Of a stretch of 64,000 bases of DNA, positions 1 to 64,000 are shown one piece after another. Origin of the DNA: Candidatus Salinicoccus stercoripullorum (GTDB lineage Bacteria; Bacillota; Bacilli; Staphylococcales; Salinicoccaceae); assembly GCA_019113295.1 (NCBI GenBank), contig DXHR01000025.1, positions 159,812-223,811 on the forward strand. The letters are read 5' to 3'. The position numbers and the translations under genes were made by a program. The notes beneath the pieces were generated by a model, which worked only from the letters and a program-made list of their open reading frames with translations, was not told where the DNA came from and searched no databases. Position 1 is the stretch's first letter. Every line of letters begins with the position of its first letter.

Positions 1-165
1 ATCAGGCTGATGGCGGCAAGCGGCTTCGAAGTCTTTCAGACAAATGACCCTGAAATCACCGGGCATCCTGCAAACACACTCATGGCCCGTGTAGGGACAA
101 ACATAACAGATAACCAGATGATTGAATTCGATAAGATAAGATTCAAGAACAGATTTTTCTTTTAG
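1..165 (+). CDS. acuA: Acetoin utilization protein AcuA-like GNAT acetyltransferase, C-terminal fragment truncated by window start
   Basis: Frame 1 open to TAG at 163-165 (…NQMIEFDKIRFKNRFFF*), directly upstream of acuB and acuC as in Bacilli. Confidence 0.7.
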   Translation: MRLMAASGFEVFQTNDPEITGHPANTLMARVGTNITDNQMIEFDKIRFKNRFFF

Positions 166-177
166 GAGGATATACAG

Positions 178-819
178 ATGCTTGTTGAAAGGATAATGAC
201 TTCACCGGTGTTCACCCTCACACCGGTGAATACTATAGAAGACGCGATGGATATGATGAGCCGGTACTCATTCCGGCATATACCGATCGTCAATGAAGAT
301 GACAATCTGACAGGTATCATTTCCGACCGTGATATCAAACTGACCCTGCCGTCTGTCCTGTCAGATGAGGACCCTGAATTCAATTTGAAAGTCCCGATAT
401 CACGCATAATGAGGAAACGGGTCACCTACTGTCACCCACTCGACTTTGTTGAGGAAATAGCCATGGATTTCTACCATTATTCGATAGGTGCCATGCCGGT
501 CGTTTCCAACAACAGGATTGTGGGAATCGTCACTCAAAAAGATATGCTCAATACATTTTTGGAACTTACAGGCATTACAGAACCCGGTTCCATCATTGAA
601 GTGAATGTGGAAGACAGGACTGGTGTCATATATGATATCGGCAGAGTATTCAAAGAGCTCAATATCAGGATCATCAGTGTATCTGTATACAGAAACAGGG
701 ATATGAAGGGGTATAAGACGGTGGTACTCAGAATACAGGCAATGAATCCGGTCAAAGCAATAGAAAAACTGGAGGAGAATGGATTCACTGTTGTGGATCC
801 GATGCATTCGAACCGATGA
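178..819 (+). CDS. acuB: AcuB, tandem CBS domains plus ACT-like C-terminus
   Basis: CBS-pair sequence (MTSPVFTLTPVNTIEDAMDMM…; GIVTQKDML) and acuA-acuB-acuC order; RBS ggagga upstream. Confidence 0.9.
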   Translation: MLVERIMTSPVFTLTPVNTIEDAMDMMSRYSFRHIPIVNEDDNLTGIISDRDIKLTLPSVLSDEDPEFNLKVPISRIMRKRVTYCHPLDFVEEIAMDFYHYSIGAMPVVSNNRIVGIVTQKDMLNTFLELTGITEPGSIIEVNVEDRTGVIYDIGRVFKELNIRIISVSVYRNRDMKGYKTVVLRIQAMNPVKAIEKLEENGFTVVDPMHSNR

Positions 820-1964
820 CAAAACCTTTATACGTATACGATGATTCATTGCTGAAATACCGTTTCAACTCCACCCACCCTTTTAATCAGATGAGACTCA
901 AAATGACTACAGACCTTCTGCAATCTGCAGGCTTTTTATCAGAAGAGAATATTATAAAACCACGCAGAGCTACAGATGAAGAACTCCTGCTCGTGCATAA
1001 ACAGGACTTCCTGGAGGCTGTAAAAGCAGCCGGGAAAGGACAATTATCCGAAGACAAGATGGAAAGCTACGGATTGAACACTGACGATACTCCCAGTTTC
1101 CAGGGCATGCACGAAAAGAGCAGCATGCTTGCCGGAGCGACACTGACGGCGGTTGACGCTGTCATGGAAGGCAGGACTGGTAAGGCAGCCAGTCTTGCCG
1201 GAGGGCTGCATCATGGTTTCAGCGGCAGAGCAAGCGGATTTTGTATCTATAATGATTCCGCTGTCGCCATAGAGTATATGCGCAGAAACTATGGAAAACG
1301 TGTAATGTATGTCGATACAGATGCCCACCATGGAGACGGTGTCCAATGGATATTCTATGATTCCAGCGAAGTCATGACTTATTCGATACATGAAACCGGC
1401 CGCTATCTCTTTCCAGGTACCGGCAGCCTCACCGAGCGCGGAGCCGGTGAGGGCTTCGGATCCTGTGTAAACCTTCCTGTGGATGCATTTACCGAGGATC
1501 AGTCATTCTTGAGTATTTTCAAGGAAAGCCTGGAAGCGGCAATCATAAAATTCAAGCCGGATGTCATTCTCAGCCAGAACGGTGTCGATGCACATTACAG
1601 GGATCCGATGACGCACCTTTCATTGACATCCGCCTCTTTTGAAGAAATACCAAGGTTTGTCTGTGAAATGGCGGATAAGTATACTGATGGCAAATGGATA
1701 GCTGTTGGAGGCGGTGGATATAATATCTGGCAGGTCGTGCCCAGGATGTGGGCGCAGATATGGCTGGCCATGACCGGAAATGAACCGCCGCGCGGAAGGC
1801 TACCGCAAAAATACCTGGATCAGTACAGTCCGAAATGCCCGGTTGATTTTCCGGCATACTGGCCGGATGATACACATGATTATCAGGAAATTCCCAGACG
1901 TCGGGAAATCACTGAAAAAAATGAGAGCACACTAAACAGGGCAATGCTCCACATTGAAAGTTAA
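816..1964 (+). CDS. acuC: AcuC, histone deacetylase-like (class I HDAC family) deacetylase
   Basis: HDAC motifs (VDTDAHHGDGVQWIFYD, GGLHHG, GGGGYN); overlaps the acuB stop. Confidence 0.93.
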   Translation: MTKPLYVYDDSLLKYRFNSTHPFNQMRLKMTTDLLQSAGFLSEENIIKPRRATDEELLLVHKQDFLEAVKAAGKGQLSEDKMESYGLNTDDTPSFQGMHEKSSMLAGATLTAVDAVMEGRTGKAASLAGGLHHGFSGRASGFCIYNDSAVAIEYMRRNYGKRVMYVDTDAHHGDGVQWIFYDSSEVMTYSIHETGRYLFPGTGSLTERGAGEGFGSCVNLPVDAFTEDQSFLSIFKESLEAAIIKFKPDVILSQNGVDAHYRDPMTHLSLTSASFEEIPRFVCEMADKYTDGKWIAVGGGGYNIWQVVPRMWAQIWLAMTGNEPPRGRLPQKYLDQYSPKCPVDFPAYWPDDTHDYQEIPRRREITEKNESTLNRAMLHIES

Positions 1965-1996
1965 AAGCAGCCGAATCCATCTGATTCGGCTGCTTT
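1963..1996. terminator. Bidirectional hairpin terminator between convergent acuC and ccpA
   Basis: aaaagcagccgaatccatctgattcggctgcttt inverted repeat. Confidence 0.8.
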
Positions 1997-2001
1997 CGAT
2001 C

Positions 2002-2991
2002 TTATTTTGTTGTGCCACGGTATTCTATCTTGTAAGGCAGGATGACATTCGCCTCATCCACCGTCTCTTCATTCATGTATTTGGTCAATAGTCTCATGCC
2101 AACAGCACCGATATCATAGAGCGGAAGCGCTATGCTTGAAAGCTGTGGTCTCACCATATTTACAAGCCTTGTATTGCTGCAGCTCAGCACCTGGATATCC
2201 TCCGGAATGCGAAGATCATGATCCATTGCACTGTGCAGTACGCCAATAGCTGTTTCATCACTCATAGTAATGACGACATCCGCTTTATGGGTGCTGATCT
2301 CTTCGTAAATATCCTTGCCTGACTGGTAATCAGAACCGGCAGTAAGTATAAGACTGTCATCCACTGACTTATCTGCATCCCGGTAGGCTGATTTGATCCC
2401 TTCCTCGATATGGTTTTCGAGCTGATCTGAATAGGATGCTTTCAGGAAAACGATCCTGTCCGCGCCTGTGTCCAGGAATTTTGCTGTTGCCTCTTTGATC
2501 GCTTCGAAGTAATCAATATTTACAGACGGCAGGTTCTTATCTTTCTCGCTTGTACCGCAAATGACGACCGGCACATGGGAGTCTTTGATATCAGACAGTG
2601 TTTCTTCATTAAGTGCACCACCGAGAAACACTACTCCATCGACCTGTTTACTGACCAGACTCAGGAATGAATCCCTTTCCTTCTCCGGATCATTCTCAGT
2701 ATTTGTGATGATCGTCTGATATTTATACATCTCGGCAATATCATCCAGGCCTCTTGCCAATGCTGAATAATAAAGGTTGGAGATGTCGGGGATGATCACG
2801 CCCACCGTCGTGGTCTTCTTACTCGCCAGTCCGCGTGCAACCGCATTGGGTCTGTAATTCAGACGCTCAATAACATCCTTCACTTTTTTACGGGTTTCCG
2901 GCTTGACGTTTGGATTACCGTTTAAAACCCTCGATACTGTCGCCATTGAAACTTTTGCTTCCCTGGCAACATCATAAATTGTAACAGTCAT
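2002..2991 (-). CDS. ccpA: Catabolite control protein A, LacI family
   Basis: [40 protein letters not shown]; the ORF track extends 5' to 3066 but the internal Met at 2991 fits homologues. Confidence 0.93.
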
Positions 2992-3068
2992 ATTGCGCAC
3001 CTCCGTGCTTTTACTCTTGAAAACGCTTTTTGTATTATGATAACATGAACGGTCGAATTTCGACACAA

Positions 3069-4073
3069 TTATGGTAAATTTGTATAAAAATCATCAAACT
3101 CGGCAAAGGACATCTGCTGTTTTCTGTCACTCAGCGCCACATCGGGGGCAGGATGCACTTCAGCCATGATCCCGTCGGCTCCTGCTGCGAGCGCAGCTTT
3201 GGCACATTCTGCCATAATTTCCTTGCGTCCGGTGGAATGTGTAACATCAACCATGACGGGAAGATGGGTCGCCTGTTTCAAAAGTGGAACTGCAGAGATA
3301 TCCAGAGTATTCCGAGTACTTTTTTCATACGTCCGAATCCCTCTTTCGCAAAGGATTACACGGGGGTTCCCCTCTGCAAGTATATACTCGGCAGCATATA
3401 GAAATTCTTCCACTGTTGCACTCATTCCACGTTTCAGAAGAACCGGCGTCGAGGATCTGCCGACAGCTTTCAGCAATTCGAAATTCTGCATGTTCCTCGC
3501 ACCTATCTGGAATATATCCAGATGTGGCCGGGCCAGTTCCACATGCCCGGGGGCTGTGATCTCGCTGATTACAGCAAGACCATATTCTTCCCCGATCCTG
3601 GAAAGTATTTTAAGGCCTTCTTTACCGAGTCCCTGGAAATCATAGGGTGAGGTTCTGGGCTTGTATGCTCCTCCCCTGATGATGCCGAGACCCTTCTCTT
3701 TCAGCATGGCTGCAACTTCTGCAGTCTGACTGTATGATTCCACGGCACAAGGACCAAAAATATTCATGGTCTCCTGTCCTCCTATTTCATGGCCGTTTAC
3801 TTCTACAATGGTGTCAGAACTTTTAAACTCCCTTGAATAGAGCATCCGCTGTCCAGTGCCACAGTCCTTCCCTGATTCATTGAACAACGACCGGATCAGC
3901 TTTTCAACAAATTCTTTGGGGACTGTTCCATCGTAATTTGCTGTGAGTTTCTGTATATAAGCCGTCTCGTTCACATCATCTCGGGCAACTCTCCCTTTTT
4001 GGATGCGGTCATCCATAAGATTCAACAGCTTCATGTCAATCTCAAGTAATTCATCTTCCCTGCTGTCAGTCAT
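3069..4073 (-). CDS. aroA: Bifunctional chorismate mutase / 3-deoxy-7-phosphoheptulonate synthase (AroA/AroG type)
   Basis: N-terminal chorismate mutase-like helix plus DAHP synthase motifs ([35 protein letters not shown]). Confidence 0.92.
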
Positions 4074-4087
4074 ACAAACACCTCATA

Positions 4088-4121
4088 AAAAATCTAACCA
4101 CATGCAGACACATGTGGTTAG
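4088..4121 (-). terminator. Strong hairpin with T-run between ytxH-like and aroA
   Basis: Minus strand CTAACCACATG-TGTCTG-CATGTGGTTAGATTTTTT. Confidence 0.75.
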
Positions 4122-4141
4122 TAATATTCATACCATCCTGA

Positions 4142-4618
4142 TTACTCATTTTTCTCTTCATACCTGGACATGTCGACAGTTCTGGCATCTTTAGTATAAT
4201 CCTCGCTGACTTCTTCCTGAATAGCTTCTTTCTGCGCTTTCATGTCAGATTCATCAATCGATTTTACACGATTCTTCTCGTCCATTTCACTCTTTTTAAC
4301 GACAGCCTCATCTTTTTTGTCTTTGAGTTTGTCACGGAGTTCATTGGTTTTCTGCTCCGCCTTCTCTTTAAGTGAGCTGTCAGGGCCGTCACTGCTGAGA
4401 TTCTTGGAGAGTCTGTTCGCCTGGTCTGTGATATCATCCCTTAAGGCATCACCGGATTTTGGAGCCAGCAGAAGGCCTCCGATCGTTCCGACTGCGAGAC
4501 CCAGAATCAGACCGATTGAAAAGTCCCGGCCTGTGGACCGGTGCACCTGCTGTTCATATTCCTCTACTCCGTGAAGATGCCGATCTCTGTTATAAGTTTC
4601 CATTTTAAGACCTCCCAT
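4142..4618 (-). CDS. ytxH: YtxH domain-containing protein
   Basis: GLILGLAVGTIGGLLLAPKSGDALRDDI YtxH signature; adjacent to the DUF948 gene. Confidence 0.8.
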   Translation of the reverse strand: MGGLKMETYNRDRHLHGVEEYEQQVHRSTGRDFSIGLILGLAVGTIGGLLLAPKSGDALRDDITDQANRLSKNLSSDGPDSSLKEKAEQKTNELRDKLKDKKDEAVVKKSEMDEKNRVKSIDESDMKAQKEAIQEEVSEDYTKDARTVDMSRYEEKNE

Positions 4619-5178
4619 TACTTGCGGTCATTAAGCCCTGCGTTCACGCGATTTTCATCAAGATTGTCATTTTCCGTAGTTGTTTCATTCACTGCTAAAG
4701 GCAGATTATCCGGGTCCGTTTCTGAAGTCGTGGAATATCTGGTGGAATAGGCACTGTTGCGCTTCTGCCTCATCTGCCACTTATCCGCCACTTCCATTGC
4801 AACGTTGGACCATTGTACAACCTGTGAAATTTTATCTTCATTTTGTGAAATATTGTGAGTGATGGAATTTGTCACTCTGTCCACAGAGGAATTCAGATTC
4901 GTCATTGAATTACCGATCCCCTGTACTGCATCAACGACGGAATTCAGTTTTGCAGATTTTCCCTGTACATCTTCTGCAAGACGGTTCGTCTTATGCAGCA
5001 GGTCTGTTGATTCTCTTGTAATGCCCTGGATCTGTCCTTCCACACCATCGAGTGTCTTGGCTACATGATCCAGATTCTTTTTCACCGAAAACAATACTAC
5101 TGCCAGCGCAATACATAAAATCAGAAATGCCACTGCAGCAATACCGGCGGCAATATATAAAACTATTTGCCAATCCAT
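4618..5178 (-). CDS. ytxG: DUF948 (YtxG-like) membrane protein
   Basis: N-terminal TM plus methyl-accepting-like coiled coil; ytxG-ytxH-murC synteny. Confidence 0.8.
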   Translation of the reverse strand: MDWQIVLYIAAGIAAVAFLILCIALAVVLFSVKKNLDHVAKTLDGVEGQIQGITRESTDLLHKTNRLAEDVQGKSAKLNSVVDAVQGIGNSMTNLNSSVDRVTNSITHNISQNEDKISQVVQWSNVAMEVADKWQMRQKRNSAYSTRYSTTSETDPDNLPLAVNETTTENDNLDENRVNAGLNDRK

Positions 5179-5266
5179 TGTAACGCCTCCATCTTCTTTC
5201 TTTATTTGTTATTCATTTTATAAAATAACCCGAAACACTGCCTTGTAAACATGTTTTACATGCAAA

Positions 5267-6565
5267 TCATGAAAGCAGTTCAGTGAAACGTTTCTCATAC
5301 TTTTGAATGTCCCCGGCCCCCATGAATATGATGACAGCCTCTGTATGGTTATTCAGACGTTCCAGGTCTCTTTCATCCAGAAGCTCCGCGTCAGGTATCA
5401 GATTGACAAGGTCCCTGCTCGACAGTCTGCCTGACTCTTCTCTGGCGGAACCGAATATATCCACTATATATGACTTGTCGGCTTCTGAGAGTGCCTCGGC
5501 AAAATCATCAAGAAACGTCTCAGTCCTGGAAAAAGTATGCGGTTGGAATACGGTCACTATTTCCCTTCCCCCGTATTTTTTACGGGCGGTCTCCAGCGTT
5601 GCACTGATTTCCCTCGGATGATGGGCGTAATCATCGACTATGACCATGCCGTTCAGGAACGTCTCACTGAACCTGCGCTTGACTCCACCGAAAGTCATGA
5701 ACGCGTCTTTGATATTTTCCATATCAAGCTTCTCCAGATAGCATACCGTAATGACAGCCAGTGAATTCAGTATATGGTGGTCGCCGTGCATCGGTATGCT
5801 GAATCTGCCCATTTTTTCCTTGCCGATATAAACATCAAAATGTGTCTCTTTGGAGTTCGTTTCGATGTTTTCCGCCCTGACATCATTATTGCCGCCAATG
5901 CCATAGAACCAGACTGGCACATCCAGGTCCATACCGTGGACGTATTCGTCCCCGCCGTAGGCTATGACGCCTTTATTCACCTGTTTGGCCATGTCAGTGA
6001 AAGCGTCCACGACATCATCAATGCTCCTGAAATAATCAGGGTGGTCAAAATCTATATTTGTAATTATTGCGTAATCGGGATGATAGCTTAGAAAATGACG
6101 CTTGTATTCACAGGATTCGAAAGCAAAGTAATCACTGTTTTCAAGGCCGAATCCCGTGCCGTCCCCGATCAGGAACGTCGTCTCCACATCACCGTTCATG
6201 ACATGGCTGAGCAGACCCGTTGTAGAAGTTTTTCCGTGGGATCCTGTTACAGCAATGGATGTATACCTGCTCATGAAGTCAGCCAGGAAAATATGATACC
6301 TGACGACAGAGTAGCCTGATTCAAGTGCTTTTTTTATTTCAGGATGGTCATCTTTGAAGGCATTGCCTGCAATATAGGTGAATCCGTCCACTATATTATT
6401 CTCGTCAAAATCCAGTATTTTTATGCCTTTGTCCCTCAGCTGGTGTTCAGTAAAGACTTCGCTCCCAATATCAGACCCCTGGACTTCATGTCCAAGATCA
6501 TGAAGCACCTGGGCAAGTGCACTCATCCCTGCGCCCTTAATCCCTATAAAATGATATTTTTCCAC
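5267..6565 (-). CDS. murC: UDP-N-acetylmuramate--L-alanine ligase
   Basis: [15 protein letters not shown] and [14 protein letters not shown] motifs. Confidence 0.96.
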
Positions 6566-6593
6566 GAGTTCACCAATCTTTCTTAAAATGAGA

Positions 6594-8477
6594 TCATCCT
6601 CCGATATGCTTCAGATGGGAGAAGACTCTTTGTTTTGAATCATGAGGCAGCACGGCACCATTCACACGGAGCGCTTTGTTCGATGTCGGAATCTGGATCA
6701 GCATGTCATTGCCGTCCATCAGTGTCTCACTGCCTTCAATGATATTGGATTTTTCATCTCTGAATGAAATGCGGGTCTGCATCATCTGCAGCCATTCAAA
6801 ACGGATATTGACATCTGTTCGTGTGTGTTTCATGATCAGATGGATACCCAGCGGTTTCCCTTTTTTCAGCACCTGTACAATTGTTCTGACAACATCCGGG
6901 TTATTGCTTTCAAAGAGTTCGGAAAGATCATCGATGACAACCGCAATCACACTTTTCCGCGATTCATAGCTGACCCTTTGATTAAAGCTGTTCAGGTTTC
7001 TGACATGGGCCCTCCTGAACTGATTATGCCTGTCATTAAGTTCCTTGAACAGACCGCTCAGTACATCCGGGTCCATCACGGATTTTTTAGGCTGGAACAG
7101 ATGGGGCAGACTTTTATAATCTTCATAATGATTTTTGTCCGATGCAATCAGAATTCTGAATTCATTCGGGTTATGATTCATCATCAGTGAAGTGAGTATA
7201 TTATCGATGACATTCGAAGAATCAATCTCATTATTGCCGTATATCAGCGTATGGCCCGCTTTTTGAAGTTCATAGCTGAATATCTTATCATCAACAGTCT
7301 TTCCAACTACAAACTTGAAATCATTTTTGCGCAGCTTAAGGCTGCTCGAAGAAAACACTTTGCTGAAAGGAATATGAATCGGGTCCTTCAGCGGGAATTC
7401 GATTCCTATATTGCTCGTGCCTATGATCGGTGCAATGATCCTGAAGCTGTCAAACGGCAGATTCGGACCAAGATGCTCCCTAAGCCGGGCGATGTTGCTC
7501 AGTCTAAATGTCCGGTCCAGCTTAATTCCGAAACGGCCTATTATTCCGTTTGTTTTATAGTCAAATATTTCCGCCGGAATACCTATGGCTTCAAAAGCTC
7601 CGATTACCTGTCCGGAAAGTGTTCCGTCTGCTTCGCCGTAATCGGCTGTCAGATCACTGCCGAGCATATGTATCGAAGGCATCGTATATTTCGGGCCCTG
7701 CCGCTTCGTTTCAATCTTACGGCTATCCAGCCGTTTTTTCTTATCATATGGTGTCATGATGACATTGTAAGGAGAAGTCGTTCCCCGGGATGTTTTCTCC
7801 ACAGGAGTTTCCTGTACGGTCCCAGTGTCTTCGTTTTCAGCCGTTTCCTGTTCGTGCCTGATGGGTGCAGGCTGTTTTCCCTTCAGATTATACGGGTCAT
7901 CATAGCGTGCCTTTTCACGTGCTTCGCGCTTTCTGCGCTCCTCAAGGCGCTTCTGTTCCTTTTTGGCGCGCAGAAGCCTTTCACGCTTCAATCCCTCTAT
8001 GATCGGAGATATATATCCCTGTTCCCTGATTCCATCATCTTTTTTATCGGCCTCGATATAGGAGAGTTCCTCTCTGGAAAGTTCCTCCTTTTTTGTGCCG
8101 TGGATTGCAGAAATCAAAGGTGAGGCTCCGGGCAGCGGTTTCTGCCTGATGGGGCCGCTGAGCCCATCTTCATCAGGTTCTTCATGCTTTTTTGTGCCGT
8201 GGACTGCAGAGGGGATGTCCCTTGCTTTTGTAATTCTGAAACTGGAATCCTTCTTCTCCGGTTTTTTCGTCTCCTCAAAGAGAGTCCGTCTCTGTTCCCT
8301 TCTGATGAATGAGTCTGAATCATCTTCATCATTCACGATTTCACTCCGATGCGATTCTCCATCATTCTTTTCATCATCAAGTTCCAAAGGGAATCGGAAG
8401 CGTTCCCTGTAGCTTTTTTCATCTTCAGCTTCTCTGTTGAACTGCCTTCTCCTTCTCGATCTATCCATATGAACCAC
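6594..8477 (-). CDS. SftA/YtpT-position FtsK/SpoIIIE-family protein with degenerate motor domain and no gamma domain
   Basis: Located between murC and ytpR as in Bacillus sftA (ytpT). Similarity to the FtsK motor ([61 protein letters not shown]) but Walker A lost; ends at FSHLKHIGG. Confidence 0.8.
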
Positions 8478-8479
8478 CT

Positions 8480-9073
8480 TTATTTAACTTCAAACGGCCG
8501 AGCCACTTCATAACTGTCGTCCAGGACATAGATACCCTTTGCGCCGTCATCTTCAAGATTCAATTCTTTTCTTGAACAAATCATGCCTGTTGATTCCACA
8601 CCGCGCAGTGTGGAAGGTTTTATATACAGACCATCCGGCATTACCGCACCCACTTTGGCCACTACGACATGTTGTCCGGCATCAACATTCGGAGCGCCGC
8701 ATACAATCTGAAGCACTTCATCCCCAACATCCACTTTTGTCACATTCAGCTTGTCGGCATCCGGATGCTTAGTCTTTTCCAGCACTTTCCCCACTACAAA
8801 TTTCGGAGATATATCAAAGTCTATCTCATCCTCGCCGTATTCTTCGAGAACTTTGTTAATCTCACCGACAATATCCTCTGTGGGTTCGATATTGACCCCT
8901 TCGCGCATGCTGATTTTCTTCGAAGCTTTGAAGATATTCAGTCCGATGACCTCCATGCCATCCTTTATGACAGTCAGGTCATCGTGATATTCATATGAAG
9001 GTGATTCCGCTTTTCTGATTGTCACAAGCAGAACATCTCCAACATGTTCATTATTGTATGTCAGTTTCATCAT
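8480..9073 (-). CDS. ytpR: YtpR-like tRNA-binding (EMAP/OB-fold) protein
   Basis: [51 protein letters not shown]; start set at internal Met by homology and position. Confidence 0.88.
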
Positions 9074-9881
9074 CATTACCTCTTTTATTATAATTCCTCT
9101 GCTTCCCCAGTATGAATACCGGTTCGAGTCTTTTCTCCCGGTAGGAGAATGACAGGGAGGTGATCGGTGTGAGTCCTTCGGCAAAGTACTGCATCATCAT
9201 CTGTGCCATGATATCGTAGCCGACGTTATTTCTGACGTCTGCGATGATCAGTACATCCTGATGGGGCAATCCGACCATCATCTCGCCCTCACATTTTTCA
9301 TGCATTTCATCAAGGAACACTTCGTTCAGGATACGGGACGCATCGTAACCGTCGTTATGGTTGACGAAATAAAAATCATTCTCCTGTATCGTATCCTTCC
9401 TGATTTCGATTTTCAGTTCCTTGAGATTATTATCCGCAAGTGTACGGATATCTTCCTGCCTCATGCCAAGGGATGAGGCAAGTTCTTCATCGATGAGCCG
9501 GTAGCTTTTCTTGAAATCTATGGCGTAATAAATATCGGTTTCGTTCGTGTGGCTGTCTTTTATGAAGTCCACGCCACTCTTCGTCTTATCCGGAAAACTC
9601 GTTGAACGGACTACTGGGTAGATCATTGCCTGTTCTGGATCGATCTCCTCTTCCTTCATACGTTCAAGCGTTTCATCTATATAGTATACAATTTCATCAG
9701 CAAAATTGCTGTCTTTCTTAAATTTATCCATCGCTTTGGACAATGAAACATTGATTCCTTTTTTATTATCCTGACGCTCGATTCTGAGCGTCTCTTTTTC
9801 CCGGTCGAATGAAGTATCGAAATCACTGCGTTTCTCACCCAATTTTTCAATCACTTTATCTTTCAGCTGGAAAATATTCAT
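9051..9881 (-). CDS. ytpQ: DUF1444 family protein (YtpQ)
   Basis: Gene order and the DUF1444-like [10 protein letters not shown] and [14 protein letters not shown] segments. Confidence 0.75.
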
Positions 9882-9897
9882 TGAATTGCCTCCACTT

Positions 9898-10899
9898 CTA
9901 ATCTTCGGCAGACAGTCTCAGCACCTGGTCGCCATCTTTGATAAGCCCCATCCTTCTCAACAGGATATAGAATACCAAAGTCAGTACTGCCGGTAAAACG
10001 ATATGGAACACAAGCAGGGATATCCATACGTCGGTCCCCGCGCCCATCGTTTCCACCGCCATTATCTGTCCGACGAATCCACTCGTTCCCATGCCTGCGC
10101 CTGCCGCATTGTTGTCCATAGGGAAAAACACTGTCATGATCGGCGCAATGATTGCACTCGAAAGCACAGGCGGCAGTATGATGAACGGATTCAGCAGAAT
10201 ATTTGGAATCTGGAGCATTGAAGTTCCCACACCGATGGAAATGAGACCTGAAGCTCCATTATCTTTATATCCTGTAACAGCCAGTCCGACCATGTGACAG
10301 CAACAGCCGATCACAGCTGCTCCGGCTGCCAGCCCGCTGATATCAAGCATTATGGCAAGAGCCGCACTTGATAAGGGAGCAGTAAGTGTGACGCCGAATA
10401 CTACTGCCACCAGTATACCCATTATAAACGGTCTCTGCTCTGTGGCAAAGCCTATGAATTCGCCGATCCCGATCATAAAATCACCGATTGCAGGCCCCAC
10501 AAATCTGGCGATGAGATAACCTGCGACAATCGTCAGAAACGGGGTCACGATGATGTCAATCTTCGTCCTGCCCGCATAGAGCCGGGCGATTTCTATCACT
10601 GCGATGCTTGTGATGTAGCTTCCGGCCACACCGCCCATATCATATGCTGCATGGCTTACAACCAGTGTGGAAAATATGACAAGTGGACCTGCTTTCAGTC
10701 CATAGGCGATGGCAGCACCGATCGCTGCACCTGTCAGTGCCATCGCCACAGCTCCAATCTCCCTCAGACCGTGAAGGTACGGAATATAAGTACCCGCCGT
10801 GTCAATGATGAGGCCGATAATCAGCGAAGAAAACAATCCCAGGGCCATAAAAGCCATGCCGTCTATAAACCATCTGCGAAGTAAGCGTCTCATGTGCAC
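9898..10899 (-). CDS. PTS EIIC-like integral membrane protein (EIIC_2 family)
   Basis: About nine hydrophobic segments; DNNAAGAGMGTSGFVGQI, GCCCHMVGLAV and GVGTSMLQIPNI resemble PTS_EIIC_2 proteins; no EIIA/EIIB adjacent. Confidence 0.7.
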   Translation of the reverse strand: MHMRRLLRRWFIDGMAFMALGLFSSLIIGLIIDTAGTYIPYLHGLREIGAVAMALTGAAIGAAIAYGLKAGPLVIFSTLVVSHAAYDMGGVAGSYITSIAVIEIARLYAGRTKIDIIVTPFLTIVAGYLIARFVGPAIGDFMIGIGEFIGFATEQRPFIMGILVAVVFGVTLTAPLSSAALAIMLDISGLAAGAAVIGCCCHMVGLAVTGYKDNGASGLISIGVGTSMLQIPNILLNPFIILPPVLSSAIIAPIMTVFFPMDNNAAGAGMGTSGFVGQIMAVETMGAGTDVWISLLVFHIVLPAVLTLVFYILLRRMGLIKDGDQVLRLSAED

Positions 10900-11978
10900 T
10901 ACCGCCCTCTCAGCTCTTTCACTTTTTCAGAATCGATGCCCTTGATCAATTCTGTCAGCATCTTTTTGGCATGCAGGTAATCATTGTAATTTATGATTGA
11001 GTGACTGGTATGGATGTAGCGGGCACATATGCCGACTACGGCACTTACGACACCTTCTCCCGTAATGTGAATGCTGCCTGCATCCGTGCCGCCCGGCGAC
11101 TGGTAATATTGATGTTTGATATCGTTTCTTTCTGCAGTGTCAAGCAGATAGTCGCGCATCGGCTTAGACAGGATCATCGTCCTGTCCATGATCCGGATCA
11201 GCGTTCCTTCACCTATTTTACCAATATCATCATCTTTTCCGGCCATGTCATTTGCAGGAGAACAGTCCACCACAAACGCAATATCCGGCTTCACCATATT
11301 CGAGCTTGCCTTCGCCCCTCTCAGGCCCACTTCCTCCTGGACATTCGCCCCTATATATAGATCGCAATCCAGTTCAGCGTCTCTGAGCAGCTCAAGTACT
11401 TCGATTGCAATCAGGCATCCGTAGCGGTTGTCCCATGCTTTTGCCAACAGCTTATCAGTCCCTTCAAGCACCTCGAAATCCACATCCGGAACAACAGAAT
11501 CGCCGGGACGTATCCCCATCTCTTCCAGCTCCTCCATGGAATCTGCGCCGACATCAAGCAGCATGTCCTTGATGTCCGTTTTGCCGTCTTTCTCCCCTTT
11601 TCTGAAGTGCACAGGTACACTGCCGATGATTCCCGTAATCTCGTTGTCCTCCGACGTGCGGACCTTGAATTTATGGCTGAGCATGACATCAGTAGACCAT
11701 CCGCCGAGCGGTGTGAATTTGATCATACCATTCTTGGTGAGCTGGGTGATCATGAAGCCGACCTCATCCATATGTGCTGCCACCATCACCTTCGGCGCAT
11801 TTTCCCTGCCGGATTTCTTTACGGCGAAAATACCGCCAAGTCCATCAGTGATGATTTCATCGGCATATTTACCGAGTTCCGAACGCATGTATGCCTGAAC
11901 TTTGTCTTCAAATCCCGGAGCGCCGTGAAGTTCGGTCAATGTTTTCATTCTTTTTAAAGTTTTATCGCCAAGTTTCAT
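10899..11978 (-). CDS. M42 family metallo-aminopeptidase / glucanase (YtoP-like)
   Basis: AAHMDEVGFM, ANVQEEVGLRGA, SPGGTDAGSIH metal ligand motifs. Confidence 0.92.
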   Translation of the reverse strand: MKLGDKTLKRMKTLTELHGAPGFEDKVQAYMRSELGKYADEIITDGLGGIFAVKKSGRENAPKVMVAAHMDEVGFMITQLTKNGMIKFTPLGGWSTDVMLSHKFKVRTSEDNEITGIIGSVPVHFRKGEKDGKTDIKDMLLDVGADSMEELEEMGIRPGDSVVPDVDFEVLEGTDKLLAKAWDNRYGCLIAIEVLELLRDAELDCDLYIGANVQEEVGLRGAKASSNMVKPDIAFVVDCSPANDMAGKDDDIGKIGEGTLIRIMDRTMILSKPMRDYLLDTAERNDIKHQYYQSPGGTDAGSIHITGEGVVSAVVGICARYIHTSHSIINYNDYLHAKKMLTELIKGIDSEKVKELRGR

Positions 11979-12050
11979 TGTAATTCCCCTTTAAAATTCT
12001 ATTTTTTCCGGTCTCTGTGTTAAACTGACTCTGATGGGAGGGTTCAATAC

Positions 12051-12347
12051 ATGTCAAAATACATTAAGATTCTAACAGCAATTTTTGTGCTTACTGTACC
12101 GGTGCTCATATGGTTCAGAAAACACCAGCCGATACATCCCCAGAAAATTATCCAACAGCTTCACACGCAGTTTGAGAACATCTCATTCATTTCAATAGAC
12201 TACACGACCAGCACAAGGAAGCTCCTCGGAATAAACTGTGAAGTCTATACAGGTGTGCTGCATATCAGGAAGGATGATGCCACAGAAAGGTATCAGTTCA
12301 TCGCCGATGCCTTCACCGGAGAGATCATGGAGACTACTGCTTTGTAA
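12051..12347 (+). CDS. Small PepSY-like (YtzB-like) membrane-anchored protein
   Basis: N-terminal TM; C-terminal YQFIADAFTGEIMETTAL PepSY-like segment; position next to the M42 peptidase. Confidence 0.6.
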   Translation: MSKYIKILTAIFVLTVPVLIWFRKHQPIHPQKIIQQLHTQFENISFISIDYTTSTRKLLGINCEVYTGVLHIRKDDATERYQFIADAFTGEIMETTAL

Positions 12348-13554
12348 TTCCCATGATTTCTTCAAACGTTTCACGGATACGGTCGAGACCGATGAGTAAG
12401 CGGTCCCTGCTGGTAGCCACGTTGAAACGGAAATGCCCATTCTTTTTCACATCATATATTTTTCCCGGTGATACAGCAATTCCTCCGATTTCAACAAGTG
12501 CTTTATGTACTGTATCATCATCCAGTCCGGATTCTTCAAAACTGATCCATGCAAGATATGTCGCATCCGGTTTTTTGAAAGACAGCCACCCGGACATATG
12601 CTCCTCTATATAGTCCTCGATCAGCTGGAAGTTTTCCGCCAGATGTCTGTTCAGCTCGTCCACCCACTCACCGCATTCATTATACGCGGCTTCGATTGCC
12701 GCCAGGGCAAGTGAATTCGCAGCGCCTACTCCATATTTGGATCCGATGGTCTGATTCAGCTTTTTGCGGAAGACTGCATCTCTTGAGATAAAGTAGGAAT
12801 GCGGGATACTTGCCAGGTTGAACGTTTTTCCCAGACCGGTTGTCACAAGGATCCTATCTCCTTCTTCCATCAGTTCAACCATCGAAACAAATGTGCTCTT
12901 CGGTCTGACAAAATCCATGTGTATCTCATCACTTATCAGGAAAACACCGTTGGCCATGCAGATTTCACGGATTTTACGCAATTCATCCTCCGTCCATACT
13001 TTTCCTGTCGGATTATGCGGATTGCAGTGGATATAGACTTTTACATCATCCCTTTTACACAATGTTTCAAAATGATCGAAATCAAACGTGTAGCCATTTT
13101 CATCTTCTATGAATGGACAGTCCACAATTTTCCGCTCATTACCCTTCAGCTGACCAATGAAGGCATTGTAGCTTGGTGTCGTAAGGATCACCCCATCCCC
13201 TTTTGCGGAATGCTGTCTGACGACTTCCCCAACCGTGAAGAGCACAGACGGTGCATAGGAAATCTCCTCGTCCCGGAGTTCTATATCGAAACGGGATTTC
13301 CACCAATGTTTTACCGCGCCGTAAAATACCGGATTCTGCCATATAGTATAGCCGAAGATACGGTTGTCGATCCTTTGCTTCATCGCATCGGCAATCGGCT
13401 CCGCAATTTCAATATCCATGTCCGCAATCCAGAAAGGTTCCAGACCCTTTCTTCCGAACAGCGCATCAGTCCCCTCGTACTGGACACTGTATGTACCCTC
13501 TCGTGAGATATTTTTATTAAAATCGAATTTATCCAAAAAATCTCCTCCAAACAT
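12334..13554 (-). CDS. MalY/PatB-type PLP-dependent aminotransferase / C-S lyase
   Basis: FWIADMDIEIAEPI, HCNPHNPTGKVWTEDEL, ISDEIHMDF, RFNVATSRDRL. Confidence 0.9.
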   Translation of the reverse strand: MFGGDFLDKFDFNKNISREGTYSVQYEGTDALFGRKGLEPFWIADMDIEIAEPIADAMKQRIDNRIFGYTIWQNPVFYGAVKHWWKSRFDIELRDEEISYAPSVLFTVGEVVRQHSAKGDGVILTTPSYNAFIGQLKGNERKIVDCPFIEDENGYTFDFDHFETLCKRDDVKVYIHCNPHNPTGKVWTEDELRKIREICMANGVFLISDEIHMDFVRPKSTFVSMVELMEEGDRILVTTGLGKTFNLASIPHSYFISRDAVFRKKLNQTIGSKYGVGAANSLALAAIEAAYNECGEWVDELNRHLAENFQLIEDYIEEHMSGWLSFKKPDATYLAWISFEESGLDDDTVHKALVEIGGIAVSPGKIYDVKKNGHFRFNVATSRDRLLIGLDRIRETFEEIMGITKQ

Positions 13555-13630
13555 ATTGAATGCTGCATATCATTTCTCTATCATTTTATCATTCATTACT
13601 GAATAATACACGGCATTAAAAAAAGCACCT

Positions 13631-14263
13631 TCAGAAAGATGCCTTTATTCTGTATATTAAATTTCCTTTTGCTGAAAATTTCTCTTCATATTCCGTCCTG
13701 ATGTTATCCTCCGGCTCCGTCTCGTGGAGGTCCAGTATCACTTCATGGAAATCCATTCCGAACCGGTTCAGGCTGATCAGGCTGTACTCGAACAGCCCGC
13801 GGTTATCAGTCTTGAAATGGAGCTCGCCGTCAGGTTTCATAATCTGTCTGTACTGATCCAGGAAGGAACGGAAAGTCAACCGTCGTTTCTCATGGCGTTT
13901 CTTCGGCCATGGATCAGAAAAATTAAGATATATACGGTCCACTTCACCTTCACTGAAATACTCTTTGATCGTGTTTGCATCAAGTAGCACAAGACGCACA
14001 TTGGCAAGCTCCAGCTCCTGCACCTTTTCAAGCACTCGGATCATCACATTCTTATCCAGTTCGATTCCCACATAATTTATATCCGGATTCCGCTTCGCAA
14101 GTTCGGTGATGAATGTTCCCATTCCTGTACCGATTTCAATATGGAGCGGCTGCTTTGTTTCAAAGAATTCATCTATTCTGCCTGCGTATCCAGATTCAAC
14201 ATCAACGATATCATCATTCGACGACAGAAAATCCATCGCCCATGGTTTGTTTCGCATTCTCAT
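13631..14263 (-). CDS. trmB: tRNA (guanine-N7-)-methyltransferase
   Basis: IEIGTGMGTFI, LNFSDPWPKKRHEKRRLT. Confidence 0.95.
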   Translation of the reverse strand: MRMRNKPWAMDFLSSNDDIVDVESGYAGRIDEFFETKQPLHIEIGTGMGTFITELAKRNPDINYVGIELDKNVMIRVLEKVQELELANVRLVLLDANTIKEYFSEGEVDRIYLNFSDPWPKKRHEKRRLTFRSFLDQYRQIMKPDGELHFKTDNRGLFEYSLISLNRFGMDFHEVILDLHETEPEDNIRTEYEEKFSAKGNLIYRIKASF

Positions 14264-14300
14264 CGGCCATTCCCCACCTGAAAATAATTATTCATATGAT

Positions 14301-15092
14301 TTAAATAAAACGATTCCTATTAATAATCCTGTTGAGGAATAGAATCCAGTCGTTCATATCTTTAAACCTTTTGTGATCCTCATACCACTGGATCATTGTA
14401 ATTGCCTGTACCAGGGTATACCACTTCATACGCTTGAGCAGATCACGATCGAGCGGCTTTCCGTAATCCGCGAGCCACTCTTTCCATCTTCCGCTGTCCA
14501 CATAAGTATAAAGCAGCATCCCAAGGTCTATGGCGGGGTCTGCAATCATTGCACCTTCCCAGTCCACCAGAAAAAGCTCATCCTGATCGGACAGGAGCCA
14601 GTTGTTATGGTTTACATCTCCATGACATACTGTGCAGAATTGTTCATCAATCTTCGGCATCTCATTTTCCAGGTACTGGATAGCTGCACGAACAGTATGA
14701 TGAGCATTCACTTTCGGTGAAAGTGATGATTGTATCTTGTTCAATAACAAGTCCGGCAGCATGGGCTTCATGCCCAGCTTTTTGAGCATTGTCAGAAGAG
14801 GTCCTGATGTATGGATTTTTTTCATCAATGATGCCACTCTCTCCGAACACATCTCATCACGGTTCAGCTCCCGGCCATTTTTCCAATGTTGTGCTGTCAC
14901 TACTTCACCGGTCTCTATTCTTTTCGTCCAGACCAGCTTAGGTACGATACCTTCAGCTGACAACGCCGCAAGGAAAGGGCTGGCATTGCGTTTCAGGAAC
15001 AGCTTCCTGCCATCCTGCTCCGCCTTGTAGGCTTCGCCGGATGCTCCACCAACAGGGTCGAGTGTCCAGCCGAGCTGATAGAAATGCTCCAA
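14301..15092 (-). CDS. Aminoglycoside phosphotransferase-family kinase (YtmP-like)
   Basis: VCHGDVNHNNWLLSDQDELFLVDWEGA APH catalytic motif; adjacent to trmB. Confidence 0.88.
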   Translation of the reverse strand: MEHFYQLGWTLDPVGGASGEAYKAEQDGRKLFLKRNASPFLAALSAEGIVPKLVWTKRIETGEVVTAQHWKNGRELNRDEMCSERVASLMKKIHTSGPLLTMLKKLGMKPMLPDLLLNKIQSSLSPKVNAHHTVRAAIQYLENEMPKIDEQFCTVCHGDVNHNNWLLSDQDELFLVDWEGAMIADPAIDLGMLLYTYVDSGRWKEWLADYGKPLDRDLLKRMKWYTLVQAITMIQWYEDHKRFKDMNDWILFLNRIINRNRFI

Positions 15093-15316
15093 ATTCTACA
15101 CCTCTTTTCATCGTCAAAGAAAAAAGCGCTAAATACTCAAGGAATAAGATAGCGCCAGTTTCTGTTCGTGTCATAAATTTTATAGGGTTTCAAAGTTTAT
15201 TTCAAGGACTATTATTACGTCCGGTTTTGACAACACGGTGTCACCGGTCGGTAAAACCATATACTGTAAGCCTTTGAGCTCCCTGAAAATTAAAAGGGTA
15301 ATATTTCAGGTTAACA

Positions 15317-16165
15317 TTATTTAACCAGGTTTAATTTGTGAATGTTTGCATCAAACACTTCCTGGATACTTTTTGTAATCATTCCTCTTTGTCCGTTTCC
15401 GATAACCGTATCATCCACCTTGACGACCGGCGTGACTTCCTGGGTGGTGCTCGTGATGATTGCTTCATCTGCATCCAGCAGTTCTTCCACACTAAAACCG
15501 GCTTCTTCAACGGGGACATCCAGCTCTCCTGCAATCCTCAGCACTTCCTGCCTTGTGATACCGTTCAGGATGAGATTGTCTGCCGGATGGGTTTTCAATA
15601 TACCATTTCTTACGATGAAGACATTTGTCGACGAGCCTTCCGTCACCACTCCGTCCCTGTGCATTACTGTTTCATGGGCTCCGGCTTTCACAGCCCGCTC
15701 CTTCTCCATGACATTCGCCAGCAGGTTCAGACTCTTCACATGACACTTGAGCCATCTGTAGTCTTCACTTGTGATGACGTGTACTCCGTTCTCAGACTGT
15801 CTGTACGGACGCCTGGCCTCATTGATGTAGGCCAGAACGACCGGCTTCACATCAACAGGATAGGCATGGCTCCGGTTCTGGATCCCTCTTGAAACCTGGA
15901 TGTACAATGCTCCGTTCTCAATAGTGTTCCTTGCTTTCAATTCCGTTACAATATCCAGCAGCTCAGTGCGCTCCACACCTTCGATCTCGATTTCCGACAT
16001 ACTGTTCATAAGTCGGTCCAGGTGGCCGTCGAGCGTAAAGAACTCACCGTCATAATACCTGATGACTTCATAAACCCCGTCTCCGAAATAAAATGCGCGG
16101 TCCTGATACATGACTCTCAGTTCTTCATCTTCCTTGAATTCACCATTATAAAAACTAATTTTCAT
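15317..16165 (-). CDS. dat: D-amino acid aminotransferase
   Basis: Class IV aminotransferase motifs (YFGDGVYEVIRYYDGEFFTLDGHLDRL, GITRQEVLRIA). Confidence 0.92.
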   Translation of the reverse strand: MKISFYNGEFKEDEELRVMYQDRAFYFGDGVYEVIRYYDGEFFTLDGHLDRLMNSMSEIEIEGVERTELLDIVTELKARNTIENGALYIQVSRGIQNRSHAYPVDVKPVVLAYINEARRPYRQSENGVHVITSEDYRWLKCHVKSLNLLANVMEKERAVKAGAHETVMHRDGVVTEGSSTNVFIVRNGILKTHPADNLILNGITRQEVLRIAGELDVPVEEAGFSVEELLDADEAIITSTTQEVTPVVKVDDTVIGNGQRGMITKSIQEVFDANIHKLNLVK

Positions 16166-17576
16166 CCATCTCACCCTTTATACAGATTCTGTGCAGCGCT
16201 TCAAGATATATTTCGGTGGTCAGCAGCAGTTCATCCACTTTCATACGTTCATTTTTCTGATGCATCGTATCCGCAGTATCCTTGAACATTGCACCAAAGG
16301 CAACGCCCTTTTCCAGTGTTCTGGCATAAGTTCCGCCGCCGATTGTAAACGGTTCAGAATCATCATTAACATGATTGCGGTAGGAATCAAGCAGCACCTC
16401 TACCAAAGGATCACGCTTATCGACATAATGAGGTTCCTGGTGCGTGACATCTTCAATGATGAAACCATCTGGATGGATGGCTTTTTCAAGTTTTTTAATA
16501 CCTTTTTCAAAATCCAGTCCTTCAGGGTATCTGAGGTTGATACCGAAAATGCCGCCGTCGACCTCCGTATAATTGATCATGCCGGTATTTACCGTCGTAT
16601 TCCCAAGCTCATCGTGGGAATGGTCCATGCCGAATTTAGCGCCGTCAGCGTTATCCGTGATCCTTGATTCAGCAAAGTCCACAAAAGCAGTCGCATTATT
16701 GTCCAGATCGAGGTCACCCAGGAATTTGAGCAGGATGAATCCGGCATTCACGCCCGCCTCCGGTGTGGATCCATGGGCACTTTGCCCTGTTATAGAAAGC
16801 TTCAAAAAACCGTTGTCTATCTCATATTCACCATCGATATCATCGCGTCTCAGGAAGTCTTCGAAAGACTGTATCACTTCACTCATGTTCTGAAGCACTT
16901 TAAGTTTGGCCTCAGCCGCTTCAGGCACCATGTTATACCTTTCGCCCGAAATCAGGACTTTGAGCTCTATGTTGGGTTCTTCATCATCCAGGGATGTCTG
17001 CTTCTGGATGATATTGAATGTCGTAATTCCTTTTTCACCGTGGATGAGAGGAAATGCCGCATCCGGCGCAAAGCCTGCATCCGGCATTTCCTCTGATTTG
17101 AAATAGGCGTCAGTACACTGCCAGTCCGACTCTTCATCCGTCCCGATTATCAGGCGGGTACGGTATTTGAAATCCAGCCCCTCGGCGGCCAGGATTTTCA
17201 TAGCATAGTAGGCAGCCATCGTCGGCCCCTTGTCATCCTGCACACCCCTCGCTCTGATGATGCCATCTTCGAGCACGGGTTTGAATGGATCTGTATCCCA
17301 TCCACTGCCCGGGGGCACAACATCGACGTGCCCAAGGATGCCGAAAAGCTTTTCTCCCTGTCCGAGTTCCAGATGCCCTGCCAGGTTATCAATTTTTTTC
17401 CCGGTCATGCCGTCACGCTCTCCGAGGGAAATCATGTAATCCAGTGCCGCTTTCGGACCGTGACCGACAGGTGCGTTCCTGTCTGTTTCCCCCCTGACAC
17501 TTTCTATCTCCAGCAGGCCGAATAAATCTTTGATCAGATCATCCCTGTACCTGCTGACCAAACCTTTATAATCCAT
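16155..17576 (-). CDS. pepV: Dipeptidase PepV (M20 family)
   Basis: GILGHVDVVPPGSGW, GTDEESDW, GGGTYAR; overlaps dat. Confidence 0.94.
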   Translation of the reverse strand: MDYKGLVSRYRDDLIKDLFGLLEIESVRGETDRNAPVGHGPKAALDYMISLGERDGMTGKKIDNLAGHLELGQGEKLFGILGHVDVVPPGSGWDTDPFKPVLEDGIIRARGVQDDKGPTMAAYYAMKILAAEGLDFKYRTRLIIGTDEESDWQCTDAYFKSEEMPDAGFAPDAAFPLIHGEKGITTFNIIQKQTSLDDEEPNIELKVLISGERYNMVPEAAEAKLKVLQNMSEVIQSFEDFLRRDDIDGEYEIDNGFLKLSITGQSAHGSTPEAGVNAGFILLKFLGDLDLDNNATAFVDFAESRITDNADGAKFGMDHSHDELGNTTVNTGMINYTEVDGGIFGINLRYPEGLDFEKGIKKLEKAIHPDGFIIEDVTHQEPHYVDKRDPLVEVLLDSYRNHVNDDSEPFTIGGGTYARTLEKGVAFGAMFKDTADTMHQKNERMKVDELLLTTEIYLEALHRICIKGEMDEN

Positions 17577-17691
17577 GATCTCTCCCCCAGTGCTTATGTA
17601 GCGTAACCTTATTTTTCAATGATATATAAAGTTATGGACAAAAACAAGGAAACAGCGAAATTAATCACCGTTTCCCCGTCTTTTGCAAAAG

Positions 17692-18390
17692 TTATTTTTT
17701 ATCGTTTTCTTCATCGGTCACCACATGAATATTATGGCTGTCATCCTTGTCGCCTTTGTCATCGACGACTTCGGCATTTCCAGGCGTCTCCTTATTGAGA
17801 CCGCCGTGTGAAACTGCATCCTGAAGTTCTTCTTCCGGATGGATGCCGCCTTCTGACACCCATTCCTCGTTCATCTGTTCAGTGGTCAGCTGGCCTTCCG
17901 AGTCCATTCTGTCAGGCTTGGTGAAATGACCTTCACTGTCATCTACGCTGCTTGCGCCCTGGACAGAAGATATTTTACTGTTGTCGTTGCCCTCTTCGGC
18001 ATAATCATTCGCAGCTTCCCTGGAACCGCCCTTTCCAGCATTCATTTTTGATTTTGCTTTCTGCTGTGCTTCCTGGGCATAGGCTTTGGGATCTTGTTTG
18101 GCCCTTTCGACTTCGCTTTTCGCTTTTTCCTGCACATTCTGTGCATAACCTTTAGGGTCATCCTTCACTTTCTCAAATTCCTGCTTTGCTTTTTCCTGAT
18201 ACGGTGCCGTCTGTTCATTGAATTTGTTCTGCACATCCTGGGCGTAGCCTTTTGGGTCTTCTTTCACCTTGTTATATTCATTGACGACTGCGTCCCTGTT
18301 TTCTTTCTTTGATAATTGTTTTGCTGCAACTGCAAGACCGAGCATAGCTGCAACTTTCAATAGAGTTCCTGATTTTCTGGCCATATTCAA
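17692..18390 (-). CDS. YtxH-type protein with LEA/apolipoprotein-like tandem repeats and acidic tail
   Basis: Repeated VKEDPKGYAQDVQNKF / VKDDPKGYAQNVQEKAKSE / AKQDPKAYAQEAQQKAKSK. Confidence 0.6.
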   Translation of the reverse strand: MNMARKSGTLLKVAAMLGLAVAAKQLSKKENRDAVVNEYNKVKEDPKGYAQDVQNKFNEQTAPYQEKAKQEFEKVKDDPKGYAQNVQEKAKSEVERAKQDPKAYAQEAQQKAKSKMNAGKGGSREAANDYAEEGNDNSKISSVQGASSVDDSEGHFTKPDRMDSEGQLTTEQMNEEWVSEGGIHPEEELQDAVSHGGLNKETPGNAEVVDDKGDKDDSHNIHVVTDEENDKK

Positions 18391-18463
18391 AACACCTCTT
18401 ATATTTTATTTGTACTGTGTTTAATCTATGATAAATATTTACCCGTTCGGATAAGCCTTAAAC

Positions 18464-19153
18464 TTATTTTTTCAGATCATCAACCTCTTCTGTCGTAAGC
18501 CTGCGCCAGCTGCCTTCCGCAAGCTCTTCATCCAGTGTGAGCGTTGCAAATCCGACCCGCCTGAGGCCAGTCACCCGGTTTTCCAGATAACCGAACATCC
18601 TTTTGACCTGATGGTACTTCCCTTCGGTTATTGTCAGTTTCACCCTCCTGGCGGATAATTTCTCCGCCTCGGCAGGAGCAGTTGTAAAATCCTTCAGCGG
18701 AATTCCCTGTTCGAGCTTCTGGATTTCTGGATCTGATACATCTTTTTCAAGATCTGCAATATACGTCTTGCCTATCTTTTTCCGGGGACTGAGCAGTTCA
18801 TGTGCGAGCTGGCCGTCATCAGTGATGAACAAAAGGCCCGTGGTATCCTTGTCCAGTCTCCCCACCGGGAACATATCTTTTTTCTGAGGATGGTCAATGA
18901 TGTCCATCACCGTCGCTGTCCGCCCCGCTTCAGTGGACGAAATGACGCCGCCGGGTTTGTTCAGCATGATATAGATGCCCCGCTCCAGCAGGACCTCCAT
19001 ACCGTTCATAAGAATCTCCTCTTCTCCGGTGACTTCGGTTTTTGCATCCTTTACCATCTTTCCATCGACTGTCACTCCACCTTTTTTCAGAACCGCCTTT
19101 ACATCCTTGCGGCTGCCTGCACCGGAATTTGAAAGATATTTATCCAGTCTCAT
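18464..19153 (-). CDS. 16S rRNA pseudouridine synthase (RsuA/RluB family, YtzG-like)
   Basis: MRLDKYLSNSGAGSRKDVKAVLKKGGVTVDG S4 domain; FPVGRLDKDTTGLLFITDDG. Confidence 0.93.
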   Translation of the reverse strand: MRLDKYLSNSGAGSRKDVKAVLKKGGVTVDGKMVKDAKTEVTGEEEILMNGMEVLLERGIYIMLNKPGGVISSTEAGRTATVMDIIDHPQKKDMFPVGRLDKDTTGLLFITDDGQLAHELLSPRKKIGKTYIADLEKDVSDPEIQKLEQGIPLKDFTTAPAEAEKLSARRVKLTITEGKYHQVKRMFGYLENRVTGLRRVGFATLTLDEELAEGSWRRLTTEEVDDLKK

Positions 19154-19154
19154 A

Positions 19155-20789
19155 TTAAAGCACCTTCAGTTTCTTCCTGATTTTGTCAGCTCTTGAGCCG
19201 AGTATTTCATCCGCGAGCCCCGATCTGAAGGAAATGATCATATAGACAAGTGCGCCGAGCGGCACTGCCACTGCAAGAACAATGACTGAGTTCAGCTTCT
19301 CGCCGATATCAAGATTCAATATGAAAACATAATAGATGATTTCGACAACGAGCAGCATCACCAGGCTGTAGAGCCCGATTTCTGCAAGCGGCCTTAATAG
19401 CGGTCTGAAGTGGAACTTGCCGTATTTCCTGATGATGACGAAGTTGATCAGCACGCCGATTGACAGGGCGATGCCGGTCCCCATCACTGCACCGACTGTC
19501 TGGAACTGCATGATCAGCGGAATGTTGATTGCCGCTTTTATCGCCAGCATGCCCAATACGACATAAAGGGTCAGATTCTGCTTATCGATGCCCTGCACGA
19601 TTGAACATGTGACTGAGAACAGTGAAATGACCACACTGACCGGTGCATAGAACAGCAATATCTTTATGCCCATCTCATTATAGCTGTAGAACGACGTATA
19701 AAGCGGTGCTGACAGAATCATCATTCCGACTGCTGCGGGTATCGCGAAGAATAGCAGCATGAGGATCATCATTCTGATCTGATGGTGCACATCATCCATC
19801 CTGCCTTTATGGAAGTTTTTCGTGATGAAAGGCAGAATCGTGATTGCAAACGCAGATGCAAATGCCGTGGGAATCATGACGAGCTTGTGCGTGGTCAGGT
19901 TCAGCATGCCGAACCATGCATCATGATACTCTTCCGGCACGCCACCCATCGCAAGGCCGTTGTTGTGAGTCAGCTGATCGATGAACATCGTGAGGGGGAT
20001 GCTGATACCCACGATGATGAACGGAATACCATAACGGACGATTTCAGAATACATCTCCCTGTAAGAAAAATCATAATCCGTAGTATCCGCATCGACCATT
20101 CTCTGGATGTGCGGTTTCCTCTTCCTCCAGAAGTACCACAGTGTCGCAAGTGAACCGAGTCCTCCTATGAATGCTGCGAATACAGCCACTTCGTTCGCTG
20201 TCTGCACTGTTCCGTCAAGCATGTAGATGACAACAAATGAACCGCCGAGCAGAAAAAGTATGCGGAGTATCTGCTCGATTACAGAAGATGCACTCGTCGG
20301 TCCAAATGATTCGAAACCCTGGAATATGCCGCGCCATGTTGCCATGAACGGCACGATGATCACAGCTATGGCTACGACACGGATGATGCCCGTGATATCT
20401 TCTGTACTCCATCTGTGTTCACCTTCCCCAGAGGCGACCATCTGCATTTCAGCAATGAACGGAGCCGCAAAGTAAAGGGCGATAAAAGCAATGAATCCCG
20501 AGGACATCATCACTATGAGACTTGAACGGTACAGCTTCTGACTGGTGGCATATGCCCCGAGTGCATTGTACTTGGCCACATATTTTGAAACCGCCCCGGG
20601 CACACCTGCCGCTGCAATAGACAGCATGATGGTATAAGGAGTGTACGCGTATCCGTACAGGGCAAGATTTTCCTCACCGCCCATGATACTGTAGAATGGT
20701 ATAAGGTAGAGCATACCAAGCACTTTAGTGATTACTGTGGCAATCGTCAGCAGGAACGTGCCCCTCACTAATTTATTTGAATCAGACAT
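19155..20789 (-). CDS. Polysaccharide biosynthesis protein / MOP-type lipid flippase (YtgP/MurJ-like)
   Basis: About 14 TM segments; RGTFLLTIATVITKVLGMLYLIPFYSIMGGEENLALYGYAY. Confidence 0.88.
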   Translation of the reverse strand: MSDSNKLVRGTFLLTIATVITKVLGMLYLIPFYSIMGGEENLALYGYAYTPYTIMLSIAAAGVPGAVSKYVAKYNALGAYATSQKLYRSSLIVMMSSGFIAFIALYFAAPFIAEMQMVASGEGEHRWSTEDITGIIRVVAIAVIIVPFMATWRGIFQGFESFGPTSASSVIEQILRILFLLGGSFVVIYMLDGTVQTANEVAVFAAFIGGLGSLATLWYFWRKRKPHIQRMVDADTTDYDFSYREMYSEIVRYGIPFIIVGISIPLTMFIDQLTHNNGLAMGGVPEEYHDAWFGMLNLTTHKLVMIPTAFASAFAITILPFITKNFHKGRMDDVHHQIRMMILMLLFFAIPAAVGMMILSAPLYTSFYSYNEMGIKILLFYAPVSVVISLFSVTCSIVQGIDKQNLTLYVVLGMLAIKAAINIPLIMQFQTVGAVMGTGIALSIGVLINFVIIRKYGKFHFRPLLRPLAEIGLYSLVMLLVVEIIYYVFILNLDIGEKLNSVIVLAVAVPLGALVYMIISFRSGLADEILGSRADKIRKKLKVL

Positions 20790-20868
20790 TTAACATCCCT
20801 CTTACATTTAGAATAATATTCATTATAATCGAAAGTATTTAAGTTTCAAACCAAAAGGAGAGTTCCCA

Positions 20869-22128
20869 ATGTACCATACCATAATAGTCGGCGCCGGTGT
20901 CAGCGGTCTGATGGCGGCGAACGCCGCTTCACGGAATGACCGCAGAGTGCTGCTCATAGAGAAGAATAAAAATCCGGGCCGCAAACTGCTGATATCCGGC
21001 GGCGGCAGGTGCAATGTCACCAACAGACTTCCATATGAGGAGATCATAAGACACCTACCCGGCAACGGCAAATTCCTCTATGGGCCATTTTCCACATTTG
21101 ACAACGAAAGCATCATCAGATTTGTGGAGTCAGCCGGTGTCCCGCTCAAGGAGGAAGATCACGGCAGGATGTTCCCGGTATCAGACAAAGCAAAAGATGT
21201 ACTCGATGTGTTCACAGAAGTTCTGGAGCAGAATAATGTGGAGGTACGGTTCAATACTGTAGTCAGTGAGCTGCTTTCCAAAGACGGCAGTGTCACCGGC
21301 GTCAGACTTGTGGACGGCACTGAACTCTCGGCCGGTAATGTAATCATTACAACCGGCGGCAGAAGTGTGCCCCATACCGGCTCCACCGGCGACGGCCACA
21401 GGTTCGCCCGTTCACTCGGACACACTGTCACGGAGCTTTTCCCGACTGAGGTGCCGATACTGTCCGGTGAACCGTTCATAAAGGAGGGAGATTTGAAAGG
21501 GCTCAGCCTGGATGATGTCGCACTGTCAGTATTGAAGAAAAACGGAAAACCGCGGATTACGCATCAAATGGATATGATATTCACACATTTTGGAATTAGC
21601 GGTCCGGCAGCCCTCAGATGCAGCCAGTTCGTATACAAGGAACAAAAGTCACAGAAGAGAAAAGAAATAGGCGTGTCGATAGATTTCTATCCCGGCCTCA
21701 GTCCCGGCGAACTGAAAGACAGGCTCACCGGAGAAATCGTCGGAAACAAGGACAGATCCATCAAAAACATTCTGAAGGGGCAGCTTCAGGAACGGCTTGC
21801 AGTGTTCATGCTCAAGCACCTGGACATCGACGGCGGGATCAGCGGACACCACGTCAGTTCACGGAATCTCGATTCGATCATCAATTTTCTCAAAAACTTC
21901 ACTTTCAGCGTCAACGGTACACAATCCATAGAAAAAGCTTTCGTCACAGGCGGCGGTGTCAGCCTGAAGGAGATCACCCCGCAGACGATGGAAAGCCGGC
22001 TGGTTGAAGGGCTTTATTTTGCGGGGGAAGTGCTCGATATCCACGGCTACACCGGGGGCTACAATATTACAAGCGCTTTAGTCACAGGCTATGTCGCCGG
22101 CAACAGCGCAAACGGCCGGATAACCTAG
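20869..22128 (+). CDS. HI0933-like NAD(P)/FAD-dependent oxidoreductase (YtfP)
   Basis: TIIVGAGVSGLMAANAASRN, KLLISGGGRCNVTN, TGGGVSLKEI, GYTGGYNITSA. Confidence 0.9.
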   Translation: MYHTIIVGAGVSGLMAANAASRNDRRVLLIEKNKNPGRKLLISGGGRCNVTNRLPYEEIIRHLPGNGKFLYGPFSTFDNESIIRFVESAGVPLKEEDHGRMFPVSDKAKDVLDVFTEVLEQNNVEVRFNTVVSELLSKDGSVTGVRLVDGTELSAGNVIITTGGRSVPHTGSTGDGHRFARSLGHTVTELFPTEVPILSGEPFIKEGDLKGLSLDDVALSVLKKNGKPRITHQMDMIFTHFGISGPAALRCSQFVYKEQKSQKRKEIGVSIDFYPGLSPGELKDRLTGEIVGNKDRSIKNILKGQLQERLAVFMLKHLDIDGGISGHHVSSRNLDSIINFLKNFTFSVNGTQSIEKAFVTGGGVSLKEITPQTMESRLVEGLYFAGEVLDIHGYTGGYNITSALVTGYVAGNSANGRIT

Positions 22129-22145
22129 GTTATCCGGCCGTTTTT
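22110..22145 (+). terminator. Palindromic terminator overlapping the stop codon of the ytfP-like gene
   Basis: aaacggccggataacctaggttatccggccgttttt. Confidence 0.85.
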
Positions 22146-22160
22146 CCGTATCAGCATAAT

Positions 22161-24572
22161 TTAATTCGCCACTATGTTTACCAGTTTGCCCGGAACAACG
22201 ATGACCTTTCTGATCGTCTTGTCATGAATGACTTCCTGTACTTTATCGGATTCGATTGCGATGCGTTCAAGATCCTCTTTTCCGGCATCAGTCGGTACAT
22301 TCATTTTTTCCTTCACTTTGCCGTTGACCTGTACGACGATTTCAACTTCCGGCTCCACGACTTTGCTTTCGTCGAATACCGGCCATGCTTCATACGTAAT
22401 CGTTTCTGCGTTTCCAAGCCTGTGCCAGAGTTCTTCTGCCAGATGCGGTGTTATCGGAGAGAGCATTTTAATGAAGCCCTCGATGTATCCACGGCCCAGC
22501 TTCTCCTGCCTGTAGCATTCATTGATGAATACCATGAGTTGTGAAATTGCCGTGTTGAAACCAAGCGTCTCATAGTCGCTTGTAACCTTCCTGATTGTTT
22601 CGTGATATACCTTATCAAGTGCAGGCGTCTCCTCGTCCACGACAACCTCCCTCACGGAACCGTCCTCATCGATGAACAGGCGCCATATACGGTCCAGGAA
22701 CCGGCGAGCGCCGTCAAGTCCGTTTTCACTCCATGCCACAGAAGCATCAAGCGGCCCCATGAACATTTCATAGAGTCTCAGAGTATCTGCACCATGTGAA
22801 TAGACGATGTCGTCCGGATTGATGACATTACCTTTTGATTTGCTCATCTTTTCATTGCCTTCGCCGAGGATCATGCCCTGATTATAGAGTTTCTGGAACG
22901 GCTCTTTCGTATGGACGACACCAATATCGTAAAGGACCTTATGCCAGAACCTTGCATAAAGAAGATGCAGCACTGCGTGCTCTGCGCCGCCGATATACAG
23001 ATCCACCGGCAGCCAGTGTTCCAGCTTCTCCCTGGATGCCAGCTCCTCGGTATTATGTGGATCGATGTACCTCAGATAATACCAGCAGCTGCCCGCCCAC
23101 TGGGGCATGGTGTTCGTTTCCCTACGGCCTTTCACACCATCCTCACGTGTCACACTGACCCATTCTTCATTGGTCGCAAGTGGTGATTCACCGGTTCCGG
23201 AAGGTTTGATCTGGTCCATGACAGGCAGAGTCAGTGGCAGCTCACTCTCGTCCACTGTGCTCATTGTGCCGTCTTCCCAGTGGATGACAGGGATTGGTTC
23301 TCCCCAGTAACGCTGGCGTGAAAACAGCCAGTCGCGGAGTTTGTAGGTCGTCTCTTTTTTGCCGAACCCTTTCTCTTCAAGAATTTCAATTGCCTTGCTG
23401 ATCGCCTCATCTTTTCCGAGTCCATTGAGTTCACCGGAATTGATATGGCTGCCTTCACCTGTATAGGCCTCTTTCTCAACATCTCCGCCTTCGACGACTT
23501 CCACGATCGGCAGATCGAACGTTTTGGCGAATTCATAGTCCCGCTCATCGTGCGCCGGAACTGCCATGATGGCACCGGAACCGTATGATGCAAGCACATA
23601 GTCGGCAATCCATACAGGAATGTTTTCACCGGTGAACGGATTAACAGCGTAGGCGCCTGTGAAAGTACCTGTTTTGACCTTTGCAAGATCCGTACGCTCA
23701 AGGTCGCTTTTGCGTGCGGCCCGCTCCTGATAGTCCGCCACGCTCTCTCTGTGCGCATCGGTCGTGATCCTGTCGATCAGTTCATGCTCAGGCGACAGTA
23801 CTGCATATGTCGCACCGTACACCGTATCCGGCCGTGTGGTGAACACACTGAATGATTCATCATGCCCATCAATCTCAAACCTGATATCGGCCCCCTCGGA
23901 TTTACCGATCCAGTTGCGCTGCATATCCTTGAGTGATTCCGGCCAGTCCAGGTCATCAAGGTCTTCGAGCAGGCGGTCAGCGTATTCAGTGATTCTGAGT
24001 ACCCACTGGCGCATCGGCTTTCTCACTACCGGATGTCCGCCACGCTCGGACAGCCCGTCGATCACCTCTTCGTTTGCCAGCACAGTGCCAAGTGCCTCGC
24101 ACCAGTTGACAGGCACTTCATCCACATAGGCAAGTCCTTTATTGTACAGCTGTATGAATATCCACTGTGTCCATTTATAATACTGTGGATCCGTTGTATT
24201 TATCTCTCGGTCCCAGTCATAGCTGAAACCGAGTTCCTTGATCTGACGGCGGAAATTATTGATATTCATCTGATTGAATTCCGTGATGTCATTACCTGTA
24301 TCGATCGCATACTGTTCTGCAGGCAGGCCGAACGCATCCCATCCCATCGGATGGAGTACATTATACCCCTGCATACGTTTCATGCGCGAGATGATATCTG
24401 TTGCGGTATATCCTTCCGGATGGCCCACATGGAGACCGGCGCCCGATGGATACGGAAACATGTCCAGAGCGTAGAATTTCTTTTTGTCCAGTTCATCCTC
24501 CGTCCTGAAAATCTTTTCTGTTTCCCAGTGGTGCTGCCATTTTCTCTCAATTTCCTTATGATTGAACGTCAT
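22161..24572 (-). CDS. leuS: Leucyl-tRNA synthetase
   Basis: [39 protein letters not shown]. Confidence 0.98.
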
Positions 24573-24587
24573 ACAAATTCCTCCCTG

Positions 24588-24840
24588 TATATAAAAAATC
24601 CCATGCCTGTATAAGGCATGGGACGATCGTATAATCTATACAACCGCGGTACCACCCGCATTCACTCGTCAGTGCAGCTTAATTTTTTATGAGATTAGAT
24701 TAACATCGGACGAGTTCACATGCATCCACTGCCGGCTTCCACCATACGCGGCTCTCTTGTAATGGAACGTATACTACTACTTCCGATACTTATAAATATA
24801 AGATATATCCATAAAATTAGCAAGATGTATATTTCGGAAC
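24588..24840 (-). ncRNA. T-box leader (leucine, likely CUC specifier) upstream of leuS
   Basis: Minus strand TGCGGGTGGTACCGCGG T-box, downstream terminator CCCATGCCTTATACAGGCATGGGATTTTTT, Stem I-like AGAGAGCC and GTGAACTC near specifier. Confidence 0.92.
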
Positions 24841-24859
24841 ATGAAATGATTCTGCCGGG

Positions 24860-25327
24860 TCACCTTCTTTCAAGATCCAGCAGCCTCTCTTTTTTCTCGA
24901 CTCCCCCCGTATAGCCTCCGAGTGAGCCATCATGGGCAATCACCCGATGGCACGGCACAATGATTGAAACCGGATTTTTCCCGTTCGCATTTGCCACTGC
25001 ACGGGAGTAGGTCGGTCCTCCGCAGTCTTCAGCCAGCATCTTGTAGCTGATTGTTTCACCGTACGGGATTTCATACAGCCGTTTCCATACCTTCTGCTGG
25101 AACGGCGTCCCTCTATGGGACAGATTGAGCGGTATATCAAAACGCTGCCTGTCACCTGCAAAGTACTCCCGGAGCTCCCTGACACACTGATCGAGGATTT
25201 CGTTGGAAGCATTACCGGCACTGACATCATCCGTGTAATCCACACCGACTATACAGCCGTCCTGTTCAGCAATCTTCAGATATCCGACAGGAGTTTCCAT
25301 AAAATGTTCATTGGTCATATTAATCAT
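24860..25327 (-). CDS. ogt: Methylated-DNA--protein-cysteine S-methyltransferase
   Basis: IIVPCHRVIAHDGSLGGYTGG active-site motif. Confidence 0.95.
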   Translation of the reverse strand: MINMTNEHFMETPVGYLKIAEQDGCIVGVDYTDDVSAGNASNEILDQCVRELREYFAGDRQRFDIPLNLSHRGTPFQQKVWKRLYEIPYGETISYKMLAEDCGGPTYSRAVANANGKNPVSIIVPCHRVIAHDGSLGGYTGGVEKKERLLDLERR

Positions 25328-26898
25328 TCCTTATATGTGATATTGAACCCTTTTTCATACCGTCTCCTCACAGCATGGAGAAACAGCAGGGATAATACTC
25401 CCGCTGAAACAGCGAGCACGGCGAGTATGATTACTATCAGTGGGTGATCGAGCAGTGGGTGATCGAGCCCTCCGTCCCCTCCCGCAAATAATATCGGGAT
25501 GAAACCGGCTGCGATCAGGAGCACACCCATGATTACAGACAGTATGACATTGGTCGCCGTATCGAGCCTTTTTGCAGGATTCTTCCTGTTCACCACCGGC
25601 TGCACACTTCCGGCAAACATCCCGGCCGGTATGACGGCAAGTGACACCAGGATGATGAACACAGAGGAATAAAGGAATGCAGCCGTACTCACAGGCAGAA
25701 TAAGCCGGACGATGGCACCCGCCAGCAAATATACAGGTGTGATCGTCATTATGTTGAACAGATATTTCGCCCTCACAAGATCAGCCGGTTTTACCGGCAT
25801 TATCTTCAGAAACTCAAAATGTGCTGCATCCCGCGCCGTATTATAGGCGCCTGCAAAAAGGGATATGACGACCGTTCCGGCAACAGATACAGCAATCATC
25901 CGTGCATCATGCATACTGCCGTCCCCTTCAATAGCGGCGGCCGGATTTGTGTACATGATGAAAACCATGACACCCGGAAGAAGATACTGGGGCAGAAGCA
26001 CCGCCCATTCCTTGAAATCACGCAGAGTCATCCGCATGTCCTTCTGCACGAGAGCTCTTACGGGTGACGAGGCGTCAGATGAAGCGTTCCTATTCCGGCT
26101 TTTCACCGACTGCTCCCCCGCCCATCCGGATTTGAATGCATGAACCACGAATGAACGGAGCAGGAGCACGAGTGCGGCGGCAAGCGCAGCTGAAATCACG
26201 ATGCCTGCCAGAGCGCCGGCAGTATTGAAATTGTAAAGGAAACCGCTGTACAGGAAGGATGCATCCGGCAGATTTCCTGAAATGTCCTGTACAGAAGAGC
26301 CGCCGACAAGGAGCACACCATATACCAGCACGAATGAAATGCCACCCAGAAATGTGAGGACTTCACTGACTTTATTGGCAGGGAGTACTTTTGTCACGGC
26401 AAAAACCAGACCATAGGCAAGCGACATGGCAAGGATGCTGAGAAAGAGGGAGTAGAATATATGAGTCACTGCCAGAAGCCACTGGCCCTCCCTTATTGAG
26501 AACAGTACTCCGGTGATGATGCCGAGTACCCCCATGATCAGTGCCGTATTAATCAGCCACTGCCTGATGAACTTTGCCGCAAAGAGGGCTGCAGGAGAAA
26601 TTGGAAATGTCAGATAGAGCTGTATGTTCCGGTCCATGAACATCTCTTTGATGATCGAATTCACCGCAAGCAGTGTCAGAACCAGGACAGCCGCCAGTGA
26701 CATCAGGAGTATGATCCCGCCAAGACTCTCCTCCCCTGCCCCCAGTATTATTATGGAAAGCATCGACACGGCGCTCGGCAGGATGAACAGGGCGATGACC
26801 GCCGCAAGCAGTCCGTAGACAATTTTTTTTGAGTCGCTGAGCGCTTTCATAAAATTGATCACAGAACGCATCTCCACTCCCAGGATAGATCTGATCAT
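25324..26898 (-). CDS. ABC-2 type transporter permease
   Basis: Multiple TM segments; start overlaps the upstream ATPase stop. Confidence 0.8.
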   Translation of the reverse strand: MIRSILGVEMRSVINFMKALSDSKKIVYGLLAAVIALFILPSAVSMLSIIILGAGEESLGGIILLMSLAAVLVLTLLAVNSIIKEMFMDRNIQLYLTFPISPAALFAAKFIRQWLINTALIMGVLGIITGVLFSIREGQWLLAVTHIFYSLFLSILAMSLAYGLVFAVTKVLPANKVSEVLTFLGGISFVLVYGVLLVGGSSVQDISGNLPDASFLYSGFLYNFNTAGALAGIVISAALAAALVLLLRSFVVHAFKSGWAGEQSVKSRNRNASSDASSPVRALVQKDMRMTLRDFKEWAVLLPQYLLPGVMVFIMYTNPAAAIEGDGSMHDARMIAVSVAGTVVISLFAGAYNTARDAAHFEFLKIMPVKPADLVRAKYLFNIMTITPVYLLAGAIVRLILPVSTAAFLYSSVFIILVSLAVIPAGMFAGSVQPVVNRKNPAKRLDTATNVILSVIMGVLLIAAGFIPILFAGGDGGLDHPLLDHPLIVIILAVLAVSAGVLSLLFLHAVRRRYEKGFNITYKE

Positions 26899-27647
26899 AG
26901 GTTTCTGTCCCCCTCCGTCAGTTCAAGGAAGACATCTTCCAGGCTGGCATCCGGTTTACCCGCCGCCGCCCTCAGTTCTTCGAGTGTGCCGGAATTTTGG
27001 GCAACTCCTTTGTAGATGATCAGTATCCTGTCCGCAAGCTCTTCGGCCAGGCTCAGGGTGTGGGTCGTCAAAAATACGGTATGACCTGCTGCCGTAAATT
27101 CCTTCAGGTAATTTTTCAGGTTCCTGTTGCTTTTCGGGTCAAGACCGACGGACGGTTCATCCAGGAACACGATATCCGGATGATGCATCAGTGCCCCTAT
27201 GATTACCAGCTTCTGTCTCATCCCGTGGGAATAGTTTTCAACAAGTGTGTCCAGCTTGCCTTCAAGATCAAAAAGGCCCAAAAAGCATTCCAGTTCCCGC
27301 TTGTATTCCTCCTGTCCCATATCATAGACACTGGCCACGAAATTCAGGTATTCACGGCCGGACAGTTTGCCGATGATATCCGGGGTATCAGGCACAAAAC
27401 TGACCTTCTTTTTGAGTTCCGTCTTATCCAGACTCATGGCTTCGCCCAGAATCTCAACAGAACCTTCTGTCGGTTCCAACAGCCCCATCAGCATTCTTAT
27501 CGTCGTTGATTTACCGGAGCCGTTCGGGCCCAGAAAAGCAAAAAGCTCCCCTTTTGCCACTTCGAAATCCAGGTTGTCAACGGCTGTAGCCGAACCGAAA
27601 ATTTTTGTTAATCCTTTTGCTTTTATCATTAGTGCGGTTCCTTTCAT
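26895..27647 (-). CDS. ABC transporter ATP-binding protein
   Basis: FLGPNGSGKSTTIRMLMGL, SHGMRQKL, VFLDEPSVGLDP. Confidence 0.95.
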   Translation of the reverse strand: MKGTALMIKAKGLTKIFGSATAVDNLDFEVAKGELFAFLGPNGSGKSTTIRMLMGLLEPTEGSVEILGEAMSLDKTELKKKVSFVPDTPDIIGKLSGREYLNFVASVYDMGQEEYKRELECFLGLFDLEGKLDTLVENYSHGMRQKLVIIGALMHHPDIVFLDEPSVGLDPKSNRNLKNYLKEFTAAGHTVFLTTHTLSLAEELADRILIIYKGVAQNSGTLEELRAAAGKPDASLEDVFLELTEGDRNL

Positions 27648-27743
27648 CAAGCATGACTGTCTTACGAAAAATGTTATACCTTTTGTACACTATGCACAAC
27701 CTTTATGATACAATCCCACATAGGAAATGGTCGGTGAAATGCT

Positions 27744-28718
27744 ATGGAAAAATTCAAATACAGCTTTGATGATAAAAGATACCATACATGGAATTATCAT
27801 CTGAAAAACAAATTCAATGAAAAAGTCTTCAAAGTCGCACTCGATGCCGGTTTCGACTGTCCCAACAGAGATGGCACCGTGGCGTATGGCGGCTGCACTT
27901 TCTGTTCCGTTGCAGGAAGCGGAGACTTTGCAGGAGATCGGGTCGACCCGATTCCCGTCCAATTCGAGAAAATCAGATCGAATATGCAGAGCAGAAAATG
28001 GAAAAACGGCAAATACATTGCCTACTTCCAGTCATTTACTAATACGCATGCCCCGCTCGCAGTTCTCAAGGAAAGGTTTGAAGCTGCCCTTGAGATAGAG
28101 GGTGTCATCGGGCTTTCCATCGGTACCCGTCCCGACTGTCTTCCGGATGATGTTGTGGAATATCTGGCGGAACTGAGTCATCGTACATATCTATGGGTGG
28201 AACTCGGCCTCCAGACCGTGCACGAGGAAACTTCCAGACTCATAAACAGGGCACACGATCTCAAGTGCTATACGGAAGGTCTCAGGAAACTGAGGAGACA
28301 TGATATCAATGTGTGCAGTCATATCATCAACGGTCTTCCCGGTGAAGATTATGAAATGATGATGGAAACATCCCGCACGGTCGCAGGCATGGATGTACAG
28401 GGTATAAAGATTCATCTGCTGCACCTGCTGAAAGGAACACCGATGATCAAGCAGTATGAAAAAGGGATGGTGTCCTTCCTCTCCCAGGAGGAATACACAA
28501 ATCTCGTGGTCGATCAGCTTGAAGTTCTGCCGCCGGAGATGATCGTCCACCGCATCACAGGAGACGGCCCGATCGACCAGCTCATCGGCCCGATGTGGAG
28601 TACTGACAAATGGAGCGTGCTGAACGGTATTGACGATGCACTGAAACAAAGGAATACATGCCAGGGGGCAAAATATGAGGAGAATGCCTATGCTCGCACG
28701 CGTACTGCCCTACGCTAA
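27744..28718 (+). CDS. Radical SAM protein, TIGR01212/YtqA family
   Basis: CPNRDGTVAYGGCTFCS; followed by ytqB-like methyltransferase. Confidence 0.9.
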   Translation: MEKFKYSFDDKRYHTWNYHLKNKFNEKVFKVALDAGFDCPNRDGTVAYGGCTFCSVAGSGDFAGDRVDPIPVQFEKIRSNMQSRKWKNGKYIAYFQSFTNTHAPLAVLKERFEAALEIEGVIGLSIGTRPDCLPDDVVEYLAELSHRTYLWVELGLQTVHEETSRLINRAHDLKCYTEGLRKLRRHDINVCSHIINGLPGEDYEMMMETSRTVAGMDVQGIKIHLLHLLKGTPMIKQYEKGMVSFLSQEEYTNLVVDQLEVLPPEMIVHRITGDGPIDQLIGPMWSTDKWSVLNGIDDALKQRNTCQGAKYEENAYARTRTALR

Positions 28719-29250
28719 AAACCTTGCACAAGAAATTGTCAGACCTGGAGACACCGTCGTCGATGCGACTTGCGGGAACGGACATGACACCAAATTCCTT
28801 TCCGAACTTACAGGACCCGACGGACATGTACTGAGTTTTGACATACAGTCCGAGGCAATCGAAAATGCCAGAGAACTGTGCAGCCCCGCCGTCAATATAG
28901 AGTTCATCCTTGATTCCCATGCCAATGTTGATGACTACCTCAGCGGCCGGCCTGTAAAGGCGGGCATGTTCAATCTCGGCTATCTTCCAAAAGGTGATAA
29001 AACCATCACTACAGAATACAGGTCCACAATCCGTGCGATTGAAAAGTTATTCCGCTCAATGGTGCCGGGCGGCCGCATCATCATTGTCGTCTATCACGGC
29101 CATCCTGAAGGGAAGCTGGAAAAAGAGGCATTGACGTCTGCCCTCGCAGAGTGGCCGCAAAAAGAATCCCAGATTCTGGAGTACCGCTTCATCAATCAGA
29201 AGAACGATGCCCCCTATATACTGTGCATAGAAAAAAATAGTAAAAAATAG
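28675..29250 (+). CDS. Class I SAM-dependent methyltransferase (YtqB-like)
   Basis: VVDATCGNGHDTKFLSEL; FNLGYLPKGDKTITT. Confidence 0.88.
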   Translation: MRRMPMLARVLPYAKNLAQEIVRPGDTVVDATCGNGHDTKFLSELTGPDGHVLSFDIQSEAIENARELCSPAVNIEFILDSHANVDDYLSGRPVKAGMFNLGYLPKGDKTITTEYRSTIRAIEKLFRSMVPGGRIIIVVYHGHPEGKLEKEALTSALAEWPQKESQILEYRFINQKNDAPYILCIEKNSKK

Positions 29251-29278
29251 AATGGATCAGAGAATTCTCTGATCCATT
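29251..29278. terminator. Bidirectional terminator
   Basis: aatggatcagagaattctctgatccatt. Confidence 0.75.
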
Positions 29279-29281
29279 CTT

Positions 29282-30085
29282 CTATACCAGCAGTCCTATT
29301 TTGAACAATTGCATATTAAGGAACGTTTCCAGCTGGTAATACGGGATTTCTATATCGTCCCTCTGGAATATACTGTGTTCACAGTCATCCAGTATATGGA
29401 TGCCGAGATCTCCTGAATTGATACGTTTTACATATTTCGCTGACAGATAAGGGTCAACTATTTCATTGTTCCTGCTGAGTATGGACAGCACCGGAATATC
29501 CGGGAAATCATCAAGATGTTCAGTTGTCGTCTTCATCTGGTTGATTACTGTGCGGTACCAGTGGTAGCTGACTTTTCTCACAATCAGTTCGTCATTTTCA
29601 TACCGTTCCAGATATTTTTTATCCTCTGTAAAATACTTCATCCTTATGCCCGGATTGAAACGGGTTGCATCACTCGAGGTCCGTACACTTGTTTTCAGTG
29701 TGTTCTTCCTGTTCATGAATGACTGTTTGAATGACAGTAGCGGATTCAGCAATACGATGCCGTCGATCTGCAGATTATTCTGCTTCACAGACTCAAGCGC
29801 AACCAGTCCTCCGAGCCCCTGTCCGAGTATGAATGTAGGCAGACCATATTCATGGGCAGCCTTATACCACTCATCGATCCTGTCGGTATATTGCGCAAAA
29901 TTAGTGATATGCCCTTTGTTGACACGCGTTGTCTGGCCGTGACCGGGAAGGTCGCCTGTTATGCAGTGATAGCCTGAACGCCTCAGACGCGAAATCAGAT
30001 CCGTATAATATTCATGATGCTCCATCATGTCATGGATGACGACCATGACCCCTTTGGGTTGCTGATCAGTTTCCCATTTCCACAT
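29282..30085 (-). CDS. Alpha/beta hydrolase, monoacylglycerol lipase-like (YtpA-like)
   Basis: GDLPGHGQT and ILGQGLGGLVALE (nucleophile position occupied by Q, non-canonical GxSxG). Confidence 0.75.
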   Translation of the reverse strand: MWKWETDQQPKGVMVVIHDMMEHHEYYTDLISRLRRSGYHCITGDLPGHGQTTRVNKGHITNFAQYTDRIDEWYKAAHEYGLPTFILGQGLGGLVALESVKQNNLQIDGIVLLNPLLSFKQSFMNRKNTLKTSVRTSSDATRFNPGIRMKYFTEDKKYLERYENDELIVRKVSYHWYRTVINQMKTTTEHLDDFPDIPVLSILSRNNEIVDPYLSAKYVKRINSGDLGIHILDDCEHSIFQRDDIEIPYYQLETFLNMQLFKIGLLV

Positions 30086-30158
30086 CGTAATGCTCCTTAC
30101 ATATTTTTTTCTAACGTTATGATAGACTTATTATAACAATCTGAATAGAGAAAGGACA

Positions 30159-30677
30159 TTGGAAATGTTAATCGATTACAAGGGTAAGACACCAAAAATT
30201 CATGAAAGCGCTTTTATAGCACCGGATGCAACAATTATTGGGGATGTGGAATTGGATGAAAATGCCTCTGTCTGGTTCGGTACAATCCTGCGTGGTGATA
30301 TCGCACCGGTCCGCATCGGAAAGAACACCAATATCCAGGATCTCTCCATCCTCCATGAAACACCGGGAATGCCGCTCATCATAGAGGATAACGTCACCGT
30401 CGGCCACAAAGTGACCCTTCACAGCTGCACGATAAAAAGCAAAGCTCTGATCGGTATGGACTCCACCATACTCGACGGTGCTGTGATCGGGGAGAATGCA
30501 TTCATCGGTGCCGGCAGTCTCGTGACACCGGGCACTGAAATCCCGTCCGGCACACTTGCCTTCGGCCGTCCGGCCAGAGTTGTCCGCGACCTGACCGATG
30601 ATGACCTCAGGGAAATGGAACGCATCAATGAAACATATGTGAACCATATCCCCCACTATAAATCTGAAAATGAGTAA
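30159..30677 (+). CDS. Gamma carbonic anhydrase / left-handed beta-helix protein (YrdA/YtoA-like)
   Basis: Hexapeptide repeats; HETPGMPLIIEDNVTVGHKVTLHSCTI. Confidence 0.9.
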   Translation: MEMLIDYKGKTPKIHESAFIAPDATIIGDVELDENASVWFGTILRGDIAPVRIGKNTNIQDLSILHETPGMPLIIEDNVTVGHKVTLHSCTIKSKALIGMDSTILDGAVIGENAFIGAGSLVTPGTEIPSGTLAFGRPARVVRDLTDDDLREMERINETYVNHIPHYKSENE

Positions 30678-30756
30678 TTTTTGAAAACTTTAGTTGTTTA
30701 AAAATTATGTTTAAGAGTACAATATAATATGGTAATTAGATAAGAGGAGGGTGACT

Positions 30757-31746
30757 ATGCCAGTATTAAGAGATCTTTTCATCGCACTTTCAGAAAATGA
30801 AATGCTGAATGATGCAAGTAAAAAAGTAGGACTGAAATTTGGAACCAACAAAGTCGTCGGCGGTATCACGATTGAGGAGACGATTGAAAGGTTCAAAGAC
30901 ATCAACAGCCAGGGAATGAGTGTGACATTTGATAATTTAGGGGAATTCATAACTGAAAAATCGGATGCCATAAAGGAAAAGAACAATATACTTAACATGA
31001 TCCAGGCAATTGACGATCACGGGGTTGACGCATCCGCTTCCATAAAACTCACTCAGATCGGCCTGCATATCGATTATGATTTCTGTGTAGAAAACGTAAG
31101 AGAGATACTTGACGCGGCGAGGGACGTCAACATGTTTGTGAACATCGACATGGAAAATTATGCGTCCCATGACACAACAGTTCAAGTTGTGGATATGATG
31201 ATGGAGGATTATGATAACGTCGGGACAGTGCTGCAGTCCTACCTTTATAATTCTGCAGAAAATGTATACAAATATAAAGACAGCAGGACACGTCTCGTAA
31301 AGGGGGCATACAAGGAGAACCCGCGGGTGGCTCTGCAGAAAAAGGATGACATCGATGCTGCTTATGAACAGCTCATCCGTGTCCATCTTACAGAAGGTGA
31401 CGGCTTCACTTCTATCGCCACGCATGACCATAACATCATCAACGATACAATCGATTTCATCAATGAGCGGAATATCCCGAACGACAAATTTGAGTTCCAG
31501 ATGCTCTATGGTTTCAGGAAGGAACTTCAGACCGAGCTGGTTGAACGGGGCTATAATGTATGTGTCTATATCCCTTTTGGCAACCAATGGTATGCATATT
31601 TCATGAGAAGGCTCGCTGAGAGGCCGCAGAATATCAACCTGGTCCTTAGATCGATCACGAAAGATCCCGCATTCAAAACTGCAGGGATCGGCGCCGGTGC
31701 AATACTTGCCGGACTGGCTGCATATAAACTATTCAGCCGCAAATAA
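30757..31746 (+). CDS. Proline dehydrogenase
   Basis: KLTQIGLHIDYDFC, VNIDMENYASHD, RLVKGAYKE, YIPFGNQWYAYFMRRLAERP. Confidence 0.92.
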   Translation: MPVLRDLFIALSENEMLNDASKKVGLKFGTNKVVGGITIEETIERFKDINSQGMSVTFDNLGEFITEKSDAIKEKNNILNMIQAIDDHGVDASASIKLTQIGLHIDYDFCVENVREILDAARDVNMFVNIDMENYASHDTTVQVVDMMMEDYDNVGTVLQSYLYNSAENVYKYKDSRTRLVKGAYKENPRVALQKKDDIDAAYEQLIRVHLTEGDGFTSIATHDHNIINDTIDFINERNIPNDKFEFQMLYGFRKELQTELVERGYNVCVYIPFGNQWYAYFMRRLAERPQNINLVLRSITKDPAFKTAGIGAGAILAGLAAYKLFSRK

Positions 31747-31750
31747 ATGA

Positions 31751-31775
31751 TACGCCGGGAGCGCCTCCCGGCGTA
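31751..31775. terminator. Hairpin terminator
   Basis: tacgccgggagcgcctcccggcgta between convergent genes. Confidence 0.75.
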
Positions 31776-31777
31776 TT

Positions 31778-33199
31778 CTATTTCAGCCGTTCATAAAAAT
31801 AACCGGCTATCTTTTTTGTGTTCTGAATCAGAATCCACACGGAAGTGGACATGTAATCCGCACCTACGGTCAGAGCCCCAAGCGCGAACATTCCTTTTAG
31901 AGTACCGATATTCGGGCTGATGACATTGCGTGTCCGGTCCACCATAATTCCACCGAATTCATTTCTTTCGATCAGTTGGTGATCATGGAGCGCAACTATC
32001 AGACCATTCATGTCTTTCTCTATGTCCTTGACAGGGCCGGTGGCATTTATGAGGGTATCAACCCGGTAATGTTCACCTTCATCCGTCCAGATGGAGAATC
32101 TGTCTCCTGTATCCACATTTTCCATGCCGTCCACAATAACAAGTCTGCCCTCGTCCGCCCATTCGACCAGCTTTTCCGCCGCCTCCTTCGGCATGGGAGA
32201 ATGGTTTTCATCGATCAAAGGGTGATATTCATCCATGAATTTCCTTTTGTCCGTTCTTGATAAGTATTGGAACACTTCACTGAAAATCGGGTTCAACGCC
32301 ATGATCAGATAATGCAGACGCCCTACACCTTCAGGATTGTCCATGTCATATTTCAAATCCCGTATCGTATCGCCCGTCCGTCTCGTAAGCAGGGAAGGGT
32401 CAACACCGTTGGCATCCATCTCCCTCAAAAACAGCTGCTTCAACAAAGGCAGCGGAATCTCATCATTTTCCACAAGGGAATGAAGTGTTTCTTTTGTGAA
32501 ATACTGCAGTTCTATATCGGCATGTGCGCCTCTTACAGACGGCATTTCCCCGCTTCTGGAAAAAATGAATACCCTGTCTTTTTTATTCTCGAGAAGAAGA
32601 TACCGCACACAGTCGATCGCAGACAGGCCGGATCCGATGATTCCAGTCTCACCGGCCGGGTTATCCAGTCTCTCCTCCACCGGATAAGGGTCCTGTATAT
32701 ACCTCTCTTCTCCCTCAAGGCTGTAGGGATCGCTGTACCTGAGCATTCCCATGGTCAGAAATACATAATCATACACTTTGACCCTGCCTTCTGACTTGAG
32801 TTTGAACTGTCCGGTTTCTGAATCGAACTGGATATCTTCCACCATACCGGGGATGAAATGGACATTTTCATGGTATCTCACAAAAGACTCCATCTTATCC
32901 CTTGTATACTCCCCGAACTGCTCCCGGCTGGTGTATCTGACCACCGGGTAACCTTTTGATTTCAGCCAGTATACATAATCGTTCGGATCACTTCCCAGGT
33001 ACATTTCCTCAGATGGGATATTGATGAGCAGATGGCCGCTGTCCCTCTGGTATGCCGGGCCTTTCCCCGCCAGAATTTCATTGTCATACATATCCAGTTG
33101 TATATTTTCCGTGTATCTGTCATCGTTTACGATATGACTGACGGTGGATACTCCGGTTACTCCGCAGCCGATGACTGCCGCCTTTACTGATTGGACCAT
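31778..33199 (-). CDS. FAD/NAD(P)-binding protein (PF13454-like)
   Basis: AAVIGCGVTGVSTVSHI Rossmann; GKGPAYQRDSGHLLINIPSEEM. Confidence 0.82.
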   Translation of the reverse strand: MVQSVKAAVIGCGVTGVSTVSHIVNDDRYTENIQLDMYDNEILAGKGPAYQRDSGHLLINIPSEEMYLGSDPNDYVYWLKSKGYPVVRYTSREQFGEYTRDKMESFVRYHENVHFIPGMVEDIQFDSETGQFKLKSEGRVKVYDYVFLTMGMLRYSDPYSLEGEERYIQDPYPVEERLDNPAGETGIIGSGLSAIDCVRYLLLENKKDRVFIFSRSGEMPSVRGAHADIELQYFTKETLHSLVENDEIPLPLLKQLFLREMDANGVDPSLLTRRTGDTIRDLKYDMDNPEGVGRLHYLIMALNPIFSEVFQYLSRTDKRKFMDEYHPLIDENHSPMPKEAAEKLVEWADEGRLVIVDGMENVDTGDRFSIWTDEGEHYRVDTLINATGPVKDIEKDMNGLIVALHDHQLIERNEFGGIMVDRTRNVISPNIGTLKGMFALGALTVGADYMSTSVWILIQNTKKIAGYFYERLK

Positions 33200-33297
33200 T
33201 TTTCAACTCTCTCCTCCGGTAGACTGTTATGTTACCATTATATATAGAATTTTATAAATTTGCATAAATGAATCTTGAAGCGGGTGGAGGCGAACCA

Positions 33298-33666
33298 TTG
33301 AAACGATATTTATACATAGCAGCCGGGGCAATGATCGGGGCGGTGCTCAGACTCTCAATTTCCCTTTTCTCATCATATGCCGGGCTGCCGTTCTTTACAG
33401 GCACTTTCATAGTCAATATGATCGGTGCTTTTGCCGCCGGCTATGTCACATGCAGGATCATTGAAGCAGGAAGCCTCAGGAAAGACTTTCTAATAACCGG
33501 CCTGCTGGGGAGTTTCACCACTTTCTCGATGCTCTCATATGAGCAGTATATGCTGCTCGCCATCGGGGATTATGTCATGTTTACAGTCTATGCCGCAATC
33601 AATCTCATGAGCGGTCTCACCCTTGCCGCACTGGGCTGGAAGATTGCAGAAAGGAGGAACAGATGA
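33298..33666 (+). CDS. crcB: Fluoride channel CrcB/Fluc subunit 1
   Basis: GAMIGAVLRLSIS, GTFIVNMIGAFAAGY, LLGSFTTFSMLSYE; likely TTG start near 33298. Confidence 0.9.
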   Translation: MKRYLYIAAGAMIGAVLRLSISLFSSYAGLPFFTGTFIVNMIGAFAAGYVTCRIIEAGSLRKDFLITGLLGSFTTFSMLSYEQYMLLAIGDYVMFTVYAAINLMSGLTLAALGWKIAERRNR

Positions 33667-34022
33667 CCCTCTTTGTACTGGCTGTGGGGGCAGCGTTCGG
33701 TGCTGTGCTCCGTTCCGCTGTCCTTGATCTGAAAATATTCAGACGTTTTACCATCCCTTACGGAACCATCACAGTAAATATCGCCGGTTCATTTCTGATG
33801 GGACTCTGTGTACCTGTCCTCCAATCGTCAGGCATGCTCTATACCGGAATGATATTCGGTTTCCTGGGCGGTTTTACGACATATTCCACCTTCAGTCTGG
33901 ATCAGCTTTCGCTGCTTCAGGAAAAAAGGTACAGGGAACTGTTCAGATACAGCTTCATAACAATATTTTTCAGCATGGTCGCTCTGGCGGCAGGTCTCAT
34001 GACAGGCGTGTCCATGTCATGA
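33663..34022 (+). CDS. crcB: Fluoride channel CrcB/Fluc subunit 2
   Basis: GAAFGAVLRSAVLD, GTITVNIAGSFLMGL, FLGGFTTYSTFSLD; overlaps subunit 1. Confidence 0.92.
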   Translation: MTLFVLAVGAAFGAVLRSAVLDLKIFRRFTIPYGTITVNIAGSFLMGLCVPVLQSSGMLYTGMIFGFLGGFTTYSTFSLDQLSLLQEKRYRELFRYSFITIFFSMVALAAGLMTGVSMS

Positions 34023-34056
34023 AAAGGCGGGCCCCGTAAAGTGGACCCGCCTTTTC
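34022..34056. terminator. Hairpin terminator
   Basis: aaaaggcgggccccgtaaagtggacccgcctttt. Confidence 0.8.
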
Positions 34057-34058
34057 CA

Positions 34059-35438
34059 TTATATTTTCATTGAGGTGATTTTCGTCTCAAGATATGGTTC
34101 TATGCCCTCCAGGCCGCCTTCGCGCCCGATTCCGCTTTCTTTCAGACCGCCGAATGGGATGTGTGCGGCACTTGGCTTGCCATTGTTCCAGCCCAGCACC
34201 CCGAAATTCAGTCCTTCCTGAAGCCTGATGCCGTCACGGTAGCTTTCAGTGAAGAAATACGCTGCAAGGCCGTATTCAGTGTCGTTTGCCTTTTCGATGG
34301 CTTCATCGAGATCGCTGAAGGTCTGGATGGGGGCAACCGGCCCGAACGTCTCTTCATTCATGATGATCATTTCATCTGTTGCGCCCGTAATCACAGTCGG
34401 TTCGATGAAATAACCTTCAGAATGATCTCCGTTGCCGCCGGCGGTAATGGTACCGCCTTTTTCCCGGGCATCACTGATATGTTCCATCACTTTATCATAA
34501 CCGTCTTTGTTGATCATCGGACCGACCTGGACACCTTCATCCATACCGTTGCCCATTTTGAGTGTTTTTACCTTTTCGCTGAATTTTTCACTGAACACGT
34601 CCGCGATATCCTCATGCACATAAAACCTGTTGGCACACACGCATGTCTGTCCGGAATTTCTGAACTTCGTTGCAATGGCATGATCCACAGCAGTTTCAAG
34701 ATCCGCATCCTTATGGACAACAAGAGGGGCATGGCCCCCCAGTTCCATCGTGATGTTCTTGACGGTGGATGCGGCGCCTTCCATCAGCTTCTTCCCCACT
34801 GCAGTAGAACCCGTAAATGTCAGTTTCATCACTTTATCAGACTTTGAAAATACTTCCCCGGCATCTTTGCCGGAAGCATTCACATACTGGATGACCCCTT
34901 CATCAAATCCTGCATCTTTGGCCAGATCGAGGAATTTCATCGCTGAAAGCGGAGTTTCCCTTGCCGGTTTCACCAGAAATGTGCATCCGGCTGCAACAGC
35001 AGGCGCCGCTTTCCTGGCCATCATGGCGACAGGAAAGTTCCATGGGGTGATGGCAGCCACGACACCGATCGGCTGTTTGGTCACTACAAGTCTCACATCG
35101 TCTTCATGCGGTGGAATCGTACGCCCGTATGCACGCTTGCCTTCCTCCGCATAATAGTCGATGTAGCTGCATGCATACTCCACTTCGCCGAGAGATTCGG
35201 CCAGCGGCTTGCCATTCTCTTTTGTGATAATCTCCGCAATCTCATCTCTATTTTCACGGATGCGTTTTGCCCATTCGGCCAGGAGGGCGCTCCTGTCATG
35301 TGCATTTTTCTTTTTATACTTCTTAAAAGCCTGATGCGCCGTTTCGATTTTCGCTTCAATATCTTCTCTCGAATCTTTTTTAATGCTTCTGATTTCTTCC
35401 CCGGTTGCAGGGTTCATAACTGCTATCTCTTCAGACAT
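34059..35438 (-). CDS. gabD: NAD-dependent succinate-semialdehyde dehydrogenase
   Basis: ALDH motifs (AITPWNFPVAMMARKAAPAVAAGC, MELGGHAPLVV, NSGQTCVCANRFYV). Confidence 0.93.
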   Translation of the reverse strand: MSEEIAVMNPATGEEIRSIKKDSREDIEAKIETAHQAFKKYKKKNAHDRSALLAEWAKRIRENRDEIAEIITKENGKPLAESLGEVEYACSYIDYYAEEGKRAYGRTIPPHEDDVRLVVTKQPIGVVAAITPWNFPVAMMARKAAPAVAAGCTFLVKPARETPLSAMKFLDLAKDAGFDEGVIQYVNASGKDAGEVFSKSDKVMKLTFTGSTAVGKKLMEGAASTVKNITMELGGHAPLVVHKDADLETAVDHAIATKFRNSGQTCVCANRFYVHEDIADVFSEKFSEKVKTLKMGNGMDEGVQVGPMINKDGYDKVMEHISDAREKGGTITAGGNGDHSEGYFIEPTVITGATDEMIIMNEETFGPVAPIQTFSDLDEAIEKANDTEYGLAAYFFTESYRDGIRLQEGLNFGVLGWNNGKPSAAHIPFGGLKESGIGREGGLEGIEPYLETKITSMKI

Positions 35439-35529
35439 CCCTGTTCCTCCTTAGAAATATATGATTTTGCAATAAAAAAAGCCCTACTGAAAGTATAGGA
35501 CTTTTAAAGTATTAAAACAAAATATAAGA

Positions 35530-36438
35530 TCAAGGATTCAGGCTGAATATTTCTTCAGCAATCTCATCCAGTTCTTTGACAGTGTACTGGAACCTGCCGT
35601 GGAAAACATATTTCAGGAAGAAGTTCTCGAGCTCTTCTTCACCGACAAGGACCTTGGTTGTAGGGTCCGCCGAATAATTCGTGATGGAATAATTTCCATT
35701 ATCGACCGGATTGAAGTAGATCATCGGCACGACATCGTATTGAAGCTTCAATACATTTTTAAGTTTTTCGGCAGAAAGTCTGGTTTCTTCTATAGTATGG
35801 TTGTAATGGTTCACGGAAACATTTCGGTCGTCCGCTTTTTCGAATATCAGTGTCTGTTCTTTCGTTTTATCGAGATCCAGCAGGTCAAAGAAAGATTCGA
35901 CATAAGGAAGACTGTCGAAGTTTTCTTCGTTCACACCATGGAGGATGTGTCCGCCCCAGTATTTTGAATCGATCATATAGATACCGGTCCGAGTCAGTAC
36001 AAGATGATCGATCTTGCGTGTGTTCGTATAGTTCCTGGACGGAAGGTACACGTTTGAAAGGATGTACATATCCGTTTCCCTGATCTTCTCATCCCGTACA
36101 AGACGCTCCTTGAGCTGGATGAGGGAGAGGTCTGTGAGATACTCGCCTTTATCCACTGTAAACTGGCGCAGGCTTGAAAGTTTATTGTTCAGTAAAGTTG
36201 TATCGTTATGATATTTTTCATTTAAAGTGGAAACCTCTTTTTTATGACTGAGGCGTTCCTCTTCCTGATCGGATTCATATTTCTCTATCAATCCCTGCTT
36301 CTCCTTGCTATACTCTTCAGTAAGTGCATTGACTTTGTTCCTGTTCTTGAAGAAATAAACAAGAAATGCCACTGCAATAATCAGTAGAACTGCAGCAACC
36401 GCAATAAATATCGGATTAGTGAAAATTTCAGTATTCAT
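35530..36438 (-). CDS. Membrane-anchored NERD (nuclease-related) domain protein
   Basis: N-terminal TM and coiled coil then DMYILSNVYLPSRNYTNTRKIDHLVLTRTGIYMIDSKYWGGHI. Confidence 0.85.
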   Translation of the reverse strand: MNTEIFTNPIFIAVAAVLLIIAVAFLVYFFKNRNKVNALTEEYSKEKQGLIEKYESDQEEERLSHKKEVSTLNEKYHNDTTLLNNKLSSLRQFTVDKGEYLTDLSLIQLKERLVRDEKIRETDMYILSNVYLPSRNYTNTRKIDHLVLTRTGIYMIDSKYWGGHILHGVNEENFDSLPYVESFFDLLDLDKTKEQTLIFEKADDRNVSVNHYNHTIEETRLSAEKLKNVLKLQYDVVPMIYFNPVDNGNYSITNYSADPTTKVLVGEEELENFFLKYVFHGRFQYTVKELDEIAEEIFSLNP

Positions 36439-36532
36439 GGTTGAGTTTCAATTCCTTCCAAATAATGATTTCATGCCTTCTTCAAGGCTTTGTCCATTAT
36501 AACAAAATTATTAATATATAAGTGAGGTAAAC

Positions 36533-36850
36533 ATGCGATTTTTTATAAATTATAAGTATTTCCCGCCGATGATCAATGATGTGTTCGTCAATTTCGATCC
36601 AGTATCAATCATCGTCGAGGAAAACTCCCAGAATGACGGGTATATATTCGAAGCACTCTCCCTGTATGATGAGTTTCCGTTCATAAACAGCAGAGCCCAG
36701 ATGGAAACCCGCGTTAATACCATCATGCTGGAGAGTTTCAGTGTCTTTCCGAATAAACTGGGCTGCGAAGGCGAACAGTATCCGCTCGATGATGAAATGA
36801 TTGGCCAGCTTTGGAAGATCAAACAGAAATGGATGCGGATGCAGCCTTAA
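36533..36850 (+). CDS. Hypothetical protein, 105 aa
   Basis: Intact ORF with upstream RBS (agtgaggt); no family recognised. Confidence 0.6.
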   Translation: MRFFINYKYFPPMINDVFVNFDPVSIIVEENSQNDGYIFEALSLYDEFPFINSRAQMETRVNTIMLESFSVFPNKLGCEGEQYPLDDEMIGQLWKIKQKWMRMQP

Positions 36851-36915
36851 GTATGTTCTCTGCGTAAAGGTCCCAGGAGTCTTCTGAAGAACAACATGAT
36901 TCTGCCCACACTTTT

Positions 36916-36943
36916 AAGACCCCGGAAATCATTCCGGGGTCTG
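36916..36943. terminator. Hairpin terminator
   Basis: agaccccggaaatcattccggggtct. Confidence 0.75.
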
Positions 36944-36945
36944 TT

Positions 36946-38139
36946 TTAGTTCACTTCTACTTTTTTCAATTCCTTCTGCAGCTGATCCACTTTATCCGTT
37001 GCTTCCCACGGACACTCTTCTGCATTTCTGCCGAAATGGCCGTAGCTTGCCGTATTTTTGTAGATCGGCCTCCTGAGATTGAGCATTTCGATGATACCGT
37101 CAGGTGAAAGATTGAAAAGTTTACGGATAGCACATGTAATCTCCTCTTCAGAGTATTCGGATGTACCGAACGTATCGACCGAGATGGAAACCGGCTGGCT
37201 CACCCCTATTGCATAGGCAAGCTGGATCTCACATTTATCCGCCACTTTCGCAGCGACGATGTTTTTGGCGATGTACCGTGCTGCGTATGCAGCCGAACGG
37301 TCCACTTTTGTGGGGTCCTTGCCGCTGAAAGCACCGCCTCCATGCCTTGCGTAGCCACCATAAGTATCGACGATGATCTTCCTGCCGGTCAGTCCTGCAT
37401 CCCCCTGCGGGCCTCCGATGACAAAACGACCGGTCGGATTGATGATATACTTCGTCTCTTCATCCAGCAGTTCAGAAGGGACGACTGCTCCAATTACATG
37501 ATTGCGGATGTCATCGTAGATACGTTCCACAGGAATATCGTCATGATGCTGTGTGGAAATGACAATCGTGTCCAGCCTTTTCACCTGATCATTTTCGTCA
37601 TACTCCACTGTGACCTGCGTTTTTCCGTCAGGTCTCAGGTAATCGAGAATATTCTCCTTCCTGACAACAGTCAGGCGTTTTGACAGTTTGTGCGCAAGAG
37701 ATATTGGCAGGGGCATAAGTTCTTCTGTTTCATTGCATGCATATCCAAACATCAGGCCCTGGTCCCCTGCGCCTGTGGATATTACACCGCTGTCACGCGT
37801 TTCAACCGCATTATCCACCCCCTGGGCAATATCCTGCGATTGCTCATCAATCCCCGTCAATACCGACATGGTCTTGTAATCATAGCCGTACTTCGCACGG
37901 GTATAGCCAATATTTTTCACAGTTTCCCTGACTATTTTGGGGATATCGACGTAAGTCTTCGTGCTGATTTCACCCACTATCATCGCCATGCCGGTGTTAA
38001 CAACCGTCTCACAGGCAACCCTGGCATTGACATCCCCTTTTAATATTTCATCCAGAATCGCATCAGATATCTGATCCGCAATTTTATCAGGATGTCCCTC
38101 CGTTACAGATTCCGAAGTGAAAAGCCTGCGCTCTGCCAT
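36946..38139 (-). CDS. metK: S-adenosylmethionine synthetase
   Basis: [55 protein letters not shown]. Confidence 0.98.
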
Positions 38140-38187
38140 CTATAAAACTCCTTTGATTAGTTTATTAGCTATCTCTCAGTAAAATAA

Positions 38188-38338
38188 TAAAGCCTTTTCC
38201 ATGAGACAGGAAAAGGCTTCGCTCTTCCCCTTATCGATCAGAATAACTTCTGCATCCTTTAGCACCTTTCTTTATAGAAAAGAGGTTGCCGGGCTTCACA
38301 GGGTATGTTCCCTCCACCGACTCTTGATAAGAGATAAC
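38188..38338 (-). ncRNA. SAM-I (S-box) riboswitch upstream of metK
   Basis: Minus strand CTCTTATCAAGAGTCGGTGGAGGGAACATACCCTGTGAAGCCCGGCAACC…AGGTGCTAA, then terminator AAGCCTTTTCCTGTCTCATGGAAAAGGCTTTATT. Confidence 0.95.
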
Positions 38339-38481
38339 TTAATCTATAATATACTAGATGACGGGCATCAATTCAAGGCAATATTACTTGATTTAATATG
38401 TCATATCATTTTATAATGTGTTATACTATTTCCTGAAAGGGTCATACAAATCCAAATTCGCATAAAAATGGAGGCATACAT

Positions 38482-40071
38482 ATGGTAAATCATTCCGAAC
38501 TAATCCAAAACCTTATTTCTAAAGAAACTGCGAAGATCCAGCTTTCTGTTCCACAGCTTGTTGAAAGTTCCCTCAGGAGAGGTGAAGGGAAACTGACTGA
38601 GTCCGGTGCTTTGAGAGCCGAGACCGGAAAATATACGGGCAGAAGTCCCAAAGATCGTTTTATAGTTGAAGATGACGTTTCCAGGGACAAAGTGGACTGG
38701 GGAGAGGTCAATCAGCCGATTTCAGAAGAGGTGTTCAACAGCCTCTACGGAAAAGTCGTCGATCATCTTGATAAGAAGGATGAAGTTTTCGTTTTCAACG
38801 GCTATGCCGGTGCGGATGAGAAAACAAGACTGAACCTGAGGGTCGTCAATGAGTACAGCTGGCATAACATGTTCGCCCGCACGATGTTCATCCGTCCCGA
38901 CACAAAGGATGAGGCGCTTGAGATCGACCCGCAGTTCACCATCGTCTCCGCCCCTACTTTCAAAGCAGATCCATCTGTCGATGGTACTAAATCGGAAGCT
39001 TTCATCATTGTCTCCCTTGAAAAAGGTGTGATTTTGATCGGCGGTACCGAATATGCCGGCGAAATGAAGAAATCCATTTTTTCCATCATGAACTATCTGC
39101 TGCCTGAAAAAGGCATCATGAGTATGCACTGCTCTGCCAATGTAGGTGAAAATAAAGATGTGGCATTGTTCTTCGGCCTTTCCGGCACCGGAAAAACAAC
39201 GCTTTCAGCAGATCCACAAAGGGAACTGATCGGTGATGATGAGCATGGATGGAATGAAGACGGCGTGTTCAATATCGAAGGCGGCTGCTACGCTAAGACA
39301 ATCAATCTTTCTGCTGAAAAGGAACCGGAGATCTTCCAGGCGATACGCTTTGGTTCCGTCCTTGAAAACGTCGTTCTTGATGAGACAGGCGAACCGGACT
39401 ATGACGACGGGGAACTGACTGAAAACACCCGTGCTGCCTACCCGCTTCATCATATTGATAATGCACGCATCCCTTCGATTGCCGGTCATCCAAACACGAT
39501 CATCTTCCTGACTGCAGATGCGTTTGGCGTGCTGCCTCCGATTTCAAAGTTGACGAAATCCCAGGCAATGTACCATTTCCTGAGCGGTTTCACTTCTAAG
39601 CTTGCAGGAACTGAAAGAGGTATCACTTCTCCGCAGCCCGTTTTCTCTACGTGCTTCGGCTCTCCGTTCCTGCCGCTTCACGCCACTACTTATGCGAATA
39701 TGCTCGGCGATCTGATTGATGAACACGATGTGGATGTCTACCTTGTGAACACGGGATGGTCCGGCGGTGAATACGGCGTGGGTAAACGCATGGATCTCAG
39801 CCATACTCGTTCCATGGTAAGACGCGCCATCAGCGGAGAACTCGCACTCAATGCTTTCGAAGAAGATTCCGTTTTCGGTCTGAGCATCCCGGTCTCTGTA
39901 CCTGGAGTACCGAGTGAGATCCTGAATCCGAGAAACACATGGGAGTCCACCGCCGCCTACGATGAAAAGGCGAAGGATCTGAAAGAATCATTCATAGAGA
40001 ACTTCAAAAAGTTCGGGGAAGATTCAGAAGAGATTGCCGGAAATGGCGGTTTCTCACTCCAGACCCAATAA
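38482..40071 (+). CDS. pckA: Phosphoenolpyruvate carboxykinase (ATP)
   Basis: [27 protein letters not shown]. Confidence 0.97.
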
Positions 40072-40076
40072 TATTG

Positions 40077-40109
40077 AAAATGCAGCCAAAATTGATTTGG
40101 CTGCATTTT
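40077..40109. terminator. Hairpin terminator
   Basis: aaaatgcagccaaaattgatttggctgcatttt. Confidence 0.8.
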
Positions 40110-40606
40110 CATTTGGGAAAGAAAGTATCATCAAAGCTCATATCATATAAATATCTGATGCAGTCATCTTCAAGCAGAATGCTCCGTTTTTCCTCCGGCA
40201 CTTCATCTATACTTCCAAAAAGCACCGGCCCCATCGTTTCCAGATAGTCGCATTTGAAGAATATATCTTTGATATCCGCAAAATATACGGCTTTCATAAA
40301 CGACTCAGCGTCATGGACCTTATAGTATCCGATATATTTGAGCGCCCTGATGCTCGCTCCTGTCTCTTCAAACACTTCCCTGTGCACAGCCTCTTCCAAT
40401 GTTTCTCCCGGCTCCACCTTACCACCGGGAAATTCCACACCCCGTATCTTATGATCCGTCAGAAGATACTTGCCATCCATCCTGCATATCGCAAGGACAT
40501 GTCCCGCAGATCCATTCTCTTTAAATTCCAACGTGACTCTTCTTCCTTCAAAATCTTTGAATTCAAGCATTTCATCAACTCCGATATTTGCCTTTATGAC
40601 AGCCAC
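40109..40606 (-). CDS. ytkD: Nudix hydrolase, YtkD-like nucleoside triphosphatase
   Basis: Nudix box [23 protein letters not shown]. Confidence 0.88.
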
Positions 40607-40648
40607 CCCTTATCATTAAGATACAAAAAAGAATGTCTGGTGATTGTT

Positions 40649-40891
40649 ATGCGTACTGTACTCCTGTCTCTGTTCCGGTTCTATCAGAAGTTCATCTCGC
40701 CGATGTTCCCGCCAAGCTGCCGGTTCAATCCGACATGTTCGAATTACGGCATTGAGGCAATCCGGGAACATGGTGCTCTGAAAGGGGCCTGGCTGACGGC
40801 CAAAAGGATACTGAAGTGCCATCCGTTCCATCCCGGCGGATACGACCCTGTGCCTTTGAATCCTAAAAATTATACAGATAAAAAGCGGTAG
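40649..40891 (+). CDS. yidD: Membrane protein insertion efficiency factor YidD
   Basis: [38 protein letters not shown]; start at 40649 rather than the ORF-track start at 40313. Confidence 0.95.
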
Positions 40892-40892
40892 C

Positions 40893-42296
40893 CTATATGC
40901 TGCTGCTTTTTTTCCTTTCAAATGCTTCCCTGTTCCTCGCCCTGGAGACTTTACCAGTCGAAGTCATAATCACTTCTTCCGTTTCATGGATTTCTTTTGG
41001 CAGTTTATATCTTGCCAGGCGTTGTTCAAGCACTGCCATGACTGCTGTCCTGTCCAAACCGGATCCGGCCTCAAGTTCTATCAGCAGTACAGGCACCTCG
41101 CCCCACTCCGCATCTTTCTGTTTGATGGCTACTGATTTCCTGACGGAGGCATGTGCTGCTGCAGCGTCCTCAATTTCCTTTGGATAAATGTTCTCCCCTC
41201 CGCTGATGATAAGGTCACTCCTCCTGTCCAGTATGTACAGATACCCTTCATCATCAATACGGCCAATGTCACCTGTCCTGAAATATCCTTCATCAAGTGA
41301 CAGTTCTGCATTCACATATCCTGTAGTAACCGCCGGTCCCTTCACAAGAAGTTCCCCCTCATTTTCCTCATCGATTCTGATTGATATATTATCAAGTGGC
41401 CGGCCGACCGTCCCTTTTAAGATTTTAGGATCCTCCGGTGAAATGGAAACAATCTGCGAGCAAGTCTCAGTCATACCGAATGAATTATATACAGGAAACC
41501 CTCTCTCAAGGGCACGATCCAGAATATCCATCGTCACACCGGCACCGCCAAGGAGTATACCTTCCAGATTATGCCTGCCTTCATGCTCCATCATCCGTCC
41601 GAGCATCACAGGTACCATGCTGACATGAGTCACTTTGTACTTCTCCAGCTCCTGCCACACATTCAGCGGCTCGAATTTTTCAATCAAAATCATCGTACAA
41701 CCGCGGATGACTGAACGCATCAGTATGGAAAAGCCTGAAATATGATAGATTGGATTGACATTCATCCATATACTGTCCGGCCCGTACCTGAATCGCTGTT
41801 CGCATCCAATGGCCGATTCATAGTGGTTTTCATAACTCTGCCTCACTGCTTTGGCACGGCCCGTCGTACCCGATGTGAACATGATCGAAAGGGCGTCTTT
41901 GCCGGAAACTGCTTTTTCATTATCATGGACATCCTGCAGACCATCCAGATCCGCGTAAATAAACACTCTGTAGCCGTCCATGGAAATTTTTTTTGTAGCC
42001 ACTATGGTATCGACTTCCACATCCTTCATCTGACTGTCGATTTCAACAACAGTCAGACGGCGGTTGATCATCACTAATTCAATTCCAGAAAGCATTGCTG
42101 CGTGGATCAGAATGGCCGCTTCAACAGTATTGTCTATAAAGAACCCGATTCTTCTCCTGCGCAGTGCATTCAATTTCTTCGAAACTGACAGTGCTTCTTC
42201 ATATAACTCCCTGAATGAGAGCATATTTCCATTGAATATGACCGCTGTCTTTTCAGGGCGCATGCCCGCCTGCATCTCCAACCAATTATAATCCAT
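40893..42296 (-). CDS. menE: o-succinylbenzoate--CoA ligase
   Basis: IMFTSGTTGRAKAVRQS AMP-binding motif; men cluster. Confidence 0.92.
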   Translation of the reverse strand: MDYNWLEMQAGMRPEKTAVIFNGNMLSFRELYEEALSVSKKLNALRRRRIGFFIDNTVEAAILIHAAMLSGIELVMINRRLTVVEIDSQMKDVEVDTIVATKKISMDGYRVFIYADLDGLQDVHDNEKAVSGKDALSIMFTSGTTGRAKAVRQSYENHYESAIGCEQRFRYGPDSIWMNVNPIYHISGFSILMRSVIRGCTMILIEKFEPLNVWQELEKYKVTHVSMVPVMLGRMMEHEGRHNLEGILLGGAGVTMDILDRALERGFPVYNSFGMTETCSQIVSISPEDPKILKGTVGRPLDNISIRIDEENEGELLVKGPAVTTGYVNAELSLDEGYFRTGDIGRIDDEGYLYILDRRSDLIISGGENIYPKEIEDAAAAHASVRKSVAIKQKDAEWGEVPVLLIELEAGSGLDRTAVMAVLEQRLARYKLPKEIHETEEVIMTSTGKVSRARNREAFERKKSSSI

Positions 42297-42310
42297 TTTT
42301 ACACCTCATT

Positions 42311-42337
42311 AAAAAAGCCCATCATCAGATGGGCAGG
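42311..42337 (-). terminator. Terminator downstream of menB, ahead of menE
   Basis: Minus strand TGCCCATCTGATGATGGGCTTTTTT. Confidence 0.75.
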
Positions 42338-42344
42338 ATAAAAC

Positions 42345-43163
42345 TTATGGGAACCTGGGGAATTGGCCGAAATCCGGCTTCCTTTTCTCTTTGAATGCTT
42401 CTCTTCCCTCTTTTGCTTCATCAGTTGTGTAATAAAGCAGCGTTGCATCTCCGGCCATTTGCTGCAATCCTGCAAGACCATCTGTATCTGCATTCATACC
42501 AGCTTTCAGCAGACGGAGTGCCGTCGGTGAATGTGCCATCATTTCCTCACACCATTGAACAGTCTCGTCCTCGAGCTGATCAATCGGAACTACAGTGTTC
42601 ACAAGTCCCATATCCAGGGCTTCCTGTGCATCATACTGTCTGCAGAGGTACCAGATTTCACGGGCTTTCTTATGTCCGATGATTCTGGCAAGGTAGCCTG
42701 CACCGTAACCGGCATCGAATGAACCCACTTTAGGGCCTGTCTGTCCAAAGCGCGCATTGTCTGCAGCGATTGTAAGGTCACATACGACGTGCAGCACGTG
42801 GCCGCCCCCGATTGCATATCCGGAAACCATCGCGATTACCGGTTTCGGGATAACACGGATCAGACGCTGCAGATCCAGTACGTTCAGACGCGGTACATTG
42901 TCTTCGCCCACATAGCCTCCATGTCCGCGGACCGACTGGTCACCGCCGGAACAGAACGCCTTTTCGCCTTCGCCCGCAAGTACAATGACTGCTACATTTT
43001 CATCGTCCCTCGCCCTGTTGAATGCATCGATCATCTCATTTACCGTAAGAGGTGTAAAGGCATTGCGCACTTCCGGGCGGTTGATCGTCACTTTCGCAAT
43101 ACCGTTATAGTATTCATACTTGATCTCTCTGTACTCTTTTAATGTCTTCCATTCTCTAGCCAT
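42345..43163 (-). CDS. menB: 1,4-dihydroxy-2-naphthoyl-CoA synthase
   Basis: Crotonase fold ([53 protein letters not shown]). Confidence 0.96.
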
Positions 43164-43165
43164 TG

Positions 43166-43945
43166 TCAGCCTCCTATTAAAAACTCTAATACCATTATAC
43201 CAAACTTATCCGCCGCTTCCATATGAATGTTATGCCCCGCGCCGGGAATGATTTCAAGCCGGCCATTCGGAAGCAGTTCCTCCATCTTCTGATTGATGGT
43301 TACGAACTTCCCGTCCTTCTCTCCGGCAAGGAGCAGCACAGGAATGGATATTTCCGGCAAATCCTGCCAGTATGACTGCTGGATTCCGGTTCCGTAATTG
43401 ATCAGACTCTCCGCCGCACCGGCCGGCTTCTGAGCCAGCCTGTTTTCCCTCTGGCGCGCCTTTTGATCCTCTTCAACTGAATCCTGGGATTGGAAAAGGC
43501 CCATCCTTTCCCATCCGTCAATGAAGGAAACATAATCGGTTAAAATACTGTCTGCCCGCTCCCGGTCAAGCTTCTGCCGGGCTTTTCTTGCTGTGGGATC
43601 GCTGATACCGGGTGATGCGCTTTCAAGCACTGCCGATTTTATCATACCCGGATAACTGGCCAGAAGTGATACAGCAACTCTTCCGCCCATGGAGTAGCCG
43701 ATGATATGAACCGCCCCCCACCGGGAACTGATTAATGCTGCGATCGCATCTGAGACGTCATCCATGCGATAGTCTCCGCCGGCCTTTGTATCACCGAAAC
43801 CGGGAAGATCAACAAGCAGTATGTTGAAATGTTCCCAAAGGTGTGCACCAGCTGTTTCCATACTCGACATATCCGCCAGGAAACCGTGCAAAAGGAGCAC
43901 TGTTTCCTCACTGCCATTATCCTCGAATCTGTAATTAAGTTCCAA
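43166..43945 (-). CDS. menH: SHCHC synthase MenH-like alpha/beta hydrolase
   Basis: [24 protein letters not shown]; between menD and menB. Confidence 0.9.
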
Positions 43946-45602
43946 TGGCCGTCACCATTTTCCCGATTTCCTCTTTGAGCTTCTGATGTTCAAGCAGATT
44001 CTTATCCCTGTCTGTCTTTATCTCTATCATATTTCTGCCGCTTCTGTTCAGAAGGCCCATATCCAGTTCGCCCACATCCGTAATGCAGACATGATCAAAA
44101 TCATACAGTGCTGCCGCATGGCTGAAATCAATGTCGAGCGGCGTCCCGAAGAGCCGTTCAAAATGATCTTTATCCGCATACTGCGGCAGGAAGCTGAATA
44201 TGCCTCCTCCGTTGTTGTTGAAAACAATTATATTTATATCTATCCCTTCGAGTCTGGACATCAAAAGGCCGTTCATATCATGATAGAGCGCAACATCACC
44301 GATGATGAGAGTGACCGGCCGGCCCATGGCCATCCCAAGTGCTGTTGAAACGACACCGTCGATGCCATTTGCGCCGCGGTTTGAATAGATGGAATGTACA
44401 TTGAGTGTATCGTACCGTTCCACATCACGTATCGGCATGCTGCTTGAGAGGAAGAAATTTGTCGCGGGCTCAGTTTTCTGGATGATGTCATACGTAAAAC
44501 GGCCCTCATCAGTGAAACCACTGATATTTTCATCAATGAAGCGTGTGACGGAGTCATCGATATGTGTCATCCATTTTTTGAAGTCCGGTTTTCCTCCAGA
44601 AAAACCGATCCGCTCCAATGTATCCGGAACATTTCCGATATAGGTAGCCACCGGTGCCACAGGATACGTTTTGACTTCCTGCAGCTCACTCAGAACATAC
44701 TGCGGCACATTGGTCGAAGAAAGAAACTTATTGGCTGCCTTTGAAGTCAGCGGCTCCCCGACCCGGAGGATGAAATCCACATTTTCCTCTATGAAACTGT
44801 ACTGTGCTTCGCTGAGTGCATTGAATATCAGATCATGATGTGTCACAGCATTTTTCATGAATTTGCGCAGATGCTGACGCGGATCGATAATGACAGTCAG
44901 GTTTTCACGGTCGATGATACCGCCGATACCCGATACATCCTCCCTGGTCTCTCCGATCAAAAGAAGGCCTGTGCCCTGGAACGGGTTCATGGACTCATCC
45001 GCCATTTTGTAATCCGGCAGTGCTTTTTTCTTTCTGTTGAACAGATCGTTCATTTTGACATCCGGCATGGACGGCTCCCGTACAGGAATATTGACATGGA
45101 CGGGTCCTGTGTTTGGGCCGGTAAAAAACCTGGAACACTGGAGCATCTTGGACTCTATCAGGTTCTCGAGTGATTTGTGCGTATCGGCAAGCGGCAGCTC
45201 CGTAAAGAATTTTACATAATTGCTGTACATATTGTTCTGTGAGATGGACTGCGGTGCACCGATCTCCCTGAGTTCATGCGGTCTGTCGGCTGTCAGTGCA
45301 ATCAGCGGTATATGACTGAGTCCCGCTTCTGCAATAGCCGGTGTATAATTCGCGGCCGCTGTCCCCGAGGTGCAGATGAGCCCTACAGGGTTCCGCTCCG
45401 CCTTCGCCAGCCCCAGAGCAAAGAATGCCGCGCTCCTTTCATCCGGATGTACATGAGTCCTGATTGAAGGGTGCAGTTCGGCTGCAATCGCTATGGGTGT
45501 CGAACGTGATCCGGGACTGATGACGACTTCCTCCATCCCGTAGGACCACAAAACATCAATAAGTGTAAAAACCTGCTTTGTAAGTGCCTTCTGATGGCTC
45601 AT
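43935..45602 (-). CDS. menD: SEPHCHC synthase
   Basis: VISPGSRSTPIAIA, ThDP motif GDVALYHDMNGLL. Confidence 0.96.
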   Translation of the reverse strand: MSHQKALTKQVFTLIDVLWSYGMEEVVISPGSRSTPIAIAAELHPSIRTHVHPDERSAAFFALGLAKAERNPVGLICTSGTAAANYTPAIAEAGLSHIPLIALTADRPHELREIGAPQSISQNNMYSNYVKFFTELPLADTHKSLENLIESKMLQCSRFFTGPNTGPVHVNIPVREPSMPDVKMNDLFNRKKKALPDYKMADESMNPFQGTGLLLIGETREDVSGIGGIIDRENLTVIIDPRQHLRKFMKNAVTHHDLIFNALSEAQYSFIEENVDFILRVGEPLTSKAANKFLSSTNVPQYVLSELQEVKTYPVAPVATYIGNVPDTLERIGFSGGKPDFKKWMTHIDDSVTRFIDENISGFTDEGRFTYDIIQKTEPATNFFLSSSMPIRDVERYDTLNVHSIYSNRGANGIDGVVSTALGMAMGRPVTLIIGDVALYHDMNGLLMSRLEGIDINIIVFNNNGGGIFSFLPQYADKDHFERLFGTPLDIDFSHAAALYDFDHVCITDVGELDMGLLNRSGRNMIEIKTDRDKNLLEHQKLKEEIGKMVTAIGT

Positions 45603-46966
45603 CCGTCATTCGCCTCCAACACATTCAGCATCGGTGTAAATTTGACCTGCGTCTCCTCGAATTCCTTTTCGCTTGAAGACCCTTTGACGATCCCGCATCC
45701 AGCAAACAGAGTTACGCTGTTCGCCTGGATGAGCATGGATCTGATCGACACGACAAACTCAGAATCATTGTCCTCATGAATGATACCCACAGGTGCTGCA
45801 TACAATCCGCGTGTACCGTACTCCTCTTTCATGATATACTCCCTGGCCGTTTTCTTCGGCAGCCCTCCGACGGCCGGTGTCGGATGGATGGCATCGAGCA
45901 GTTCAAAGACATCGGTTTCGTCGTTCAGTGTGGCTTTGATTGCCGTATGAAGATGGTAGATATATTTATTCTCAAGAATCCCCGGTTTTGGATCATACTC
46001 CACCCAGTCACTGTACGGCTTAAGGTCATGTACAATCGATTCGCGGACGACTTCGTGTTCATAGCGGTTCTTTTTGTCATTCAAAAGGAACGTTTTCTGA
46101 AGTTCATCCTGTTCACTGTCATGGATCCTTTTTGCTGATCCTGCTATTGCATTGGTCTGTAATTTATCACCTTTGATGTCAAAAAGTTTTTCCGGCGATT
46201 TGGAAACGAATGCGGACTTGCCTTTTTCATAATAGATTGTATAAGTGCCTTTTTCATCATCCAGTCTTTCCAGTAAAAAAAGCGGATCTGCCGAAGACTT
46301 GAAGGTTATCAGTCTCTGTCTCGCCAGCACCACTTTCCTGAAACTCGTTTCGTCCAGTACATCAACCGTCTTGTCGACGAGCGCCTTCCATTCATCCGGG
46401 AACAGATCTTTCTCCATATTGATCACAGGTTTTCCATCAGCTTTCAATCCTGCACTTTCAACGGCTTCAAGTTCACGTACAATATCACCGAGTACCGTCT
46501 GCAGGTTCACTTCTGAAATGTCTGCAGTATAAAAGAGGATCTCATTTTTCAGGTCGAATTGCCATTTAGGCAGGTGGAATTCCACCATGGCGAAGTCATT
46601 CCATTCATCAGTGGTATCCTTGGTGTCAAAACGGGTGCCCCCGAACAGGCTGAGACGGGAAGGGGCCTCCTCTTCAAGCATGACTTTTTGAATTTTATCA
46701 TAAAGTGCATCTTTCTCTTTAGACAAAGAAGATGCAGAATATTTATCTCTTCTGATTGATTCCAGATAACCGATGCCTACAATATTATAAGCACCCTCTT
46801 TCGACCGGAACCAGTATCTGGATCCAAGTTCAGATTCGAAGTGGGAAAACAGCTTCTTCTCATCAATGTCCATACCATATATAGGCAGTTGGAGAGTCAG
46901 ATAGTTTTTATCCGAATCCAGACTTATATCATCCAGGATAGTTTGATACGCTTCCAAGTTCATCAA
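45599..46966 (-). CDS. menF: Isochorismate synthase
   Basis: Chorismate-binding domain (FRKVVLARQRLITF, HPTPAVGGLPKKTAREYI). Confidence 0.94.
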   Translation of the reverse strand: MMNLEAYQTILDDISLDSDKNYLTLQLPIYGMDIDEKKLFSHFESELGSRYWFRSKEGAYNIVGIGYLESIRRDKYSASSLSKEKDALYDKIQKVMLEEEAPSRLSLFGGTRFDTKDTTDEWNDFAMVEFHLPKWQFDLKNEILFYTADISEVNLQTVLGDIVRELEAVESAGLKADGKPVINMEKDLFPDEWKALVDKTVDVLDETSFRKVVLARQRLITFKSSADPLFLLERLDDEKGTYTIYYEKGKSAFVSKSPEKLFDIKGDKLQTNAIAGSAKRIHDSEQDELQKTFLLNDKKNRYEHEVVRESIVHDLKPYSDWVEYDPKPGILENKYIYHLHTAIKATLNDETDVFELLDAIHPTPAVGGLPKKTAREYIMKEEYGTRGLYAAPVGIIHEDNDSEFVVSIRSMLIQANSVTLFAGCGIVKGSSSEKEFEETQVKFTPMLNVLEANDG

Positions 46967-47077
46967 TACACACTTCTTTCAGCATAGTTATTCCTATTTT
47001 ATCATTTATTCACATATGTGTGTATTGTATATAATTAAATGTGTTAAAATTGTAATCATATTTATTCATAAAGGAAG

Positions 47078-48001
47078 ATGGTCATGCAAGGTACAGAAAC
47101 ACATACAGGGATAAAGAAATACCTCAGTCTGACGCGTCCCCATACACTGACGGCCGGATTTGTCCCTGTCCTTGTCGGAACGGCGAGCGTCCTGCTTTTC
47201 GCTCCGATCAGATGGGATATGTTCATCGCGATGATGATCGCCACACTGCTCATCCAGTCCGCGACTAATATGTTCAATGAATATTTTGACTTCAAAAGAG
47301 GTCTGGACAGTGCCGAATCTGTGGGGATTGCGGGAGCGATAGTACGAAACGGAATGTCACCCCGGCTGGTTCTGAACATCGCTGTCATGTTCTATATCAT
47401 CGCCGGAATCATAGGAATTTACATTTCCATAAACTCATCGCTGTGGATACTTGCCATCGGGGCTGTATCAATGGCTGTCGGATACCTCTATACAGGCGGA
47501 CCGTTCCCGATCTCGTGGACGCCGTTCGGGGAAATATTTGCAGGATTCTTCATGGGGACAGTTATTATCATGATCACATTTTTCATCCACACTGATACGC
47601 TGCATTACTTTCCGCTGCTGATTTCGATACCGGTTGCGATCACCATCGGTCTGTTGAACATGGCAAACAACATCAGGGACCGCAAGAAGGATAAAGAAAG
47701 TGGAAGGAAGACATTTGTCATACTTGTGGGTAAACCACTTGCAGTCATGACTACAGCAGCCCTGTTGGCATTCTGCTATGTCTTCATTTTCTGGATCGCG
47801 TTCTTCAAACCATACGGTTCAATATTCCTGCTCCTTACATTCATTTCAATACCACTTTTCGTCAAAACAGTGCGGCGGATGTGGAAAGGCGATACTCCTC
47901 CCGAACTCATTCCCGCCATGGCTTCCATGGGAAAACTGAATACTGCCTTTGGGCTCCTGCTTACAATTGGTCTCGTGATCAACGGAGTAACCGGCATATA
48001 A
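47078..48001 (+). CDS. menA: 1,4-dihydroxy-2-naphthoate polyprenyltransferase
   Basis: UbiA motifs NMFNEYFDFKRGLDSAES and NNIRDRKKDKESGRKTFVI. Confidence 0.93.
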   Translation: MVMQGTETHTGIKKYLSLTRPHTLTAGFVPVLVGTASVLLFAPIRWDMFIAMMIATLLIQSATNMFNEYFDFKRGLDSAESVGIAGAIVRNGMSPRLVLNIAVMFYIIAGIIGIYISINSSLWILAIGAVSMAVGYLYTGGPFPISWTPFGEIFAGFFMGTVIIMITFFIHTDTLHYFPLLISIPVAITIGLLNMANNIRDRKKDKESGRKTFVILVGKPLAVMTTAALLAFCYVFIFWIAFFKPYGSIFLLLTFISIPLFVKTVRRMWKGDTPPELIPAMASMGKLNTAFGLLLTIGLVINGVTGI

Positions 48002-48034
48002 AAATGGCTGAGAAACATTTTCTCAGCCATTTTT
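48001..48034. terminator. Bidirectional terminator
   Basis: aaaatggctgagaaacattttctcagccattttt. Confidence 0.8.
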
Positions 48035-48548
48035 ATATATACCTTCCCCTCTGCATCTTTTCATGAAACCCCCGGATGCATTCAAAATGATTCGGATTTA
48101 TATTACGGATCGTCTTTCTGCGGACCGCCCCTTTTTCATTTTCCAATTTGATGAACAGTACACCGGATTCAAAGTCTTCATAATCATAGTCCTCATCGTT
48201 GGACTCCAGGGAGATGATGTCTCTGTAGGGATAGCAGCTCACAATCCATTCCGCTCTCTCCTCCCTGAATTTAAACGCAGAAGCATGAACAAAGATGAGC
48301 TCATCTTCCAGCAGGATATAGAGTCCGATCCGCGTCAGGTTCAGCCGGCAGATGCCGATGCAGAACACCGGTTTCGACTTATAGCTTTCAGAGTCAAGAC
48401 CTTCACACAAATGCTTTTTCACCTTCTGCAGAAAAAGAAGTTCGTCCCCTTTGAAATCATGCGCGTCCCCCTCTATTTCAGACATGGGCCTGGGGAGTTC
48501 GATGCCGTCCAGGTATAAATTGATTTCATGATAAGAAAACATAGGCAT
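48033..48548 (-). CDS. Hypothetical protein, 171 aa (possible bacterial PH-like fold at C-terminus)
   Basis: Intact ORF; alternating hydrophobic strands (RIGLYILLEDELIFVHASAFKFREERAEWIVSCYPYRDIISLE). Confidence 0.55.
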   Translation of the reverse strand: MPMFSYHEINLYLDGIELPRPMSEIEGDAHDFKGDELLFLQKVKKHLCEGLDSESYKSKPVFCIGICRLNLTRIGLYILLEDELIFVHASAFKFREERAEWIVSCYPYRDIISLESNDEDYDYEDFESGVLFIKLENEKGAVRRKTIRNINPNHFECIRGFHEKMQRGRYI

Positions 48549-48696
48549 TCTCCATACTCATTATAAAATTTGACTTCGTCATGCATCATTCTCATATTCT
48601 GCATTAAACTATTATTTCAATTATCGAAATAATATTGATTATTCTTATAATTATATTATACTTAAAGTGTATCTATATAGTAGGGGGTAAAATGAA

Positions 48697-49299
48697 ATGA
48701 GTTTGAAAAAATATCTGTTGGCCGGCGGTCTCTCCACAGTGCTGTTGCTCGGTGCATGCGGCGGTGCCGATTCCGGTGAGGAAGACGCCGGCGGGGAAAA
48801 TACCGAAGAAGCCGGCACTGACGAAGAAAACCAGGATATTTCCTACTCCGGCCAATACGGCGATTTCAATGTAGCTGAGTTCAGTCAGACAACCATAGAG
48901 GCACCGGAAGGCGAAGAAGCTGAAGATGGAGAAGAAGCCGGGCCTGCAGAAGCAGCTGTCATCGAATTCGAATTCACGAACAACTCGGATGTTGCCACCT
49001 CACCACAGGAAGCATTCAGTCTCGATCTCGCCGTCAGACAGATGGATGGTGAAGCTGAAGTACCGCTTGAAAACCTGACGATGGACCTCCCGGAAGACTT
49101 TGAAAAAAGTGACGAAGCAGGCGCTGCCGCTGAAATGGTAGAGCCTGGAGAATCCTCGACCGCAGTCGTAGCATACGGCCCACTCGACCCGGAACTTGAG
49201 ACCGTTCTGCAGAGCCGTGAAAACCCGATGGCCGAAGAAGATTCCGAATCACTCGACCACACGATTGAACTTGAGGAATCGGGAGAAACAGAAGAATAA
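48697..49299 (+). CDS. Highly acidic lipoprotein, DUF5067-like
   Basis: Lipobox LLLGACGG; acidic linker then immunoglobulin-like VIEFEFTNNSDVATSPQEAF. Confidence 0.75.
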   Translation: MSLKKYLLAGGLSTVLLLGACGGADSGEEDAGGENTEEAGTDEENQDISYSGQYGDFNVAEFSQTTIEAPEGEEAEDGEEAGPAEAAVIEFEFTNNSDVATSPQEAFSLDLAVRQMDGEAEVPLENLTMDLPEDFEKSDEAGAAAEMVEPGESSTAVVAYGPLDPELETVLQSRENPMAEEDSESLDHTIELEESGETEE

Positions 49300-49306
49300 A
49301 CAATCC

Positions 49307-49333
49307 ATGCCCCCTGTCTGTTGCAGGGGGCAT
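49307..49333 (+). terminator. Hairpin terminator
   Basis: atgccccctgtctgttgcagggggcat. Confidence 0.7.
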
Positions 49334-49350
49334 TTGAGGGCAGGTGAAAT

Positions 49351-50133
49351 ATGATAATAACTACAGGCGGCAGGACAGATCAGGCTGCAACAGCCCGCGC
49401 AAAAGTACTCGCCGGCAAATATCGGTACCCTTTTATAGATAGAAACAAAAGAAGCATCAGCACTTTATTCGAAAATTACAAAACCGACATTGCAACGGTC
49501 GGCAGAGAAAAACTCACAATCATTCCCTACTCTTCAAAAACCCCCATCAATTTTCACCCCAGCCTGTCGATGATCAGGGCAAAACGCATTCTCGGCGGGC
49601 AAAGTGATGCATTCACAGAAGCGTGCCGACTGACAGCGGGAATGAGTGTGCTCGACTGCACAATGGGACTTGCAGCAGACAGTATCATAGCCAGCCTCGT
49701 TACCGGAAGAGGAGGCGCTGTCACTGCAGTGGAAGCCAGCCCACTCCTATATATGCTCACCGCCGAAGGATTAAAGACATACCATAGCAAGATTCCGGAA
49801 GTTGACGAAGCGATGCGCAGTATTAAAACAGTACATGCAGACCACTGTGACTACCTCAGAACGCTGCCAGATGACAGTTTTGACATCGTATACTTCGATC
49901 CGATGTTCCAGGAAACAATCGAAACATCAAACGCCATCAGGAAAATCAGCAGCCAGACTGAAAATAACAGTCTGACCCATGAAACAATCAGCGAGGCAAA
50001 AAGAGTTTCAAAAAACAGGGTAGTGTTGAAAGACCACTGGAGAAGCCGGAGATTCGAGCAGCTTGGATTCGAGCAGCTGAGACGGAAAACAAGCCAGGTG
50101 CACTACGGCCGGATTGAGATTTTGACTCTATAA
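49351..50133 (+). CDS. Class I SAM-dependent methyltransferase
   Basis: SVLDCTMGLAADSIIAS; FDIVYFDPMFQ. Confidence 0.85.
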   Translation: MIITTGGRTDQAATARAKVLAGKYRYPFIDRNKRSISTLFENYKTDIATVGREKLTIIPYSSKTPINFHPSLSMIRAKRILGGQSDAFTEACRLTAGMSVLDCTMGLAADSIIASLVTGRGGAVTAVEASPLLYMLTAEGLKTYHSKIPEVDEAMRSIKTVHADHCDYLRTLPDDSFDIVYFDPMFQETIETSNAIRKISSQTENNSLTHETISEAKRVSKNRVVLKDHWRSRRFEQLGFEQLRRKTSQVHYGRIEILTL

Positions 50134-50269
50134 TAAATACGGTTGATGGCTGCAGAATCATTGTTATACCAGCCGGAAACAAGTAGATATCCACCGGTAA
50201 AACAACCTGATATCACTAAAGTTACAGTGAAATAGAATAATTTTTCGTGAGGTCCGAATGCAGAATTCA

Positions 50270-50301
50270 AACCCCATCAAACTGACAGTTTGACGGGGTT
50301 C
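50270..50301. terminator. Hairpin terminator at end of fad operon
   Basis: aaccccatcaaactgacagtttgacggggttc. Confidence 0.75.
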
Positions 50302-50310
50302 TTAATGATT

Positions 50311-51495
50311 TTATCTTACATATTCAAATATTCCTGCTGCACCCATACCGACACCGATACACATTGTTACCATACCATATTTCGATTCCGGTCTGCGTTT
50401 CATTTCAGCAAGCAGTCTTGCAGTAAGCATTGCACCTGACGCTCCCAGCGGATGGCCGAGTGAAATTGCCCCGCCGTTTACATTCGTTTTCTCTATATCG
50501 AGTCCGGCTTTTCTAATAGACGCCACTGTCTGGGAAGCGAATGCTTCATTCAGTTCGATTAAATCCATGTCTTCCACTGATAAACCGGTTTGTTCCAGCA
50601 CTTCCGGTATGGCATATGCCGGACCGATTCCCATGATCTTAGGATCTACACCGACTGCTTTAAACCCGACAAAGCGCGCAATTGGCGTGACTCCGAGGCT
50701 TTTCACCTTTTCTCCCGACATTACTACAACAAATCCTGCGCCGTCTGTCAGCGGTGCAGATGTTCCGGCTGTAACGGTACCATCTGCTTTAAAGACCGTG
50801 CTGAGCTTGGCGAGTCCTTCCATATTCGTATCCGGACGTATGTGCTCATCTGTTTTAAATTCGTCTTTCGTAACAACAGGACCCTCTTCGTTATACGATA
50901 CTTTATTTACTTCGATAGGAATAATTTCATCTTCAAATCTGCCTGCATCAAGCGCTGCTTTTGCACGCTGATGGCTTTGAACTGCATAAGCATCCTGTTC
51001 TTCTCGCGATACTTCAAACTCTTCAGCCACCATCTCAGCAGTCAGCCCCATCGGATAAGATACTCCTGAGTCTCTATCCTGCAGCAGCGGGCTGTTCGTC
51101 GGTTCGTTACCGCCCATCGGCACGGCGCTCATCAGTTCAACGCCGCCTGCTACAAGTACATCAGCCTGTTCTGCCATGATCTGGTTTGCTGCGATAGCAA
51201 TAGTCTGAAGACCTGATGAACAGTAACGGTTCACCGTCTGTCCCGGCACTTCATTCGGCATACCTGCAAGCAATGCTATTGAACGTGCTATATTCTGCCC
51301 CTGCAATCCTTCAGGGAAAGAGTTTCCGACAATTACATCTTCAACCATATCTGCGCTGAATTTACCGTCAACGCGGGATAATACTCCTTTAAGAACCTGT
51401 GCTGCCACCTCATCCGGTCTGTCATGGAACATCGCTCCGCCTTTTGCTCTCCCTGCAGCTGATCGTCCATAAGCTACTATATATGCATCCTGCAT
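50311..51495 (-). CDS. fadA: Acetyl-CoA C-acyltransferase (thiolase)
   Basis: NRYCSSGLQTIAIAANQI, NVNGGAISLGHPLGASGAML, CIGVGMGAAGIFE. Confidence 0.94.
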   Translation of the reverse strand: MQDAYIVAYGRSAAGRAKGGAMFHDRPDEVAAQVLKGVLSRVDGKFSADMVEDVIVGNSFPEGLQGQNIARSIALLAGMPNEVPGQTVNRYCSSGLQTIAIAANQIMAEQADVLVAGGVELMSAVPMGGNEPTNSPLLQDRDSGVSYPMGLTAEMVAEEFEVSREEQDAYAVQSHQRAKAALDAGRFEDEIIPIEVNKVSYNEEGPVVTKDEFKTDEHIRPDTNMEGLAKLSTVFKADGTVTAGTSAPLTDGAGFVVVMSGEKVKSLGVTPIARFVGFKAVGVDPKIMGIGPAYAIPEVLEQTGLSVEDMDLIELNEAFASQTVASIRKAGLDIEKTNVNGGAISLGHPLGASGAMLTARLLAEMKRRPESKYGMVTMCIGVGMGAAGIFEYVR

Positions 51496-51528
51496 TTAAC
51501 TTCATCCTTTCTCAGTTTATACGTGTGA

Positions 51529-53787
51529 CTAATTACGGAGCGGTTTGCCCGTCTCCAGCATATGACTGATACGTGCGTATGTTTTCTCATTCTGCAGAAG
51601 ATCTAAAAATCTCTCTCTTTCAAGTTTCTGCAGATAACGCTGATTTACATAAGTGTTGCGCGGGATATCGCCGCCTGATAATACTTCTGCAATCTTCAAT
51701 GTAATTTCGTAATCGTGATCGCTGATAAAGTTGCCGAGACGCTGAGCATCAAGCATTCCTTCCGCCAGTGCTTTAAAGTCACTTCCGAGGGCAGTGTATT
51801 TCCCTTCAGGTTTGGGAATATAGTTCATCTCTGATTCGAGGCGCGCTTTATTTAATGCAGCTTCCACACGTTTTTCCACATTAAGAATAATTGAATCGGT
51901 ATCTCTTAAATAACCGTATCTCTTCGCTTCATAAGCATTCGTTGATACTTTTGCCATGCCGATATTCGTCAGCACTTCACTCATCGACTGCTGCTTATCG
52001 TCTTGCTTGTGATCCGTACTTAATATACGGTCCGACATTTCAGCAAGTCCTCCGCCGCTCGGCAGCAGCCCGACACCCGCTTCAACCATTCCTATATATG
52101 TTTCACTTGCCGCAACAACAAACGGTGAGTGCAGTACTAATTCACAGCCTCCGCCGAGTGCTCTGCCCTGAACAGCTGTCACTATCGGTTTCAGCGAATA
52201 TTTCATCCGGCTGAAACTTTCGTGCAGTGTATCAATCGCCGGTCCGACTAATTCTTCGACCTGTTTCAATTCGTGCGCTTTTTTCATCATGTACAGGTTG
52301 GCTCCGACACTGAAATTCCTTCCATCAGCATATAAAACCATACTTGAAAAATCTTCGCTTTCAAGCAGATCAACCGCTTCTATCAGGTCTTTGGCGAAAC
52401 CGTCGGAAATAATATTATTGCCGCTCTGCAGTTTCAACAGAAGCTGATCTGTATTGACAACCGATAAATTAGAATCTTCGCGATTCCACACTTCACTTTC
52501 AATAAAATCACTTACCGGTCTTACCCGCTCGACCGATTCTCCATTTTTATAAAATGGTTCAGTACGGTTTTCAATCCACTCAGGCAGTTCCCCGAGCTCT
52601 TCTTTCATGCGCTTTTTAACACGTTCAAAGCCCATCAGATCCCATAACTGGAACGGCCCTTTTTTCCAGTTGAATCCCCAGATTAGTGCACGGTCTATAT
52701 CTTTGTAATCCGAAGCTGATTTTGGCACATTTATCGCTGAGTAGTAAAAATTATTTCTCAGTGTTTCCCATAGGAATAATCCCGCCTGATCTTCAGCATT
52801 AAAAATAACATCCATATTTTCCTGCAGATCTTTACTGAATTTGCCGAGAATCGGAAATTCAGGTTTTGATTGTTCAATGTAGTCGTTCTTTTCCGGATCA
52901 AATACGAGTATTTTATTTTTCTCTTTTTTATAAAATCCTTTTTTTGTTTTTCTTCCAAGGGCGCCCTGTCCCACCAGCATTTCAGCTATTTTGGTATTAT
53001 TGAAGTATTTCTCTTCATCCGGCACCTGCTGCATTCCTTTTGTTACTGTCACTGCGATATCAATACCGACCAAATCACTCAGTCCGTATGTCCCCAGACT
53101 TGGACGCCCGATACTTCTGCCGGTTAATGCATCTGTATCGGAAATGGATATTCCCTGTTCCTCTGCACGGTGCATAATATCATTCATCGTCTGTGTACCG
53201 ACACGGTTTGCTACAAAACCGGGTACATCATTGGCAACAACCACACCCTTGCCGAGCTTGTCTTCTGCAAAATCCTGAGCCTCTTTCACCGATTCAGGAG
53301 CCGTATCCTGAAGAGGAATAATTTCAACAAGCTTCATAATACGCGGCGGGTTGAAAAAGTGCATACCGAAAAATCTTTTTCGTTCTTCTTCATCGAATAC
53401 TTTAGCAATATATTCAATTGGAATCCCCGACGTATTTGTCGCAAATAAGGCATTATCTTTCGCAACTTTTTTCACTTGTTTCCAAACACTGTGCTTAATG
53501 TCCAGCTCTTCTTTAACTGCTTCGATATAAATATCCGCATCACCTTCATGTTGCAAATCTTCATCGAAGTTGCCGTATGTTAAGTTCGGTGCGAAACTTA
53601 AATCAAACAGATGCGGCCTTTTTTTATCCGTAATTGTCTCGTAGGCTTTTCTAGAAATTTTATTCGGATCTTTTTGATCTATTGCTATATCGAGTATTTT
53701 CACTTTTAATCCTGCATTAACGAGCAGGGCAGCAATTTGGCTGCCCATAACTCCGCCGCCCAGCACGGTTGCTTTTCTTATCGTCAT
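51529..53787 (-). CDS. fadB: 3-hydroxyacyl-CoA dehydrogenase / enoyl-CoA hydratase fusion
   Basis: TVLGGGVMGSQIAALLVNAG, MHFFNPPRIMKLVEI; crotonase GRALGGGCELVLHSPFVVAA. Confidence 0.93.
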   Translation of the reverse strand: MTIRKATVLGGGVMGSQIAALLVNAGLKVKILDIAIDQKDPNKISRKAYETITDKKRPHLFDLSFAPNLTYGNFDEDLQHEGDADIYIEAVKEELDIKHSVWKQVKKVAKDNALFATNTSGIPIEYIAKVFDEEERKRFFGMHFFNPPRIMKLVEIIPLQDTAPESVKEAQDFAEDKLGKGVVVANDVPGFVANRVGTQTMNDIMHRAEEQGISISDTDALTGRSIGRPSLGTYGLSDLVGIDIAVTVTKGMQQVPDEEKYFNNTKIAEMLVGQGALGRKTKKGFYKKEKNKILVFDPEKNDYIEQSKPEFPILGKFSKDLQENMDVIFNAEDQAGLFLWETLRNNFYYSAINVPKSASDYKDIDRALIWGFNWKKGPFQLWDLMGFERVKKRMKEELGELPEWIENRTEPFYKNGESVERVRPVSDFIESEVWNREDSNLSVVNTDQLLLKLQSGNNIISDGFAKDLIEAVDLLESEDFSSMVLYADGRNFSVGANLYMMKKAHELKQVEELVGPAIDTLHESFSRMKYSLKPIVTAVQGRALGGGCELVLHSPFVVAASETYIGMVEAGVGLLPSGGGLAEMSDRILSTDHKQDDKQQSMSEVLTNIGMAKVSTNAYEAKRYGYLRDTDSIILNVEKRVEAALNKARLESEMNYIPKPEGKYTALGSDFKALAEGMLDAQRLGNFISDHDYEITLKIAEVLSGGDIPRNTYVNQRYLQKLERERFLDLLQNEKTYARISHMLETGKPLRN

Positions 53788-53837
53788 GGAAAACCCTCCA
53801 AATTATTTTATCTTTATACGTAACAGACTTCTGTTTT

Positions 53838-55043
53838 CTATATAAACGCCGAGTCTCCGGTTAACGCTCTGCCAATTACCAGGGCATTGATTTCGTGCGT
53901 GCCTTCATAAGTGTAAACAGCTTCAGCATCGGAGAAGAATCTCGCAATATCGTACTCTGCCAGAATACCGTTACCGCCGGTAATTCCACGTCCCATGGAT
54001 ACCGATTCGCGCAGTCTTAAGGCATTCATCATTTTTGCAGTTGAGGTCGCCACTTCATCGTATTCACCGTTTTCCTGCATGCGTGCAAGCTGTGCTGATA
54101 AAGCTATCGCGTGAGACAGGTTTCCATGCATCATCGCGAGTTTTTCCTGAATCAGCTGGTATTTGCTGATTTCTTTGCCAAACTGCTTGCGCTCTGTCAC
54201 GTAGTCAAGAGTTGCACGCAATGCACCTGCCATAGCACCTGTTGCCATATAAGATACGCCTGCGCGAGTAGAATAAAGTATTTTTGCAATATCTTTAAAG
54301 CTGTTTATATTTTGCAGTCTGTCTTCTTCTTTAACGGTTACATTATTCAGACGGATGTTTGTATTCGGAATAATCCGTAACGCAACTTTGTTTTCAATAA
54401 TATCTATTTCGACACCTTCCTGGTCCGGCCGGATGATAAATCCTTTCGGTTTCCCTGTTTCCACATCTACTGCAAACAGAGGAATGACATCTGATACGTT
54501 CGCGCCGCCAATCCATTTTTTAGCACCATTAATGATCCACTCATTGCCTTCACGTTTTGCAGTCGTTTCAAGACCTCCGGCTACATCCGAACCGTGTTCG
54601 GGTTCAGTCAGTGCAAAACACGTCCTTAGTTCATGCGACTGCAATTTAGGGATATAATGCGCCACCTGTTCTTTTGACCCGCCGAATAAGAAGGCGTTAT
54701 GACCGAGCCCTTGGTGAACACCGAGCAGCGTCACTAAAGATACATCGAATCGTGCTATTGTATATGACATAAAGAACTGGAAGAGATGACTGGGCATTTT
54801 AGCACCTTCACGCCCTTCAAACAATAACGGATTTCTAAAGTAATTCAGCTTGCCCATTTCATCAAAAAAATCTTCAGGTACTGTCGCGTTTACCCAGTGC
54901 TCGTTAATGGAGTCACGGTATTTAGTTTCCAGCAAATCATCCAGCTGTTTTAAAAACCTCACTTCGCCGTCAGTCAGTTCTTTAGATACATTCATTAAAT
55001 CTTCTGGGTATAGTTCGTTTAGTATTCTTTCTTTTTCTGTCAT
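53838..55043 (-). CDS. Acyl-CoA dehydrogenase
   Basis: CFALTEPEHGSDVAGGLETTA, YTYEGTHEINALVIGRALTG. Confidence 0.93.
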   Translation of the reverse strand: MTEKERILNELYPEDLMNVSKELTDGEVRFLKQLDDLLETKYRDSINEHWVNATVPEDFFDEMGKLNYFRNPLLFEGREGAKMPSHLFQFFMSYTIARFDVSLVTLLGVHQGLGHNAFLFGGSKEQVAHYIPKLQSHELRTCFALTEPEHGSDVAGGLETTAKREGNEWIINGAKKWIGGANVSDVIPLFAVDVETGKPKGFIIRPDQEGVEIDIIENKVALRIIPNTNIRLNNVTVKEEDRLQNINSFKDIAKILYSTRAGVSYMATGAMAGALRATLDYVTERKQFGKEISKYQLIQEKLAMMHGNLSHAIALSAQLARMQENGEYDEVATSTAKMMNALRLRESVSMGRGITGGNGILAEYDIARFFSDAEAVYTYEGTHEINALVIGRALTGDSAFI

Positions 55044-55094
55044 AGTAATTCCCTCCGCTATATATGATAATGCTTCTAAATATTAGTTGTTTAT

Positions 55095-56609
55095 TTATGT
55101 TCTAATACCGTTCTCCCGGGCTTTTTCATTCATTAATTTCTGGATTTCCATTCTGTCCGGTTTAGATGTTGAGTTTAACGGGACATCCGCCATCTTCAGG
55201 TACATTCTTGGAATTTTGTAACCCGCAATACGTTCTCTGACGTGTTTATCCAGCACTTCTTCAAAATCCTCTGTTTCTTCCGTAAGTACTATCGCCGCAG
55301 ATACAGACTCTCCGTATTCTGGGCTCTCGTAGCCGACAACAATCGCTGTTCTGACAAGAGGATGCTCAGACAGAGCAGCTTCAACCTCCGATGGCAGCAC
55401 ATTTTCACCACCGGTGATAATCAATTCTTTCTTGCGGTTAACGATAAAGATATCTCCGTCTTCATCTTTTTTAGCAAGGTCGCCTGTCAGTAAGTAGCCG
55501 TCCTTGAATACTTTGGCTGTCTCTTCCGGCTTGTTCCAGTAACCCGATGTAACGTTTTTCCCTTTAATAGCGAGTTCGCCAATTTCGCCCACACCGACTT
55601 CATTTCCTTCGTCATCCAGCAGCTTATTATCTACAAACATTATCGACTTGCCGATACTCATCGGTTTTATTTTTGAGTTGTGCGGCGTATTTACCATCGC
55701 GAGCGGCGCTTCTGTAAGACCATAGCCGTTAACCAGTGAATACCCCATACTTTCAAACTTCTTCTGAACAGAAGGCAGCGGTGACGATCCGCCCTGAACC
55801 AGATATTTAATATTTTTAAAGTTATTAATATTAAAATTCGGAGCGACGAGCATACCGTAATACATTGTCGGTATCATAATCAGATAGTCCGGTTTGTACT
55901 TAGCCATCAGATCATTCAATTCCTCGCCGTCAAAGTAACGTTGAAGTACAAGCGTCCCCCCCGCCATAACCAACGGCAGTGCCGTATCGTTCAATCCGAG
56001 TACATGGAACATCGGCGTTGAGATAATCGATGTCTCTTTTGCGTTTGTTTTGTATGTGAGTGCTGTATTTATCATATTTGCGACGAACGATTCATAAGTA
56101 AACATTACCCCTTTTGGCAGGCCTGTCGTTCCGCTCGTATACATAAGAGAGGCAAGTTCATCGCTTTCAACATCTACCGTCTTAAATGGACGGTGACTTT
56201 TCGGATTACAGATGTCATCATATTCTGCTGAATCTATATCCATATGAAGCAGTTCTTCCGGTGTGCCCGTTAAACTTTCCTTATGACGCAGCGAATAAAA
56301 TATCATTTTTACACCGGAGTCGGAAATGATGCTCTGAATCTCTTTGGGTTTTAACCGCCAGTTAATCGGCAGGAATACCGTACCTGTCTTGAATGAAGCG
56401 AACAGCAAATCAAATATCGCCACATCATTCGGTGCGAGAATACCGACGACATCCCCGCGTTTAATCCCCTGATCCTGTAAATGGTTCGCCAGATTTTCAG
56501 CACGTATATTTAAATCCTGATATGACCACTCGGTTCCCTTTACCGGATCTATTATAGCCGCTTTAACTTCATCGTAATCTGCTCTTGTTTTAATCCAATC
56601 ATAATTCAT
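55095..56609 (-). CDS. Long-chain acyl-CoA synthetase
   Basis: LMYTSGTTGLPKGVMFTYES, GYGLTEAP, TGDLAKKDEDGDIFIVNRKKELII. Confidence 0.92.
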   Translation of the reverse strand: MNYDWIKTRADYDEVKAAIIDPVKGTEWSYQDLNIRAENLANHLQDQGIKRGDVVGILAPNDVAIFDLLFASFKTGTVFLPINWRLKPKEIQSIISDSGVKMIFYSLRHKESLTGTPEELLHMDIDSAEYDDICNPKSHRPFKTVDVESDELASLMYTSGTTGLPKGVMFTYESFVANMINTALTYKTNAKETSIISTPMFHVLGLNDTALPLVMAGGTLVLQRYFDGEELNDLMAKYKPDYLIMIPTMYYGMLVAPNFNINNFKNIKYLVQGGSSPLPSVQKKFESMGYSLVNGYGLTEAPLAMVNTPHNSKIKPMSIGKSIMFVDNKLLDDEGNEVGVGEIGELAIKGKNVTSGYWNKPEETAKVFKDGYLLTGDLAKKDEDGDIFIVNRKKELIITGGENVLPSEVEAALSEHPLVRTAIVVGYESPEYGESVSAAIVLTEETEDFEEVLDKHVRERIAGYKIPRMYLKMADVPLNSTSKPDRMEIQKLMNEKARENGIRT

Positions 56610-56633
56610 TTACATTTTCCCCTTTGTTAATGA

Positions 56634-58193
56634 TTATTTTTTAATTGATTGTGTTAATTTCCCCCATTTTTCCAGAAACAGTTCGCTGCTGATTACTTTT
56701 AAATCTTTTGATATTGCAGGCTCAAAATCCATCTGCCCCAGTACATCTTTTTGCAAATCCAGTCCCGGAGCAATTTCAATCAGCTCTATTCCAGAATCAG
56801 ACAGCTGAAAGACGGCGCGTTCGGTAACATAATATACATCCTGGCCGAGTTCCCTGGAATAGCCGGCATTAAAATCCATACTCTGTACGCTGTCGACAAA
56901 CTTTTTGGAGTACCCTTCACGATCAATCATCAGCTCGCCGTCTTTACAGCGAGTCTCGCTCCCGACGACCATCGTCCCTGAAAAGATTAACGTTTTTACC
57001 GTCTGGCTGATATCTATAAACCCTCCGCTGCCATTCATTCTCTCCCCGAATTTAGAAACGTTGACGTTGCCGGATTTATCAATTTCAGCAAAGCTTAAAA
57101 ATGCAATATCCAGACCCCCGTTATAAATAAAATCCCATGTCATATCGTGACGCATCCGTGCATCCAGATTGTAATTCATGCCAAAATGATTTCTGCTGCC
57201 GATAATACCCCCGAATATACCGGTATCAATATTCAATTTGACAAGATGGTCTGCGTTTTCTTCCCTCAATACATTTGATAGTTCATTATTAATTCCGTAA
57301 CCTATACTGACAGTCTGCTTCGGTTTTAAGAATTGAGCTGAGCGTCTTAAAACAATTTTTCTCGCACCGAGCTCCAAAAACTTCTCCTTACTGTATGAAA
57401 TTCTGTGATAGCCGGATAGAGCAGGATCATAATAAGTCTGTATCACCTGCTTATGATATTTTGGATTTTTGTTAACAACTACATAATCGATGAGCTCCGA
57501 AGGTATAAACACATCCCGCGGATTAAAACTCCCCTTTTCAATCACTTCTTTCACCTGTACGATAACCTTGCCCCCGTTGCTCTTTACAGCAGACGCAGCG
57601 CTGAATCCTTCACCGAGATGAGACTCGTGGCTCATGTAAATATTCCCGCTCTCATCAGCGTACGTTCCCCTCAAAAGAGCAATATCAACCTTCGGAAATC
57701 TGTAATGCAGATACTCTTCGTCATTTATCTCAATCAGGGAAACCAAATCTTCACGAGCAGCATCATTCATTTTACCTCCGTACAGTCTTGGATCCACAAC
57801 CGTATTTAAGCCGATTTTGGAAATCATCCCGGGTGAAGAAGATGAGTGGTTACGGTACTGGGTTGCTATGATACCCTGCGGCAGAAAATATGCTTCAAGT
57901 TCGTTATTTTTAATTGCTTCAACAGTAATGGGCGAAGCGACCATCAGACTGGTAATTATTCTTTTAACCATCCCCCGAGAGACGAAAGAATCAAGATCAA
58001 AACCATCGTCAAAATCGCTGATATCATTGGACACGATAAAAGTTAGATTATCGGTTTCTCCATGTTCATCATATTGCTCCGCCAAATACTTAAAAATTTC
58101 CATGGGCAAATTTCCTGTGGACAAAGCAGCAATGGAAATCACATCACCGCTTTTAACGATACTTCTTAAATCTTCATATGAAATAATCTCCAT
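56634..58193 (-). CDS. Acyl-CoA:acetate/3-ketoacid CoA transferase (FadX-like)
   Basis: Family I CoA-transferase sequence; first gene of the fad operon as in Staphylococcus aureus. Confidence 0.88.
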   Translation of the reverse strand: MEIISYEDLRSIVKSGDVISIAALSTGNLPMEIFKYLAEQYDEHGETDNLTFIVSNDISDFDDGFDLDSFVSRGMVKRIITSLMVASPITVEAIKNNELEAYFLPQGIIATQYRNHSSSSPGMISKIGLNTVVDPRLYGGKMNDAAREDLVSLIEINDEEYLHYRFPKVDIALLRGTYADESGNIYMSHESHLGEGFSAASAVKSNGGKVIVQVKEVIEKGSFNPRDVFIPSELIDYVVVNKNPKYHKQVIQTYYDPALSGYHRISYSKEKFLELGARKIVLRRSAQFLKPKQTVSIGYGINNELSNVLREENADHLVKLNIDTGIFGGIIGSRNHFGMNYNLDARMRHDMTWDFIYNGGLDIAFLSFAEIDKSGNVNVSKFGERMNGSGGFIDISQTVKTLIFSGTMVVGSETRCKDGELMIDREGYSKKFVDSVQSMDFNAGYSRELGQDVYYVTERAVFQLSDSGIELIEIAPGLDLQKDVLGQMDFEPAISKDLKVISSELFLEKWGKLTQSIKK

Positions 58194-58295
58194 ACTCTAT
58201 TCTCCCGACATTGTTATATTCATTTAAAATTTCAGCATATAACCCTTTCATTATTTACCCCCTTCACTTTTTAAATGTACCACTACAGTCGATTT

Positions 58296-58310
58296 TTGTA
58301 AACGGTTACA
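58296..58310. promoter_or_regulatory. cre (CcpA-binding) site upstream of fad operon
   Basis: TTGTAAACGGTTACA matches WTGNAANCGNWNNCW at every position. Confidence 0.8.
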
Positions 58311-58547
58311 TTTCATATTTTTCAAAATAACTGAATTATATAATTTCACACTAACTATTAAGACCAGATGCTATTAATTAGTCTGTAACCGCTGGTATCA
58401 TTGATAATTCAACGTTTCTAACTATTTATGCAAAAATAAAATTAAGAAAAAATTAATTACTTCAATATGAAATAATTATGGCTTGACTTTAGCGTCAAAA
58501 AATGGCCAAGTAAAACAAATTGGTCCGTCCACTGGACGAAACCTTAG

Positions 58548-58759
58548 AACTTTTTGCCCCACTCATTTTTAATATCATATAATAAGTCTTCATCTCAAAA
58601 ACACGCGGCTTTTGGCTATCGGAACTTTACACATTTTAGGACCGGATATTACTGATGACACGGTTATACCAGCCCAAAACAAAAAGGAGCGCCTAACTCG
58701 CTCATCGCAAGTCAGGCGCGCAGACTTAACCGTTCATCAACCCTATTTGACGTAGAGCC
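58548..58759 (+). mobile_element. ISL3-family IS remnant: transposase C-terminal fragment plus terminal inverted repeat
   Basis: Frame 58548-58655 reads NFLPHSFLISYNKSSSQKHAAFGYRNFTHFRTGYY*; end 58730-58759 reverse complement GGCTCTACGTCAAATAGGGTTGATGAACGG resembles ISL3-type IRs. Confidence 0.6.
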
Positions 58760-58778
58760 GTTAAACTGGCACATAAAA

Positions 58779-58812
58779 GAAAAACCCCTTAAAACCATCT
58801 GGTTTCAAGGGG
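58779..58812 (-). terminator. Terminator of the tRNA operon
   Basis: Minus strand CCCCTTGAAACCAGATGGTTTTAAGGGGTTTTT. Confidence 0.8.
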
Positions 58813-58818
58813 TAATAA

Positions 58819-58906
58819 CGGACAGTGAGGGATTCGAACCCTCGATACGGGGTTGCCGTATACACGCGTTCCAGGCGTGCGCCTTCAGCCGCTCGGCCAA
58901 CTGTCC
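58819..58906 (-). tRNA. tRNA-Ser(GGA)
   Basis: Cloverleaf with long variable arm; anticodon loop CTGGAAC. Confidence 0.95.
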
Positions 58907-58949
58907 ATATTGGAATTAAAACAGAAGTGAGAAGCTCACTTCTGTTTGA

Positions 58950-59021
58950 TGACCCGTACGGGACTCGAACCCGTGTTACCGCCGTGAAAGGGCGGTGTCT
59001 TAACCGCTTGACCAACGGGCC
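58950..59021 (-). tRNA. tRNA-Glu(TTC)
   Basis: Anticodon stem-loop CCGCCCTTTCACGGCGG. Confidence 0.95.
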
Positions 59022-59027
59022 ATATGG

Positions 59028-59099
59028 CTCCACAGGTAGGATTCGAACCTACGACCGATCGGTTAACAGCCGATAGCTCTACCACTGAGCTACTGTGGA
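59028..59099 (-). tRNA. tRNA-Asn(GTT)
   Basis: Anticodon stem-loop ATCGGCTGTTAACCGAT; encoded CCA. Confidence 0.95.
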
Positions 59100-59108
59100 A
59101 TAAAATGG

Positions 59109-59179
59109 AGCGGGTGATCGGAATTGAACCGACGACATCAGCTTGGAAGGCTGGGGTTATACCATTTAACTACACCCGC
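59109..59179 (-). tRNA. tRNA-Gly(TCC)
   Basis: Anticodon stem-loop with loop CTTCCAA; encoded CCA. Confidence 0.95.
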
Positions 59180-59197
59180 ATATAATTTTTAACCAAG

Positions 59198-59271
59198 GGC
59201 GGATGATGGGGATCGAACCCACGAATGCCGGAGCCACAATCCGGTGCGTTAACCACTTCGCCACAACCGCC
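59198..59271 (-). tRNA. tRNA-His(GTG)
   Basis: Anticodon stem-loop CCGGATTGTGGCTCCGG. Confidence 0.95.
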
Positions 59272-59277
59272 ATAATA

Positions 59278-59350
59278 TGGTTCAGGACGGAATCGAACCG
59301 CCGACACTGTGAGCTTCAATCACATGCTCTACCGACTGAGCTACTGAACC
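59278..59350 (-). tRNA. tRNA-Phe(GAA)
   Basis: Anticodon stem-loop TGTGATTGAAGCTCACA. Confidence 0.95.
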
Positions 59351-59374
59351 TTGTTATGTATGATATAAAAATGG

Positions 59375-59447
59375 CGGTCCCGACGGGAATTGAACCCGCG
59401 ATCTCCTGCGTGACAGGCAGGCATGTTAACCGCTACACCACGGGACC
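59375..59447 (-). tRNA. tRNA-Asp(GTC)
   Basis: Anticodon stem-loop CCTGCCTGTCACGCAGG; encoded CCA. Confidence 0.95.
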
Positions 59448-59464
59448 TCCATAAAATTAAAAAA

Positions 59465-59538
59465 TTGCGGGAGGTGGATTCGAACCACCGACCTCCGGGT
59501 TATGAGCCCGACGAGCTTCCAGACTGCTCCATCCCGCG
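59465..59538 (-). tRNA. Initiator tRNA-fMet(CAT)
   Basis: CGCGGGATGGAGCAGTCTGG…CGGGCTCATAACCCG: C1:A72 mismatch and GGG/CCC anticodon stem typical of the initiator. Confidence 0.93.
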
Positions 59539-59717
59539 CTAATATTATTTATACCGTTTTTCAACGTCTGATATATATACTATACGTTTTGTGTGATCTT
59601 TTCAAGTGGTTTTCATAACTTTATTAAGACAAATTTACACTTTATCATTATTTGAAGTGTATAAGTATATTATGTGAAATCAGGGTATAACTTCATAAAT
59701 CCTTTAGGAGGCTAAAA

Positions 59718-61253
59718 ATGAGTAGTTTTTCAGATGGAAACAATTCATTCTGGAGCTCTTCGGTCGAACTCCCCTCTTTCCCTGCCCCGGAAGAAAATTT
59801 TAAGACCGGAGTTCTGATAGTGGGCGGCGGCATCAGCGGGCTTATGAATGCATATCAGCTCTCTTTAGACGGCCATGAAGTGACAGTTATTGAGGGCAAC
59901 ACCCTGGTTTCAGACACCACAGCAAATACAACAGCAAGGATCATGGCCCAGCAGGGACTGCTTTACGGACAGCTCAGCAGTCTGAAAGGAGAGGCTTCCG
60001 CCCGTCTCTACTATGAATCTCAGATGGAAGCGATTGATGAAATCGAGAATATCATAGACAGGCACGCCATCGATTGCGATTTCAAACGCGTAGACGGAGT
60101 TATTTATGCTGTCTATGATAATTCCCATAAAGATTTGGAAAAAGAAGCCGGAGCCTATCAAAAACTCGGCATCGAAGGCAGGCTTTCCAAAAACGGTCTG
60201 GAGCTGCCGTTTGAAACTTCTGCTGAGCTGGTGATGAAAAACCAGGCGGAGTTCCATCCTCTTAAATTCCTGAGAGGGATAATTGAAGTATTGCAGAGTA
60301 GAGGTGTCAAAATATTTGAACACACCCGTGCGGAGACGGTTGACGGCGACAAATTGTCCACGACAGAAGGTCTTGAAATAAACTTCGGGAAGCTCGTCAT
60401 TGCGACACATTTTCCGTTTCTCGATATTGATGGTCTGTACTTCAACAGCTTTAAAATCAGCTATGGTTATGGTCTCGTCGTCACATCCAGCACTCCCCCG
60501 CCGGCAAATCTTTCATTGAATGGTTATGACGGCGCTTCCCTTTCCATCAGGAATATCGTAAACGAGGAAAATGACTTACCCACTGTCCTTTTCGGCGGTC
60601 TTGGCCACATGTCCCATGAAACCAAAGACATGGCGGCCCAGCTTGATAAACTGAAACTGTACGCAGATCAGAAAACAAATAATGAAGAAATCCTTAATGC
60701 CTACAGAGCCCAGGACCTGATGACAGCCGATTCACTGCCGTTTATCGGCCTTTTCGATAAAAATCATGAAAACCGGTTTGTTGCTACCGGATTCAACAAG
60801 TTTGGCATGGCAAATGGCGTACTTTCCTCCATGATCATAAGCGATCTGATTGAAGGTAAAGAAAACAGATATGAAGCACTGCTGAGTCCCCACAGAAACA
60901 AAGGAACATTCAGACAATTAAAACAGCACCTCTCGAATCCGGTTCATATCGTCGGATCAGAAGCGAAAAATATGATTGTCAAACTTCCCGATATAGAGGA
61001 AGCAGAACTTGAATCGGGACAGGGAATGACAGTCAGGGATGGGGCCTCAAAGAAAGGCCTGTACAGAGAGGATGACACCTATTACATCATGGACAACCGC
61101 TGTACTCACATGGGATGCAGCCTCAACTGGAATCAGAGCGACAGGACCTGGGACTGCCCCTGCCACGGTTCAAGATTCAGCCGTAAGGGAAAGGTGATCG
61201 AAGGCCCCGCCGTTGAAGATCTTGATTCAGAGACCAGACATGCAGAAAAATAG
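59718..61253 (+). CDS. FAD-dependent oxidoreductase with C-terminal Rieske [2Fe-2S] domain (YhfW-like)
   Basis: VLIVGGGISGLMNAYQLSLDGHEVTVIEG; Rieske ligands CTHMGCSLNWN…CPCHGSRF. Confidence 0.92.
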   Translation: MSSFSDGNNSFWSSSVELPSFPAPEENFKTGVLIVGGGISGLMNAYQLSLDGHEVTVIEGNTLVSDTTANTTARIMAQQGLLYGQLSSLKGEASARLYYESQMEAIDEIENIIDRHAIDCDFKRVDGVIYAVYDNSHKDLEKEAGAYQKLGIEGRLSKNGLELPFETSAELVMKNQAEFHPLKFLRGIIEVLQSRGVKIFEHTRAETVDGDKLSTTEGLEINFGKLVIATHFPFLDIDGLYFNSFKISYGYGLVVTSSTPPPANLSLNGYDGASLSIRNIVNEENDLPTVLFGGLGHMSHETKDMAAQLDKLKLYADQKTNNEEILNAYRAQDLMTADSLPFIGLFDKNHENRFVATGFNKFGMANGVLSSMIISDLIEGKENRYEALLSPHRNKGTFRQLKQHLSNPVHIVGSEAKNMIVKLPDIEEAELESGQGMTVRDGASKKGLYREDDTYYIMDNRCTHMGCSLNWNQSDRTWDCPCHGSRFSRKGKVIEGPAVEDLDSETRHAEK

Positions 61254-61368
61254 TGCATTGTAAAAGAGAAACATGATTGTCCTTTTTCCTGTTTAATCAT
61301 GAACAGACCTTTAAATTTCATGTCAATATAATATAATGAACAGGATTCAGTTATAAAAGGATGTTTTT

Positions 61369-61935
61369 ATGAAGAAACAGAATACCCGTAAAAAGAAGAA
61401 ATTGACCATTCCCTCCATAATACTGCTATTGATTGTGATTGTGGCCTCTTCCCTTGTAATGGAAGAAAAACCGGGTGAGCCACGATCTGAACCTGAAATT
61501 TCTGGAAATGATCAACCTGCGGACAGAATCCTGGTGACTGTCGATGAATTCATCGACGGGGATACGACACGCTTCAATTATGAGGGTTCCAGTGAAAGTT
61601 TCAGATACCTGATGATTGATACGCCGGAAACAAAGCATTCCAGACATGGAGAGGAACCATTTGGCTCAGAGGCAGCGGAACGAACCCGTGAACTGCTCCA
61701 GGATGCAGAAAAGATCGAAGTGGAATTTGATGCGGGGCCCGCTCAGGATGACTACGGCAGATATTTGGTCTATGTGTATGCAGATGGCGAAATGATCAAT
61801 GAAATACTGGTAAGGGAGGGCCTGGCAGAAGTGACATATGTCAATCCTCCCAATGATACCCATGCCGATCTGCTTTATGAGGCGCAGGAAAGGGCACAAT
61901 CGGAAGATTTGGGCATCTGGTCGGAAACCAATTAA
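61369..61935 (+). CDS. Membrane-anchored or secreted thermonuclease (SNase family)
   Basis: DEFIDGDTTRF, YLMIDTPETKHSRHGEEPFGSEA, DDYGRYLVYVYADG. Confidence 0.93.
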   Translation: MKKQNTRKKKKLTIPSIILLLIVIVASSLVMEEKPGEPRSEPEISGNDQPADRILVTVDEFIDGDTTRFNYEGSSESFRYLMIDTPETKHSRHGEEPFGSEAAERTRELLQDAEKIEVEFDAGPAQDDYGRYLVYVYADGEMINEILVREGLAEVTYVNPPNDTHADLLYEAQERAQSEDLGIWSETN

Positions 61936-61976
61936 AAAACGAGCGTCCCCTTCCATTATGAAGAGAGACGCTCATT

Positions 61977-62327
61977 TTATTGGTGGGATTCGGTCAAATC
62001 TGGTTCATCAGACGTTTTAGACGGAATCCAGTCCTGGGACCATTGCTCAATATCTCGTAAGACAGGTTCAAGGGAACGCCCTTTGTCTGTAAGTGAATAT
62101 TCGATTACGACAGGAGTTTCAGGGTATACGTCTCTTTTGACAAGACCCTCCTGCTCCATATCTTTAAGTCTGTCGGAAAGAACCTTGCCACTTACACCGA
62201 TGGCCGACTGAATAGCACCAAATCGCTGTGGTGTGTCAAGCATCTGGTAGATGACCAGCGCCGTCCACCTCTGGCTGAGTAATGAAACAGCTTTTTCAAA
62301 TCTCGGACAAAGTTTCGATTGTTTCAT
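61977..62327 (-). CDS. HxlR-family transcriptional regulator
   Basis: CPRFEKAVSLLSQRWTALVIYQML…GVSGKVLSDRLKDMEQEGLVKR. Confidence 0.92.
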   Translation of the reverse strand: MKQSKLCPRFEKAVSLLSQRWTALVIYQMLDTPQRFGAIQSAIGVSGKVLSDRLKDMEQEGLVKRDVYPETPVVIEYSLTDKGRSLEPVLRDIEQWSQDWIPSKTSDEPDLTESHQ

Positions 62328-62466
62328 TTCTTATCACTTCCTTCCAGTACATCGTATCATAACAATTAAGTAAATAAAAGATATAATGTAACTTTACATA
62401 AATTATTATTTATAATAAACTTAGTTACATAAAGTAATTTATGATGAATCGATGGAGGAGACAAAT

Positions 62467-63315
62467 ATGAATTTCCATACACCACCAGCTGCACACGTAG
62501 AGCATGTTAAATTGAACATCTCTGATCTGGATCATTCAATTGAATTTTATACGAAGACGCTGGGTTTTTCACTTCTTAACAAAAATGACCACTCTGCCAA
62601 CCTGACTGCAGATGGTGAGACAAAGATTCTTTCTCTCCACCAGCCGCAAAACTCGATTCCAAAAGGCAGAACATCAGGGTTGTACCATTTTGCCATCCTG
62701 CTTCCTGAGCGTTCTGACCTTGCTGCAATCACTTTACATCTAGCACATAAAAACATCCGCTTCGGATCGGCCGATCACCTTGTCAGTGAAGCTCTTTACC
62801 TGAATGATCCGGACGGTAATGGTATTGAAATATATATCGATCGTCCGGCTGAAGAATGGAGCTGGAAAAACGGGCGTGTTGATATGACCACGGACCCGCT
62901 GAATTTCGAAGACCTTTTGGAATCCTTCAATCCGAAACAGCAGTGGGATGGGATGCCGGAATACACTATCATGGGACATCTTCACCTGCATGTCGGCAAC
63001 CTGGACTCAGTTGTGAAATTCTACACGGAAGGTCTGGGCATGGATATTGTATATGATTTTCCCGGCCAGGCAATGTTCATGTCCACAGAAAAATACCATC
63101 ATCATATCGCAGTGAATATATGGAATGGAATCGGCGCGCCTGCCCCCGGCGAAAACAGTGTCGGCCTCAATTATTATGTACTCAGATACCCTGATGAAAT
63201 TTCAAGGGATGCTGCAGTTTCAAGGCTTGAAGAGAATGGCTTCAATGTCACACTCGAAGATAACAGGATATTTTCCGCTGATCCTTCGGGAAACCGCGTA
63301 GAACTCGCCTTTTAA
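62467..63315 (+). CDS. VOC-family (CatE-like) extradiol dioxygenase / glyoxalase-type protein
   Basis: Two VOC modules (HVKLNISDLDHSIEFYTKTLGF; HLHLHVGNLDSVVKFYTEGLGM). Confidence 0.9.
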   Translation: MNFHTPPAAHVEHVKLNISDLDHSIEFYTKTLGFSLLNKNDHSANLTADGETKILSLHQPQNSIPKGRTSGLYHFAILLPERSDLAAITLHLAHKNIRFGSADHLVSEALYLNDPDGNGIEIYIDRPAEEWSWKNGRVDMTTDPLNFEDLLESFNPKQQWDGMPEYTIMGHLHLHVGNLDSVVKFYTEGLGMDIVYDFPGQAMFMSTEKYHHHIAVNIWNGIGAPAPGENSVGLNYYVLRYPDEISRDAAVSRLEENGFNVTLEDNRIFSADPSGNRVELAF

Positions 63316-63333
63316 ATTCATATATCTGCAGAC

Positions 63334-63364
63334 AAAAAGCTATCCTCGGCAGGATAGCTTTTTT
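63334..63364 (+). terminator. Hairpin terminator
   Basis: aaaaagctatcctcggcaggatagctttttt. Confidence 0.8.
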
Positions 63365-63442
63365 AGCATGGTTTTACCATTTTCCCGCTGTTGCTGTTAA
63401 AATGGCAGTATATAAGAAATTAATAAAATGCAGGAGGCAGAC

Positions 63443-63946
63443 ATGAAACTACACCCGTTGGAAGAAACAGACCTTGAATTCATCCATGAACTTGCCAATG
63501 ATTATTCATTGATGTCATATTGGTTCGAAGAGCCCTATAATTCATTGAATAAATTGAAGGAGTACTACCGGAACAGCAACTCCGGAGAATCTGCGAGAAG
63601 ATTCGTCGTCATGAATGAAAATGACAAAGTTGGAATCGTGGAGCTTGACTATATCGACTTTATCCACCGCCATTGCGAAATCATGCTGATCATCAAGCCT
63701 GAGTTCAGTGGAAATGGCTTCGCAAAATTCGCATTCAAAGAAGCAACTAAATATGCCTTTGAAATACTGAATATGCACAAAGTGTATTTGTATGTAGATG
63801 TTGAAAACGAAAAAGCAGTGGGAATTTATAAAAAACAAGGTTTTAAAAGTGAAGGTGTCCTGAGAGAACACTTTTATGCAAAAGGAAAGTACAAAGATGC
63901 TGCATTCATGTCCATACTGAAGCATGAATGGCTGGAAAATGAGTAG
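63443..63946 (+). CDS. GNAT acetyltransferase (SpeG/RimJ-like)
   Basis: IIKPEFSGNGFAKFAFKEATKYAFEILNMHKVYLYVDVENEKAVGIYKKQGF. Confidence 0.9.
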   Translation: MKLHPLEETDLEFIHELANDYSLMSYWFEEPYNSLNKLKEYYRNSNSGESARRFVVMNENDKVGIVELDYIDFIHRHCEIMLIIKPEFSGNGFAKFAFKEATKYAFEILNMHKVYLYVDVENEKAVGIYKKQGFKSEGVLREHFYAKGKYKDAAFMSILKHEWLENE

Positions 63947-64000
63947 AAGGACGATAAGATCCTAAACGTTTGTATACTTCTGACCGATCTCCGAAAAGAG

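Follow-up and report, generated by a model that had tools for sequence, protein, structure and literature searches.

The window, a stretch of 64,000 nucleotides from a Salinicoccus genome (closest named relatives S. sediminis, 93% identity, and S. carnicancri, 92%), encodes an orthologue of SftA (the gene named ftsK in Staphylococcus aureus) that has near certainly lost the function of a DNA-pump motor. The motor has gone, yet the protein, hereafter pseudo-SftA, is kept under strong selection across a whole family of salt-loving bacteria related to Staphylococcus, which suggests a second, non-pumping job at the division site. Our preferred reading, to which we give a probability of about 0.6, is that pseudo-SftA is a conserved pseudo-translocase that serves the division site as an adaptor independent of ATP, possibly in secreting a Sle1-like amidase at the septum, and leaves pumping to SpoIIIE. 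The adaptor role is one that we infer; the evidence presented below would fit a structural role. The case bears on what SftA does in Bacilli beyond the work of SpoIIIE, and on how far the division role of FtsK needs pumping.

Identity, locus and fold

An earlier note on this DNA described an intact ORF in the SftA position, between murC and ytpR. This is what we find, with both neighbours identified by family matches (Table 1), and the motif regions it quoted occur in the sequence exactly as quoted. Its length of 627 codons holds when counted from GTG, as residues are counted throughout; the strand, which was not given, is minus, and a start at the ATG at 8468, yielding 624 aa, is likelier because the Shine-Dalgarno sequence AAAGGTGG overlaps the GTG start picked by the ORF finder (8468-8477). 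The stop codon of ytpR abuts this Shine-Dalgarno sequence, which suggests that the two genes may be translationally coupled. A strong terminator-like hairpin (12 pairs and then a T run) lies on the minus strand at 4094-4121, downstream of the genes located after murC.

Table 1. Features of the pseudo-SftA gene and its neighbours (positions within the window)
Feature	Position	Strand	Basis
murC, downstream neighbour	5267..6565	-	TIGR01082, 399.8 bits
pseudo-SftA ORF	6594..8477	-	Pfam FtsK_SpoIIIE and FtsK_alpha
Beta (RecA-like) domain, catalytically degenerate	6597..7367	-	PF01580, Foldseek FtsK motors
DNA loop I deletion site (FRDEKS; SSxxDSR segment shortened)	6747..6764	-	gap in 30/30 clade copies, 0/47 intact homologues
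DNA loop II region, basic contacts not retained	6786..6824	-	K643 equivalent
Arginine-finger position, Lys541 (R620 of P. aeruginosa FtsK)	6855..6857	-	Lys 30/30 vs Arg 47/47
Walker B position, Asp516-Asp517 in place of Asp-Glu	6927..6932	-	clade residues
Former Walker A, GNNEIDSS in place of GATGSGKS (residues 414-421)	7215..7238	-	0/30 clade copies vs 47/47 intact homologues
FtsK alpha domain (residues 281-370)	7368..7637	-	PF17854, AF2 core model
N-terminal tail, basic, mostly disordered	7638..8468	-	AF2 pLDDT <50 over most
NVIM motif (residues 238-241)	7755..7766	-	motif counts
IIEGLKRER motif (residues 159-167), common to neighbouring family only	7977..8003	-	motif counts
PSAVHG motif (residues 89-94); PSAIYG / PSPIYG in intact SftA	8196..8213	-	motif counts
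RFRFP motif (residues 26-30), common to intact SftA	8388..8402	-	motif counts
ytpR, upstream neighbour	8480..9073	-	tRNA_bind

Pfam assigns pseudo-SftA to FtsK_SpoIIIE (E=2.6e-11, 43.8 bits against a cut-off of 24) and FtsK_alpha (E=3.1e-7) and gives no match to the gamma domain, and the protein matches FtsK in the PDB (2iuu, E=6.4e-23). An AlphaFold model of the core (residues 283-627) reached pLDDT 90.6 and pTM 0.90 from an alignment that contained intact homologues, a bias toward the FtsK fold; its best PDB matches in Foldseek were all FtsK motors (E ~1e-27), with TMq up to 0.90 (6t8b; rmsd 2.9). When the full-length protein was modelled from pseudo copies alone, an ordered core and a disordered tail were obtained, and FtsK motors were again the best match. 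Given the Pfam, 2iuu and structural matches, the resemblance to FtsK is not due to chance, and the AlphaFold comparison proposed in the earlier note predicts that the FtsK alpha-beta fold is kept. The gene order ytpR - sftA - murC and the position of the protein in the tree, with SftA rather than with SpoIIIE, identify it as an SftA orthologue. A type VII secretion ATPase (EssC/EccC) was considered and rejected, as NCBIfam EssC scored 55.6 bits against a cut-off of 778.4 and the locus also speaks against it.

Loss of the motor elements

We read 30 full-length clade copies, from separate genomes in 6 genera, against 47 intact homologues, comprising intact SftA of the neighbouring family (15) and of other Bacilli (12) together with 20 SpoIIIE. 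The earlier note had reported a Walker A region without GKS/T and a missing gamma domain, and none of the 30 copies has an intact Walker A or a gamma domain. The gamma pattern GYxRA (GYNRA motif) is found in 0/30 copies versus 47/47 intact homologues, the pseudo-SftA ORF stops after the motor, and neither Walker A nor a gamma domain was found elsewhere within that ORF. The Walker B position, at which the note had seen an unusual sequence, reads DD in 27 copies, DN in 2 and DE in only 1 (DE in all 47 intact homologues), and the SSxxDSR segment of loop I is shortened in every copy. The loss is wider than Walker A and gamma, extending to the arginine finger, the Walker B Glu and DNA loops I and II. 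The arginine-finger role is that of R620 in P. aeruginosa FtsK (PMC7321959), and the DNA loop contacts, loop II included, are taken from the same source. In loop II, the K643 equivalent is Lys in none of the 30 copies and Gln in 26, while the R632 equivalent is still Arg in 14. Of the properties of a working motor, pseudo-SftA therefore has the fold and lacks Walker A, Walker B, the arginine finger, the basic loops I and II and gamma. The absence from all 30 copies of motor residues present in all 47 intact homologues supports the earlier proposal that ATP-driven DNA pumping has been lost.

The former P-loop varies in sequence among the 30 copies, with no conserved Lys or Ser/Thr, as would be expected if nucleotide were no longer bound. 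Such variability is unexpected for a nucleotide site and makes it highly improbable that pseudo-SftA is a non-canonical ATPase binding or hydrolysing nucleotide with other residues, despite the retained fold, the conserved Walker B Asp516 and the equally conserved Lys in place of the arginine finger. The loss of both DNA-contacting loops and of the gamma domain similarly counts against a protein that has kept DNA binding but not pumping and serves as a nucleoid tether or as a septal factor of the nucleoid-occlusion type. The strongly basic N-terminus (RSRRRR) and an invariant core segment of the RRAHVRN type would suit such a factor, but basic N-termini may equally bind membrane or protein, and we consider this explanation improbable.

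Distribution, selection and history

A search of 33 genomes of the family, from 6 genera, found a pseudo-SftA homologue in every one. Outside the 30 full-length copies are two genomes with a search match or cut contig only (G010 and G019) and one with a 243-aa fragment (G018), which likewise lacks Walker A. Wherever contigs extend far enough, the gene lies between ytpR and murC, in agreement with the intact flanking order noted earlier. In a neighbouring family of the order, which we take to be Staphylococcaceae proper, the same-locus homologue (~885-1350 aa) is intact in all 15 copies read, and the SftA of other Bacilli is intact at the same locus in 12/12. The degenerate P-loop, which the earlier note proposed to look for in sister species, is thus shared by orthologues throughout the family, with no intact Walker A in any of the 30 copies; a correction to the note is that the loss is a single event of the whole family, orthologues in the neighbouring family being intact. 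Outside the family, the best matches listed from incomplete samples of 130 genomes of the order and 301 of the class included no further short, dead copy. In another family of the same order (f4, perhaps Gemellaceae), most genomes have one FtsK/SpoIIIE match each, as though they had lost the SftA paralogue entirely.

In a tree of 77 cores built by maximum likelihood, the pseudo copies form one clade with support of 100/100 and a very long stem. Read without a root, its order runs SpoIIIE, other SftA, neighbouring-family SftA, pseudo clade, the attachment point of the last being approximate owing to the long stem and long-branch effects; the locus and the shared N-terminal motifs agree with a placement near neighbouring-family SftA. 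On this evidence, the motor was lost once, in the family ancestor, on one long branch that was followed by strong constraint. The copy of genus g2 (L053) has evolved far faster, with a terminal branch of 1.76 changes per site, and has kept the locus and the degenerate motor.

Pairwise dN/dS (Nei-Gojobori) between pseudo-SftA and its counterparts in four Salinicoccus species was 0.093-0.144 for the whole protein and 0.047-0.084 for the beta domain, the latter near the 0.039-0.056 of murC; ytpR gave 0.056-0.164, and neither murC nor ytpR has a value at the most distant species, where dS is near saturation. These ratios, far from the value near 1 that the earlier note had named as an outcome against its reading, indicate strong purifying selection that includes the dead motor. 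Sequencing error or local decay is ruled out by the 30 full-length copies from separate genomes without Walker A or gamma, and by dN/dS. Pseudo-SftA does evolve faster than its neighbours (cross-genus identity of 37-50% versus 72-80% for murC), as a decaying pseudogene might, but with dN/dS of ~0.1, a frame open in every full-length copy across 6 genera and a core of constant length with 60 conserved positions, decay is scarcely credible and in practice refuted. The earlier view that this is no ordinary frameshifted pseudogene is thereby upheld. The 60 core positions are at least 97% conserved within the clade, and 9 of them are fixed to a residue unlike that of active motors (for example R>K541, G>N310 and P>G311), while 92 motor-invariant positions vary in the pseudo clade. 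In this pattern, one set of constraints has been lost and another gained, which is not decay.

N-terminal motifs and a possible adaptor role

The tail carries four motifs whose patterns were written after inspection of the alignment, so that the counts are a description of conservation rather than an independent test: F.FP is found in 29/30 pseudo copies, 15/15 neighbouring-family copies and 10/12 other Bacilli, PS.I.G in 30/30, 15/15 and 8/12, I(V/I)..I.RER in 25/30, 15/15 and 0/12, and NV.M in 12/30, 15/15 and 12/12, with 0/20 SpoIIIE for each. Shuffled tails yield almost no matches (~0 expected for PS.I.G). The motifs of the SftA N-terminus may be docking motifs, and they offer specific targets for testing. 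The MSWF/MSWL start of intact SftA (15/15 in the neighbouring family, 11/12 in other Bacilli) is found in 0/30 pseudo copies, and since this N-terminus has been lost, recruitment of pseudo-SftA may differ from that of intact SftA. We also observed F.FP, PS[AP]I.G and NV.M in the intact SftA of many Bacilli (L091-L102, L040-L056) and not in SpoIIIE.

Sequence and model show that all the parts that bind ATP, couple its hydrolysis, grip DNA and orient on it were lost in the family ancestor. Under the adaptor reading, the disordered tail would dock on Z-ring proteins, much as B. subtilis SftA is recruited by SepF and FtsA, while the dead core would form a platform for protein binding or oligomerising. 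A likely client route would be secretion at the septum, together with trigger factor, of a Sle1-like LysM-CHAP amidase, after the example of S. aureus FtsK, and DNA pumping would be done by SpoIIIE alone. Candidate partners are encoded in these genomes: SepF in 33/33 of the family and, in the genome of the window, trigger factor and a LysM-LysM-CHAP protein (302 aa, signal-like start; L088 1423-2331, G000:C26), which resembles the plan of the Sle1 amidase and is a possible client. As proteins of all three kinds (SepF, trigger factor, CHAP) occur widely, their presence lends weak support. According to PMC11790237, SepF and FtsA recruit B. subtilis SftA to the Z-ring. PMC12755775 reports that S. 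aureus FtsK, trigger factor and the amidase Sle1 form a complex, a non-motor role, and together with PMC12272431 it describes a need for FtsK in Sle1 level and septal secretion.

The search for an intact FtsK/SpoIIIE elsewhere in the genome that the earlier note had proposed recovered, on another contig, an 806-aa SpoIIIE-type motor that has all three domains (alpha, beta, gamma) as well as the motifs GATGSGKS and VVIIDELADLM; SpoIIIE was likewise intact in 11/11 relatives sampled within the family. In S. aureus, one of FtsK and SpoIIIE suffices for segregation (PMC9733580), and the loss of one pump would therefore be tolerable. The main rival to the adaptor model also involves SpoIIIE: the dead protein might join SpoIIIE rings, or form an adjacent dead ring, and so tune or anchor the active motor. 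The retained alpha-beta fold, the presence of SpoIIIE in all relatives sampled and the tolerance of FtsK/SpoIIIE rings for non-consecutive inactive subunits (PMC4728128) are in keeping with such a regulatory subunit. However, SpoIIIE is only ~28% identical to pseudo-SftA over the core, the N-terminal motifs are absent from SpoIIIE and point to other partners, and the altered arginine finger and loops would poison adjacent sites, leaving this explanation unlikely.

A bolder form of the adaptor model, which we advance tentatively and at somewhat below even odds, is that pseudo-SftA is a natural separation-of-function allele, stripped of DNA translocation family-wide and keeping the division role alone. 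The conserved work of this paralogue would then be ATP-independent scaffolding through the N-terminal motifs (F.FP, PS.I.G) and the dead core, for example as a link from the Z-ring to the export of an amidase that splits the septum. The family allows pumping and division roles to be separated by comparison and simple knock-outs, and annotation by name (DNA translocase FtsK) would be incorrect for all of its members.

Among known systems, S. aureus FtsK (SAUSA300_1687, number from PMC9733580) is taken, from its murC/ytpR context, as the same locus and orthologue as the intact neighbouring-family copies, which share their N-terminal motifs with pseudo-SftA. Unlike pseudo-SftA, those copies have Walker A, the arginine finger, the DNA loops and gamma intact, a longer tail and the MSWF start. 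B. subtilis SftA (YtpS/YtpT) agrees with it in gene position and domain plan but is an intact translocase with gamma; the F.FP, PS.I.G and NV.M motifs were read in the SftA of other Bacilli, among whose genomes B. subtilis itself was not identified. With SpoIIIE and the E. coli and P. aeruginosa FtsK motors pseudo-SftA shares the alpha-beta fold, while lacking intact motor residues, DNA loops, membrane segments and gamma. Our search of the open literature, with subscription journals outside its scope, found no earlier description of such a pseudo-FtsK, and a stand-alone, family-wide dead SftA appears to be new. Degenerate FtsK-like domains inside EccC/EssC of type VII secretion are already known, and these too have shed their ATPase motifs while retaining a part that is structural or regulatory (PMC11154593). 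They differ in that their dead domains sit beside an active ATPase in one protein, whereas pseudo-SftA is dead as a whole stand-alone protein.
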